DNA of 64,000 nucleotides from Sycon ciliatum (lineage: Eukaryota > Porifera > Calcarea > Leucosolenida > Sycettidae): positions 23,276,719-23,340,718 of the forward strand of contig NC_088649.1 in NCBI RefSeq assembly GCF_964019385.1. The letters run 5' to 3'. A program made the translations under genes and the position numbers. Positions 1 through 64,000 of this stretch are shown here, piece after piece; position 1 is the first letter of the stretch, and each line of letters begins with the position of its first letter. The notes beneath the pieces were generated by a model. That model made no database searches. It was not told the origin of the DNA and saw only the letters and a list, made by a program, of their open reading frames with translations.

Positions 1-2
1 TC

Positions 3-170
3 AGAGTACGTACGGAACCGCCGTCCTTACAGAATCTTGCTTTGCAGGTGTATGCCGGCATCGCGACTTCAGAAGACGTGGAAAACTTGGGAGTCCTGTT
101 TCACAGCGTTTTGCGTAACATTCGAACGCAGCCATGCAGTAGCTGCAGTCCCCCTCACGCCTCGAAGTAG
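3..170 (+). CDS. kelch-repeat gene copy A, 3' end only
   Basis: This is the last 55 codons and the TAG stop of a kelch-family gene that begins before the window. The translation starts RVRTEPPSLQ and ends CSPPHASK. It matches the C-terminal tail of the intact copies at 19882-21120 and 37052-38308, with a few substitutions. The propeller blades are outside the window, so only the helical tail (SLQNLALQVYAG, then a second leucine-rich stretch) can be judged. In the full-length copies this tail follows the sixth kelch blade and loosely resembles an elongin-binding BC box. Whether the copy is functional cannot be told from this fragment. Confidence 0.75.
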   Translation, partial: RVRTEPPSLQNLALQVYAGIATSEDVENLGVLFHSVLRNIRTQPCSSCSPPHASK

Positions 171-1570
171 TCAAGGTATTGAATGATGTATACATTCTGC
201 TTATTCCGCTGCTGGAAGCGCTGCTTTGGATTCGTTCGGCCTAGCTTTCTGAACAAATCTGGCTTTACTTTCACTCCCTCACCTACTCACTAACTCCACT
301 CCCACGCACTTGCTAACCTAGCCCTCAACCTCTTCCCCTCCCTCTTTTCACCTCTCTAGACTAGCTAGCTCTCCCCAGGGTGCGCGTTGGACGCTTTGCT
401 CACGAGTTCACTGGTCGAGAGAGTTTACTTTTCCTCACCTGAATTGCTTTTATATGACCTACACGCCCATTGTAGTCGATTATGTTCGTTGTTTTGATTT
501 TTGTTGTTCTCTTACATTCTATATACATGAAGGTATGTGTATTTTCACAGGAAATAACTTTGCTTTGGGTTTTGAAAACATTGAGGTTAGAATGATCTGA
601 TTGTACATTCTCCGATGGACATGTTTAAATTAAAGTTTGCACTTATCAGTATTTCGTTCAGAATCTCTGGGGTTTAAGCCACTCACCCTCGTGAAGCGAA
701 AGCTTGCAGTAATGGCTGATGCTTAGAGATGTTGTTGCTATCGTACATTATCTTTCCTGTCTTCTTATCTAAACAGAAGATAAAGTAAAGTTAGATGAAT
801 CATAAAAAGTGATCCTGTTGTAGAGTCAGGTAAACCGTTATACAGGTCATACCTTATAAATAGTTAAACACTGGACCTTCAAGACAAGAGGAAGATTCCA
901 CCATTCTGACACGTTACTCCCTTGCTCTTCCCCCCCCCCCTCCCCTGCAACATTGAGAATTCCAACACGACGTTTCACTGACTCAGTTCTAAATCCCGTG
1001 GGACGTATGCTACACTGTCCGTTCATCACCTACTGCTGAACACTTCGCCAGCAATGCTTCAAAGATTATATTCAACATATCACCCGCAACTCTATCTATC
1101 TATGTATGTGTACGTGTACGATGTCTGATTGCTACGTACAGTTGACTGAATCACACCCTTGCCAACACGCATCGCAACCCTGCAGATAGCGCCTGATTTT
1201 TCGCTCTGTATCTTTCAACATCCTTCCGCCTTGCGTAGGGCCTCGGCATTCCTCAGGCCATTTTCCCAGCGAAGATTTGGAGATATTGGCGTGAGATTTT
1301 GAACAAGACTGGTGCTACAGGCGTAGGGAAGATGGCGAGAGCCATCTGTGCTATCCATACAGATCTAGCCTCTCCCAAGCGCTGGTGAAGCAAGCTGACC
1401 TGCTACTAGTAATAGTACACATAACAACCACATCGAAGGTGAGCATAAGTAGAGGATATAACCCGAGTCAGAGGGTTATACCGGCTGAATATACCGGCTG
1501 AATATACATCCCTCCTGCTATCGCAGTCGGGATTTACATAAGGGTACGGTATAACCCGACTACGAGGGTC
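171..1570. repeat. downstream flank of the duplicated kelch unit (copy A)
   Basis: No gene is seen here. The sequence recurs downstream of the other kelch copies, most completely at 38309-39590 and in broken form at 27783-29055, 31789-32257 with 34996-35197, 36006-36560, and 48212-48570. It includes CT-rich tracts, a cytosine run near 930-942 that varies in length between copies, and the shared end of the host unit. It is the best evidence that the genes arose by segmental duplication rather than retroposition. Confidence 0.7.
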
Positions 1571-1572
1571 AT

Positions 1573-2030
1573 TATAGCAATAAAAACTGCTTTCTGGCAG
1601 TTTTCTAAAAAAGGTTATTGTGTTCTAGTCCATGGACCCGTCTAAAAAGTAAGAAATTAACGGAATGTGATAGCCGAAATTAAAATTTCACACAAAACCT
1701 CACAATAATCACACACAGGATGAAAAGCGAGAAGACCTTTTCCCCTCGTGGTCCTTTTTCCTATTCATGCATGTTGGCGCAGTACTCGTACAAGTCACGC
1801 GTGAAGTGTCAGACCAAGATGGACTCTTGGTCAGACTAAACAAGTGAAGTAGAAAGCAGTATTTTTTTAACTAAGATCCTCAAGTGTTGTGATTATTGTG
1901 AGGTTTTGTGTGAAATTTTAATTTTCGGCTATCACATTTCGTTAATTTCTTACTTTTTAGACGGGGTCCATGGACTAGAACACAATACCATTTTTTAGAA
2001 AACTGCCAGAAAGCAGTTTTTATTGCTATA
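1573..2030. mobile_element. fold-back MITE, family FB1, copy 1
   Basis: Two inverted arms of about 150 bp flank a short unique centre. The ends read TATAGCAATAAAAACTGC and its reverse complement. The same arms bound 42161-42566 and 53168-53548, while the centres differ. There is no coding potential. The arms share an inner motif (GTC, then AAAAGTAAGAAATT) with the fold-back element at 32337-32792, so these are probably related non-autonomous DNA transposons. Confidence 0.75.
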
Positions 2031-2922
2031 ATTTTATTTTTAGCTTAGGATATTATTATAATAATAATAATTGTGTCACCAATGCAATGCCCTAAATGAT
2101 GGCCTACATGTAGCGCCTCTACATGTGCATCATATCAAATTCAATACCGTATTATACGCATTGATGTGCAAGCCTTTTCTTGCAGAAAATGGCACTTGTC
2201 TTGCATATTCATGTTTTTCTGCAGGGGAATCATATGGGTAGTAGCGGTGATACTTCTTTTTTTACACGCAGGTCATTCTGTGGATGTTGCTGTTGCAGAA
2301 TTTCCTGACTGTCATAAAATTGTCTTGTCTTTCAGAAAATTCAGATGTCGACACCCTAATCACATTTACTTGAGAATTGTAACCAGGTGCATGCCGCAGA
2401 TGTTTTTTTGATTCTGTGTTTATAATTGTAGTCATGGGTTGTCGTGATAAGGTCATCCTGCATCATAATTATTGTACTGAAATCGTAATCCTGTTGATGT
2501 CGATACAACCTTTGGAAGTAGTTCAATGACTTCAAAGTGTTACAAGTCCACGATTGTCTAAAAAACACAGCAAAGTAGTAACAATAAACATGTATTAAAA
2601 TGTAAACAAATACATTGTTGAGTCCGACACCTCGTTCCAACAACTACACTGATCATGAGGATATAAGGGGCAAGGATATATGGTTGGAGGTATTGAGAGA
2701 TAAACAAGGCACTCCATAATAATAAAATGTCTAACGACTTTGGGGGAGTATGAATGATATCCAGTCAAACCTCTTTAGGACGAACATCAAGGGACCGATG
2801 GTATTTTGTTCTGCGAGTTTGTCTTATCCCTATTTTATAACGAGTGAATACAATTATTTCTCCAATAGAGACTCGAATAGATTTCTTCTACAGCGAAAGA
2901 TTCTAAGCCAGACCAAACCATT
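2031..2922. repeat. copy R1 of a dispersed composite repeat
   Basis: This segment recurs, reverse-complemented, at about 41290-42160 and, in the same orientation, at 53549-55210. In all three it lies beside a FB1 fold-back element. It contains a pogo/Tigger-like terminus at about 2763 (CAGTCAAACCTC), which matches the end of the element at 52328-52894. No open frame looks real; the overlapping short frames do not resemble any known family. Confidence 0.6.
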
Positions 2923-3207
2923 TGAGAGGTTCTGCAAAACGAAAATGTGTGCGAACTTTCGCTCTATGTCACGAAGTGAGAAACTTCGCACGAACTTTCG
3001 CAACTTTGGACGCGAAACTTGCAGCAAACGCGAAATGAACTTTCGTAGGAAGTTTCGTGAGATTGGGTCATGTTGTACGTGCACTTGTACTTGGCGCGTG
3101 CAAACTACGAAAATGTGCAGAACACAAAGTTCGTGCGAAAATTCGTACACATTTTCGCGAGGCCTGTCGCTAAACTTCGTTCGAATTTCGTTGTGCAGAA
3201 CCTCTCT
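2923..3207. mobile_element. MITE with AGAGAGGT termini, copy 1
   Basis: Terminal inverted repeats TGAGAGGTTCTGC and GCAGAACCTCTCT bound 285 bp rich in CGAA/TTCG motifs. A 3-bp target duplication, ATT, flanks it (2920-2922 and 3208-3210). Further copies lie at 15131-15475 (ATT) and 47923-48211 (ACT). It has no coding capacity. Confidence 0.7.
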
Positions 3208-3685
3208 ATTGACTCGAACAATATGATGAGGAGAAGGACAACATGTTACGAGTTGTGACTGACTGTCCGCCTGTGAAGTTCTGTAGGATGTTGACGTTTC
3301 CGTTCGTCACAATTCGTCTTCGCTCAGCTTCCAAACTCACAGAGACGCTCCGTTTCCCGGCGCGACAAACATCTCGTGAGCGCCAGATAACAGCGTGATT
3401 CAGCATCCTTCTATGCCTGCTGAACGGTTAGATCGAGCGCTGTTGAATGATGCTGACATGATAGTAATGGTAACCGTGACAACTACATCGTAGGTGAGCG
3501 TATAGATAATTCTACAAGACTGGAGTGCCTCTTCCGTTGTTCATGCTTGCCAGTGCTGAAAGCCACGTTTACATTCTCAGCATGGACTGCTTTTGGATTG
3601 GATTTTTATTTATAGTGGCGACTATAACAGACAGACTAATAACAATAGACCCACTCGAGGGAAAGATGCAAAAAGATATGACTAA
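3208..3685. repeat. kelch-unit upstream flank and relic of an HHR element
   Basis: No gene is seen. About 3268-3410 resembles the part of the insertion at 13490-13565 upstream of its ribozyme (shared CAGAGACGCT and GACAAACA blocks). About 3520-3595 matches the flank upstream of kelch copy C (29055-29125). The flank is then broken, and related sequence resumes near 15600. Confidence 0.5.
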
Positions 3686-4055
3686 TTAACCCTAGAACAG
3701 CCAACGGTGTCATTTGACACCGCGCGAGTCAAACTTTTGGAATTACCGAAATATGGCTAATCAGAACAAGCTCAAATCTTGTGACTAATCCTAATTTTTC
3801 TTCCTCTTTCGTCTGCCATAAACCTTTGATTTGTAATTGATGAGGTACCATAATGGCGAGTACGTATACCTAGAACGGCCAACCAGTGTCATTTGACACC
3901 TGCACTATAAAAAGCCATTATTGCAGCTAGATGGAAACAATATGAACACATTTCGAAGGTGTCGACCATATGGAGTTGCTCGTATGCCAACCAGACAAAA
4001 GAAAGGTGCATGGGCAGGAAAATCGCTGAATACAGGACGAAATATATTATATATA

Positions 4056-4211
4056 TACTCAATCTGCGGACAGCATGCTGTTTCGTTCTTTGTGAACTCG
4101 TCAGCGCAGCACAGAGGAAATGAGGCCGAACCTGATAGCAATGGAAATAAAAATTTCCAATCAGGCCCGAACGTACCTTGCCAGAGTGCTCAAACTGACA
4201 AGTCAGTGAGC
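4056..4211 (-). mobile_element. partial retrozyme monomer, inverted orientation
   Basis: Reverse-complemented, this stretch matches about 160 bp of the 226-bp unit repeated at 6248-7197. It covers the conserved hairpin region and the ribozyme, and lacks the segment corresponding to about 6290-6360. It has diverged from the tandem copies, unlike those copies among themselves, so it is an older or different lineage of the same element. Confidence 0.8.
4064..4109 (-). ncRNA. type I hammerhead ribozyme, diverged retrozyme copy
   Basis: On the minus strand the order is stem I strand CTGCG, core CTGACGA (position 7 is variable in this ribozyme), stem II GTTC-ACAAA-GAAC, core GAAA, stem III CAGC-AT-GCTG, cleavage triplet GTC, and stem I return strand CGCAG. 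Relative to the tandem copies, stem II has changed C:G to U:A on both sides and stem III has gained a C:G pair. Such compensatory change supports selection for the fold. Cleavage is predicted 3' of the C at position 4069. Confidence 0.85.
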
Positions 4212-4285
4212 CCTGAACAATAGAACAATAGAAGTATTTCTTGCGTCTGCAAAAAAGTGCTCAATGTCCTAAGACAGAGCGGGGT

Positions 4286-4445
4286 TATACACTCAGACAC
4301 AAAGGATCTCCAAGTTTCTCAGTGTTGCTACTCTGAGTTTCGTGCAAAAGCACTCTTCAGGCAACCCCCCTGAAGAGTGCTTTTGCACGAAACTCAGAGT
4401 AGCAACACTGAGAAACTTGGAGATCCTTTGTGTCTGAGTGTATAT
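4286..4445. repeat. near-perfect palindrome carrying a hammerhead-like core on each strand
   Basis: Two arms of about 76 bp are separated by a cytosine-rich spacer of roughly 8 bases. Each arm reads CTGAAGA, stem GTGC-TTTT-GCAC, GAAA, then a CTCAG/CTGAG hairpin. This is the hammerhead order, but A replaces U at the base of stem III and there is no stem I. It sits beside the left terminal repeat of the Penelope-like element and resembles the palindrome on its other side. Confidence 0.6.
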
Positions 4446-4496
4446 ATATATATATATATATATTTATTTAAATAGAGATGTAGGCGAACAAAATTT

Positions 4497-4781
4497 ATAT
4501 ACACACAACAACAAGGTTGTCAATTTCATAATACTAAAAGCTTTTCACCCATTTTCATCAGTAGTTACATGGGAATGAGCAAGAACGAAAACGAAGCCAG
4601 AATTTATACTGGGGGTAGAGAATTAGCAAGAATATTCTTACGCGCCTCAAGTTCACACTACACTACCATAAGAATGTATGGAGCAGTGGAAAAATGCGGG
4701 AAACAACACATGAGGGGAATGCAGTACCAGAACAAACACGTAATAAAGTTGTCAGTCCGGTTGCAGCTTGAACAGCCATAG
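4497..4781. repeat. left inverted terminal repeat of the Penelope-like element
   Basis: It matches the reverse complement of 5611-5897 almost base for base. The two copies read in the same frame as 70-codon stretches differing at one residue, which suggests recent formation or conversion. The repeat also overlaps the last codons of the coding fragment. Confidence 0.8.
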
Positions 4782-5624
4782 CACCTTGATGTGCTTCTTT
4801 TGTCGACACAGCTCTGGCCTCAAACTGCGAATGTACAGCGCCTCCAGTGTGAATCTGTGCGCGCTGTTCCGGGCTGGTGTGATCACACTGAAGCTGCTGT
4901 TGCGTTCCTGCGGGATGCATTCAGGTTGCGCCTGCAAATGCTTTGTGATGGCGCTATCACTTGTTGCCACACGTTTGTCAGGCGGCTTCTTGTACAGCTT
5001 GTCTGGGATATGCTGCTTGATCCTTTCCGAGAATCGCTGACATGTCCCACCAACGTACGTCCGCTCACAGCGACACGCATACTTATAAATAAAATTACTG
5101 TTTTCAAGAGTTGGTGAAACATCCTTCGCGATAGACCTGAATGCGGGTCTGGTTGTATAAATTACAATGGGGGATACTGTAGGATAGCAGTTCAAAATTG
5201 CAGCTTTAATCTTTTTGCGGAAGGCAATGCAATTTTGCCCTTTCCACGGCAATTTTGTGATAATACGCGTTGCAGATTCAATTTGAGCAGAAGCTGTATC
5301 TGGGCTAGGTTCAAGAACGCTTGTCATGACTCGCTTGAGTACTTTGAGTGGGTAACCGTTAGAACACAGAATATCCTCTAGCTTAGCAATTTCAGCTGAT
5401 AATAGTGATGGTGAGCAGATGCTTTTAGCTCTGAAAGTTAATGATCTGATCAAATTGATTTTGTTTCTAGTGTCACAAAACGAGTCCCAGCGGGTGTAAA
5501 GACCTGTGAACGTCGGCTTTCTATATACTGTGGTGAGCAATTCTGTGGAAGAATGCTTAATCAATACATCAAGAAACGGCAATTCTCCATTATTCTCCTC
5601 CTCCAAGGTGCTACGGCTGTTCAA
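4752..5624 (-). CDS. Penelope-like retroelement C-terminal fragment (RT end plus GIY-YIG endonuclease)
   Basis: The 290-residue frame is open to a TGA stop at its 3' end. Residues about 16-45 (LPFLDVLI, TTVYRKPTFTGLY) are the end of a Penelope-type reverse transcriptase, found after the catalytic motifs in this group. Residues about 180-215 form a GIY-YIG nuclease core (FIYKYACRC, TYVGGT, then RFSERIKQH). In Penelope elements this nuclease nicks the target to prime reverse transcription. Fingers and palm, including the catalytic aspartates, are missing, because the frame runs straight into the inverted terminal repeat. The methionine is therefore only the first available one. The fragment cannot mobilise itself. 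Confidence 0.8.
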   Translation of the reverse strand: MNSRSTLEEENNGELPFLDVLIKHSSTELLTTVYRKPTFTGLYTRWDSFCDTRNKINLIRSLTFRAKSICSPSLLSAEIAKLEDILCSNGYPLKVLKRVMTSVLEPSPDTASAQIESATRIITKLPWKGQNCIAFRKKIKAAILNCYPTVSPIVIYTTRPAFRSIAKDVSPTLENSNFIYKYACRCERTYVGGTCQRFSERIKQHIPDKLYKKPPDKRVATSDSAITKHLQAQPECIPQERNSSFSVITPARNSAHRFTLEALYIRSLRPELCRQKKHIKVLWLFKLQPD

Positions 5625-5897
5625 GCTGCAACCGGACTGACAACTTTATCACGTGTTTGTTCTGGTACTGCATTCCCCTCATGTGTTGTTTCCCGCATTT
5701 TTCCACTGCTCCATACATTCTTATGGTAGTGTAGTGTGAACTTGAGGCGCGTAAGAATATTCTTGCTGATTCTCTACCCCCAGTATAAATTCTGGCTTCG
5801 TTTTCGTTCTTGCTCATTCCCATGTAACTACTGATGAAAATGGGTGAAAAGCTTTTAGTATTATGAAATTGACAACCTTGTTGTTGTGTGTATATAT
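5611..5897. repeat. right inverted terminal repeat of the Penelope-like element
   Basis: It is the inverted partner of 4497-4781. It ends in a TA microsatellite, as the left partner does. A CTGATGA followed eight bases later by GAAA occurs at about 5829-5847. It does not form a convincing stem II, so it is at best a decayed hammerhead. Confidence 0.75.
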
Positions 5898-5937
5898 ATA
5901 TATATATATACCCAATGCATATATATTATAATATATA

Positions 5938-6159
5938 CATGTCAACAAACAATGGATCACTCGTAATATTTCGCTACTCCGAGTTTCATGCACTGTGTGC
6001 AATCATCAGGCGAACAATATTCAACAATATTCAACAACAATATTCAACAACAATATTCAACAACAATATTCAACATAATTGTTCGCCTGATGATTGCACA
6101 CAGTGCATGAAACTCGGAGTAGCGAAATATTACGAGTGATCCATTGTTTGTTGACATGT
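5938..6159. repeat. palindrome with hammerhead-like core, right side of the Penelope-like element
   Basis: Arms of about 81 bp (5938-6018 and 6079-6159) flank a short array of TTCAACAACAATA-type repeats. Each arm encodes CTGATGA, a stem TGCAC-ACA-GTGCA, GAAA, and a CTCG/CGAG hairpin ending GTG. Three hammerhead parts are present. G at the cleavage position and the lack of a stem I argue against activity. Confidence 0.6.
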
Positions 6160-6466
6160 GTCATTGCTCCCCCCAAGAAATTGGATGTTGAGCACTTTTT
6201 CTGCAGCTACAGGCATAGTCTTACTAAGTATTATAATATATATATATGATGAGTCCACAAAGGACGAAACAGTTCTGTCCGCAGATTGAGTATTTCGCTC
6301 CTGCTCTTGTAGCAGTTGAGCACTCTTGCGTGGGGTAGTGCCTTTGCTGTTTGCTTTATGCAGAGCTCACTGACTTGTCAGTTTGAGCACTCTGGCAAGG
6401 TACGTTCGGGCCTGATTGGAAATTTTTATTTCCATTGCTATCAGGTTCGGCCTCATTTCCTCTGTG

Positions 6467-6510
6467 CTGCGCTGATGAGTCCACAAAGGACGAAACAGTT
6501 CTGTCCGCAG
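6467..6510 (+). ncRNA. type I hammerhead ribozyme, array copy 1
   Basis: Order: stem I strand CTGCG (6467-6471), core CTGATGA (6472-6478), stem II GTCC-ACAAA-GGAC, core GAAA, stem III CAG-TT-CTG, triplet GTC, stem I return CGCAG (6506-6510). Cleavage is predicted between 6505 and 6506. Stem I can extend past an internal loop through CTC/GAG. The very short stem III is typical of retrozyme and Penelope hammerheads, which often work better as dimers. Confidence 0.92.
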
Positions 6511-6692
6511 ATTGAGTATTTCGCTCCTGCTCTTGTAGCAGTTGAGCACTCTTGCGTGGGGTAGTGCCTTTGCTGTTTGCTTTATGCAGAGCTCACTGAC
6601 TTGTCAGTTTGAGCACTCTGGCAAGGTACGTTCGGGCCTGATTGGAAATTTTTATTTCCATTGCTATCAGGTTCGGCCTCATTTCCTCTGTG

Positions 6693-6736
6693 CTGCGCTG
6701 ATGAGTCCACAAAGGACGAAACAGTTCTGTCCGCAG
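6693..6736 (+). ncRNA. type I hammerhead ribozyme, array copy 2
   Basis: This copy is identical to the one at 6467-6510. Cleavage is predicted between 6731 and 6732. The distance to the previous site defines a 226-nt monomer. Confidence 0.92.
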
Positions 6737-6918
6737 ATTGAGTATTTCGCTCCTGCTCTTGTAGCAGTTGAGCACTCTTGCGTGGGGTAGTGCCTTTGCT
6801 GTTTGCTTTATGCAGAGCTCACTGACTTGTCAGTTTGAGCACTCTGGCAAGGTACGTTCGGGCCTGATTGGAAATTTTTATTTCCATTGCTATCAGGTTC
6901 GGCCTCATTTCCTCTGTG

Positions 6919-6962
6919 CTGCGCTGATGAGTCCACAAAGGACGAAACAGTTCTGTCCGCAG
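6919..6962 (+). ncRNA. type I hammerhead ribozyme, array copy 3
   Basis: This copy is identical to the previous ones. Cleavage is predicted between 6957 and 6958. Confidence 0.92.
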
Positions 6963-7144
6963 ATTGAGTATTTCGCTCCTGCTCTTGTAGCAGTTGAGCA
7001 CTCTTGCGTGGGGTAGTGCCTTTGCTGTTTGCTTTATGCAGAGCTCACTGACTTGTCAGTTTGAGCACTCTGGCAAGGTACGTTCGGGCCTGATTGGAAA
7101 TTTTTATTTCCATTGCTATCAGGTTCGGCCTCATTTCCTCTGTG

Positions 7145-7188
7145 CTGCGCTGATGAGTCCACAAAGGACGAAACAGTTCTGTCCGCAG
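7145..7188 (+). ncRNA. type I hammerhead ribozyme, array copy 4
   Basis: This is the last complete ribozyme, with cleavage predicted between 7183 and 7184. The array stops about nine bases later. The opposite end of the array (6248) begins inside the ribozyme core, without stem I, so the first copy cannot be active. Confidence 0.92.
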
Positions 7189-7240
7189 ATTGAGTATTAT
7201 AATATATATATATATATATACTCAATCTGCGGACAGATTG
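7181..7240. repeat. inverted repeat closing the retrozyme array
   Basis: The array end CTGTCCGCAGATTGAGTAT is followed by a TA microsatellite and then by its own reverse complement. A scrap of retrozyme in the opposite orientation therefore abuts the array. Confidence 0.7.
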
Positions 7241-7462
7241 GACAAATATATATATATATATATTTTTTTTACTAAGGCCACAGCTTCCAATCATGACATG
7301 CAAAGCAGCGTTGCAGCATCGCAGGCATGAATCGTGGACGTGGTGACGGGGTCTGATGTGCTCCACCGACCTAGGGTCTCGGCTTCACTGCACAGCAAAC
7401 GCGTCGAAAGAAAATGGGGGCTAATAATTATCGGGAGATGGGGGGGGGGAGAAAAAGAGAAG

Positions 7463-7556
<94 letters not shown>
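7463..7556. repeat. GA microsatellite
   Basis: A run of GA dinucleotides with one interruption. It lies just beyond the 3' end of the LINE on the minus strand. The arginine/glutamate and leucine/serine frames over it are artefacts. Confidence 0.9.
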
Positions 7557-7558
<2 letters not shown>

Positions 7559-7719
7559 GGGAGATAGAAGAGCACAGTGCTCTTGGTGATGGGGACTGCG
7601 AAGGATAGCAGGTTCTGGGACATGTGCATGAGAATCAGAATATTGGTGATGATGGCAGCAGGGTTATAAGGTAAGCAGCTGAACACTAATAAGAACAGGG
7701 AAAGCGTTGGCGAGCAGAT

Positions 7720-10633
7720 TCAAAGTGCATCAGTAGCAGAGAGCCAGTCCTGAGCAAGAAGGTGACGGTACACCTTTTTCTTAAAGCTTTGCATGTGGGG
7801 CTGGGCGGGTGGGTGGTGGAACAGGTCTGGTGGCAGGGCATTCCATGTTGCAACGGTGCAAGCAGGGAATCCTTGGAGACAGCTATTCCGGGTGTTGGCA
7901 GGCAGGCCAGTTGTCATCTGGTATGGATAGGAATCCTGCAGCTGGAGAGACTGACGGGTAGGTCTTGTCTCGGGGGCACGGTGAGTGGCTGGTTTAGGCA
8001 GCATCTGCTTCAGAGGGCTGGATGCATCTAGATAGCAGAGCTTGTAGGTGTAGGCAAGTGCAGCTACCAGGCGACGGAGTGCCAGGCTAGGGAGCCAAGT
8101 ACCTGCTCCGATGATGTGGAGGGCCCTTCGCTGGATCTGGTCCAGCTTCTTAAGATGGGACGAGGGTGAGCCCATCCACACTAAGGGGCAATACTCGAGT
8201 GTGGGTCGCACAAAGCCGTTGTAGACGCGTTGGCGGCTCTCGGCGTCCAGAATGGGAGACGCTCGCTTCAGGAAGCCAATCCGCTGGTTAGCACGGGAAG
8301 CTAGGGAGCGGAGGTGGAAGGAGTAGCTCAGGGTGTCGTCAAAGGTGACTCCCAGGAGTTTCAGCCGACTCTCTTCACTGACCGGTGTGCCGTCAAATGT
8401 TGCTCGAGGGAGCTCCCAGGGCTGGCGATGGTGGCCTATAGACATAGCCTGCGTCTTGGAGGGCTCAAATTTGATCCTCCACTTATGTCCCCAACGGGAA
8501 AACGCATCAATGCCCTGCTGGAGGAGCTCGGAGCCACAGTCAATGTCAGCTCTTGATGTGAGGCAGTGGAAGAGAGTGGTGTCGTCAGCGTAGGCTGCTA
8601 GCTCCATACCTGGTGGGAGGTGGTCCTCGCCATCATTGGTGTAGAGGATAAACAGGGTGGGACAAAGGATACTGCCCTGCGGCACGCCAGCTTTGGTCGG
8701 GTACGGACTGGAAAGTTCACCTCCAACTGCAACCCTCAAGTGACGATCAGTCAGGTAATCCCTCAGCCAAGCGAGAAGTGGACCAGTTACACCATAGCAC
8801 TGTGCCTTGTGCAAAACGCATACATGAGAGACGCGGTCGAATGCGCCAGCCACATCAACTGCAATGACTCGAACCACACCACCTCTGGCTGCAACGCGAC
8901 TCCATTGGTAGTTGAGTAGCGTGAGTATGTCCTGGGTGCCGAGTTGGCTGCGGAAGCCATACTGACTTTTCGATAAGATGTTGTGTGCCTCCAGGAACTG
9001 TCGGATTGAGTGGTTGATAATGGCCTCCATGACTTTCTACAGAATAGAGAGGAGGGAGATCGGGCGGTAGTTCTTAACATCAGACTTGGATTTTTTCTTG
9101 TGCACCGGCACAACCATTGCCGTCTTCCACATTGTAGGTTGCCGACCTTGGTGGAAGGCCTGCGAAAAGAGCCGCGACACTGGTACAGCCAGCTCTTTGC
9201 TGCATTGCCGGAGTACACGCCCGGGGATGCCGTCTGGACCCGTGGCTTTGGCGGGGTGGAGTTGCCTCAGCTTCCGCTCAACCGTGCTTGGCCGAAAGTG
9301 GACATTGCGGAGTTGGGCTTGAGATCGGGGGCGGACTGGAGGAAGGCTGTTGGCTTGCAAGTCGTTGTCACCAAGACTGCACTTTGCGGAGAAATACTGC
9401 CCGAATGCTTCGGCCTTTTCGCTGCACGTGGTGTGCTTAGTTCCGTTCGACGTACGCAGAACAGGTATGTCTGCAGAGCGGTGTCCTTGCCCACCTGCTC
9501 GCTTGACGGTTGTCCACCATTGTCGGCTGGAAAGGGCACCTTCTCTTATCTTTCTGCGGATACTGGTAGTGTGCGCTTGCTTGGCTCTGTGCAGACAGTT
9601 TGTTGCTTCACCTGTTGCCATAGAGTAGGCCAGCCGCAGGTGTGCATTGTTGGGCGAAGATCGGTGACGTCGCCAGGCACGTTGCTTCCTGTCAACAGCT
9701 TCCTGGCACTCAGGTGACCACCAGGCTGGGTCTCCCTGGCGTAGCTTCAGGGTTTTGGATGGAATGAATATCTGCATGCCCTCTTTGATCTTCTGTGTGA
9801 GTTTCACACAAGAGACGTCAATGCTGTTGTCATCAGTCAACACCCAGTTTGTGGACCGAAAGAAAGCCCGTAGCCGAGGCCAGTCAGCATGCTGGTAGCG
9901 CCACACGGTTCGCTTACTGGGACGGTCACAGGAGGGGGCAACTTCAAAGTCAGTTACCACAACTGCGTGGTCAGATTTCCCTAGAGGTGGATGGAGAGTC
10001 GAGATGACGCTTCCAGGGATATCTGACATTATGAGGTCGAGGATATTATTGCCACGTGTTGGCTCATGGACATGCTGATCGAGGCAATGGTGGTAACACA
10101 GATCTTCAGCAGCTTCACCAGCAGGGGAAGTTCTACTGCTGCCAAGCCATTCCCGGTTGTGAACATTTAGGTCACCTGCAACGATGATATTCTGGCAGCA
10201 TTGCCTAGCATCATCTATGCCAGAGCTGATGCTGTTTAGGGCAGAGATATCTCCATCAGCGGATGAACCTGAGCGATACACAGCACATACTCCAATGGTT
10301 GGGCCAGCTGCTGTCTTGAGGCGAACCCACAGGATTTCATTTCCACCCGTATCAATACATTCTAGTTCTGTGAAAGCCAGGTCGGTCCGAATCCAGATAG
10401 CAACACCGCCCCCCTGGGCCGTACGGTCCCTTCGAACTGGTGGGAAGTACCCAGGGAATGTGAGGTCAGCAGGCGTGGCCTTGTCCTCCGTGACTTTTGT
10501 CTCCGTGACGATGACAATGTCTGGGTGGTGGGCATTGAGAGAAGCTTGGAACTCCCCAAGTTTTGACAAGATACCGAAAGCATATGATCACCACACAACC
10601 GTCGGGCGAGAATCGCGAATTTGGGGCGGGTAA
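7720..10633 (-). pseudogene. CR1-like LINE ORF2 (endonuclease and reverse transcriptase), one internal stop
   Basis: The minus strand encodes an APE-type endonuclease (TETKV, VAGDLNVHN, SDHAVV) followed by a reverse transcriptase (KATGPDGIPG, YRPISLLSIL, then QYGFR, AVDVAGAFD, GVPQGSI, YADDTTLF) and the usual C-terminal region. A single TAG at 9037-9039 splits it into 510- and 436-codon stretches in the same frame (SIL-stop-KVMEAI). Another in-frame TGA lies near 10600, upstream of ILSKLGEF. The rest is intact, so the copy is fairly young. It would nick chromosomal DNA and copy its RNA in place. No ORF1 is visible and the 5' end appears truncated near 10640. It lies inside the old TTAA element. 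Confidence 0.85.
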
Positions 10634-10639
10634 CTATTA

Positions 10640-12324
10640 GTGCACAGATTGCACAAACACTCTTCAGCTAATGTCCTTGATACTGCTCATTCCCTTCCAT
10701 TTTCCTGTAAATTGTCCCAGAGGAGCCATCGTGGTCTGACGGCCAAGGAAATACTAGAACGGATGTAGCCTATTACCATGCATGAATCTGATGACCATGA
10801 AAGCGAAATTGTCCACTTTATCTTCATTGGATAGATGTTCATTGTGACCATTGGCAGTGGTAGATCTGTTCTGTCATATGGGGGCAAATCGTACGGTCAC
10901 AGCACCTGAGTACCATCTGTGGATTCAGAATGTGTTGAGGTTTACGAGCCTCCAGAGAGCGGACGAGGATTGCGGGATAGTCCAGACAAGGAATTGTCAG
11001 AAACAGTTGCAGGAGTGGTGGAGACCCCGAAATGGATAGTGTTGAGGAAGAGGAATCGCAACTCTGCTACCTGGAGATTTTACACCGCATTATCGCAAGG
11101 ATGGTGCTGTGTAGATAATCCTTTCTAACTACTTGACGAGCTAATAAGGCTCTAGAACCAAACCTTTTCCTCCTCCGCTTCAGGCTAAACGGATAGGCAG
11201 CCGCTGGGATGCCTCCTCTCTTTTTATTGGCCCCGGATGCTGCTGAAGGTGATTGCTAAGTCATAACTGATAACTTCATCATCAGTGCATTACTGGTCAA
11301 GAAACTGTTGGAGAATAAAGAGTTGCAGTATGAACCACTTTGGGAAATTGCAGTGAAATACCATCTAACTTCATTGCCAATAACCGCGGATTGCATTTTG
11401 TTTTTCAAGACTACATTGTAGGATGCAAAGATGGTAGACAAAGAAGGTAGAAGTAGCAAGAATTATCGTCCGCCTAGTGTAGACCACCTAGAGCCATATG
11501 TTTTACATGGTGAGAGTAGGAAGCCCCACATCGTCCAATTCTAGTAAAAGACGAGATATGTCCTTGACCGTTTCGATGGAATGTGGTAGATCTACTCAAC
11601 AAAGACTATTCCAGAAGATGTCCGCCTGCAAGGCGGTTACATAAATGAATAGATGGGGCAGGAATCAACGCCTTCACAATATCCCAGACCTTTGCTAGTT
11701 CATGCACATCAGAAAATGCTCATTAATGCGCTGGTCAATAAGCTTGTAGATAGTTATGGCATCTGGTTGGTAAGTGCCAGCCAAGGAGAAGAGAAGGGTA
11801 TACCTCTTTGAAAGAGTCTAAAATGCAATCGTTACTAGCCTAAACCATCTCCAGCAGCATATGTGTCAGCTTGGTGAAAAAATGATGCTCATAGTCAGTC
11901 CATGGTTGTACTTGTTACTGTGTGTCATTCATCGTGACGGTCGAGTAATCCGATTATGCCATAGCACATATTCCCGAAAAGCAGTTCCTCATGTGCCCAG
12001 CGACGTTAACACATTGCTTGTTATTGTAACTCTGTGATAATAAGAAATTCCTATGCAAGTAATTGAAGTTTTCCAGTAATTGAGTTCATCCTTCGCAATT
12101 GCCGTTACGCATACATTGTATTTTAGTTGCGTATAGCCAACAATAGTGTCTGGGTGAATCCTAAATTGTTGTGTATATCATAAATGCCGATAGTGATAGC
12201 CAGCACTGAAAACAAAAACTATAATAACCTATATCATAGGTCTTAGACATGGAAATGTATGCAGGTGTCAAATGACACCGTTTGGCCGTTCTAGGAGTAC
12301 TGAAAGTGGCGGCCGTCCTAGGGT
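10640..12324. other. interior of the TTAA element with no intact gene
   Basis: Only short interrupted frames are seen. A stretch at about 10919-11128 is open and acidic-to-basic, and could be a decayed transposase exon, but I recognise no piggyBac catalytic motif. The segment ends in the right-hand subterminal repeat and terminus (12263-12324). Confidence 0.4.
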
Positions 12325-13232
12325 TTAATATAATAGACTACCGGTATTGGATAGGTGATCATGTTTGCATTTTTCATAGCCCAAAGTCATAAGTACTAGC
12401 GTGAAAAAGCAAGGCGTTGGGGTAACAGTTTCTTAAAACGGGCGGAGCTATCCACACAGCGAGCTGGAGGGTGTAAATCATTCCACAGCTTAGCACATTG
12501 GAAGGAAGCGCCGTGACGGGCAAAGGCAGTTCTGAGCATGGGCAACTTAAGAGTGCGTGATACAAGGCTGCGCGTTGCAAGACCATTATTTAAACGCTCG
12601 AACATTTGACTTAATGTGACACTACAGCGGCCTTCCAAACAGCGCCACGTCAGATACAGTAATTTCTTGCAATACATGGATGCCAAACGATCTAGACCAA
12701 GTCTCGCAAATAAAGGGCTTGATGGGCTACAAAAACCAGTATCGTACACTGAACGCAAAGCTCGCTTCAGCACGCGTTCAAGCCTACCTAACTGGGTTAA
12801 GGAAAAGCCAGCAGAAAAATAGTTTGATGAATTTAAAAAATCTGGCAACACTAAGCACTTTACAAAGGTTTCTCGGAAAGTCAGCTGAATATTATGCCGA
12901 TTTCGGAACAAAATACCAATTTTACTGGCAAGTTTGGTGACCATACAATCAACTTGAGCCCTCCAAGAAAGATCCTGGTCCAAATGTATTCCAAGGTACT
13001 TTGCATATGTCACTTGCGTGAGCTGCACTCCATGACAGTAGACTGCAAATTGGTGGTCAGTAATATGTGGTTGGACAGGAAGAGCACTTGTGTCTTCCCG
13101 GCATTTAGAACTAAATTGCGGTTTGACAGCCAGGTACTCATGGCTGAGACAGCTGCAGACAGGGAGTTGCTAAGCGCATTCATCTGCGTACCGCAAACAT
13201 ACAAGAGAATATCGTCAGCAAATTGAATAACC

Positions 13233-13622
13233 CTGAAGTTGGTTGCTCCAACGAGGAGCACACGCTTCTTGCCGAATTTGACACTTGACTGACTTACGAC
13301 TGCCATCCGGAGCACACGAGGAGCACGTCGCACCTTCCGCTCGGTAAACCTGAAAGAAAGCACCACTCCCTTCTCAATACACAGTGTTTCGGAGAATTCA
13401 CCCCTCATCAGTTGAGCTTGAATAGGCTGAGGAAGATTGTGCCTGAAAAGCACCACTTATATACTGCTCTCCAGGCCAAACCATCACCAGGGATACAAAC
13501 TTACAGAGACGCTTTGTTTCCAGCGAGACAAACACCTCGTGAAGCCCCAGGTAGCAGCGTGAGTCAGAGTCGCTCATGGAGTTGTGCTAAACAGACGTTG
13601 AGACGTTGAGACGTTCTAAGTT
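13233..13622 (-). mobile_element. 390-bp HHR-carrying retroposed insertion with 13-bp target duplication
   Basis: The LINE sequence CAAATTGAATAAC is present on both sides (13220-13232 and 13623-13635). Removing one copy and the insert restores the reverse transcriptase reading VIQFADD. On the minus strand the insert starts with ACGTCTCA-type repeats, has a TATATAA box near 13457, then a hammerhead ribozyme, then about 140 bp of unique sequence. A second copy lies at 35640-35868 and a relic at 3268-3410. It encodes no protein. It is either a retrozyme-like element or the HHR-bearing terminal part of a Penelope-like element. Confidence 0.75.
13373..13416 (-). ncRNA. hammerhead ribozyme, second family, GUA cleavage site
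   Basis: On the minus strand: stem I CTCAA, core CTGATGA, stem II GGGG-TGAATT-CTCC (one G-U wobble), core GAAA, short stem III CA-CTG-TG, triplet GTA, stem I return TTGAG. Cleavage is predicted between 13378 and 13377. Every constant core base is present. Confidence 0.82.
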
Positions 13623-15130
13623 CAAATTGAATAACTTTCACACAAAACTCGAAGACAATGGACTGGATCGAACGAACATAGAGTACAAAAAGCAGCGGGC
13701 CAAGAACAGAGCCCTGGGGAACGCCACACATGCAGGGGAAAGGAGGGCTATAGTTCTCAGCAATGCGCACTATTTGGCAATGATTGGACAAATATTCGGC
13801 AAACCAAACTAATGCTGAACCAGATATGCCAAGCTGAAACAAATCATTAATGAGCACTTGGTGCCTGGTCTTGTCAAATGCTTTGGACATATCCACGAGC
13901 ACAGCACCAGTAATTTGTCCGGCATCGCGAGCGCGAACAAACGTGTCCGTGACGAAACCTAGAGCGTCTTCCGTTGAATGTTGACGTCTAAAGCCAAACT
14001 GACATGGAGGGCACAAATTCTCCTTGTCCAGAAATGAGGATAGTTGTTTATGGACAATTCGTTCTAACAGCTTCGACACGATTGACAGGAGAGACACAGG
14101 GCGATAATTTCCCGGATCTTGAGGATTTCCAGCCTTGAATATCGGCGTGACATGTGCCAACTTCATGCCGTCCGGCACCGAACCAACAGCAAGAGATGCA
14201 TTACATATCAATGTTAAGGAGGGAGCTAGCAAATCAGCGCAGGGCTTCAGAAGAAATGCGGGTATTCCATCACTGCCTGTCGCTTTGCTGGTGTCCAAGG
14301 AACCCAACAGTTTACGCACACAACCTATTGACACCGAACTGAAGGATGTAAAACCCTTAGGTCCCACTGGGCCCTGTGGAAGACACAGTTCAGGTGCTCG
14401 TTGTTGATCACTTACAACATCAGCAAATACACACCCAATGTTGCTTGCAGAGCGTTGTGGAACGGATTGAACGCGTTGTCTTCCGGATAACTCGTTCAAA
14501 ACCTTCCACATTTTCCTGGGATTACCTTGAACACTGGTGAACTTAGACTGGAAAAATTCATCTTCAATTCACGGTTCATTCGAGTCACGATACGCCTGGC
14601 TTCTTTAAACGCATCGTAATCAGTCTGGCACTTAGATTGCAGCCATTTCCGATGAGCGTGGTTACGTCGTCGTATCAACAGGAAAAAATGTTCATTGACC
14701 CATGGTGAATGCTGTCTTGGTCGGGAAGACGCGTGGCGCAATGGAGCATGAGCATCAAGAATGGGCAAAACCTTAGTCAGCCACTGTTGCCACATGTCGT
14801 CGCAGGATCCACGAAGTTCACAGAGGTTGGCGCAAGAAATATCCATACGAAGTGATGCCAAGTCCATTCTCTTGAAGTTTCGATAAAGTCGCTGAGAAGG
14901 CAATGGTGTCGGCACTGGTTTAACACAAAATTTGGTTGCAATAGCACAGTGGTCGCTGAACGGAACTGGACACACATTAGGCGGGGATATGACTTGAGCT
15001 GTACTATAGACATGATCTAATAGAGTGCAGCTCTCTGGCAGCGTTATGCGTGTTGGAGATTTTACAAGTTGATGCAGGCCTAAGCTGGTTGTGATGTCAT
15101 GCAAGGAGGCACGCTGGGATGTGGGAGATT

Positions 15131-15475
15131 AGAGAGGTTCCGCATAACGTAATTACGTTAGTAAAAAAACGTAGTCGATCTACGGAAAGTCTTACGTAAA
15201 CTGCATGCGCATCTGGGTTCCGCCATACGGAGTTTTCAAATCACGTAGCTGCCCTTGGCAACTCCGAACGCGGCAGTGTACGACCAGATCGACCTGGGGA
15301 GAGAGTCATAAATTTGTACCCCAATCCACTTACGGACCAGCTACGTTATCAGAGCCCTATCTACGTACTCTCCGTAGACAACTTTCCGTAAGTGGAATGC
15401 AAACTCGCGAATTCACGGGTTTTTCCCTCCCACTAACGTAAAGTTGCTCAACTTTACGTAGTGCGGGACCTCTCT
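15131..15475. mobile_element. MITE with AGAGAGGT termini, copy 2
   Basis: Termini AGAGAGGTTCCGC and GCGGGACCTCTCT, with ATT on both sides, interrupt the endonuclease GDFNVN region of the LINE. The inner sequence has further short inverted repeats around ACGTAA. No coding capacity. Confidence 0.75.
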
Positions 15476-15783
15476 ATTGACTGGCCAGATTAACATTAAA
15501 GTCACCACAAAGCAGAATATTCTTCGCTTTTCCCGATGCCTTGTGTAACATAACCTCGAAAGTCTGCCAGTAAGCTAGTGACTGACTCGGTGGGCGGTAA
15601 ATACACCCGACAAGAAGAGGCTTGATGGTGAGATCCATTACACGCTCTTGATACTCATGCATTGTGACCAACAGCATGTCTCACACATAACTAAGGCCAG
15701 AACGAACAGATGGCAGCCGGGGTGGGAAGAATTTCCCCAGATATTTGACTTTGTTCACAGCCATTTTTAGCTCCATATGTACT

Positions 15784-18700
15784 CCCTCTCTTGGGATATG
15801 TCTCTATCGAACCTAGTGGATGGGGGCTTCTTCAGACAGGAAGGAAGCCAATTTAGTTTAGCGACGTTCAATGTACGTGGTCTATCGTCGAAAGTCAAAC
15901 GTGAAGCGCTCTGTCGTGATTTGGCCAAGTACAAAATTGATGTTTGTGCCGTGCAGGAAACTAAAATTTGTGAAACGAGGCAAGAGTATTGTGGTGGCTA
16001 TGGTCTTTACACGCTGTCGCCAACCTGTCGTCATTATGGTCTGGCATTTGCAGTAAGAAGCAGCTTGGAGCCGAGAGTCGAGAGAGTTTGGAGCGTTTCT
16101 GACCGAGTCGCTGGAATTTCGTTACAATTGGGAAAAAAATCGACATTGAGTATCCTGAATGTGTATGCCCCGACGTCAGCTCGCTGCAGAGACAACAACT
16201 TTGAATTGGATGAATTCTACGATACCTTGACCAGAGCTATACATGACGTGGACTCGAGTTCCCTCTTCTTTGTTATTGGAGACTTCAACGCGAAAGCTGG
16301 AACGAAGCAGCAGGACGAATCATGTATTGGCAGCCATGGGCGTGGAATCAGAAACGTCAGCGGAGAGACGCTAGTGCAGTTCTGTGAAATTAACAGATTA
16401 TTCTTATCAAACACAGCGTTCTGCCACTCTGCAAGGCACAGGACCACATGGACAGGACAGCGACTTGACAGAGCCAGTGGCAAGATTGTCAACATTTACA
16501 ACCAAATTGATTATATTCTGTGCCGTCAATCGCAAAAGAGACTATTCACCAACGCCAGAAGTTACAATGGAACGGAAGTCACATCAGATCATAGGATTGT
16601 GGTGGCTCGCACGCTTTTACCTCGAGTATTCGGCATATGGGGTCGGGCGGCGCGGAGCAGCCAGAAGAAGGTGGATCGCCTAGCAGTGCATCGTTTACCC
16701 GGGAATCCACAACTGCAGAATCAGCTAACATTTGCCATCTCAGACAGAATTCAGAGGGTGTCAGAAGATCAGCCCAACACCGGATGGGATGCAATAGCAT
16801 CAGAGATCTTCCACGCGGGCAAAGAGATTGTGGGTGTGACAGCCAAGACCAGTCATCGTCACCATGACCCAGAGATCGAGAGACTTTCCTGCATGCAGAG
16901 AGATGTCCGACTCCGTATTCAGGGCAGTGATGACCCAATCGAGCGAGAAATGTTGAGGACTGACCGGAATCGAATCCTGCATGATATCAGGAACAGATCC
17001 ATCACAAACAGAGAAAATGAACTAATATCGCGAGCAGAGGAGATAGAGAGGCTCAAGGATGGAGCCCAGATGTTCCAAGCTGTACACTTGCTCCGGCGAA
17101 AGCCATCGCAGAAAGTCGTCGTTAAGGACAGCCAGGGCAAGATCATATGTAATGATAAGCAAGCAAGCTTGGAGATTAAGAATCATTTCTCATCGCAGCT
17201 CAGTGACTCTGCAATTCAGCAATTTGGATCCTTCACTGGGGAACCTCGACCGCTGCAGCATCCCGTTTCAACGGAGGAAGTGAAAACAGCACTAGCAAGA
17301 CTCAACAACGGTAGAGCTGCAGGACCCGACAACATCCCGGGTGAGCTGTTGAAGTACTCAGCCGATGCCACTGCTCCCGTCGTAAGCCGATGCATCAACA
17401 GCCTATTTCAGCGACACCGGGTAGAGCCATTCATCGGTCATGGCACACTAATACCTCTCCAGAAGCCCGGAAAGCCGGTGGGTGCTTTAACCAGTCTGCG
17501 ACCGATCATCCTCCTGACAACTCTACGCAAAGTCATGTCGCTGGTAGTCCTCAAGCGCATCTCGCCAGCCGTAAACGATTTCCTATCACTGAACCAAAGT
17601 GGTTTTCGTGCAGGAAGGTCAACAGCTGATGTGGTCTGGTGCCATCGGTGGTTAGCAGCTACGACCCAGCGGTACCACTGGTCATTCAGCATACTGGGCA
17701 TCGACATGTCACGTGCCTTTGACACGATCAGGCGAGGACAGTTGATGGACGTGGTTCAGCGATTCTTGGAAGAAGACGAGGTACGCTTGATCCGTTACCT
17801 GATCTCAGATACGAATTTGGCAGTCAGACTGGGCACGGAAACATCAAGCTCTTTCTCCACTAACATTGGTACCCCGCAAGGCGACTCCTTGTCGCCAATT
17901 CTATTCGTGATCTACCTGGAAGCTGCCCTGCAGGATGTGCGACAGCGAATGGCTGCACCTGTGGCCCGGCATCTTCCGTACGATGTGGAGTACGCCGATG
18001 ATGTGGACTTCATCAGTATCTCTAGTGATTGGCTTCGGATGTTAGAGCCACAAGTTGCCACCATCTTGGGTACATGGTCCCTTACCGTCAACCAGACCAA
18101 GACAGAATTCACAGCCATCCAGCGAGAGGCCGATCGTGCTGATGAGCCATGGCGTATGGTCAAGAAACTCGGCTCTCTCCTTGGTGATGCAGAGGATGTC
18201 ACCCGCAGAAAGCAGCTTGCGGCGATAGCGTTTAAGTCCCTCTGCCAGTTATGGAAGAGAAGAGACCAAGTGAGTCTGGGGGTGCGCGTCCGGCTGTATA
18301 ACTGCTTCGTGTTACCTGTCTTGCTTTACAACTGCTCCACATGGGGCATCACTCGACAGACAATTGAAGCGCTGGAATCGTATCATCGGCGGCAACTTCG
18401 GCATATCTTGGGTATCAGGTGGCCCAACCGACTTTCAAACGATTTGGTTTACGAGCGCTGCAGTGCTGCTCCACTTGGCAACATTCTGGTGAATGCAAGA
18501 TGGCGGTTGTTTGGCCACATCCTGCGATCAGATGAGCACACACCGGCTAGGGAGGCCATGAGTGGATTCTTTGGCTGCTCCGTGCCGGGATACCGTGGGC
18601 GGCCGCGGATCACGCTACCAGTCCTGCTGAATCAAGACGCGGAGCGAGTCGGCTGCCGTCTGAGGACTCCAAGGGACTTGCAGCTGATGGCTCAGCGAGC

Positions 18701-19036
18701 ACTGGATCGCCGTGAATGGACATATCTGTGCAACGCAGTTACAGATGCGTACAAGGCAGAGTACTGGTGAAGGAAGTTGGCACTGCAATGGTTTGAGCTA
18801 CATTCTTTGTTGTTGGTACTCTGATTATCCGTATTATCCGTATTCACATGGCCTTTGCCATTCATTCAGTATATTAATGTCATCAATAATGATATTCTTG
18901 TTTGTATTAGTTTATGTGACACCATTTTCTATTTTTCTTTGCCTGCCTGCCTGCTGGTGGCCTTTTTTCGCATGGTTCGGTGCAAGCGAATTTGGGCGAG
19001 CCCATTGACGCGGGAGCACAAATAATAATAATAATA
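15784..19036 (+). mobile_element. RTE-like LINE, apparently full length, 9-bp target duplication
   Basis: The 9-mer ATATGTACT lies immediately before (15775-15783) and after (19037-19045) the element. The 3' end is a TAA microsatellite (about 19020-19036). Host sequence on both sides belongs to the kelch upstream flank (compare 29181-29300), which confirms insertion. One long ORF, a short 3' UTR and a simple-repeat tail are characteristic of RTE elements. The 5' UTR is only about 14 bp, so either the promoter lies inside the ORF or a few bases are missing. Confidence 0.85.
15798..18770 (+). CDS. RTE-like APE endonuclease / reverse transcriptase polyprotein
   Basis: A 990-residue open frame. 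I chose the ATG at 15798 because the upstream ATG at 15777 lies in the target duplication, outside the element. The N-terminal APE endonuclease shows ATFNVRGL, VQETK (Glu about 54), LNVYAP, IGDFNAKAG (about 160) and SDH (about 262). The reverse transcriptase has GPDNIPGELL, LRPIILLTTLRK, QSGFRAGRST, GIDMSRAFD, GTPQGDSLSP (about 690) and YADDVDF (about 731), followed by the thumb and a C-terminal domain with RLFGHILR and GRPRITLP. All expected catalytic residues are present and there is no internal stop, so the protein could be active in target-primed reverse transcription. Clade assignment to RTE rests on layout and motifs, not on a tree. Confidence 0.9.
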   Translation: MSLSNLVDGGFFRQEGSQFSLATFNVRGLSSKVKREALCRDLAKYKIDVCAVQETKICETRQEYCGGYGLYTLSPTCRHYGLAFAVRSSLEPRVERVWSVSDRVAGISLQLGKKSTLSILNVYAPTSARCRDNNFELDEFYDTLTRAIHDVDSSSLFFVIGDFNAKAGTKQQDESCIGSHGRGIRNVSGETLVQFCEINRLFLSNTAFCHSARHRTTWTGQRLDRASGKIVNIYNQIDYILCRQSQKRLFTNARSYNGTEVTSDHRIVVARTLLPRVFGIWGRAARSSQKKVDRLAVHRLPGNPQLQNQLTFAISDRIQRVSEDQPNTGWDAIASEIFHAGKEIVGVTAKTSHRHHDPEIERLSCMQRDVRLRIQGSDDPIEREMLRTDRNRILHDIRNRSITNRENELISRAEEIERLKDGAQMFQAVHLLRRKPSQKVVVKDSQGKIICNDKQASLEIKNHFSSQLSDSAIQQFGSFTGEPRPLQHPVSTEEVKTALARLNNGRAAGPDNIPGELLKYSADATAPVVSRCINSLFQRHRVEPFIGHGTLIPLQKPGKPVGALTSLRPIILLTTLRKVMSLVVLKRISPAVNDFLSLNQSGFRAGRSTADVVWCHRWLAATTQRYHWSFSILGIDMSRAFDTIRRGQLMDVVQRFLEEDEVRLIRYLISDTNLAVRLGTETSSSFSTNIGTPQGDSLSPILFVIYLEAALQDVRQRMAAPVARHLPYDVEYADDVDFISISSDWLRMLEPQVATILGTWSLTVNQTKTEFTAIQREADRADEPWRMVKKLGSLLGDAEDVTRRKQLAAIAFKSLCQLWKRRDQVSLGVRVRLYNCFVLPVLLYNCSTWGITRQTIEALESYHRRQLRHILGIRWPNRLSNDLVYERCSAAPLGNILVNARWRLFGHILRSDEHTPAREAMSGFFGCSVPGYRGRPRITLPVLLNQDAERVGCRLRTPRDLQLMAQRALDRREWTYLCNAVTDAYKAEYW

Positions 19037-19045
19037 ATATGTACT

Positions 19046-19530
19046 AAGCTGTGTGCACAGCCATTTTTAACTCCCTCCGTACTAAACTGGTTTCACTGCC
19101 ATTTTTAACTCCCTCCGTACTAAACTGGTTTCACTGCCATTTTTAACTCCCTTCGTACTAAAATGGTTTCACTGCCATTTTTAACTCCCTCCGTACTAAA
19201 CTGGTTTCACTGCCATTCTTAACTCACGCGTACGCGTACTAAACTGGTTTCACTGCCATGTTTGACTCCCTCCGTACTAAACTGGTTTCACTGCCATTTT
19301 TAACTCCCTCCGTACTAAACTGGTTTCACTGCCATTTTTAACTCTCTCCGTACTAAACTGGTATCACTGCCATTTTAGCTTCCTCCATGTTAGCCCGTGT
19401 TCAGAGCCAGTTTAGCTCCCTCCGTGTTAGCCCGTGGTCAGAGCCATTTTAGCTCCCTCCATGTTAGCCCGTGTTCAGAGCCATTTTAGCTCCCTCCCTG
19501 TTAGCCCGTGTTCAGAGCCATTTTAGGCTC
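19046..19530. repeat. minisatellite upstream of kelch copy B
   Basis: About eight units of roughly 38 bp (CTCCGTACTAAACTGG, TTTCACTGCCATTTTTAA) pass into about four units of about 36 bp (TCCATGTTAGCCCGTG, TTCAGAGCCATTTTAG). Upstream of kelch copy C (29300-29400) the same motifs occur only once or twice, so the array expanded after duplication. Confidence 0.85.
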
Positions 19531-19857
19531 ATGTGCTTGCTGTTGAGGTTACGCCTGTCCATATTTTGGCCGTACAAGAGGTTTGCGTACGCTAAAACAA
19601 GTGGACATGCTAAACAATAATAATTGTATTCTCGCCTTTCATACCGTCAAATACAAACACTGTCCCCGTTTCGCGTCAAGTTAATTGTTAGCGCCTACAT
19701 TGGTGTATGCTATCACCCTCCTTATCTCTTACTTTGGTTCCCTATACTAGTTCAATTGTGTTGTAATGTCCTTTAATGCAGCGTAGCTACAAAGTATCAG
19801 TGAAGATCTATTCAGTGTGAAGTGAAACATATAAGCTGTTCACTACTCAGTCTCACT

Positions 19858-19876
19858 GCTGCTCCTTCTATTCAGC
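19858..19876 (+). promoter_or_regulatory. probable 3' splice site just upstream of the kelch start codon
   Basis: A pyrimidine-rich tract ends CCTTCTATTCAG, followed by CCAGCCATG. It is conserved in front of all kelch copies, including 30361-30380 and 37026-37045. This suggests an intron in the 5' UTR whose acceptor lies 5 bases before the ATG. The donor was not identified. Confidence 0.5.
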
Positions 19877-19881
19877 CAGCC

Positions 19882-21120
19882 ATGTCTGTTCGTGTGTGGA
19901 GGAACCCCTTCCAAATGTGCGTGGAAACGGAAGATCCGTGGATCATGAGGACTAGTTGCATAGTCGACTCGACGATCTACACATTGGGTGGTTGCCCTTG
20001 CGTTAGTCCGGAGGGAATTCTTCAGTGCATAAATATACCACCGCTGAAGCCTCGTTGTCCACATGATCCAGACCCGGAAAATGACTTCAAATCAGTACAA
20101 ATCAAATATCAGCCAGGATGGTTATTGACCGATCTTAACCCGCTCCAAGTACGTTTTGGCGCAGCTGCTGCAGTTGGTTCTGACATTTTTTACATCGGAG
20201 GATTTGGAAACCGGACCTTCCATAATACCGTCGCCCATCTGAATCCAAGTACGCGGACCGTTTCCCAGGTGAACATCCTCGGCAGTTCGCCGACACCAAA
20301 GTCGAACGTTGGTATGTGTTCCAATGTGAAATTGAAAGAATGCTATTTGTTTGGTGGACTTGGGGAGCGTCCCTCGCAAACTAAGGGCGTAAAAACCCCA
20401 GCATCATACCTGGAAACAATAAAAGACGCATATGTAAACAACGCAGTACATGTGCTGGACACAAGAGATTATGCTAGTACTGGAAACTGTACATGGTCAG
20501 AAATGATGTGTATTGGAAACGCTCCAGACCCAAGATTTGGTTCTGCGTTCACCAATCACGACAACTTCGCATACGTCTTTGGCGGAGCTTGCAATTCGAC
20601 TGAGGAATTAAAAAATGATCTTCATCGATTAAATTTGCGGTCAGCAGAGTGGAGTGGTGCTCTGCCGGTGACTGGAGAGCTGCCTTCAGAGCGATGCTAT
20701 GCTTCTTTGGCCCCGAGCTCGACGTCCTTACTGGTTCTCTGTGGTGGTAGTGGAACGAACCGGAGTTGCCGCAATGACATTTTCATCTTTCATACTGACT
20801 TACTATGCTGGTATGGCGTGAACACCTCACACATCCAGCCACCTTTGGAGGTACGGTGGGAACATTTCTCATGCCAGGATCTCATGGGTGACGTGTATAT
20901 TGTAGGAGGTTCCAAGTCGACCCACAATCAAAATCTAGCAACGACAATCGTCAGAGTACGTACGGAACCGCCGTCCTTACAGAATCTTGCTTTGCAGGTG
21001 TATGCCGGCATCGCGACTTCAGAAGACGTGGAAAGCTTGGGAGTCCTGTGTCGCAGCGTTTTGCGTAAGATTCGAACGCATCCATGCACTAGCTGCAGTC
21101 CCCAACATGCGTGGAAGTAG
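19882..21120 (+). CDS. kelch-repeat beta-propeller protein, copy B (intact)
   Basis: A 412-residue protein starting MSVRVWRN. The frame is open 20 codons further upstream, but there is no ATG there and the stretch looks like an intron end. Six kelch blades end in di-glycine motifs at about residues 36-37, 106-107, 158-159, 234-235, 288-289 and 342-343, with the usual inter-blade tryptophans (for example SAEWSGAL). Kelch propellers bind partner proteins, often as substrate receptors of cullin ubiquitin ligases. The tail (365-396, SLQNLALQVYAG and beyond) loosely fits a BC box with Ala in place of Cys. No signal peptide or membrane segment is seen. It is one of five tandem paralogues. A LINE lies upstream and a 6.6-kb TTAA element starts 17 bp downstream of the stop. 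Confidence 0.82.
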   Translation: MSVRVWRNPFQMCVETEDPWIMRTSCIVDSTIYTLGGCPCVSPEGILQCINIPPLKPRCPHDPDPENDFKSVQIKYQPGWLLTDLNPLQVRFGAAAAVGSDIFYIGGFGNRTFHNTVAHLNPSTRTVSQVNILGSSPTPKSNVGMCSNVKLKECYLFGGLGERPSQTKGVKTPASYLETIKDAYVNNAVHVLDTRDYASTGNCTWSEMMCIGNAPDPRFGSAFTNHDNFAYVFGGACNSTEELKNDLHRLNLRSAEWSGALPVTGELPSERCYASLAPSSTSLLVLCGGSGTNRSCRNDIFIFHTDLLCWYGVNTSHIQPPLEVRWEHFSCQDLMGDVYIVGGSKSTHNQNLATTIVRVRTEPPSLQNLALQVYAGIATSEDVESLGVLCRSVLRKIRTHPCTSCSPQHAWK

Positions 21121-21143
21121 ACATTGTATTGATTTAAGAGACC

Positions 21144-21906
21144 ATGTCTGAGAAAACCAGAACACATGTGCAAGTCGATCTCTCAGATTTCGCTCAAATT
21201 TTGCAGGTAGGTTTGCTTTGGGGTGTAGATCGACATTCCAAAGCCCGCACAAAATCTTTTGAAGGGAACCATGAAATTGGTATACCCCTCAATATTGGCC
21301 CAATATTGGCACGATGTATGGGTCAACAAACGAGCCACGGCACAGCGTGCAAGAACAAGCTACGAACAAAACTCCATCAAGCCATCATTACCTCACCTTA
21401 GAAGAGTTCTTTGGGCAGCACCACTTAGCCACGCCAGCATCCCAGAAGACGAGGGCAATCATCCCTTGACGCCACAAATGATCGTCTTGAAAATAGCCAA
21501 ATTACAAGCGCTGATAAAACAGCGAGCTACGTCCTCAATTAGCAAACACTATACACCGGCAGATAGTAGAACACCTCTTCTAGCACTGAGGACATGTCCC
21601 CCATCATCTTTTTGGGGTTTTCTTGAAATAAACAATTTTGAATTTTTCCACTCGACCATTCTGAAATACGTCCAAACTCATACCTGCGCAGGAAAGCTCG
21701 CCCCTCCGCGACGTCTAGTCAGCAATTTCTACTCCAACACCACTCCCAACGCTGCAGAACAAAGTGTATTGTTGACTCTGACAAGGAAAAGCAGCGGTGA
21801 TCACTTGTCACTCCAAACGACAAGCTTCTCCTTGCGCCACCAACATTTTTCGTTGCAACAGTCCGCGATATTCATGTTAAAACAAAATGGCGTCACGATT
21901 TATTGA
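21144..21906 (+). pseudogene. left-arm copy of the unknown arm protein, frameshifted
   Basis: This is the mirror of the frame at 27041-27772. It starts MSEKTRTHVQVDLSDF at the seventh base of the element. An extra C in the run near 21287 breaks the frame, which resumes in another phase (21259-21906) through SYEQNSIKPSLPHLRR to the end. Here the C-terminus continues past the point where a MITE truncates the right-arm copy, showing the original tail SAIFMLKQNGVTIY. No family recognised. Confidence 0.55.
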
Positions 21907-22474
21907 AAGTGGTATAGTTGGTGGAACGAGTGTTCAAACCCATTTGAACTTCATACTGTTCGTCTTCTTTTTGACATGCTCCCTTTCCATCGTCCTTAGC
22001 TTTTATTTGTTGAGAGCTGTTTTGGCTTTCTCCTATACCTCTGGGGGATGCCAAGTGATGGTTTTGAGAGGCTGGTGATGGCTGTGAGCGAGAGTTTGCC
22101 GATCGGCGTCGTCCTCGCTATAGCGATGAAAATACTAGTTACTGCGCACCTGGCAGATATCACAACACGTCGGAGCGTCCAGGAGCAAAGGAATCTTGGG
22201 CTTTCACTGGAATCTAGTTCATCCAGCATCGTGTAGGCCACCGTCGGTGAATGGCGGTCCAGAAAGGTCGAACCTGGTCTTCTGCAGCATCTCGCAGTCC
22301 TGCGAGGCACACTGAATACGCCTGTCATGTATTCTACTAATAAAAATCACGAAGTTGTGGACTTTACAGTGATGAGTCTAGCCTGTATGCTGCAAAAGAC
22401 GCAGGAAATGTGACTGGTGTCTGTACACTCAGTGACTGGACGCCAACACCCCAGTCTTCTCCTGCAGGATCTGT

Positions 22475-23220
22475 TTGACATTGACATTATGCAGTAGGTC
22501 GGCATTGACCTGGTTTGGCAGCTATCGTTATAGTATCTGCCTGGTTGGATGTAGCAGGTTGGTGTTTGCTCGTCGTCCAGTCCGGAATTTTCTTGTAACT
22601 CACGGTGGAGTACGCGCAGGGTTTGTGATCATCCCTGTTCACTTCAATATTATCAAACACAACGTTCCCTTTGTCACTCATCTTATCCTGAGTACTGAAT
22701 TTGCTGACGATATTGCACCATACTTGTCACAACCTACCGCCACTGCTGGCGGTGGCGACTGGTTCGTCAATGGCGGTGACCAGGCTGACTGACTAGCTTC
22801 GAGACAGTGGCCTCGTTGTCAACCCCGCGGGTGCCTAAAGGTTGATTTTATCGATCCAGCCTCAGCGCCATGTTGACGATGCCCTAGTGACTGTGTGTCA
22901 TGGATTGCCTTGCCATCAGCGGTCATTGCCGTCCACCTTGATGCAGCCCTCAACAACTGGCTCAGCCCATGGGAGTCTCAAGTGGACAAAATTGTTGCCA
23001 AAGTAGCTCAGAAGATTGGTGCATCGTGGTGTAGGTGAGCACATAACTAGGACTTCCCAGCGCCTATTTGTCCAGGCTGCGATACTATGTGACATGCTGT
23101 ACTGCACATTCTTTTCAGCACTGCAAGGCCGGCAGCTGGACCGACTGCAGGGGCCGCGCACATGCAGGCCGCCTGTTGCCAGTGCAGCATTCTGGAACGT
23201 TCCTTCCTTCTGAGATCCGT
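22475..23220 (+). pseudogene. decayed LINE reverse transcriptase
   Basis: Remnants GGVRAGFVIIPVHFNII and LSTEFADDIAPYL (22600-22730) correspond to the GxxQG and FADD boxes of a LINE polymerase. Further on, KVAQKIGASW and GRQLDRLQGPR resemble its C-terminal region. There are multiple frameshifts and stops. It lies at the edge of the centre of the long inverted element. Confidence 0.55.
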
Positions 23221-23362
23221 GGAATAATAACTTTCTTTGCTTCAAAGCAAGTTGCTTACCTTTCTGTTGTGCTCCCAGTGTCCTTACAACAATAACCTAC
23301 AGCAATGTTTTATTTTCCTTTCCATTCCCCAACCAATGAATACTACGATGTCGATTCTATTT

Positions 23363-24167
23363 AGAAGAGAAAAGGACATATCGATACGAGTTAAGAGTAA
23401 CTCTCCATCCCTGTAACATGATACTATATACAGTCAGAAAGTGCAATACTAGGCACAAAACTGACAGAGTACTAAAACATTCAACGTCCTGACACCTAGC
23501 TTCAACACATCTCCGTAGCGCTAACCGACAGCCTTCCAACTTGGAAGGTTCAAGGTTATGGAAAGACCAAAGAGGGGAAGGCAAGCGCAACGAAAATGAG
23601 CAAAAGCTACAGTCCCAACGGAACAAAGAATGTCGATTGTTACTGGACGATGACGAGACCAGTACGATATTTGACAAAGCGGTCTAACTACAATTCGAAG
23701 CAGCAAAGTAGCACACCACCCAACTTGGGTGGGTCATAAATATCAAAGATAAATAAAGAAAGGGAAGCTTTGCGAAAACGAATTGTACAAGCCGAAAGCC
23801 AAACTCCTACAGTACTCATGCATGACATTGTGATGGACTAGTTGACTTTGTCAAATATCGTACTGGTCTCGTCATCGTCCAGTAACAATCGACATTCTTT
23901 GTTCCGTTGGGACTGTAGCTTTTGCTCATTTTCGTTGCGCTTGCCTTCCCCTCTTTGGTCTTTCCATAACCTTGAACCTTCCAAGTTGGAAGGCTGTCGG
24001 TTAGCGCTACGGAGAGAGGTGTTGAAGCTAGGTGTCAGGACGTTGAATGTTTCAGTACTCTGTCAGTTTTGTGCCTAGTATTGCACTTTCTGACTGTATA
24101 TAGTATCATGTTACAGTGATGGAGAGTTACTCTTAACTCGTATCGATATGTCCTTTTCTCTTCTACA
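23363..24167. repeat. fold-back element in the centre of the TTAA element
   Basis: Inverted arms of about 320 bp (23363-23690 and about 23850-24167) start TAGAAGAGAAAAGGACATAT. The two arms encode the same frame (SNIVLVSSSSSNNRHS) on opposite strands, which only reflects the symmetry. No coding function is claimed. Confidence 0.7.
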
Positions 24168-25559
24168 TTTATTTATGGCTCAACATCCGAGTTTCGATTC
24201 TATTTCTTCATACTTTGGTGTGTGCCCGCGCACGCACGTGTGTGTGTGTATACCTCACTCGCCACTCGAAGTTCTGTTCCCCATCACTGGAACACTGCCT
24301 GTTCTTTCAGGACCTGCCATCATCTGCGGATGGGCATTCAATAATTGTATTGTGTGTGTGTTTCATTCAGAATCAGATCCGCTATCATTGCTATTAGAGA
24401 AAATCTGTGGGTTCACATCCAGTGCATTTTTAGATTTGCGTGCTTTTCTCGCCACGGGCGCATACATGGGACATTGTGTGTGTGTGCGTCTGTGTGTATG
24501 GGGATATTGTCTGTATCGGCTTTTGGTACTAATGTTCAGGTCTGTGCTTGCATGTGTGAACATGAAATTGTTCGGTTCTGTGCATGCTATTGCTATGTTG
24601 TATATTATTGTATGTATGTGTGCATTTCCACGAACAGTGCCGGTAGACGAGCGTGGAGAGTGCATTCATCCCTCATCAACCACTTCCCCTTGGGCTTACG
24701 AGAGTTTTTTCTGCGTACCTCTCTGATACTGTATTGATGCCGGTACCTGTACCTCGATGTGTTCCTCTATCTGCAGTCGCCTTTAACCTTCGGTCAAGTT
24801 AACGTTTATTGTGCTCTATTTATCGTGCGAATCAAAATAAACAAGAATAACACAAGTCGTGCTAGAGTGACGACATGTGCGTGTAGTAGGGTTGATGCGA
24901 TGGGACGTTATAATTAGGTGGAACAGAACACACATTGGGCAGATTGATTGGGCATCATTGATTGTGCTCAGTCTAAACAGTGAACATAATAATTATCTCC
25001 AGTGACAGACTGTAGCGGCTAGCCTCCAATAGGTAGCTGGCACTAGTCGCTACTGCTTGTTTGACAGGTGCCGCCAGAACCCCTGTTGTGTCATGCTATA
25101 GATGCACATGCCCTGTTCTGGGGCATACTGAGGTACTTTGATTTTGTTGACTGCATGTAGACAGCATCCAATAGTAGTACTCGTAGACCTTGGCTCTTTG
25201 TAGGTCAACCACCATCGCATGGATCGATCGGTGACTATGCACTTGGAGGTTGGAATAGCCCGCGCTGAACAGATCTTGCCATGGCCCAGGGAGTGAACTC
25301 GCTTACTCGACTATCCCGGTTTTAGTTAACCAGCATGAGTGGTGCAATTTGTCCATACCATGTTGCGAGCTCACAGTTGTTTGGGCAGGTTTTGAGCTGC
25401 ACCACGAAACAAAGCGAAATAACGGCGTGACTGTAGAGCAAGGAAGCGGCGAGACGGCACTTCCAGGACGAGACAGGCAGTAGAGATGTGTTCACAGCAC
25501 GAGCAACCTCTCAGACCCTGCCGGTACTCCAGTTACAAGATAATGTCGGACTGGACGAC
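24168..25559. other. no gene seen; GT-rich spacer
   Basis: Long frames here (for example 24148-24726) are low-complexity Val/Cys-rich stretches caused by GT repeats, and do not resemble a protein family. The remainder shows no feature. Confidence 0.5.
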
Positions 25560-26258
25560 GCGCCAAATGCAAACCTGCTACATCCACCCAGGCAGATAGC
25601 TGCCAAACCAGGCCAATGTCGACCCACTGCATACCGGTATGTCAATGTCAAACAGATCCTGCAGGAGAAGACTGGGATGATATTGGCGTCCAGTGTACGG
25701 ACACCAGTCACATTTCCTGCGTCTTTTGTAGCATACAGGATAGACTCATCACTGTAAAGTCCACTACTTCGTGATTTTTATTTGTAGAATACATGACAGG
25801 CGTATTCAGTGTGCCTCGCAGGACTGCGAGATGCTGCAGAAGACCAGTTTCGACCTTTCTGGACCGCCATTCACCGACGGTGGGCTACACGATGCTGGAG
25901 GAACTAGATTCCAGTGAAAACCCAAGATTCCTTTGCTCCTGGACGCTCCGACGTGTTGTGATATCTGCCAGGTGCGCAGTAAATAGTATTTTCATCGCTA
26001 TAGCGAGGACGACGCCGATCGGCAAACTCTCGCTCACAGCCATCACCAGCCTCTCAAAACCATCACTTGGCATCCCCCAGAGGTATAGGAGAAAGCCAAA
26101 ACAGCTCTCAACAAACAAAAGCTAAGGACGATGGAAAGAGAGCATGTCAAAAAGAAGACGAACAGTATGAAGTTCAAATGGGTTTGAACACTCGTTCCAC
26201 CAACTATACCACTTTCAATAAATCGTGACGCCATTTTGTTTTAACACGCATACGGTCC

Positions 26259-27056
26259 GTTGATGCAAAAGTGACTGAATTTTTGCGTGTAGTTTTTGGA
26301 TTTTACTGCAAGAGGAATGAAGAAATCACGTGGATCGTGACGTAGAATAATGCTTTCTGGTACACGACACAATGCACACGATCACGATCGTTCCTGAGGC
26401 GCTATTCGAAACGGACCGTGAGGGAGGAGGTAAGATGCATTATATTTCTTGCATGCTCTGTTCAGAACATGCAGAAACTATCGTTATAACGCTAGCAGTA
26501 TTGCATTGGCAAGAATTCTTGGAGATATTTCCTCTTGCAGTAAGAACAGGGATGAATTTTTTCATACTAACCTCGCTCATCCCGAACATGGTTCAACAGG
26601 AACTACGGCTGGTTTACATGCTGATGATCCACGTAGATCTGCAACAGCAGCGTGGTCCATGCCATCAAGGTCGCTTGGAGTTGACCAGCGCGCGGCCAAC
26701 ACTGGTTGCATGAAGTACATGGCAGATTTCTTACGTCATGAACAACGTGATTTGACCCTACTCGCCCTACACTGTGCTGCATGTTGAGGGAAAGTCCCAG
26801 CTGGTAGGCCTACAACACGACATGCGTGCTCTTGAACTGGACATCAAGATGCACTTGATCCGATCTAGATCAACGGGTGATCCACGTAAGTGCAGGAGCG
26901 CTTGATCAAGGTGACTCGGCGGGGGGATCGGAACAACTGCTGAACCGTGATCTACGAGACCTGGCATTCTTGTGTCACGAGGCACGTGATTTCATCATTC
27001 CTCTTGCAGTAAAATCCAAAAACTACACGCAAAAATTCAGTCACTTTTGCATCAAC
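26259..27056. mobile_element. 0.8-kb DNA transposon remnant inserted in the right arm
   Basis: Inverted termini of about 75 bp begin GTTGATGCAAAAGTGACTG. The left arm lacks this block: its sequence passes directly through the corresponding point near 21866. A 113-codon frame (26372-26713) inside is not recognised. The insertion truncates the arm protein. Confidence 0.65.
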
Positions 27057-27772
27057 TGTTGCAACGAAAAATGTTGGTGGCGCAAGGAGAAGCTTGTCGT
27101 TTGGAGTGAAAAGTGATCACCGCTGCTTTTCCTTGTCAGAGTCAACAATACACTTTGTTCTGCAGCGTTGGGAGTGGTGTTGGAGTAGAAATTGCTGACT
27201 AGACGTCGCGGAGGGGCGAGCTTTCCTGCGCAGGTATGAGTTTGGACGTATTTCAGAATGGTTGAGTGGAAAAATTCAAAATTGTTTATTTCAAGAAAAC
27301 CCCAAAAGGATGATGGGGGACATGTCCTCAGTGCTAGAAGAGGTGTTCTACTATCTGCCGGTGTATAGTGTTTGCTAATTGAGGACGTAGCTCGCTGTTT
27401 TATCAGCGCTTGTAAATTGGCTATTTTCAAGACGATCATTTGTGGCGTCAATGGATGATTTCCCTCGTCTTCTGGGATGCTGGCGTGGCTAAGTGGTGCT
27501 GCCCCAAGAACTCTTCTAAGGTGAGGTAATGATGGCTTGATGGAGTTTTGTTCGTAGCTTGTTCTTGTACGCTGTGCCGTGGCTCGTTTGTAGACCCATA
27601 AATCGTGCCAATAATGGGCCAATATTGAGGGTATGCCAATTTCATGGTTCCCTTCAAAAGATTTTGTGCGGGCTTTGGAATGTCGATCTACACCCCAAAG
27701 CAAACCTACCTGCAAAATTTGAGCGAAATCTGAGAGATCGACTTGCACATATGTTCTGGTTTTCTCAGACAT
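27041..27772 (-). CDS. unknown arm-encoded protein of the TTAA element
   Basis: A 243-codon frame starting MSEKTRTYVQVDLSDF, with its ATG only six bases inside the element terminus. There is therefore practically no leader, and any promoter would have to be outside the element or use the terminal repeat. The sequence is hydrophilic, with a Pro/Arg-rich middle (LPHLRRVLGAAP, RTPLLALRTCPP). I see no catalytic motif, zinc knuckle or membrane segment. The last codons come from the inserted 0.8-kb element; the left-arm copy shows the original end. The mirrored copy at 21144 preserves most of the sequence, which hints at past coding constraint. I do not recognise the family. Confidence 0.45.
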   Translation of the reverse strand: MSEKTRTYVQVDLSDFAQILQVGLLWGVDRHSKARTKSFEGNHEIGIPSILAHYWHDLWVYKRATAQRTRTSYEQNSIKPSLPHLRRVLGAAPLSHASIPEDEGNHPLTPQMIVLKIANLQALIKQRATSSISKHYTPADSRTPLLALRTCPPSSFWGFLEINNFEFFHSTILKYVQTHTCAGKLAPPRRLVSNFYSNTTPNAAEQSVLLTLTRKSSGDHFSLQTTSFSLRHQHFSLQQLMQK

Positions 27773-27782
27773 GCTCTCTTAA

Positions 27783-29505
27783 GTATACATTTAGCCTATT
27801 CCACTGCTAGGAACGCTGCTTGGGGTTCGTCGGCCTAGCGTTCTGAACAAATCTTGCTTTTCTTTCACTCACTCACCCACTCACTAACTCCACTCCAACG
27901 CACTTGCTAACCTAGCTCACTACTAGCTCTCTATCTCTTTCCCTTCCTCTTTCTACTATTCTAGAACCCACACACAATCTTTCTTCTCTCCCAAGGGTGC
28001 GCGTTGGATGCCTTGGTCACGAGACTACTCGTGGAGGGAGCGTAATTCGCATCACCTGCACGGCTTTTATAGCACCTACACGCCCTTTGTAGTCGATTAT
28101 GTTCTCTTACGTTCTATATACATGTAGGTATGTACACTTTCACAGGAAATAATTTTGCTTTGGTTTTTGAAAACATTGAGGTTAAGAATGACCTGATTGT
28201 ATATTCTCCGATGGACGTGTATGTACTAGAATTTGCACTTATCAGTATATTGTTCAGAATCTCTGTGGTTTCAGCCTTTCACCCTCGTCAAGCGAGAGCT
28301 TGCAGTAATGGTTTGTGCCAAGAGATGTTTGTGCTATCTCACATTGTCATTTAATCTAAAATTAAATCTGGCCGGATTTGCGACCGCGTCACCTGACGTG
28401 TTTAGGAACACATCAAGCGAATAAATTCGCATCTGCGGGCCACCACCTCGCACATATATCCATATTGTCGAATGCAAACCTCACAAGTGAGTCAGGGGAA
28501 AGGGGATAAGTCTCTCAACAAGCGGGCGTATAAAGGCTCTATAACCCATACACCTCATCCTTGTTTCCCTCACACCGAGCAAGTGAGTACCCAGCTCATC
28601 GTGGGTGTCGGCACAGTTCATTGCATGTAGAGTGGTACTCGCCCGAATCACCACGATTGAGAGAGCACTAAACACACTCCCTATTACCAGCGGAGGTTTG
28701 ACCTTGGAACCTCATTAGTCGCAGGAAAGCCTACAAACCAATCGGCTTTACGCGTTGGTCTGATTGCTACGAACCGGACCGTTGACGGGATAGCACCTTT
28801 GCCAGCACACAGCCCAACCTTGCGCACAACGTCTGAAATATCCCTGTTTATCGATCAACAACTCTGCGCCTTGTGAAGGGCTCCGGCTTTCCTCAAGTCA
28901 TTTTCCCAAGCAGGATTTGGTGATATTTGCGGGAGATTCGAATCAGGACTGGTGCTGCTGGTGTAGGGACCATGGTGAGAGGCGACTGTGCTATCCACGC
29001 GGATCTAACATCTCCCGTGTAAGAGTGTGACTGCGATTGCTGCATCACAGCAAAGTGCCTCTTCCGTGGTTCATGCTTGCCAGTGCTGAAAGCCACATTA
29101 ACATTCTCAGTATGGACTGCTTGACGGTGAGATTCATTACACGCTCTTGATGCTCATGCATTGTCACCTACAGCATGTCTCACACATAACCAAGCCCAGA
29201 ACGAACAAATAGCAGCCGGGGTGGGAAGAATTTCCCCAGATATTGGACTGTGTTCACAGCCAAATTTAGCTCCATAGGAAACTAAGCTAAACTAAGCTGT
29301 GTGCACAGCCATTTTTAACTCCCTCCGTACTAAACTGGTTTCACTGCCATTTTAGTTCCCACCGTGTAAGCGCAAGCCCGTGTTCAGAGCCATTTTAGGC
29401 TCATATGCTTGCTGTTGAGGTTACGCCTGTCCATATTTTGTCATTACAAGAGGTTTGGGTACGCTAGACAAGTGGACATAAAAAAATAAAATTCGACGGG
29501 TTCGC
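27783..29505. repeat. kelch-unit flank between copies B and C
   Basis: No gene is seen. 27783-28330 matches the downstream flank after copies A and D, and 29055-29400 matches upstream flank. A piece at about 29125-29280 is also shared with 15620-15775, including the 5' edge of the CR1/Jockey LINE. Confidence 0.6.
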
Positions 29506-29513
29506 GTACGGGG

Positions 29514-29993
29514 TAGGCCTTGACGGATTATGCTAATATTTTCGTGAAATTATGCTTTTCGCATTGCTGAAAAAATTGCAGAATTATGCTATTTTATGCT
29601 AAACGTTATACATATTATGCCGCATTATGCTCACATATACTGCTAATGTATATGATGGTTCTGTGCAAAATAACAGGGGAATGTTTTTGTAGAGGGCGCT
29701 GTACTGTAGTAGCAAAAGTTCAATGGGGTCAACGCACCGTCCGACCTAGCTACGACCGTCACTGATTGTAGTGGACTGGACATGTTATTAAGGGAGTCGT
29801 AAACCTATGACTTCCTGATGCATCAACTTGTACTTGTACTTGTAGAACATGTACAACTGTATGGAATTTGATGTGAACAGGCGGATTATTCCAATTTATG
29901 CGATTCGTATGCAATTTGCCTCGAATTATGCGACTATTCGATTTTGGTAGGAATTATGCGAAAAATTATGCTAGCAGAATCCGTCAAGGCCTA
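29514..29993. mobile_element. hAT-like MITE, 8-bp target duplication
   Basis: Termini TAGGCCTTGACGGATTATGC and its approximate reverse complement enclose 480 bp. GTACGGGG is duplicated on both sides (29506-29513, 29994-30001). The interior is crowded with ATTATGCTA-type motifs. The termini match the larger element at 56892-59439. Confidence 0.85.
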
Positions 29994-30385
29994 GTACGGG
30001 GCAGGTCAAGAACAAGGAGTCGTATAACTCCCTGGTCAAGAGCCACCTTTGCGCTTCCGTGGGACGCCACCACCCCATGATCAGGCGTCAGATGCGGCGC
30101 CTACACAAATAGACATGGTAAACAATTGTATATTCTCGCCTTTCACACCGTGAAATACAGACTCTGTCCCTGTGTCGGTTCAAGTTAATTGTTAGCACCT
30201 ACATTGGTGTATGCTATCACCCTCATTATCTCTTACTTTGGTTTCCTATAATAGTTCAATTGTGTATTAATGTACTTTAGTGCAGCGTAGCTACAAAGTA
30301 TCAGTGAAGATCTAGTCAGTGTGAAGTGAAACATATAAGCTGTTCGCTACTCAGTCTCACTGCTGCTCTTTCTATTCAGCCAGCC

Positions 30386-31788
30386 ATGTCTGTTCGTGTG
30401 TGGAGGAACCTCTTCCAAATGTGCGTGGAAACGGAACATCAGTGGATCATGAGGGTTAGTTGCATAGTCGACTCGACGATCTACACATTGGGTGGGTGCC
30501 CTTGCGTTAGTCCAGAGGGAGTTATTCAGTGCATACAGGTACCATCGTTAAAGCCTCGTTGTCGACATGATCCAGACCCGGAAAATGACTTCAAATCAGT
30601 GCAAATCGAATACCAGCCAGCATGGCTATTAGCCGATTCTACCCAGCTTTACCTCAGTGGTGGTGCAGCTGCTGCCGTCGGTTCTGATATTTTCTACTTT
30701 GGAGGATTTCAAGGAATATATGGAAACCAAACCTATCAAAATACCGTCGCCCTTCTGAATCCAAGTTCGCGGACCGTTTCCCAGGTGAACATTCTCGGCC
30801 GTTCGCCGACACCAAAGTCGAACGTTGGTATGTGTTCCAATGTGGAATTGAAAGAATGCTATGTGTTTGGTGGAGTTGGGGAGCGTCCCTCGCAAACTAA
30901 GGGCGTTCAAACCCCAGCATCATACCTGGAAGTAATTCCCGGGAGATATATAAACAACGCAGTACATGTGCTGAACACAAGAGATTATGCTAGTAATGAA
31001 AGCTGTACGTGGAGAGAGATGCTGTACGCTGGTGAAGCTCCAGACCCTAGATATGGCTCTGCGTTCGCCAGTCGAGACAACATAGCATACGTCTTTGACG
31101 GAGCTTGCAATTCCACTGAGGAATTCAAAGATGATCTTCATCGATTAAATTTGGAATTGGCGGAGTGGAGTGGTGCTTTGCCAGTGACTGGAGAACTGCC
31201 TGAAGAGCGAAGTGCTGCTTCTTTGGCCCCGAGCTCGACGTCCTTACTGGTCCTCTGCGGTGGTTTGTTTTACAATGACACGAGCTGAAGTTACCTCTAT
31301 GACATTTTCATCTTTCACACTGACTTAGTACGGGCAGGCACAGTGGGTTGGTCAAAGACCATGATTGAGATACGAGAGGTACCTGGTTCAAGTCCTGCCT
31401 GGGAGCGGTTTTTCCAGCCGTGCTGCTACCCACAGTCAACTGGGAACTTGTGGTCAGGCACAAGGGGTACATGGATGCAGCTAATGGTGTCGTTTTCGGC
31501 ACTTGTGCCAGTGGTTGTGAGACTTACCCACTCACCCCCACCGTTAGGCGCTGCATCTGCCGCTAGGGTTTACCGGGTCGCAAATCGCCCAACAATAACA
31601 ATCAAGCAACGACGATCGTCAGAGTGCGTACGGAACCGCTGTCCTTAGAGAATCTTGCTTTGCAGGTGGTTGCGGGCATAGCGACTTCAGAAGAAGTTGA
31701 AAGCTTGAGAGTCCTGTTACGCAGCCGTGTGCGTAAGATTCGAACGCAGCCATGCAGTACCTGCAGTCCCCCTCACGCCTGTAAGTAG
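30386..31788 (+). pseudogene. kelch-repeat gene copy C, broken
   Basis: The frame is open from MSVRVWRNLF for 300 codons, through the fifth blade, then meets a TGA at 31286-31288 in VLCGGLFYNDTS. About 40 bases further on, homology is replaced by a tRNA-derived insertion (about 31328-31600), which also removed the sixth blade. The tail resumes at about 31603 and ends at a TAG at 31786-31788, with changes such as FDGA for the GG motif of blade four. If translated it would give a truncated five-blade protein. The 5' part still looks well kept, so the loss may be recent. Confidence 0.8.
31328..31600 (+). mobile_element. tRNA-derived SINE-like insertion in kelch copy C
   Basis: An A-box-like AGTGGGTTGGTCAAAG (about 31350) and a B-box GGTTCAAGTCC (about 31388) are correctly spaced for a tRNA-type RNA polymerase III promoter. 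They are followed by about 200 bp of unrelated body ending in CAACAATAACAAT. The tRNA-like piece at 52955-53035 has a similar head. Confidence 0.65.
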
Positions 31789-32257
31789 TCATGGTATTGA
31801 GAGATGTATACATTTTGCCTAACGATATTCCACTGCAGGAACGCTGCTGGTGGTTCGTCGGCCTAGCTTTCTGAAGAAATTTGGATTTTCATTTTTTTCA
31901 CTCACTCATCCACTCACTCCACTCCAACGCACTTGCTAACCGAGCTCTCTACCTCTTTCCCACCTTCTTTCTACCTTTCCAGAACCCACACACAATCTCT
32001 TTTCTCTCCCCAGGGTGCGCGTTTGACGCCTTGGTCACGAGTCCACTGGTGGAGGGAGTGTACTTTTCCTCACTTGAACGACTTTTATAACACCTACATC
32101 GCCTTTGTAGTCGATTATGTTCGTTGGTGTCGTTTTGTTGTTCTCTTACGTTCTATATACATGTAGGTATGTGTACTTTCACAGGAAATAACTTTGCTTT
32201 GGGTTTTGAAAGCATTGAGGTTAAGAATGACCTGATTACACATTCTCCGATGGACAT
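31789..32257. repeat. downstream flank of kelch copy C
   Basis: It matches 171-620 and 38309-38760. It is cut by the gypsy element at 32258 and continues at 34996 with GTGTATGG and the sequence that follows it in the other units. Confidence 0.6.
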
Positions 32258-32336
32258 TGTGAGCGGTGTGCTATACACACCTCCTACCGTGACACTTGAC
32301 ACAATCATCATCATACTTTACACTATATATACATTA

Positions 32337-32792
32337 CCCATATAAAAACCGCTCTGTGAACGGTTCTGAAAAACCTCTACTGGTGCAGCCCCGTCGTAAA
32401 AGTAAGAAATTAGAACTGGCGCATTGTCCTCCCAAATGTGAACTGATCCACCTAAATCGCGATTGACGGGACCCGAACGCACCAGTAGCACGAGGTTCCT
32501 ACCTGTGTATGCAGCTGGGGACGCTGGTCCATAGCCAAAGCCAAAGCGGCAAAGGTGGGCTTCGGGGTAGATCTAAGTGTTGTATGGTAACTTGATCAGC
32601 GCCGACGCCGGCTGTGATCCTGTGCCCTCCCGACCTCGTGCTACTGGTGCGTTCGGGTCCCGTCAATCGCGATTTAGGTGGATCAGTTCACATTTGGGAG
32701 GACAATGCGCCAGTTCTAATTTTTTACTTTTACGACGGGGCTGCACCAGTAGAGGTTTTTCAGAACCGCTCACAGAGCGGTTTTTATATGGG
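32337..32792. mobile_element. fold-back MITE with CCCATATAAAAACC termini
   Basis: Inverted arms of about 160 bp start CCCATATAAAAACCGCTC. TA lies on each side, as for Tc1/mariner-type insertions. The arms share the motif AAAAGTAAGAAATT with the FB1 family. The centre is short and non-coding. Confidence 0.8.
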
Positions 32793-32794
32793 TA

Positions 32795-34107
32795 ATTTCA
32801 GTTCTTTTTCTGTTCCCTCCCCCACCCTAGCCCAGCTCCGAAGATAAACATGGTGAGCACGCGCGCGATGCACTGTATGTAGCCATGCAACTGCAGTAGC
32901 ACACTGATACATTCCAGCCCTCCCCACCTCGCTACCCCGCACACAGACACCTTGTGACAAACACGCACATGCACATGGCACACACACACATGGGCACGCA
33001 CACACATACATACACACACACACGACCCAAACAGGAAATTCTTGATGAACATTGTATAATGCCATGCAAAGCAGTGGCCACCATACTTCAGGAAGTCAGT
33101 TGTGAAACAAAAATAATTCAACTACAATGTGTAGGTAAGCTAGCAGCCAAAGCACAACCGATTGCAAACCGTGATGATATTTGCCTAAGGATTGCAGTTT
33201 GCAGACCACACCATGGAAGCAGTGAATACAGAATTATTGTAATGTCATACAAAGACGAGCAAAGAAGTGGCCACCATACACCAGAAACTTGCAGAAAGTC
33301 ACATATCCAACAGATAGAGAAGTGAACAGCATCTGGTACAGCCCACACAAAACCAAGCTGACCTGATACTCGTCCGAAGATCGTAAGTGGCAGATCCTTT
33401 TCAACGATAGCATGCAGGTGTACGTTACACGCATGGACAAAATCTGACCGTGTCATCGGCATACATTGTCATCACATGCATACCCCACAGGTTACACACA
33501 TGCACAGTAGAAGCACAATAAAAGCAATGGAAAAATATGAAGGGGTTGCTGAAGCATCTTCACACTTCAATTTCAGACTTCGATGTGGTCGTCACGGGGT
33601 GATATACCTGCAAGATACAAGTGATACAGAAAGAAAGCATAAGGTCCAGTTCCCAGGTTCCATCTTGCAAATACTCCTTCCTGTAAGTAAGTGCAGTCCT
33701 GGCCTGGGTGGATGCGCAGTACATTGACGATGGTGGAGATGGAGCAGGTCAGGGAGCCCTATAGGGGTCCCGAGAGCAGATTGTGGCCAAATTCGGGACG
33801 ATGCCGGACGCCAGTCAGTATGAAGTAGCGAATTGCGGACCGCCACGTAGATTGGGGTCGCGGGGTCATAATCCATGGGCACTACTCGTACGTTGCTCCA
33901 AAAAAGGGCACTGCACTGTTCCACAGGTGCTGTTAGCGGTCGCCAAAGGCACTTGGTAGGCCGGTAATTGGGTCACGTGTCAACAAAGTGTCAACAACGT
34001 GTCAACAACGTGTCAACCACGTGTCTTTAGCGGTACACTAATTTTGGTGTCCCCAAACTGAAAACATCGAGCACCAGTATGGAAAGGCTTTAGACAGAAA
34101 GCCTTTC
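32795..34107. other. no gene seen; material separating the two halves of the 5' LTR
   Basis: It contains a CA-rich stretch (32960-33030), a CAACAAAGTGT-type short repeat (33980-34020), and a hairpin AAAGGCTTTAGACAGAAAGCCTTT (split here as AAAGGCTTT and AAAGCCTTT arms) at about 34082-34105. Short frames show no recognisable family. Confidence 0.45.
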
Positions 34108-34197
34108 CAATTAGCACCTGTATTGCTGTACTGGTATTTAGAGGGCTTCTGATTGTTGATGAAGGCAGAGTTATCCTGGACAATACAACCGTCTCAC

Positions 34198-34242
34198 TGG
34201 TGGCAGTGGTGGGATTCGAACCCACGCCTCCGGAGAGACTAG
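34198..34242 (+). promoter_or_regulatory. primer binding site complementary to a tRNA-Leu 3' end, unusually long
   Basis: One base after the 5' LTR the sequence reads TGG-TGGCAGTGG, then GGGATTCGAACCC, and on through the variable-arm complement. It is complementary to a tRNA 3' end including CCA over about 45 bases. The T-arm and variable-arm pattern resembles metazoan tRNA-Leu. Typical sites are about 18 bases. Confidence 0.7.
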
Positions 34243-34837
34243 ACTTTCTTTGAAGGAGGTGCGGGACGAAGTCGAGTACCTCATCCAACAGGGACTGATC
34301 CGGGAGTCTACTTCGCCATGGGCTGCTCTAATAGTGGCTGCTCGGCGCAAGAATGGCTGACTGAGACTGGCAATGGACTACCGATGGCTAAGCGCAGACA
34401 GTCATGCCCAGCAGCCCCCCCCCCCCCTGCCTCTGATACACGACTTGGTAGATCAGTTGACTGAAGCGCAGTTCTTCTCCACGGTTGACTTGAAATCCGG
34501 CTACTATCAAATGCCCATGCGTCGTGAGGATGCGGCCAAGACTGCCTTCGTGTGAATGGACTGGTCAGGGCACCCCGTTTGGCCTGTCGGGAGCCCCGGC
34601 GACCTTTCAGCGTCTGATGTCAGCGATTCTGGGCGAACTCAATTTGACGGCTGTGCTATGCTACCTAGACGACGTGCTGGTATGGGGGCGCAGCTGGACG
34701 GAGCACAACAGCCGGTTGCGGGAGGTGCTCAGTAAACTCAGGTCGGCTGGTGTACTGCTGAACCCAGAGAAATGCTGTACTGCTGAACCCCGTTGGGTTG
34801 GAGTTGGTGTTCATATTGTTGAGTTTGAGTGGGGCAG
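34243..34837 (+). pseudogene. Ty3/gypsy reverse transcriptase fragment
   Basis: Translation gives the finger/palm motifs of a gypsy polymerase: IHDLVDQL, FSTVDLKSGYYQ (first catalytic Asp), FGLSGAPATFQRLM and CYLDDVLVW (the YxDD box), then LLNPEKC. A stop at 34553-34555 and a frame change separate the two halves. Gag, protease, RNase H and integrase are absent. The sequence runs directly into the 3' LTR, so this is an internally deleted, non-autonomous copy. It acted in the cell as a cytoplasmic reverse transcriptase only in its ancestors. Confidence 0.8.
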
Positions 34838-34995
34838 TGTGAGCGGTGTGCTATACACACCTCCTACGTGACACTTGACACAATCATCATCATATTTTAC
34901 ACTATATGCATTAGCAACTGTATTGCTGTATTGGTATTTAGAGGGCTTCTGATTGTTGATGAAGGCAGAGTTATCCTGGACAATACAACGTCTCA
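34838..34995 (+). repeat. 3' LTR of the gypsy derivative
   Basis: 158 bp, starting TG and ending CA. The second half matches 34108-34196 and the first half 32258-32336 with a few differences. Confidence 0.8.
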
Positions 34996-35639
34996 ACGTG
35001 TATGGATTATATTTTTCACTCATCTGTACCTCGTTCAGAATCTCTGCGGTTTGAGCCATTCACCCTCGTGAAGTGAGAGTTTGCAGTAATGGTTTGTGCC
35101 AAGAGATGTTGCTATCGTACGTTATCTTTCTGTTCTTGTAATCTAACCAGAAGATGAAGTAAAGTTAGAGGAATAATGACAAGTGATCCTGTTGTACAGT
35201 TTATTATCTCTCCTTTATTCACTTCTTTCGAAGGCGATAAGCCAGACCCACCGGGAAATATTTCCATGGGTGGGACAGCAAAAAGAAAGTGAAAAAAATA
35301 AATAAATAAATGACTAAATAAAACCTAAAAACCAAAGGACAAGAAATAGTTGAAGGAAGAGGAATAAAGGAAAGAAACTCAATCCGAACTCCAACATCAA
35401 AACAATAATACAGAATTTGCAGCGACAGGCAAAATACATCAACCAATGAAGGGAGTAACAAAGGAAATATCAGTCTTTATCAGTCGTTATTCAAGTCTCT
35501 TAGCTATTGAACATGCAAACGCAGCAGAGGTGCATCTACATGTTAAGGATAGTTATTATTATTATTATTATTATTAAGTAGTGGTTGCGACTTCGGCGAT
35601 GATTTGTAAGAAAGGTTTGCTCCCCACACCGGAGCTCGC

Positions 35640-35868
35640 GCTATTCCGCCGACTTTACTTGACACTTGACTGACTCACGACTGCCATCCAGAGCACACGA
35701 GAAGTCCATCGAACCTTCGACTCGGCAAACCTGCAAGAAAGCACCACTCCCTGCTCAATACACAGTGTTTCGGGGAATTCACCCCTCATCAGTTGAGCTT
35801 GAGTAGGCTGAGGAAGATTGTGCCTGAAGAGCACCACTTATATAGTGCTCTCCAGGCACAAACATGGC
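35640..35868 (-). mobile_element. second copy of the HHR-carrying retroposed element
   Basis: About 210 bp are shared with 13268-13478, including the TATATA box, the ribozyme and the downstream region. As at the first site, the neighbour is a LINE in the same orientation. Exact ends could not be set. Confidence 0.7.
35754..35797 (-). ncRNA. hammerhead ribozyme, second family, copy 2
   Basis: On the minus strand: stem I CTCAA, CTGATGA, stem II GGGG-TGAATT-CCCC (fully Watson-Crick), GAAA, stem III CA-CTG-TG, GTA, stem I return TTGAG. Compared with 13373-13416 the single stem II change (CTCC to CCCC) keeps pairing. Cleavage is predicted between 35759 and 35758. Confidence 0.85.
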
Positions 35869-36005
35869 AGGGGATCCAGGGTGATTCCTAGATGGCGGTG
35901 GGTAGTCGAGGGACATAGGTCTGCAGCATCCACATGCAGTGCTGTGGCAGGGGTCAGGGCGGGGTCAAGTTTGCCGAATACAACACGCACGGATTTAGTT
36001 AGGTA

Positions 36006-37051
36006 GACTGTTATACAGGTTAGACCTTGTTGGTAGTTAATCACTGGACCTTCAAGGCAAGAGGAAGATTCGATCATTCCCAAACGTTACGCCCTTGCTC
36101 CCCCCCCCCCTGCGCCGTCGAGAATTCCAGGACGTTTCACTGATTCAGTTATAAATCGCTGGAAAGTTTGGTGCAAGGTCTGATCGCTACGTACAGTTGA
36201 CAGAATAGCACCCTTGCCAACACGCAGCGCCACCTTGCAAATAGTGTCTGAAATATCGCTCTGTATCTTTCAGCATCCTTATATAATTATATGTATTACA
36301 CCATCTCAAGACTTGGTGGAAACACAGGTCAATCCATGCGCCTTGTGTACGGCTCCGGCTTTCCTCAGGCCATTTTCCCAAGCAGGATTTGGTGAAATTT
36401 GCGTGAGATTTGAATCCGGACTGGTGCTACTGGCGTAGGGACCATGGTGAGAGGCCAGTATGCTATCCATACAGATCTACCCTCTCCCTGGCGCTCGTGA
36501 AGCAAGCTGTCATGCAACTAGTAATAGTAAACATAACAACCAGATCGAAGGTGAGCATAATTATACAAGATCAGGGTGCCTCCTGAGGTTTCCACACTTG
36601 CCTGTGCTGAAAGCCACGTTTACACTTCAAAGTGGACTGCTTGATGGCGACATCCCTTTACACGAGATTGCTGCGCATGCATTGTCACCAAGACCGTTAC
36701 AGATAACAAAAGCCAGACAAACAAATATTAACTGTCGGGGTAGGACGAATGGCCCTGGGCTGTTCATTCTACAAGTAGACACGATGAACGATAATACTCT
36801 CGCCTTTCATACCTCATACTACAGACCCTCTGTCGCTTTGTCGCTCCAAGTTAATTGTTAGCGCCTACATTGGTGTATGCTGTCACCCTCATTATCTCAT
36901 ACTTTGATTTCGTATAATAGTTCAATTGTGTTGTAATGTCCTTTAGTGCAGCGTAGCTACAAAGTATCAGTGAAGATCTAGTCAGTGTGAAGTGAAACAT
37001 ATAAGCTGTTCACTACTCAGTCTCACTGCTGCTCCTTCTATTCAGCCAGCC
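36006..37051. repeat. kelch-unit flank between copies C and D
   Basis: No gene is seen. 36006-36560 matches 838-1445, and 36575-37050 is the upstream flank of copy D, including the conserved pyrimidine tract and AG before the ATG. Confidence 0.6.
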
Positions 37052-38308
37052 ATGTCTGTTCGGGCGTGGAGGAACCCTGGCCAATCGGCAAAGGAACGTC
37101 CATGGGAAGTGAGGACTAGTTGCATAGTCGACTCGACGATCTACACATTGGTCGGTTCCCCTTGGATGGGTCAGGAGGGAGAACTTCAGTGCATACGGGT
37201 ACCATCGTTAACGCCTCGTTGTCCACATGATCCAGACCCGGAAAGTGACATCAAACCAGTGCTAATCGAATACCAGCCAACATCCTTATTAACCAATCCT
37301 AACCCGCTTCACGTACATGCTGGCGCAGCTGCTGCCGTCGGTTCTGATATTTTCTACTTCGGAGGATCTCTCGGATTATATCATGGAAACGTAACCTACC
37401 AAAATACCGTCGCCCATCTGAATCCAAGTACGCGGACCTTTTCCCTGGTTAACATTCTCGGCAGTTCGCCGACACCGAAGTCTAACGTTGGTATGTGTTC
37501 CAATGAGAAATTGAAAGAATGCTATGTGTTTGGTGGACTTGGGGAGCGTCCCTCGCTAACTAAGGGCGTAAAAACCCCAGCATCATACCTGGAAACAATA
37601 ACCGGCGGATATGTAAACAACGCAGTACATGTGCTGGACACAAGAGATTTTGCTAGTACTGGAAACTGTACATGGTCAGAGATGATGTGCACTGGAAACG
37701 CTCCAGACCCAAGATTTGCTTCTGCGTTCACCAATCGCGACAACTTCGCATACGTCTTTGGCGGAGATTGCAATTCCATGAAATTAAGAAATGATCTTCA
37801 TCGATTAAATTTGCGGTCAGCGGAGTGGAGTGGTGCTCTACCGGTGACTGGAGAGCTGCCTTCAGAGCGATGCTATGCTTCTTTGGCCCCGAGCTCGACG
37901 TCCTTACTTGTTCTCTGTGGTGGTGCGTGGTACAATGGAACGAACTTGAGTTGCCGCAATGACATTTTCATCTTTCACACTGATTTACTATGCTGGTATG
38001 GCGTGTACACCTCACACATCCAGCCACTTTTGGAACCATGGTGGGGACATTACTCATGCCAGGATCTCATGGGTGACGTGTATATTGTAGGAGGTTCAAT
38101 CCACTCAATCCACAATCAAAATCTAGCAACGACGATTGTCAGAGTACGTACGGAACCGCCGTCCTTACAGAATCTTGCTTTGCAGGTGTATGCCGGCATC
38201 GCTACTTCAGAAGACGTGGAAAGCTTGGGAGTCCTGTTTCGCAGCGTTTTGCGTAAGATTCGAACGCAGCCATGCAGTAGCTGCAATCCCCCTCACGCCT
38301 GGAAGTAG
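37052..38308 (+). CDS. kelch-repeat beta-propeller protein, copy D (intact)
   Basis: A 418-residue open frame starting MSVRAWRNPG, the same start as copy B, behind the same conserved acceptor-like sequence. It has six kelch blades, with loop differences from copy B (FGGSLGLYHGN in blade two, CGGAWYNGTN in blade five, VGGSIHSIHN in blade six). The first blade is altered, with TLVGSPW replacing the GG motif. The leucine-rich tail is conserved. Substitutions cluster in inter-blade loops, the usual ligand face of a propeller, which may mean divergence in binding. Role by family is protein binding, possibly as a ubiquitin-ligase substrate receptor; this is inference. Confidence 0.82.
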   Translation: MSVRAWRNPGQSAKERPWEVRTSCIVDSTIYTLVGSPWMGQEGELQCIRVPSLTPRCPHDPDPESDIKPVLIEYQPTSLLTNPNPLHVHAGAAAAVGSDIFYFGGSLGLYHGNVTYQNTVAHLNPSTRTFSLVNILGSSPTPKSNVGMCSNEKLKECYVFGGLGERPSLTKGVKTPASYLETITGGYVNNAVHVLDTRDFASTGNCTWSEMMCTGNAPDPRFASAFTNRDNFAYVFGGDCNSMKLRNDLHRLNLRSAEWSGALPVTGELPSERCYASLAPSSTSLLVLCGGAWYNGTNLSCRNDIFIFHTDLLCWYGVYTSHIQPLLEPWWGHYSCQDLMGDVYIVGGSIHSIHNQNLATTIVRVRTEPPSLQNLALQVYAGIATSEDVESLGVLFRSVLRKIRTQPCSSCNPPHAWK

Positions 38309-39590
38309 TCATGGTATTGAATGATGTATACATTTTGCTTATTCCGCTGCTGGGAACGCTGCTTTGGATTCGTTCGGCCTAGCTTTCTGAACAAATCTGG
38401 CTTTACTTTCACTCCCTCACCTACTCACTAACTCCACTCCAACGCACTTACTAACCTAGCTCTCAACCTCTTCCCCTCCCTCTTTCCACCTCTCTAGACT
38501 ACCTAGCTCTCCCCAGGGTGCGCGTTGGACGCTTTGCTCATGAATTCAATGGTCGAGGAAGTGTACTTTTCCTCACCTGAATGGCTTTTATAGCACCTAC
38601 ACGCCCTTTGTAGTCGATTATGTTCGTTGTTTTGATTTCTGTTTTTCTCTTACGTCCTATATACATGTACATGTAGGTATGTAGACTTTCACAGGAAATA
38701 ACTTTGCTTTGGGTTTTGAAAACATTGAGGTTAGAATGATCTGATTGTACATTCTCCGTTGGACGTGTTTGCAATAAAGTTTGCACTTATCAGTATTTCG
38801 TTCAGAATCTCTGGGGTTTAAGCCACTCACCCTCGTGAAGCGAGAGCTTGCAGTAATGGCTTGTGCTTAGAGATGTTGTTGCTATCGTACATTATCTTTC
38901 CTGTCTTCTTATCTAAACAGAAAATAAAGTAAAGTTAGATGAATCATGAAAAGTGATCCTGTTGTAGAGTCAGGTAAACCGTTATACAGGCCATACCTTG
39001 TTAATAGTTAAACACTGGTCCTTCAAGGCAAGAGGAAGATTCCACCATTCTGACACGTTACTCCCTTGCTCTTCCCCCCCCCCCCCCTCCCCCTGCAACA
39101 TTGAGAATTCCAACACGACGTTTCACTAACTCAGTTCTAAATCACGTGGGACGTATGCTACACTGTCCGTTCATTACCTACTGCTGAACACTTCGCCAGC
39201 AATGCTTCAAAGATTGTATTCAACATATCACCCGCAACACTATCCTATCTATGTATGTGTACGTGTACGATGTCTGATTGCTACGTACAGTTGACGGAAT
39301 CGCACCCTTGCCAACACGCATCGCAACCCTGCAGATAACGCCTGATTTTTCGCTCTGTATCTTTCAACATCCTTCCGCCTTGCGTAGGGCCTCGGCATTC
39401 CTCAGGCCATTTTCCCAGCGAAGATTTGGAGATATTTGCGTGAGATTCTGAACAAGACTGGTGCTACTGGCGTAGGGAAGATGGCGAGAACCATCTGTGC
39501 TATCAATACGAATCTACCCTCTCCCAGGCGCTGGTGAAGCAAGTAAACATAACAACCACATCGAAGGTGAGCATAATTATAATTATATGT
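38309..39590. repeat. downstream flank of kelch copy D
   Basis: It matches 171-1450 nearly throughout, and the cytosine run near 39075 differs in length. This is the least disturbed flank in the window and a good reference for spotting insertions in the others. Confidence 0.7.
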
Positions 39591-40131
39591 TACACTCAGT
39601 ATATGGTCACGTCTCTATATGATCACAGCTCTATATATGGTCACTATATCTCTGTACAGTACAGTGTACGGGTGACATGGTGCACCGCTGTACATGGTCA
39701 CAGATGAACCAGGGATCCCTGCCTCCTACGTAGGCCATATAGGGCTCCCTGGTATGAACTCGGTCACCATAAAATGCGCAGGCTTTTTGATTTGTTGTTG
39801 TTTTAAGTTCCACTGAATGTCTTTCTTGTTGCCTTCGCCAAGACAATGTCACAGATGGTGCTGCGATATGAACCAAGGATCCCTACGTAGGGCTCGCTGG
39901 TATGAACGTCACTGGTCGCTGGTATGAACGTCATCATCAAAAGCCGCGGTCTTTTTGATTTGTTGTTGTCTACAGTTTGACTGATTTTCTTTCTTGTTGT
40001 CTGAGCTTGTTTTACTTGTAGCTTGTGAATTGAAGCAGTTATTCTATTATCCTCTGCTTTATTTTGCCATAATATTGTAGGTTGATCTGTTTGTATAATA
40101 TAGTTTGAAGGTGGAAGAAGAAGGGCAGGTT
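39591..40131. other. no gene seen; imperfect duplication
   Basis: Two related stretches of about 130 bp (39705-39850 and 39868-40010) share GGATCCCT, CTGGTATGAAC and TTTTTGATTTGTTGTTGT. Short TATATGGTCAC repeats lie at 39600-39650. No coding signal. Confidence 0.45.
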
Positions 40132-40642
40132 ATTTAGAAAAGCGATCCTGTCAGCTTTTCTATTATTGTGTTCACATGGCAGAAAAAACGACATCGCTAT
40201 GCTACGTAAGTTTCTACGTAAGGTGCTCGGTATTTCACTTAGGCTACGTAAGTCTCTACGTAACGTGCTCGGTATTAGATCTACCAACGCGTGGTAGCCG
40301 TGTGCTGTGCACGTGCACGGCAGACATTGTGTTCAGTGCACATGCATGCAGTCCGCGGATCCGTGTTCGGAAAAACTTCGGATGTGCATGCGCGAGGAAC
40401 TTCCTTCTTTGGAACTGCTTCTTGCATGAGCTGTTTCGGATATTTCGTCTCATGGCCTGGCTTATTTCGTTTCGGCGCTGCTGAGACCTCCTTTCGCGGA
40501 ATATTACTCAATGACAGGTGAGTTGACCAGCTGCCTTTGATTCATTTGCTTGTGTTGACTCTTTCATTCAGGAAAAGTGTGCTGATTTTGGGGCGGAATG
40601 CAATAAATAATGGAAAAGTTGACAGGATCTCTTTTCTAAATT
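40132..40642. mobile_element. fold-back element with AAAAGCGATCCTGTCAGC termini
   Basis: Inverted ends of about 35 bp, ATTTAGAAAAGCGATCCTG on the left and its counterpart near 40610-40642, flank about 440 bp. The same pair occurs at about 55948-56412. Non-coding. Confidence 0.6.
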
Positions 40643-42160
40643 TTCCTTTTCTGCTGCCGAGCTGCGAGGCCTCCTTTTACGGAATACTCGATGACAGGTG
40701 ATCTCTAAGTTTACCGGTTTCCTTCGATTCATTTGCTTATGTTCACCTTTCATTTACGGAAACGTGTGCTGATTTTATTCGGATTTAAATCCATTTTTAT
40801 CTCTTTGCCCTTGTCTACAGTGTGCGAAGAACGCGAGTTCAACTTCTTGACGGTAAGGCTTATGTTAGATGTGTTGTCGAAATACTCATATTCATTGTAC
40901 ATTGGTACGTTACAAGTAAGGCACTGGTCAGTGGCATACTATCGTTGGCAGTTCCCAATCTGGAGGGAAAGGTTCAAGTACCAATTGACCGAGTTTGAAA
41001 AATAAATTCGCATATCAGGGGAAATCTCTATTGTGGACAGGTTCAGTAACTTGTTTGTTTCATACGAAACAAGCCAATGGGTGCAGTCCCGTCTCGTGAA
41101 AATCTCGTTTGCGCGGGCCAAGTGCACGTACGCCATGACCCGATCTCACGAAGTTTCCTACCACAGTTCATTTCGCGTTCCCTGCAAGTTTCGCGTCCAA
41201 AGGTGCGAAGTTTCGCACTTCATGATGTAGAGCGAAAGTTTGTACGCATTTTCGTTTTGCAGAATCTCTCTAGTGACTCAATTGTTTCATACGAGACGAG
41301 TCAATGAGTCGGTGTGGCTTAGAATCTTTCGCTGTAGAAGAAATCTATTCGTATGTCTATTGGAGAAATAATTGTATTCACTGGTTATAAAATAGGTTAA
41401 GACAAACTCACAGAATAAATACCATCGGTCCCTTGGTGTTCGTCCTAAAGAGGTTCGACTGGATATCATTCATACTCACCAAAAGATATGTAAGATTTTA
41501 TCATTGTGGAGTGCCTTGTTTATCTCTCAGTACCTCCAACCATAGCCTTGCCCCTTTTCTCCTCAGGATCAGTGTAGTTGTTGGAACGAGGTTTTGGACT
41601 CAGCAATGTATTCGTTTACATTTTAATACATGTTTATTGTTCCTCCTTTGCTGTGTTGTTTTAGACAATCGTGAACTAACAGTTTGAAGTCATTGAACTA
41701 CTTCCAAAAGTTGTATCGACATGAACAGGATTACGATTTCAGTTTCATTATGATGCTGGATGACCTTATCACGATAACCCATGACTATAAACCATTATAA
41801 ACACAGAATCAACAAAAACATCTGCGACACGCACCTGGCGCATGGCTACATTTCTCAAATAAATCTGATTGAGGGTGGAGAAATCTGAAATATCTGAAAG
41901 GCAAGACAATTTTATGACAGAGTCATGAAATTCTGCAACAGCAACATGCACAGAATGACCTCCGTATAAAAAAAGTATCACCACCACTGGTCACATGTTT
42001 CCCCGCAGAAGAACATGCATTATGCTAGTGCCATTTTCTGCAAGAAAAGGCTTGCACATCAATGCGTATAATATTATGGTATTGATATGATGTGAAGGCC
42101 ATCATTTACATATTGATATAGGGAATTCCATTGATTGGTGACAGAAAAAACAAAAGAAAT

Positions 42161-42566
42161 TATAGCAATAAAAACTGCTTTATGGCAGTTTTCTAAAAAA
42201 GGTTATTGTGTTCTAGTCCATGGACCCCGTCTAAAAAGTAAGAAATTAACGAAATGTGATAGCTGAAAATTAAAATTTCACACAAAACCTCACAATAATC
42301 ACAACACTTGGAATGCTGCTTTCAACACTAAACCTGTACTGCACCAGCAATTGGCAACATGCATGCATAGGAAAGAGGATCACGAGGGGAAAAGGTCTTC
42401 TGCATGTAGCTTTTCATTCTGTGTGTGATTATTGTGAGGTTTTGTGTGAAATTTTAATTTTCAGCTATCACATTTCGTTAATTTCTTACTTTTTAGACGG
42501 GGTCCATGGACTAGAACACAATAACCTTTTTTAGAAAACTGCCATAAAGCAGTTTTTATTGCTATA
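42161..42566. mobile_element. fold-back MITE, family FB1, copy 2
   Basis: Same arms as 1573-2030. The centre contains GAATGCTGCTTTCAAC-type sequence not seen in the other copies. Confidence 0.75.
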
Positions 42567-42712
42567 ATTACAGTTGGAAAATCCATACGAAGTGCTTCAA
42601 AAACTTAAAAAATGAAATCCGGAGTCATTTTGGATTTCCTTTCAAGAAATAATTTCAGTGTGTTTGGTCAAAGCAAAAAGTCGAGGATAGGTAAATGATG
42701 GGTGTGTGTCCA

Positions 42713-43034
<322 letters not shown>

Positions 43035-43309
43035 GTTACCCAACGCAGCAATGATTATATGTTTTGAGTTGTGAGCACATACAATGAACTAGTACAATGT
43101 CAGTTAGCAGTTGAGTTGACCACATCTAGAGTGGCCATGTATGCATGTAGGTGCATGTGTGTGCTATCTGCCATGTTATTGTGCCAATATATAGACAAGA
43201 CACATTGCATATGACAACAGAATGATCATGTATAGCGACCTGTGAACAATTTGACCATATATAGAGAAATGACCACATACTGAGGATTGCTGGGCTACTG
43301 AGTCCTACA

Positions 43310-43802
43310 GATAAGATCGGGGTGCCTCCTCAGGTTTCCACGCTTGCCTGTGCTGAAAGCCACGCTCACACTTCAAAGTGGACTGCTTGATGGCGACATC
43401 CCTTTACACGAGTTTGGTGCTTATGCGTGTCACCAAGACCGTATGGTACAGATACGAAAGGCCAGACAAACAAATATTCACTGTCGGTGTAGGACAAATG
43501 TCCCCGGGTTGTTCATTCTACAAGTGGACATAATGAATGATATATTCTCGCCTTTCATACCGTGAAAATAGAGACTCTGTCCCTGTGTCGCATCAAGTTG
43601 ATTGTTCGCACCTACATGTACATGGGTATATGCTATCATCCTCATTATCTCTTAATTTGCTTTCGTATATTAGTTCAATTGTGTTGTAATTAATGTCCTT
43701 TAGTGCAGGGTAGCTACAAAGTATCAGTGAAGATCTAGTCAGTGTGAAGTGAAACATATAAGCTGTTCACTACTCAGTCTCACTGCTGCTCCTTCTATTC
43801 AG
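43310..43802. repeat. upstream flank of kelch copy E
   Basis: It matches 36575-37050. No gene is seen. Confidence 0.55.
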
Positions 43803-45066
43803 CCAGCCATATATGTTCGTGTGTGGAGTAACCCCTTCCAAATGTGCGTGGAAACGGAACATCCGTGGATCATGAGTGCTAGATACATAGTTGACTCGAC
43901 GATCTGCACATTGGGTGGTTGTCCTTGGATTAATCCGGAGGGAATTCTTCAGTGCATAAATATACCACCTTTGAAGCCTCGTTGTCCACATGATCCAGAC
44001 TTCAAAATGACTTCAAATCAGTGCAAATCAAATATCAGCCAGCATGGTTATTGACCGATCTTAACCCGCTCCAAGTACGTTGTGGCGCAGCTGCTGCAGT
44101 TGGTAATGACATTTTCTACTTCGGAGGACGTCATGGACCATTTGGAAACCGGACCTTCCATAATACCGGCGCCCATCTGAATCCAAGTACGCGGACCGTT
44201 TCCCAGGTGAACATCCTCGGCAGTTCGCCGACACCGAAGGCGAACGTTGGTATGTGTTCCAATGTGAAATTGAAGGAGTGCTATGTGTTTGTTGGAGTTG
44301 GGGAGCGTCCCTCGCAAACTGAGGGCGTTCAAACCCCAGCGTCTTACCTGGAAATGATAACGGGGATATATGTAAACAACGCAGTACATGTGCTGAACAC
44401 AAGAGTTTATGCCAGTACTGGAAGTTGTACATGGCGAGAGATGCTGTACACTGGTGACGCACCAGACCCTAGATATGGCTCTGCGTCCACCAATCGCGAC
44501 AACTTCGCATTCGTCTTTAGTGGAGCTTGCAATTCCACTTTGGAATTAAAAAAAGATTTTTATCGATGAAATTTGCAATCGGCGGAGTGGAGTGGTGCTT
44601 TGCCAGTGACCGGAGAACTGCCTCCAGAGCGATGCTATGCTTCTTTGGCCCCGAGCTCGACGTCCTTACTGGTTCTCTGTGGTGGTTTCTGGCACAATGG
44701 AACGAACCTGAGTTACCGCAATGACCATTTCATCTTTCATACTGACTTACTATGCTGGTATGGCGTGAACACGTCACACATCCAGCCACCATTGGAAACA
44801 CGGTGTGGACATTACTCATGCCAGGATCTCATGGTTAACGTGTATATTGTAGGAGGTTACAAGTCGATCCACAATCACAAACTAGCAACGATGGTCATCA
44901 GAGCACGTACGGAACCGCCGTCCTTACAGAATCTTGCTTTGCAGGTGTATGCCGGCATAGCGACTTCAGAAGACGTGGAAAGCTTGAGAGTCCTGTTTTG
45001 CAGCGTTTTGTGTAAGATTCGAACGCAGCCATGCAGTAGCTGCAATCCCCTCACGCCTGGAAGTAG
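43803..45066 (+). pseudogene. kelch-repeat gene copy E, broken
   Basis: The usual ATG is mutated (CCATATATGTT where B has CCATGTCTGTT). A single-base deletion near 43999, in the DPDPEND region, shifts the frame. A TGA replaces a leucine codon at 44567-44569 (LHRLNL in copy B). A further one-base loss near 45050 alters the last codons before the usual TAG. All six blades can still be traced, including YFGG-, VFVGVGE-, VFSGA-, CGGF- and VGGY-type motifs, some with the glycines already lost. The accumulation of four kinds of lesion indicates an older inactivation than in copy C. Confidence 0.85.
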
Positions 45067-45182
45067 TCATGGTATTGAATGATGTATACATTTTGCCTAT
45101 TCCACTGCTAGGAACGCTGCTGGGGGTTCGTCGGCCTAGCTTTCTAAACAAATCTGACTTTTCTTTCACTCACTCACCTACT

Positions 45183-46010
45183 ACAGCAGGATCTCGCCAG
45201 CTGCCAGCATTGGGCACAGAAAATACAATGAGAGAATTTGCCATGTCATGGCAAATTATTTCCTGAAAAAAACCTTCATTTTGTCCAACTACAGCATTCC
45301 TGACTCCTCCTCTGTGTCCATGAACAACGTTTTAATCGGATCTGGGCGCTCTGCTAAGCATCTCGGTGTAGAGCTCAGTGATGGTTTGAAGTTCCACGAC
45401 TACTTCCACACCATCTCCAGGAAGTTCCAGCAACGTGTTAATCTGTTATGCTTTATGGGCTGCCATTTACCATCATCATACATTGCTCTCCTGCATAAGT
45501 CTTACGTACGTCCGGCAATTGAGTATGTCATTCCTTTCTGATCCCTTAGGATCACATCCGCTCAGTTAGAGTCCCTTGATGTACTCCAGGCTAAGGTTTG
45601 CCGGCGACTCCTGAGGTCTGCGAAAATAGACTTTGACAACTTTGAATCAAAATCTAATTTGAATAGATTGTGTCACTTGGAATCCTTGGAATCCCGGCAA
45701 TTTCGCCGTATCTTCATTTCTCCGGTTGTTTTGTTTAGTACATCAATTCTACCCAGACTATCTCTCTCGCTTTGCGATTACCATCTCACGTAGTGCCCGT
45801 AGGCCCAAAAAGCTCATTTTTAACTCACATCGCCAAATTTTCTCATGTCTCTTCCTACAGAAAACTGGTACACTTTGCAATTGTCTCCCACCCCGATTGA
45901 CAACTTCAGATTCCCTAACAGAATTAAAGCGTCATTTACGTATTTACATTGCAAAGTATCAGTTCGACTGCACTGGTATCCCTTTGATGTGCAATCATTG
46001 ATTTACATCT
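45183..46010 (+). pseudogene. LINE C-terminal fragment (CR1/Jockey-like)
   Basis: After a break in the kelch flank, the translation gives SGRSAKHLGVELSDGLKF, HKSYVRPAIEYVIPF, then (past a stop) SLRITSAQLESLDVLQAKV and CRRLLR, the region that follows the polymerase in CR1/Jockey-type LINEs. Frameshifts follow. The catalytic boxes are absent, so it is 5' truncated, as usual for LINE insertions. Confidence 0.7.
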
Positions 46011-46184
46011 ACACTTCTTGTTCATTCACTGTATTTTTTGTACAGAATCTCTCTTTTTCCGAACTCATTTTGCACATTTTCTCTTTTCCCAACTCCAATG
46101 TTCAATGTATATACACAAATAGGAGATCCCCCAGATAGGCGTCAGCCTTTCGGTAATCCTGAAACGAGAGAGCTTGGAAGCTCA

Positions 46185-47510
46185 GGGCCCTACGCTATGC
46201 CTTGATGACCTAGACAAAAAAAGCATAGAGATGTTATGAACTTTTATAAATTTCTCCTTTTTTTAAGGGGGCAGCCTACCCATAAATTTCATATGGCATT
46301 CAATTGACCGTACCTTTGGTGTTTCTCAATGGATTTGAGTGAAATTTTGACCACACACTCCTGCCACTATGCTGGCCCTCAGGACATGATTTACAAGTTC
46401 TTGCGCCTCACTGACAGGCTTTCCAGGCCGGAAAAACTCAAATTTCCGGCATAGTGCCACGGTGTGCGAGCCACCCAGGAGCCAAACAAATGCATTTACA
46501 ATTTTTTCACATTTTCGTGCTCATTCTGTTCGTGCGCGGGACTCAAACCTAGTACAAGTCCAGAAGCAGCCATAGGTGATGGGGTAGGGCCCCTCAACGA
46601 GGCCCTGGAATCTGTCACAACGGAACGAGTGGGCGTTCTCTCACACACTCCCACAGACCCAAGTCAATTTTTGAATTTTTTTAGGTTTAGGGTGTGCTAC
46701 GAGGTCGTACCTTTGATACAACATCCAGTGCTGGGACCTCCACAGCAAGCCATTTCCACAGCGCTGCACACCAAATCCAGGATACCCTCAGAAACCGGCA
46801 AAGACTTCCACTCACGTTTCACGACTGCCTAGTACTGAATCCTACCTGACTTCTTGACACGACTCAAACTTGCCAAAGTCACTAAATCAACGTCAACTAC
46901 AATAATCAAGCCACATATCTGCAACGTCACGAGGGTGCTGGCAATAGTCCTGCTGCACGGCGGCGGGCGAAGCCCGCCGCCGTGCAGCCCAATACGTGGC
47001 TCAAAAACCTGATTTTTTGGACTTGGAGCAAAATTCTGCACACTTTCACGTGTTTCCATGATACGACAAGTTGCGCACGGTCTGCTCACATTCAAATACA
47101 GTGCTGCCAACAAATGACAGCGTGCAACAAAAAAATCTTTCCTTGCAAGGGCACATTTTCGGCCATAACTCTTGAACGGCCGGTCAGATCGGGACACAAT
47201 TTTCAGAGAATTTGCAGCTATTCACGCTCTTTCAACTGACGTAGCACTCAATATGAATTTACAAATTCGATTTTTCAGCGAATTTTTGGATAGTCTGCCA
47301 CCTTAAGACATAACCTGGGATTCGAACCCACACTATCGCCCTGCAGGCATCCCCGATACACTTCGCATACATACTAATTCTTCCAAGTTGCTTCACGTTA
47401 TGATCTTGCATTTGAAAGCCCTATTTGAATATGCATTGTGGCCAGCCGTCTTTGATGGTGCGGTACGGGACAGGTACGGGACAGATACGGTCGAGGATAA
47501 TACGACACCG
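46185..47510 (-). mobile_element. SINE-like element, copy 1, split by a TTAA MITE
   Basis: Reverse-complemented, a B-box GGGTTCGAATCCC lies at about 47314-47326. The segment CCTTGATGACCTAG at 46196 pairs this copy with the intact neighbour at 47515-47770. In the neighbour, the T-rich stretch runs directly into GCATAACCTGGG. Here a 1-kb TTAA element sits between them. Confidence 0.55.
46267..47302. mobile_element. TTAA-flanked non-autonomous transposon (Kolobok-like or piggyBac-like)
   Basis: TTAA on both sides (46263-46266, 47303-47306). Ends GGGGGCAGCCTACCC and, reverse-complemented, GGTGGCAGACTATCC. It contains a GGCGGGC/GCCCGCC hairpin near 46960-46982. No transposase. The G-rich termini argue against a typical piggyBac. 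Confidence 0.7.
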
Positions 47511-47514
47511 TCTA

Positions 47515-47770
47515 CCGCCTTGATGACCTAGGCAAAACATGCATAAGGATGTTATAATTTTTTCAATTCGTCTATTTTTTTAGGCATAACCTGGGATTCG
47601 AACCAGCGCTATCGCCCTACATGCATTCCCCCATACACTTCGCATTCATACTCATTCTTCCAAGTTGCTTCACGTTATGATCTTGCGTTTGAAAGCCCTA
47701 TTTGAATATTGCGGCCAGCTGTATGTGCATGTGGCCAGCTGTGTTTGATGGTACGGTACGGGACAGATAC
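47515..47770 (-). mobile_element. SINE-like element, copy 2
   Basis: It has the same layout as copy 1 but uninterrupted. On the minus strand the B-box-like GGTTCGAATCCC (about 47591-47602) lies near the end. Both copies contain ATACGG/GTACGGGACAG motifs at the other end. Confidence 0.55.
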
Positions 47771-47922
47771 GGGATAGCGCCAGGCGTGACACAAACACAC
47801 AAACAAACAAACACACAAATACCAAATTAAAGCTGTGTGGACCCTGGCTAGCGCCAAACGTTACTGAAGTAACGTCTTCTGCATAGCTATGGGAATAAAG
47901 AGTATTATTATTATTACTCACT

Positions 47923-48211
47923 AGAGAGGTTCTGCAAAACGAAAATTCGAACGAAGTTTCACGACAGTCTTTGCGAAAGTGTGTACGAATTTTCGCACGA
48001 ACTTTGCGTTCTGCACATTTTCGTAGTTTGCAGGCACCAAGTGCACGTAGATCTACGCCACGACCCAATCTCACGAAACTACTTCCCATGAAAGTTCATT
48101 TCGCGTTCCCTGCAAGTTTCGCGTCCAAAGTTGCGAATGTTCGTGCGAAGTTTCGCACTTCATGACGTAGAGCGAAAGTTTGTACACATTTTCGTTCTGC
48201 AGAACCTCTCT
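47923..48211. mobile_element. MITE with AGAGAGGT termini, copy 3
   Basis: AGAGAGGTTCTGC and GCAGAACCTCTCT ends, with ACT duplicated on both sides. The interior is close to the reverse complement of 2923-3207. Confidence 0.8.
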
Positions 48212-48936
48212 ACTAACTCCACTCCAACGCACGTGCTAACGTAGCTCTCTACCTCTTTTCCTCCCTCTTGCTACCTCTCTAGAACCCACACACAATCTCT
48301 TTTCTCTCCCCAGGGTACACGATTGACGCTTTGCTCACGAGTTCACTGGTCGAGAGAGTTAACTTTTCCTCACCTGAATGGCTTTTATATCACCTACATG
48401 CCCTTTGTAGTCGATTGTGTTCGTTGTTTTGGTTCTTTTTGTTCTCTTACGTTCTATATACATGTAGGTATGTGTACTTTCACAGAAAATAACTTTGCTT
48501 TGGGTTTTGAAAGCATTGAGGCTTGGAATGACCTGATTACACATTCTCCGATGGACGTGTATGTAATAGAATAATAATAAGCGGCGCGGAGACAATAACA
48601 TTAATATGGCAATAACCAGAATCCGCGACGCGGACATTGGACGTAGTCATGTCCGAAAAAATGGATAAAAAAGTTTCCGAACACGTTTTGTAGACATTAA
48701 TCAGGGAGAATACGTCTAACTAATGAAATCTAGCAATAAACAACGATATATACGTGGCAGAGTACGAAAAGCAGTATGTGAAAGAAAATAGGAGAAAAAA
48801 GGTGAAGTGTGAAATACAAGAGAAGTGTGAACTAATAACAGAGGTGGGCAGGTGAGATATAATAACAATGTGAGACTCAAAGAGGGTGAAGTGTAAGCAG
48901 TACGCGCATGGGTATGTGGGTGGGTGTATGTGTGCG
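48212..48936. repeat. kelch-unit downstream flank, then spacer
   Basis: 48212-48575 continues the flank that was interrupted at 45180 (TAACTCCACTCCAACGCACG). 48576-48936 shows no recognisable feature apart from a short GT-rich piece. Confidence 0.5.
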
Positions 48937-49081
48937 TGAATGGGGTGAACATTGCTCATGCCAAGATCTCATTGGTGACGTCTGTATTGTAGACGGTCGC
49001 AAGTCGGTCGACGCTAACAATCAAGCAACGACGATCGTCAGAGTGCGTGCGGAACCGCTGTCCTTACAGAATCTTGCTTAT
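48937..49081 (+). pseudogene. kelch gene fragment F
   Basis: Sequence from the sixth blade (the CQDLMGDVYIVGG region, here altered) to SLQNLA, collinear with copy B 20868-20992. It lacks everything upstream and stops abruptly at the fold-back element at 49082. Its bases are closest to the tail of copy C (AACAATCAAGCAACG). Confidence 0.75.
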
Positions 49082-49295
49082 ACACCAGTCATAAAAACGT
49101 CGGCTTCGCCTCGGTTTTCATACTGGTGTATATATATAGAATAAACACCGATGTCGTAGTGTTTATGGGAATATACACACTGCTATAAAAACCGAGCTCG
49201 GCCTCTGTATAGAGAAACCGAGTCTGACGCGAACTGTGAAAATTATAAAAACCGAGGCGTAGCCGAGGGTTTTATAGACAGTGTTTATATTCCCA
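49082..49295. repeat. two small inverted repeats
   Basis: ATACACCAGT and ACTGGTGTAT pair across 49080-49132. TGGGAATATAC at about 49167 and TATATTCCCA at about 49286-49295 form a second fold-back, with TATAAAAACCGAG arms. They are probably small MITEs. A piggyBac element starts in the adjacent TTAA. Confidence 0.55.
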
Positions 49296-49299
49296 TTAA

Positions 49300-52219
49300 C
49301 CTTAATCAGGCCAATGTTCCCAAAAGGGAACATGTTTTTCTTCTTTGTATTTGAGGTAGTAATTTTTCGTTTTTCTGCACTATTTTTGTTTCTATGCATA
49401 ACTGGAAGCTTGCTGATCATGAATAACAAAGTACTTGGTGGGTTTCAGAATTTTTCAAATTCCTCAATATTAGACCAAATGGCGGTAATTCTTGGTATTC
49501 GTATGAACGTTAGAAATGTTCACTATTGATGTGGAAAACAGCTTTTTTCAGGGCAAACCCTATATGAGATGTGATCCCCGGTCCTTTGGCAATACAACTG
49601 GCCTAAAAAATCAAGAGAAATTTGGTAATATTACATAAACACCCTGCGTCTTTCTTTGATGTTCCCAAAAGGGAACGTTGGCCGGATTCGATACCCAAAT
49701 GTACCCTATTATGGTAAGTTCTCTGGAATCAAGCCATGCCCACATATCCCTTGTCTGAAGTATTCAGGAAGGTGAATATAACCGGAATGGAGACTTTTCA
49801 AGTTTATATGGTGCCTTGAAAATCTCCATGGCAACCATAATTTTGTCGAACGGCTATTTAGCAATGCGTGGAATGACCCGAGGAGTCGCCTCCAAGGGGG
49901 TTGATTCGGCACCGATCGATACAAAGTCCCTAAGTTATTTTGTTTTGTCTTTTTCGAAACTAGAACCACTCGTTCAATAGACGTTACAAATTACAGAGGC
50001 TTCATGCATTCATCCTGATCCGTTGCTGCTTTTCCCGCGCGCGGTTGAATTTTTGTCAAAAAATAGCGTATTATTTGTAGTAAGGTATGGCTGATGGAGC
50101 TTTCTACGGGAGGAGAGTCCTTCCTAAAAGGACATCCAGAATAGTTACACTGCTGGAAGCTGAGGAAGCTGTTGAGAACTCAGATCAACCTGAGAACCTG
50201 GTCATTTTGCCGCTGAGCACTGGTGACGCAAATGTCGATAGCGATGTTGAGGACGGGCGTGATGATTTACTGGATGACGACCATATCATGGAACCTGCAG
50301 GAGAGATGGAGCTAGATGAGTACGAGTCTGAGGATGAAGATTATGAAGTTCATGGGTCTGATGATAGCGAGGATGAGGGTAGTGGTGAGCCTGCGGCAAA
50401 GCGGACACCCGCGGGTGCGACACGCTGGATGAAGAGGACTGCTTTCGACACCATCCTTCCTGAAATGGAACTGCCCTCATTTATTGACGATCATCCTGAA
50501 CTTATAACGGCGTCGCCTATGGATCTCTGGCGGGGAATATACACACCTGCACTGATCGAGAAGATTGTAGATCAATCATTACTGTATGCAGCACGGGAAA
50601 AAAACAACGACAGCTTCGGCTTGGAGGCAGTAGATCTGGAGAGATTTCTAGGAATCCTTCTTCTTTCTGGTTACCACACTTTGCCAACTGAGAGCGACTA
50701 TTGGTCAACGCAACCAGACCTCGGAGTACCACTTGTACAAACAGCGATGAGCCGTAACCGATTCCGATCGATCAAACAATACCTTCACTTTGTGGACAAC
50801 CAAGCTCTACAAGAAGGAAATAAAATGGCAAAGGTGGCTCCGCTATATGATAGCCTCAACGAGCAGCTGGTAAAGTGGAACATCTTCCATCCTCTGCTGA
50901 GTATCGACGAGTCGATGGTCCCATATTTTGGCAAACACAGTGCGAAGATGTTCATAAAGGGGAAGCCCATCCGGTTCGGCTACAAAATTTGGTGTTTATG
51001 TGGAAGTGATGGATTCCCGTACCACTTGCAAATTTACACCGGTCGCCAGGAAGGCAGGCCAGTGAGTCCACTGGGCCTGAGAGTGGTTGGCGACATGGTC
51101 GATGTAATTCGAGTCCACTCCGACACCCGCTGCCACGAGTTATTCTTCGACAATTTCTTCACCAGCTACAGCCTTTTGGAAATCCTGGCCGAGAAAAACA
51201 TGCGTGCAGTCGGTACTGTTCGGGACAACCGCACTGGAGGTGCTAACCAGCGTTTGGTCTCAACAAAAGAGCTCAAGAAGAAGGCCCGAGGCACATTTGA
51301 TTACCGCTGCAACGGAACCGTGTTCATCTGCAAGTGGAATGACAATTCTGTCGTGAATGCCGCCAGCAACTATGCCACACACGAGCCCCTTGCAACTGTG
51401 AAAAGGAGGGTGAAGAATGTGTCTAACACCACTGTCACCCAGCCACATCTCATCCAACTCTATAACAAGGGAATGGGCGGTGTGGATCTTTTCGATCGGC
51501 TCCTGGGTTCTTATCGCCCACGCATCTCCGGCAAGAAGTGGTACTGGGCATTATTTGTCAACCACCTGAATGCGACCGTTGTAGCTGCTTGGCGTCTGCA
51601 CTGCAAGGTTCACGAGAAGCCTATGTCCCACATCGAGTTTCGTCGTGAGATCACCGTCAGTTTGTTGAAAACCGACCTTCGCCCCGAACCACGAGTATCC
51701 GGACTTCCGGTGGATGTGAGATATGATGGCGTCGGACACACAAGAGAGTCGACAACCCAAGGTCGTTGTAAGGTTTGCAAGCGAAACACGAGATGCAAAT
51801 GCTCCAAGTGTGGTGTTCGGCTGCATTTCGATCATGGTGCCAACTGCAACGAGTTGTATCACACACGCTAGGTCGAGATCCGCAGCCATGATCCGCCAAG
51901 TAGCATCTATGGGCACTCCGTGAAGACAATCTCATGATTTCTATCTTCACTACTATTGTTTTATGTTTGCATTGCTCCACAAAAGCTTTCGCAGCAAAAT
52001 AATTCATTTTAATCTGCCGTATAAACCTCGCATAAAAATCAGGGTGATTTTGGTACCCGATCCGGCCAACGTTCCCTTTTGGGAACATATACATATTTCC
52101 ATAACGCCTTGTCATATTTAGATCAAACTTATAGACATTCTTAATTGGTTCAATACAGTCCAAGATAACCAAAAAAAGTTCTGACAATTGAATGATTTCT
52201 GGTGTTGGCCAAATTAAGG
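49300..52219 (+). mobile_element. complete piggyBac-type transposon
   Basis: TTAA target copies at 49296-49299 and 52220-52223. Ends CCTTAATCAGGCCAATG and, reverse-complemented, CCTTAATTTGGCCAACACC. Inner inverted repeats around GGGAACGTTGGCCGGAT lie at about 49672-49688 and 52058-52078, with the palindrome GTTCCCAAAAGGGAAC on both sides. One intact transposase gene lies between. This is a structurally autonomous element of 2.9 kb. Confidence 0.9.
50087..51871 (+). CDS. piggyBac transposase
   Basis: A 594-residue open frame; the ATG has purines at -3 and +4. Residues 1-115 are acidic and disordered-looking (runs of DDH, ESEDED, DDSEDEG), as in piggyBac N-termini. The DDE core follows, with aspartates at about D274 (SIDESMVPYFG), D355 (LFFDNFFTSY) and D467 (KGMGGVDLFD). 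The C-terminus (about 560-594) is a cysteine-rich zinc-binding domain (RCKVCKRNTRCKCSKCG, then H and C residues) that recognises terminal repeats. Length matches the family. The enzyme excises and inserts its element at TTAA without leaving a footprint. No stop or frameshift is present, so it may be active. It is also possible that such a copy is being co-opted, but its intact termini argue for a mobile element. Confidence 0.93.
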   Translation: MADGAFYGRRVLPKRTSRIVTLLEAEEAVENSDQPENLVILPLSTGDANVDSDVEDGRDDLLDDDHIMEPAGEMELDEYESEDEDYEVHGSDDSEDEGSGEPAAKRTPAGATRWMKRTAFDTILPEMELPSFIDDHPELITASPMDLWRGIYTPALIEKIVDQSLLYAAREKNNDSFGLEAVDLERFLGILLLSGYHTLPTESDYWSTQPDLGVPLVQTAMSRNRFRSIKQYLHFVDNQALQEGNKMAKVAPLYDSLNEQLVKWNIFHPLLSIDESMVPYFGKHSAKMFIKGKPIRFGYKIWCLCGSDGFPYHLQIYTGRQEGRPVSPLGLRVVGDMVDVIRVHSDTRCHELFFDNFFTSYSLLEILAEKNMRAVGTVRDNRTGGANQRLVSTKELKKKARGTFDYRCNGTVFICKWNDNSVVNAASNYATHEPLATVKRRVKNVSNTTVTQPHLIQLYNKGMGGVDLFDRLLGSYRPRISGKKWYWALFVNHLNATVVAAWRLHCKVHEKPMSHIEFRREITVSLLKTDLRPEPRVSGLPVDVRYDGVGHTRESTTQGRCKVCKRNTRCKCSKCGVRLHFDHGANCNELYHTR

Positions 52220-52327
52220 TTAACACAAGACAGAGGTGTTTTTTCTATTTATACCTAGCTTCGTTTTTGGCCTGAAATACTGGTCGGAAATAGCTATTTT
52301 AGTATCCCAGTACACTATAGTATACTA

Positions 52328-52894
52328 CAGTCAAACTTCGTTAGTACGAACACTGATAAGGCGAACTTTCCATTAGTACGAACTGAGGCCAATCCTATGG
52401 TTGGCCAGGCATCAAGTCAAGTCAAAATTATTCGTTTATGATGAACTTCTGTACAGCGAACTTTCGCGAAGACAAACTATTTTCAAGTGTGATTTGAACA
52501 AAGTCGGTGTGGTCATGTACTTGTAGTACGAACTTTCGGTCCACGAGCGTGCGCGTACGCTGGCTGCCTTTTTCTTCTTCTTTTTTTCAATAGTCGAGGT
52601 CATATTGTACGTACAGTGCAAATTGTTTTCAAGCGTGTTTTGAACAAATCAATCAGTGCGTTGTACGAACTTTCGACACAGTCGTGATTCATTGGACTTT
52701 GTCATTGTACTTACCTGTTTCTGGCTTATGCTAAGAATAACATGCTTCCCATGTACCACAGCATGCACCTTCACGTAAATACAATCCATCTGATATGTAT
52801 ATCGTTTTTTTGTCAGATCTGGATAAGAAGAACTCTCGATAAGACAAACAAATTTGTTCGGTCCCTTGAAGTTCGTCCTAATGAGGTTTGACTG
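52328..52894. mobile_element. pogo/Tigger-like MITE
   Basis: Ends CAGTCAAACTTCGTTAG and CTAATGAGGTTTGACTG, flanked by TA on both sides (52326-52327, 52895-52896). The CAGT termini and TA target fit pogo/Tigger elements. Non-coding. Half-copies of the same terminus lie at about 2763, 41450 and 55030. Confidence 0.8.
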
Positions 52895-52954
52895 TATTAT
52901 TATGTAGGCAGCATTGCGTGTTATAGACTTAAGATCAATCTTTCAACCAACTTC

Positions 52955-53035
52955 AGCATCAGCACGCTGGTGGCTGGGTGGTCAAGATAGGTACTTGGGA
53001 ATATCATAGTTGCAGGTTCGATTCCTGCTCAAACT
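52955..53035 (+). tRNA. tRNA-like sequence, pseudogene or SINE head
   Basis: TGGCTGGGTGGTCAAG resembles an A-box and GGTTCGATTCC is a perfect B-box with suitable spacing. Acceptor and anticodon stems do not pair convincingly, so this is probably a tRNA-derived SINE head or dead tRNA rather than a working gene. Confidence 0.4.
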
Positions 53036-53167
53036 TCTTTATTCTCTTCAATATTTTTTTCTTTTACAATTGAAGAGAAAATTTTAAGTCACTTGAAAAT
53101 TGAAAAGTTACAACCTCTACTAAAGTGGGTAATGTAGCAAAGTATATTGCAAAGTATAATATATTAT

Positions 53168-53548
53168 TATAGCAATAAAAACTGCTTTATGGCAGTTTTC
53201 TAAAAAAAGTTATTGTGTTCTAGTCCATGGACCCCGTCTAAAAGGTAAGAAATTAACGAAATGTGAAAGACGAAAACTAAAATTTCACACAAAACCTCAC
53301 AATAATCACACACAAGATGAAAAGCTAGAAGACCTTTTCCCCTAGTGATTCTCTTTCCCATGCATGCATGTCCATTGTTGGTGCAGTACAAGTACAAGTG
53401 TTGTGAGTATTGTGAGGTTTTTGTGAAATTTTAATTTTCGGCTATCACATTTCGTTATTAATTTTTCTTACTTTTTAGACGGGGTCCATGGACTAGAACA
53501 CAATAACATTTTTTAGAAAACTGCCATAAAGCAGTTTTTATTGCTATA
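53168..53548. mobile_element. fold-back MITE, family FB1, copy 3
   Basis: Same inverted arms as 1573-2030 and the shortest centre of the three copies. Confidence 0.75.
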
Positions 53549-54055
53549 ATTTCTTTTGTTTTTTTTAGCTAAGGATAATATTATAATACAATGTATGTCA
53601 CCAATGGAATGCCCTAAATGATGGCCTAGCGCCTCTACATGTGCATCATATCAAATTCAATACACATTGTTTATTTTTTTATTTTTTTATTTATTTTTTG
53701 GTCCCATCAGCCTCTTCATATTTGTGCAGCTGCACTGTTGAGCTTCCGATGTAAAACAAATAATAATAATAAAAATAACAATAATACCGTATTATACGCA
53801 TTGATGTGCAAGCATTTTCCTGCAGAAAATGGCACTAGGCTTGCAGATGTTTTTGTTCCGTGCTTATAATTGTAGTCATGACATGCCTACAATAACACAT
53901 TGTGTTATCGAGATAAGGTCATCCTGCATCATAATGCACTAATATCGTAATCCTGTTGATGTCGATTCAACTTTTGGAAGTAGTTCAATGACTTCAAAGT
54001 GTTAGTCCACGATTGTCTAAAACAATACAGCAAAGAAGGAACAATACATGTATTA

Positions 54056-54887
54056 TTATTATTATTATTATACGCATTCCCGCGTTGAAGTGTAGCAGCA
54101 GTATGCTGCGTCCACAGCTTCGCTTATGCAGAATGGCTTGGGTGAGAGGAGAGGGGAGAGAAAGCAACAAGGCAACCAACATCTATGAAATTGGTCACAA
54201 TAACATGAAGAGAACCAACCTACATATGCATGATTGCACAAGAATGGAGACGACCAAATAATGGCTATAATCATTGTGCCACAAAACCGGTACACAGGAG
54301 ATCTGACGACAATGTAACGAAACATAAAACTCAGTTACTCAATACAGGTTCCACTAAATTACAAGAGAACAACGCTACAGCGTTAGAATTGCCGCTAAAT
54401 TATCGCAAGTGTAGAGAACGAGTCCAATACAAATGAAAACCATGAACAGACTGTCCCGAAGTTATTTTGGGAACAAATTGTACTACATGAGTGTACTTGC
54501 TGATACTGACGCTGACGGAACACGAATTTGAGTTGAATACTCACGAAGTCTTGTACATGCACATCATTATGCGCCGGTGTTGTGGAGTAAGGAGGTACGT
54601 CAGTCACCAATCCAGCTTCAGCTCCACGCTCGCTTCAGCAGAATGTTGCCCGCGTTTGCTTTGCCTCCGCACGGATAGACGACCAGCGCAGAGTCCCGCA
54701 GCTCCGTGGCCGTAAGGTCTTGATATTCGCCGTTAGCGCCGTCAAGTCTCAGTCCACCTCTCACACCAAGCCGCCCTATAAAAATCTTTCTCTCTCCATT
54801 GGAGTGCTCCCCAGTTGCGCGAGGAGACTAGAGAAATTCCTCCGGTGAGCGAGGAAGAAGAGCGGAGTTACCCAACTCAACCTAACT
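54056..54887 (-). mobile_element. non-autonomous retroposon with TAA tail and 12-bp target duplication
   Basis: ATACATGTATTA flanks the insert (54044-54055, 54888-54899), and the R1 arm shows the empty site. On the minus strand the element runs from GGTTGAGTTGGG to a TAA microsatellite. A 5'-truncated copy lies at 63259-63699. The 3' end (ACGCGGGAATGCG, then TAA repeats) resembles that of the RTE element at 15784-19036. No recognisable protein is encoded. Confidence 0.75.
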
Positions 54888-56429
54888 ATACATGTATTAA
54901 AATATATTAAAATACATTGTTGAGTCCGACGCCTCATTCCAACAACTACACTGATCCAGAGGATATAGGGCAAAAGCTATGGCCATAATATTAATGTTAC
55001 ACATCTTTTGGTGAGTATGAATGATATCCAGTCGAACCTCTTTAGGACGAATACCAAGGGGCCGATGGTATTTGTTCTGTGAGTTTGTTTTAACCCAATT
55101 TTATAACCAGTGAATACAATTATTTCTCCAATAGAGATACGGCGAATAGATTTCTTCTACAGCGAAAGACTCTAAGCCAAACCGACTCATTGACTGGTCT
55201 CATACGAAACAAATGAGTCACTGAACCTTTCTTTAGCAACATGACGGCAACTGAAACAGCAATAGAGAAAATACGATACATGTACAGCACATTCTTGCAG
55301 GTATGTACTACAAACAGATTGCAAATCGTAATTTTTGCTTTGCCGGCATGCAACTTTATTTGGGGCAGTTCAATCTCGGCTCTACTCACAAATCAAATAG
55401 CCCAGACTCGAGTAAACAAATCCAATCGTACGAGATTTTCACGAGACGAGACTGCACCCATTGGCTTGTTTCGTATGAAGCAAACATGTCACTGAATGCA
55501 TGAACCTCTCCATAATGGAGATTTTCCCTGATATGCAAATTTATTTTGCATACTCGGCCAATGCGTCCTTGAACCTTTCCCTCCAGATTGGGAACTGCCA
55601 ACGATGCTATGCCACTGCAAAATTCAGATTCTACCCTATGATCGGAGCACGGAATGCCGGAAGCAATCATGACCAGCGCCTTACTTGTAACGTACCAATG
55701 TACAATGACCATCTAAGCCTCAGCAGCAACATAAGCCTTACCATCAAGAAGGTGAACTCGCGTTCTTCGCACACTGTTGGCAAGGGCAAAGAGATACGAA
55801 TGGATCTAAATCCGAATAAAATCAGCACACGTTTCCGTAAATGAAAAGGTGAGCATAAGCAAATGAATCGAAGGAAACTGGGCAACTCAGAGATCACCTG
55901 TCATTGAGTATTCCGTAAAAGAAGGCCACGACAGCAGAAAAGCTAAATTTAGAAAAGAGATCCTGTCAGCTTTTCCATTATTTATTGTATTCCACCTAAA
56001 ATCAGCACACTTTTCGTAAATGAAAGAGTCAACACGAGCAAATGAATCAAAGGGAACTGGTCAACTCACCTGTCATTGAGTAATATTCCGTAAAAGGAGG
56101 ATTCTCAGCAGAGCCGAAGCGAAATAAGCCAGGAGACGAAATATCCGAAACAGCTCATGCAAGAAGCAGTTCCAAAGAAGGAAGTTCCTCGCGCATGCAC
56201 ATCCGAAAACGGACTGCAGCACAATGTCTGCCGTGCACGTGCACAGCACGCGGCTATGGAGTAGTGAAATACCGAGCACCTCACGTAGAAACGTACGTAG
56301 CCTAAGTGAAATACCGAACACCTTACGTAGAAACTTACGTAGCATAGCGATGTCGTTTTTCTTGCCATGTGAACACAATAATAGAAAAGCTGACAGGATC
56401 GCTTTTCTAAATACCCTAAGTGCCCAATA

Positions 56430-56710
56430 AGTGCAGTCTGTAGACACCGGCGCTTAGTATGGTTTGGACATATCATTCGCGAAGGGAAGGACGCTGTGTC
56501 CTACAAAGCCCTTCACATGGCAATGAATATACTTGAAGTAACAGATATAAAAGGAAGCCCAGATGTCGCCCAGTGACCAGATGGGTAGACAACATTAGAA
56601 ATGACCTTTTACTTCTCAATAATTATGTCTCTTTTGGAAGCGGAGCAACTTGCCTCGGACAGAACGCACTGGCTCGACGTTGTCGACAGATGCATGACCC
56701 TCATTTGATT
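56430..56710 (+). pseudogene. LINE C-terminal fragment
   Basis: RRLVWFGHIIREGKDAVSYK is followed, after a frame change, by RPVTRWVDNIRNDL, then ARRCRQMHD. This is the conserved tail of endonuclease/reverse-transcriptase LINE proteins, in which WFGHxxR and RWxDxI motifs follow the polymerase. Only about 90 codons remain. Confidence 0.7.
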
Positions 56711-57000
56711 TTTCATATGAGCTATATCGTGTGCTGCATGAGAGAGAGCATGGAAGGGTCACCTGGTCGACGGACCCGCAAACGACAACTAACTTTACTT
56801 TCACACCAAGGTTCAATTCGAGTTCAACTCGAGTGACAGGAGCGCACCCAAAAAAAAGTCAAACAGGCTGTAAGTTGTATCCACCCTGCAGTAGGCCCCG
56901 GCGGATAATGCTAGCATTATAATATCTAGCATATTTGGCACTTTCTGGAAACTAGCATTGCACTAGCATAATCAGCAGGTTTTGCAGAAAACTGGCATAT

Positions 57001-57922
57001 TCTTGCGAAAACTAGCATATTCTTGCGAAAACTAGCATATTCTTGCGAAAACTAGCATATTCTTGCGAAAACTAGCATATTCTTGTGAAAACTAGCATAT
57101 TCTTGCGAAAACTAGCATATTCTTGCGAAAACTAGCATATTCTTGCGAAAACTAGCATATTTTTGCGAAAACTAGCATATTCTTGCGAAAACTAGCATAT
57201 TCTTGCGAAAACTAGCATATTCTTGCGAAAACTAGCATATTCTTGCGAAAACTAGCATATTCTTGCGAAAACTAGCATATTCTTGCGAAAACTAGCATAT
57301 TCTTGCGAAAACTAGCATATTCTTGCGAAAACTAGCATATTCTTGCGAAAACTAGCATATTCTTGCGAAAACTAGCATATTCTTGCGAAAACTAGCATAT
57401 TCTTGCGAAAACTAGCATATTCTTGCGAAAACTAGCATATTCTTGCAAAAACTAGCATATTCTTGCGAAAACTAGCATATTCTTGCGAAAACTAGCATAT
57501 TCTTGCGAAAACTAGCACATTCTTGCGAAAACTAGCACATTCTTGCGAAAACTAGCACATTCTTGCGAAAACTAGCATATTCTTGCGAAAACTAGCATAT
57601 TCTTGCGAAAACTAGCATATTCTTGCGAAAACTAGCATATTCTTGCGAAAACTAGCATATTCTTGCGAAAACTAGCATATTCTTGCGAAAACTAGCATAT
57701 TCTTGCGAAAACTAGCATATTCTTGCGAAAACTAGCATATTCTTGCGAAAACTAGCATATTCTTGCGAAAACTAGCATATTCTTGCGAAAACTAGCATAT
57801 TCTTGCGAAAACTAGCATATTCTTGCGAAAACTAGCATATTCTTGCGAAAACTAGCATATTCTTGCGAAACCTAGCATATTCTTGCAGAAAACTAGCATA
57901 TTCTTGCGAAAACTAGCATATT
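57001..57922. repeat. 20-bp minisatellite, about 46 copies
   Basis: The unit TCTTGCGAAAACTAGCATAT repeats with very few changes (for example CACAT variants at about 57518-57560). The unit contains ACTAGCAT, the same motif that is scattered in the subterminal regions of the host element. Confidence 0.95.
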
Positions 57923-58585
57923 GTACTACAGTCATGTACATGTAGTAGCTAGTGAGCAAGGTACCTAACTAATTACTTCCTAAGGCTAATGTCCTTGTGA
58001 CTTCCAGTTCCAGTACCCGTGAAAGACTATCTGTGTCGCCATCGAGGACGGTCGATCGGACTCGTACGGGACCAGTCGATTGCAGAGAAATATACACGCA
58101 AACGAATTATAGAACTGTGTTCGCATCCGAAAACACTGGTTCACTTCAAATCTTCAATGTCTTCAATGTCTAGCTCCCTACTAGTAGTTAGGCCTCTGTA
58201 GGTAATGCTAGTTATTTCAGCTCAAAATGCTTTCAGCATTGCTAGTTATTCGGTCATATAATGCTCGTTAGAATGATAATTTGGACTTGTAATGCTACTT
58301 GAAAAGGCAATGTGAACCCCTCATATGGCATTGTGTCATAATGTAAGTCACACTGCACGGAATACGGCTATTGGAAGTACCTAGTACTTTGAAACTAGAT
58401 TATATGGTGATGCTATTTCAAAATGATGTGGAACTGAAGTTGCTATCATGAACTAGCAGTGAATAACAGTAAATCAGAACCCTACGTCGACAGTCTTCAA
58501 AGTACTTTGAGGGTGCATACGGAATGCTATTTTGGAAATTTAGTATATTGTGTGGTATGAAAAAGTACAATATAAGTGATCTAAC

Positions 58586-58765
58586 CCTCGATATGCTTGC
58601 TCCTTTGGCTTTGGGCAGTCGTGCGCATGCCTCACCGGGCTCATCCTCCACCTCTGCCTCATTCTCGTCTTCCTTATTATCCTCCTCTGTCTCGTACTCA
58701 TCTTTCTCACTCTCTTCCTCCGAAGAATCAGAGACTTCCAACACATTTCCATTTGATGTACTCAT
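58586..58765 (-). CDS. possible acidic exon inside the hAT-like element
   Basis: The minus-strand ATG (58765) has a good context (ACCATGA) and opens about 60 codons: MSTSNGNVLEVSDSSEEES, then long Asp/Glu runs, ending PKAKGASISR before GGTTAG, a plausible splice donor at 58585. The surrounding frame is open for 225 codons but upstream of this ATG it has no acidic bias. It may be the first exon of a lost transposase. No homology is recognised. Confidence 0.3.
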
Positions 58766-59447
58766 GGTGCAAGCAAGCCAGCACTGCATGACTCTGTGAA
58801 TAGGAAAGACAAGGTTTCTTTCCGTTTCCCATGCTGGCATCAACGTGGTACGTCTATACCTAGCAGCTGCCACTAAGTTTCGCAACAAGAGACGCATGTT
58901 GCGAAGTCGCAGGCTAACGTTTAAGCAAAACTGCCTAAAGCCGCTGGTACAAAGTACAGTGTGTACGTTACATTGTAGAGCTCCTGTTTTATTCAGTAAT
59001 GCACACTCATGAAGTGAGAAAATGACACTTTTGGGCGCTAATGCTTGTTTTGGCTCCAAATCCTGGTACAATGCTGGAGCATTGCTAGTTCTCAAAACGA
59101 TGCTCGTAATGCCAGTTACAATGCTAGCATTACCCGCCGAGCTAGGCTACTACAACTAGTAGTCTTGTACATGTACATGTAGTAGATCTATGACTCTGGT
59201 TGGGAGCTGGGCACAAGCGTGGGAAAAAAACTTGTGATGGGTGTACATGACAAGGCGGTGCACCGGTGAGAATGGGAGCGTTTTGTTTACACCAGCGTTT
59301 GCTTATTATTCTTTGTTAGCTGATAAAGTGGCATTAAATTGAACATAACGAGCATTAAAACTAGCATAATGTGCCACTTTTACTAGCAGTGCTAGTAGCA
59401 TAATTGCCGAAAATAACTAGCATTATCCGCCGGGGCCTACCCTGCAG

Positions 59448-59838
59448 GCGCTATGCTGGCAGGGTGATCAGGTGACTGGTGTACGCAGGAGCACGTGACC
59501 GCTTGTTCAACCATGTTCCGAACTTCGATTGGGAATAAAGGAGGAACGCTGCATCGCACCATGTTCGGAACAAAGCCAGTCGACTCAGCGTCCAAAACTT
59601 CAAAAGACTACAACATATGGGCGGTCATCCGTGCTTTTATATGAATGAAATGGCGCTTTTAGTGACATTTTGCATACAAATCCCTATCTAGTAGGGCGCA
59701 GTCACCCAGTTTCGGTGGAAGTGCCCAAGTTCGATTGGGAATAAAGGAGGAATGGAGCGTCTCAGCTTCCTGGGACCAAGGCCAGTCGACTTAGCACCCC
59801 GATTAACTTCACCTGCTTTGTTATGTTTGAACAAACCA
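59448..59838. other. no gene seen; short direct duplication
   Basis: TTCGATTGGGAATAAAGGAG occurs at about 59525 and 59732. Each is followed by related sequence including CCAGTCGACT, so a block of about 70 bp is repeated roughly 207 bp apart. Confidence 0.5.
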
Positions 59839-60018
59839 TGGGCTTATGGGCGGGCATGGGCTTATGCGCGGGCATGGGCTTATACGCGGGCATGGGCTTA
59901 TACGCGGGCATGGGCTTATACGTGGGCATGGGCTTATACGTGGGCATGGGCTTATACGCGGGCATGGGCTTATACGCGGGCATGGGGTTATACGCGGGCA
60001 TGGGCTTATACGCGGGAG
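59839..60018. repeat. 18-bp minisatellite, about 10 copies
   Basis: The unit GGGCATGGGCTTATACGC is repeated with point changes. Because 18 is a multiple of 3, several frames stay open through it on both strands, giving six-residue repeat peptides. None is supported as a gene. Confidence 0.9.
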
Positions 60019-61739
60019 TCTATGGTATGTATCAGCATTTTACCGTTCACGCTATTTGATGTGTTTTCGAGACATGGTTAACAGTTCGGCTTCTGAGTCC
60101 TGACTCCTGACGCAACGATAGACGTGTGAGGTAACCCTAGTTGGAATCTTACCGTTTCGTTCTCCCGCTGAAAAGAGCTTTCTATCGTGTAAAAGGTACC
60201 AAACCGACGGTATTTTTGGTTTGGGGTACGAGTGCCGTTGGATCTAGCGCGTGAACTGTAAAATGCCATGTCTACACACACACAAAAACAGTGCGGGCCG
60301 ACCGTCGAAAATAGCGTGATCGGTGAACAGTAAAATACTTACCATGTCTATTGTTTTATTAGGCACATGTTCTTGCGGCTGCTATCAACACAGCTATCCT
60401 GACTAGCAGTAGACTCGTGTGCTAGCACTAGTGTACTGCAGTCTAGGGTGCCCTCACTCAGCGGCCCTGTCGCGCCCAGCTGGTCACTGTTCATAGCGCA
60501 TTTCCGGCTCGCTGCCGCCTTCCAGGCTGCATCATACGCCACCGTCTGCTGACCACCTGACTCGGTCCTCGGAACTGTGCTTTGCATGCACGCACGCGTA
60601 GATCTACGTCCGCCATCTGTCCATCCGTATCCCGGTACCGGTAGTCGATCACCCACATCACGCACAGGCTTCGTGCCGCTCGACGAAATCCCATTGCGCG
60701 ATCGAGTCAGGCCAGCTCTAGATAGCTCTCTCCCAGCGCTCAGCGCAAAGCAGCATTGCCCATTGTTGACCGTCCTTGTTCGCATATCACTAGATCTATG
60801 CATTGGTGCTACCCGCCATTGCTGCTGCTGCTATGCGCTAGCAGATCCACACCTTTTCAGTAGACTAGTAGACACGGTAGATCTACTAGTAAATCTACAG
60901 TGCTAACGACTATGACCGCTCGCGTGGGCCCCGATTCTTGATCCTTGTACTCTCGATGCAAGTCACCAGTGTCGTCTGAGCGTCAGGCAGGGCAAACTGG
61001 GGCACTGGGGTAGAACATATAGCAGGGTAGACTTGTTCATGGAATACAGGAAAACACCGATCGTCCGAGCAGCGTAAAGTACTAAAGAACAGCGTCTGGT
61101 CCACCCTCGTAAAGAAACGTTTGGGCGAAAGGAACTGAGTTCTACAAGCTAGAAAGGTTCTTCGTGAAACTTTGGCATCACAGTTTTGATTTGGGAGAAG
61201 TTCCAAGAACGTTGTTTTGTTCTGACATACTCGGACAAATGAAACAGAGCATCGACTGATAGAGTAACGAATGCTCCCAACTGCCCAGGGAAACAACACA
61301 TGTTGTCCTTGCCCTTGTCTGATCAGGCAGCCCTAAGCTTGGATGGTCGGACCCGCAGAGTACCCTCATCGACTGACCACATAAACCGCTACGGCAAGCG
61401 TGGCAGGAGTAGCAAGAAAGGTAAGGGTCGGATTAGATCTACAATGCTGGCAACTGAAATCCGGCCCCTGAGCAGTGCGCTCCCATCACAAAGACCCGGC
61501 ATGTGATTGTAACAGTACGAAATAGAGGCCGCTAGGAAGTGAACACACCGCTCCGGGGTCGGATTTCAGTTGCCATCGGTAACTATAGACTTCATTGCGA
61601 GTGTGCTGTGATGAAGCACGAATTCATTTCTGCAGTATGGTCTTACTTCCACCTGCTTGCTTGGTCAATGGTGTTGGGGTGTTTCTTTTCACGTGGGCCA
61701 GAACAGAAATACCCCAAGCCCCTTACTCAAACCAAACAC
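60019..61739. other. no gene supported
   Basis: Short frames on both strands lack family resemblance. A fold-back with GGCAACTGAAATCCG arms lies at about 61448-61462 and 61562-61576. Confidence 0.4.
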
Positions 61740-62051
61740 ATGCACGCACACACACACACAAACACACGCAAACACACACACTCACACACCTGTCCTGTCC
61801 TGTCCTCATACACACTCACACAAATGCACGCACACACGCACACACGCACACATACATTGTATGCTCACAATGTCACACACACATACACACAGACACACAC
61901 ATACACACAGACACACACATACACGCACACATATGCACACACACATGCACCCACACATGCACCCACACACGCACACGCACGTGCATGTGTACACCCACAC
62001 ACGCACACACAGGCGCGAGTGCATACACGCGCACACGCACACACACACACA

Positions 62052-62098
<47 letters not shown>

Positions 62099-62100
62099 TC
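61740..62100. repeat. CA-rich microsatellite
   Basis: About 360 bp of CA dinucleotides with regular CG and TA interruptions. Every frame stays open, which explains the overlapping Thr/His and Val/Cys frames. These are not genes. Confidence 0.92.
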
Positions 62101-62408
62101 ATACATACATACATCAGGACCACCAGAAGCAGGTTTTGAGTGATCCGGTAGTTTCAGTGCCTTTCATACTTTGTGTGTGATAATGGTGGGCACAAAACTG
62201 ACAAGGAGTACTGAGACAACCGGCGACCTCACGCCTAGCTCCAACACTTCTCCAACACTTCTCTTTTTGTCATCTTTTTTCACCATATTTTAATTGACTC
62301 ACCATCCGAGTTAAACTTACATTAGTTGTTGGCTATAATAGGGGTAACGTAACTATCCACTCTGTGTGCGCTGTGTTCCTTATATGGGTGGCAACAGCTT
62401 CGGTCGGC

Positions 62409-62709
62409 ATGGCGACGTTGGAAGAGGCCTGGGGCAGCCCGGCGTTTCAGGACTTGAAGCCGATTCTGATCCTGTGCGTGAGCTCAACGACCCTAGCAGG
62501 TCTGGCCCACGGCAAGGGTCTGCTAAGCGAGCAGCAGTGCGAGACGATCGGCTCTCTCAGCGGCAGAGTCAAGCGAAATACGCAGCTGCTGGAATTCCTG
62601 GAGAAAAGCGGCGCTGCAGACTTCCACACGTTCATGGTCCTGGTCATGCAGCATGCACCGGAAGATGTTACGCGCAGAGTTGACCGGCGATTGAGAGACG
62701 CCCATCCAG
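62409..62709 (+). CDS. CARD-like domain, first coding exon of a host gene
   Basis: The ATG at 62409 (GGCATGGCG) opens about 100 codons ending HPG at a consensus 5' splice site, AG-GTAAGTGAGT (intron from 62710). An upstream ATG at 62364 is in frame but has a weaker context. Residues 15-95 fit a CARD/death-fold helix bundle: LKPILILCVSSTTLAGLA, GLLSEQQCETI (37-47, a typical CARD helix 2-3 pattern), RNTQLLEFLEKSG (56-68) and FHTFMVLVMQHAPEDV (72-87). CARD domains mediate homotypic binding in apoptosis and innate immune signalling in the cytoplasm. The remaining exons are not in the window, so the architecture (for example caspase, NLR or adaptor) is unknown. The intron start is loaded with LINE debris. 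Confidence 0.7.
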
Positions 62710-62908
62710 GTAAGTGAGTGCAGGAAAGCGGGAAACTCTCCTAACCCGGGCAAATTGACCCTAGCTCAAAACATACCCACTTACTGGCATGCAAGTAGAC
62801 ATATTTGTTATGCCAATCAATAGTTTTTGGGACCGTTTTTCATTGAAAAGCCATTTTGTCAGGCTCTAGATGGGTCAGAAAGGTGCCCTGTAGACGGATA
62901 TGCCCCGA

Positions 62909-63256
62909 TTAGGAGCGTCCGGACCTGGGGAGTTTTACTGCAAGCCAGCCATGGTAATCTAACACACGGCAAGCCCGACGGAGAACACCCAGTCTCTGGC
63001 AGCCACGTGTCGCAATCGAGTGCAAGTGATCCCGGAATGACAGCTTGGCGTCAAATGTCACTCCAAGAAACTTGATGGTGTTGGCTTCCAGAACCGCGAT
63101 ACCTCCGAACTTGACGTCAGGGACAGCATGGTGTCTGGCTTTCGTAGTCATCAGCACCTGTTGCGATTTAGAGGGCTCGAATCTGATGCGCCAGCGTTCT
63201 CCCCACTCTTCAAGACGCTTGAGGCTGGATTGCAAGGCGGCAGTCATGTCATTCAT
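62909..63256 (-). pseudogene. LINE reverse transcriptase C-terminal fragment (CR1-like)
   Basis: The minus strand reads LQSSLKRLEEWGERWRIRFEP, KSQQVLMTT, then IKFLGVTFDAKLSFRDHLH, which is collinear with the LINE at 7720-10633 (RWGHKWRIKFEPSK, KLLGVTFDDTLSY) but clearly diverged. Its upstream part is separated by the retroposon at 63259-63699. It lies in the presumed intron of the CARD gene. Confidence 0.75.
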
Positions 63257-63258
63257 AT

Positions 63259-63699
63259 TATTATTATTATTATACGCATTCCCGCGTTGAAGTGTAGCAG
63301 CAGTATGCTGCGTCCACAGCTTCGCTTATGCAGAATGGCTTGGGTGAGAGGAGAGGGGAGAGAAAGCAACAAGGCGACCAACATCTATGAAATTGGTCAC
63401 AATAACATGAAGAGAACCAACCTACATATGCATGATTGCACAAGAATGGAGACGACCAAATATAATGGCTATAATCATTGTGCCACAAAACCGGTACACA
63501 GGAGATCTGACGACAATGTAACGAAACATAAAACTCAGTTACTCAATACAGGTTCCACTAAATTACAAGAGAACAACGCTACAACGTTATAATTGCCGCT
63601 AAATTATCGCAAGTGTAGAGAACGAGTCCAATACAAATGAAAACCATGAACAGACTGTCCCGAAGTTATTTTGGGAACAAATTGTACTACATGACTGTA
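63259..63699 (-). mobile_element. 5'-truncated copy of the TAA-tailed retroposon
   Basis: CATTCATAT is duplicated on both sides (63250-63258, 63700-63708). The body matches 54056-54490 closely, then stops, which is 5' truncation as expected for target-primed retroposition. Confidence 0.8.
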
Positions 63700-63746
63700 C
63701 ATTCATATGACTGTCATTTATATGGATAATTGATATTGACAATGAC

Positions 63747-63789
63747 CCTCCAGACAGCTGTTCGCTCCTCCTGAGCTCATCAGTGGAGG
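63747..63789 (-). ncRNA. near-complete hammerhead ribozyme
   Basis: On the minus strand: stem I CCTCCA, core CTGATGA, stem II GCTC-AGGAG-GAGC, then GAA (one A short of the usual GAAA), CAG-CTG, triplet GTC, stem I return TGGAGG. Three stems pair fully. The missing A at the base of stem III makes activity doubtful. Confidence 0.5.
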
Positions 63790-64000
63790 CATAATTATGA
63801 TGTTGGATGAAAGAATAATAAGAATAGACTGATCTTTATAGGGCTCATTCTGCATAGAAACGTGGCATACCCTAAGTGACAAAAGTGACTACTTGAATAT
63901 CAGTAATATGAATTGGCTGCATGCAGTGGAGCCTACGTGTTCTCAAAAACATGCTTTTCCAATAATAATTATTTATCATGACGAAGCATTGAGGTCACTG

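Follow-up and report, generated by a model that had tools for sequence, protein, structure and literature searches.

The window, a 64,000-nt stretch of the Sycon ciliatum genome (NC_088649.1, positions 23,276,719 to 23,340,718), carries at 6247-7196 (+) a tandem array of 4.2 units of 226 bp that is very probably a retrozyme. The array starts inside a hammerhead core (TGATGAG) and ends ...GATTGAGTA. TRF calls the repeat at 6247-7198 (period 226, 4.2 copies, 100% matches, 0% indels); since this match extends into the flank by chance, the insert proper is set at 6247-7196. An earlier, sequence-only reading had placed the array at 6248..7197. The array is real, and both of these coordinates are one base too high. 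That reading saw no differences between units, which is exact for the four full units.

Five hammerhead motifs are spaced 226 bp apart within the array. The first (6247-6279, +) has no 5′ strand for stem I and scores 32.3 bits with a purpose-built model, made on 19 hammerheads drawn from three retrozyme families. The other four (6460-6518, 6686-6744, 6912-6970, and 7138-7196, all +) are complete type I hammerheads with predicted cleavage between 6505 and 6506, 6731 and 6732, 6957 and 6958, and 7183 and 7184, the last of these cuts lying 13 nt before the end of the insert. The purpose-built model gives 77 bits (E 4.1e-22) for each complete motif, which is only a consistency check since one of its 19 hammerheads is the window unit. 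RF00163 (type I hammerhead) matches the complete motifs with 28.2 bits (6466-6511, 6692-6737, 6918-6963, and 7144-7189) and the incomplete first motif, at 6240-6293, with 23.9 bits. All of these lie below its gathering score of 34, and an Rfam scan of the window at gathering thresholds therefore returned no match. A genome search with RF00008 also gave no match, and its control was not detected either. Neither result shows absence.

The GUC cleavage triplet is found at 6503-6505 and recurs every 226 bp. Stem III consists of three pairs and a fourth, G-C, that would enclose only two U, making a 3-bp stem with a GUUC loop more likely. The internal loop of stem I is closed by CUC/GAG, and the terminal loop of stem II is ACAAA; these two are the candidate partners for the loop 1-loop 2 tertiary contact of metazoan retrozymes. 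The analysis bears out what had been read from the letters, namely five cores of which four are complete, a GUC triplet, and a very short stem III; a covariance-model scan, proposed at the same time, matches every unit of the array, with RF00163 below its gathering score. No frame of at least 120 aa overlaps 6247-7196 (frames were listed from 120 aa up), and no LTRs were seen on reading the array sequence. Folded as a 226-nt circle, the unit reaches -73.9 kcal/mol (z -2.55, 100 shuffles). The full hammerhead is absent from this lowest-energy fold, and forcing it costs ~5 kcal/mol, such that the ribozyme could, on paper, form in the circle.

Across a TA tract from the array, in tail-to-tail orientation, lies a 20-nt antisense piece of the unit (unit 28-47; 7218-7237, -). 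A single partial unit of a diverged subfamily is found at 4055-4215 (-; 95.7% over 161 bp); its hammerhead at 4056-4116 scores 81 bits and features a GUUC/GAAC stem II and a longer stem III. Two pieces of a Penelope-like element (PLE) lie head-to-head. The first (4752-5645, -) is a 297-aa frame that corresponds to the C-terminal portion of an open frame of 843 codons present elsewhere, and the second (approximately 5604-5899, +) is 5′-truncated. The two overlap by inverted similarity, and the second ends at the first PLE 3′ site, followed by a TA tract. By eye, a minimal-hammerhead-like sequence lies in the PLE start codon region (4527-4571, -) and again in the second piece (5821-5865, +); the stretch of locus L046 equivalent to 4527-4571 gave no Rfam hammerhead match. 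The sequence-only reading is silent on these facing PLE pieces, on the diverged partial unit, and on two long palindromes.

These palindromes (4275-4473 and 5938-6160) adjoin TA tracts and carry core-like sequence on each strand. The centre of the first (4316-4406) contains hammerhead-like cores at 4324-4361 (-) and 4369-4406 (+), and the 19-hammerhead model matches it at 4316-4374 (-) with 19.6 bits (E 0.0017). The cores of the second, seen by eye at 5970-6010 (-) and 6086-6126 (+), gave no match to this model. Further hammerhead elements, copied head-to-head, may account for both palindromes. The many matches to microRNAs at 7171-7264 and 4308-4422 are palindromes scoring far under the cut-offs and were judged to be chance. 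Farther along the window, another hammerhead-like motif occurs in two non-tandem copies (35752-35797 and 13371-13416, both -), and a motif at 63748-63788 (-) has the core GAAC instead of the model's GAAAC (23.7 bits). Similar long frames on the forward strand, kelch-like by eye, lie at 19804-21120, 30308-31288, 36974-38308, and 43994-45082, and a 595-aa frame at 50084-51871 (+) resembles, by eye, a PiggyBac-type transposase.

The PLE frame has at least 132 matches in the genome, and in some of these all 843 codons are open. RVT_1 is matched (E 1.4e-10) within the N-terminal 557 aa of one such intact copy; the window piece at 4752-5645 gave no RVT_1 match. A search of solved-structure sequences yielded a single weak match to a reverse transcriptase (E 0.0086) for the N-terminal part and none for the C-terminal part. 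A GIY-YIG motif is seen by eye only, and there was no Pfam match for the PLE endonuclease (GIY-YIG). Sequence around the PLE ATG is repeated after the ORF, a pseudo-LTR feature. Among 72 PLE 3′ ends, 35 lie at the first site, 32 at the tail site, 4 run into the ORF, and 1 is unclear; the two sites, both downstream of the start codon, resemble the optional PLE ‘tail’ (PMC3846280; PMC11167929). The first site is farther from the hammerhead-like sequence of the PLE than the retrozyme end is from its hammerhead, and it cannot be placed to the exact base because the copies read lie mostly at TA tracts. PLE/PLE junctions are direct head-to-head joins in 38 of 63 cases, an arrangement already described as the commonest in rotifer Penelope (PMC3846280).

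Retrozyme families and uniformity of arrays

A search of the 538-Mb assembly with the unit, a check that the sequence-only reading had suggested, gives at least 203 matches to the window's unit A (40 of 142 candidates scored). Arrays elsewhere contain about 1 to 25 units, with ~25 at L091. Two further families were first met in PLE loci: family C, with a unit of 237 bp and at least 140 matches (40 of 1248 candidates scored), and family D, with a unit of 239 bp and at least 116 matches (40 of 445 candidates scored). Identity over gapped columns is 64% between A and C, 65% between A and D, and 74% between C and D. GC content is 48.7% in unit A, 53.2% in C, and 48.1% in D, with 45.8% in the window. 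A family D piece also recurs, often ~1.76 kb apart, at C10:29.30-29.43 Mb within a larger satellite-like array.

Each unit of families A and C contains two copies of a box, TTGAGCACT (in the window at 6316-6324, 6383-6391, and their repeats), and each unit of family D contains one as such. The same box is found beside both palindromes (4185-4193 and 4256-4264, both -, and 6188-6196) and is not present in the PLE copy searched. It is possibly a promoter or protein-binding element. Candidate Pol III boxes, picked out by eye, were dropped because a run of five T lies between them.

Units are more alike within arrays than between them. Across 144 full units from 47 arrays, the mean difference is 0.78 within arrays versus 3.64 between, and identical unit pairs make up 360/463 of the comparisons within and 1396/9833 of those between. 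Among the arrays with at least three full units, 11 of 18 are internally identical, where label shuffles gave at most 4 (1000 shuffles), and five of these 11 have a haplotype found in no other array. The array-averaged within-array statistic is weak (2.64 versus a shuffled mean of 3.52 and minimum of 2.29). The remaining 7 of the 18 larger arrays vary internally, and clearly different units are mixed in L001, L061, L069, and L081. One template per array would account for most of the larger arrays. The haplotype of the window array occurs in five other arrays, which, along with the zero differences among its units, is consistent with the recent insertion that had been proposed.

Compensatory changes in stems I and II are seen across families A, C, and D. 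They were scored in 19 hammerheads, hand-chosen out of 51 distinct ones found, which fall into few related groups and hence represent few independent changes. In this alignment 94.4% of cells pair, compared with at most 40.5% when slid; 24 cells are changed on both sides, and the covariation score of 0.279 is equalled by 0/500 shuffles. Two other measures do not exceed the shuffles and so lend covariation no support: the number of pairs changed on both sides (5) is not above shuffles (212/500 as high), and further pair types are below most of them (496/500 as high). Stem III contributes nothing, as three of its five pairs are invariant and the other two vary one-sidedly.

Insertion ends and target sites

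The 3′ ends of the arrays fall at nearly one point of the unit. In a sample of 63 family A array pieces, 61 have uncut 3′ ends, and 55 of these end at unit 45-48, three at 49, one at 50, and two at 226; the last two come from L091, where the unit is interrupted, and from L086, where the piece lies at the locus edge. With predicted cleavage after unit 33, A arrays end 13 nt past the cut, a point 2 nt beyond the CUC/GAG pairs at the outer end of stem I. In family C, all 14 loci that were fetched stop at the corresponding position (14 nt beyond the cut), and in family D 9 of 11 fetched loci stop at the position corresponding to that of A; these loci were picked from listings, mostly as those with a listed terminal piece. 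Hand counts among the matches listed were made without such picking. For family C, 39 of 42 terminal pieces end at 49-53 and three at 45. For family D, 39 pieces were counted among the matches listed, 16 of them in one repeated C10 cluster, where 13 end at 52 and three are exceptions; outside this cluster, 18 of 23 end at 49-55 and five elsewhere. The bases that follow the array end vary between loci, which indicates that target homology does not set the 3′ end. Primer pairing with the RNA sequence UAU was considered as the cause of the fixed end and rejected, given that the same end is found without homology (L023, GGGTTC). Copying passed across the cleavage site, so the template was continuous at that position, either as a circle or as an uncut multimer.

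The 5′ starts of family A are scattered from unit 1 to 206. Unit 110-111 is where seven A pieces begin; among the fetched loci, starts ~18-46 nt upstream of the hammerhead core are seen in 7 of 14 for C and 5 of 11 for D. Such recurrent starts in all three families mean that the 5′ ends may not be random.

The window array is flanked by a target site duplication (TSD) of 19 nt, TATTATAATATATATATAT, identified by eye. The left copy occupies 6229-6247, its last base overlapping the insert, and the right copy 7195-7213, its first two bases TA being common to the insert end. Both flanks contain the motif TATTATAATA, and this part of TATTATAATATATATATAT, not being plain TA repeat, makes the TSD credible. 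In family A as a whole, 53 pieces have both flanks, and 30 of them, excluded from the TSD count, lie in TA tracts; these 30 are not all independent, as tail-to-tail pieces have one TA tract in common. As a background taken from the window alone, TA tracts cover 10 of 60,600 bp in its remainder. The 23 non-TA pieces have a mean TSD of 10.7 bp versus 2.6 for shuffled flanks (maximum 4.0 in 300 shuffles); several of these TSDs lie in simple repeats (e.g., L063 and L089) and are longer for it. A TSD of at least 4 bp is present in 21 of the 23; none was found for L080 or for L031, the diverged unit at 4055-4215 of the window. For families C and D, 18 arrays give a mean of 9.4 versus 2.2 shuffled, with at least 4 bp in 17. 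This set omits 7 of 25 loci (L034, L096, L099, L100, L101, L114, and L116), whose ends fall within TA tracts or which border PLE sequence or other units. In the left flank of L107, a run of C, resembling an untemplated addition, separates a family C array from its apparent TSD.

Some retrozyme copies are in direct contact with PLE sequence. At L034, a family D array is joined to a 41-nt PLE piece adjoining a facing PLE copy, and at L096 a family C array runs directly into a PLE tail, with no TA tract between them. These fusions could be template jumps, and nested insertion or rearrangement could also explain both. Clean mixed PLE/retrozyme head-to-head pairs, looked for as proof of PLE action, were not found, with one case having a TA tract between the two. 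No sequence common to PLE and retrozyme ends was seen beyond a few bases. PLE copies are mostly head-to-head, in contrast to the single retrozyme arrays with TSDs in non-TA targets, and thus insertion of the two is not identical.

Proposed cycle and alternative explanations

The insertion scars point to target-primed reverse transcription (TPRT) that begins at a fixed internal site and proceeds around a circle or along a joined multimer. We regard the window array, with high confidence, as a metazoan non-LTR retrozyme, non-autonomous and inserted by TPRT. The retrozyme identity proposed from the letters gains support from the tandem type I hammerheads, the many dispersed arrays, and the TSDs, and further from the nearly fixed 3′ boundary, the homogeneous arrays, and the presence of a PLE in the genome. 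A retrozyme cycle served by a PLE-type enzyme is, as a whole, the explanation that we consider probable. In such a cycle, the array would be transcribed and its hammerheads would cut the transcript into 226-nt monomers, which a host RNA ligase would close into circles; a 226-nt circular RNA from this locus, predicted by the sequence-only reading, would be the product. Primed at a nick in the target, often an AT-rich one, a reverse transcriptase would then begin copying at a single fixed position on the circle, located 13 nt beyond the cleavage/ligation site and 2 nt beyond the base of stem I, and would circle the template several times before stopping at varying places. Of this cycle, cleavage, ligation, circularity, and the PLE origin of the enzyme are inferred.

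That the PLE is the machine that moves the retrozyme seems somewhat more plausible than not. This link depends on three parallels, namely a fixed internal start, TA targets, and close physical nesting; it is independent of common sequence, and the two elements differ in pairing habit. A more speculative reading, which we hold only tentatively, is that the folded hammerhead of the closed circle serves as a landing pad for a Penelope-type protein that starts at the foot of stem I. If so, the ribozyme would both cut the transcript and mark the start of reverse transcription, which would explain why hammerheads are kept in retrozymes and PLEs alike, and the L034 and L096 fusions would be template jumps between two RNAs in one complex.

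Several alternatives bear on parts of this cycle. The repeats could be an ordinary satellite grown in place by unequal crossing over, in which the hammerhead no longer acts. Identical tandem units, the array of ~25 units at L091, and the family D units ~1.76 kb apart at C10:29.3-29.4 Mb, like a larger satellite, would fit such an origin, yet the short arrays are dispersed, carry TSDs, and have one usual 3′ boundary in unrelated targets, and compensatory changes keep the hammerhead pairs, all of which makes a satellite very improbable. It is even harder to credit that the array is a 3′ extension (pseudo-LTR) of the neighbouring PLE and not an independent element. Within the window, as at several PLE loci, units do adjoin PLE 3′ ends; however, 20 of 22 loci with non-TA pieces have no PLE in flanks of ~0.2 to 1.5 kb, TSDs accompany 21 of 23 pieces, and a TA tract usually lies between PLE and units. 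Isolated arrays with TSDs (L021, L068, L077, L087, and L088) led to rejection of the array as part of a PLE.

The template and the enzyme allow more latitude. An uncleaved linear multimer, for which self-cleavage would be dispensable for insertion, is in keeping with the mixed unit types of some arrays and with the finding that PLE hammerhead mutants still insert in vitro (PMC11167929). Against it, 11 of 18 arrays are identical, five with a private haplotype, for which a circle is the simplest explanation, though a multimer copied off one array could equally give identical units; we consider this template rather unlikely. Mobilisation by a LINE-type element in place of the PLE is also unlikely, if less so. 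LINEs produce TSDs of similar length too, and several ORFs in the window were named by eye as RT and endonuclease-like. On the other hand, neither a poly-A nor a short-repeat tail is seen at ends in non-TA targets, copying starts within the unit whatever the target, and TA-tract targets are used as they are by the PLE.

Relation to known systems

The retrozyme itself is of a known kind, and what is added here is its insertion anatomy. Metazoan non-LTR retrozymes have units of ~225 and 245 bp in Acropora millepora (Cervera and de la Pena, 2020; PMC7229834) and ~350-390 bp in mussels (PMC7229834). Tandem units of ~150-450 bp, from dimers to multimers, characterize this group, and the window array has 4.2 units of 226 bp; low GC is put at <45% in a figure legend and at <50% in the text. 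Shared with these elements are tandem units of a few hundred bp, type I hammerheads, TSDs of more than 4 bp, and PLEs in the genome (PMC7229834), a likeness of architecture. SMα of schistosomes, which is SINE-like, is likewise a short non-coding hammerhead repeat, as judged by its description (PMC8490949).

The insertion scars bear on how animal retrozymes return to DNA. According to a 2020 review, retrozyme repeats have no conserved motif that reveals which autonomous element moves them (PMC7761336). The accessible text of PMC7229834 contains no description of a fixed 3′ insertion point, and no report of a fixed RT start beside the hammerhead of retrozymes was found among titles and abstract openings in the open-access literature.

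For the insertion anatomy, parallels come from PLEs. Poseidon of Anolis (PMC11167929) and Penelope of Adineta vaga (PMC3846280) resemble the retrozyme in their fixed internal RT starts downstream of the hammerhead, and starts that are not homologous to the target, as well as AT-rich targets, are common to both kinds of element (PMC11167929; PMC3846280). Some rotifer PLE copies have TSDs of 8-10 bp (PMC3846280), and the PLE protein initiates inside its RNA at sites unmatched to the cut DNA and extends both DNA strands (PMC11167929). Unlike the PLE, which encodes a protein, the retrozyme is non-coding, has a hammerhead with stem III, and forms multi-unit arrays that end 2 nt past stem I. In three families, the scars point to the base at which copying would begin, beside the hammerhead, as published for a PLE. 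This turns the question of mobilisation into a test-tube assay, and a Penelope-like start just beyond the ribozyme hints at how retrozymes jump.
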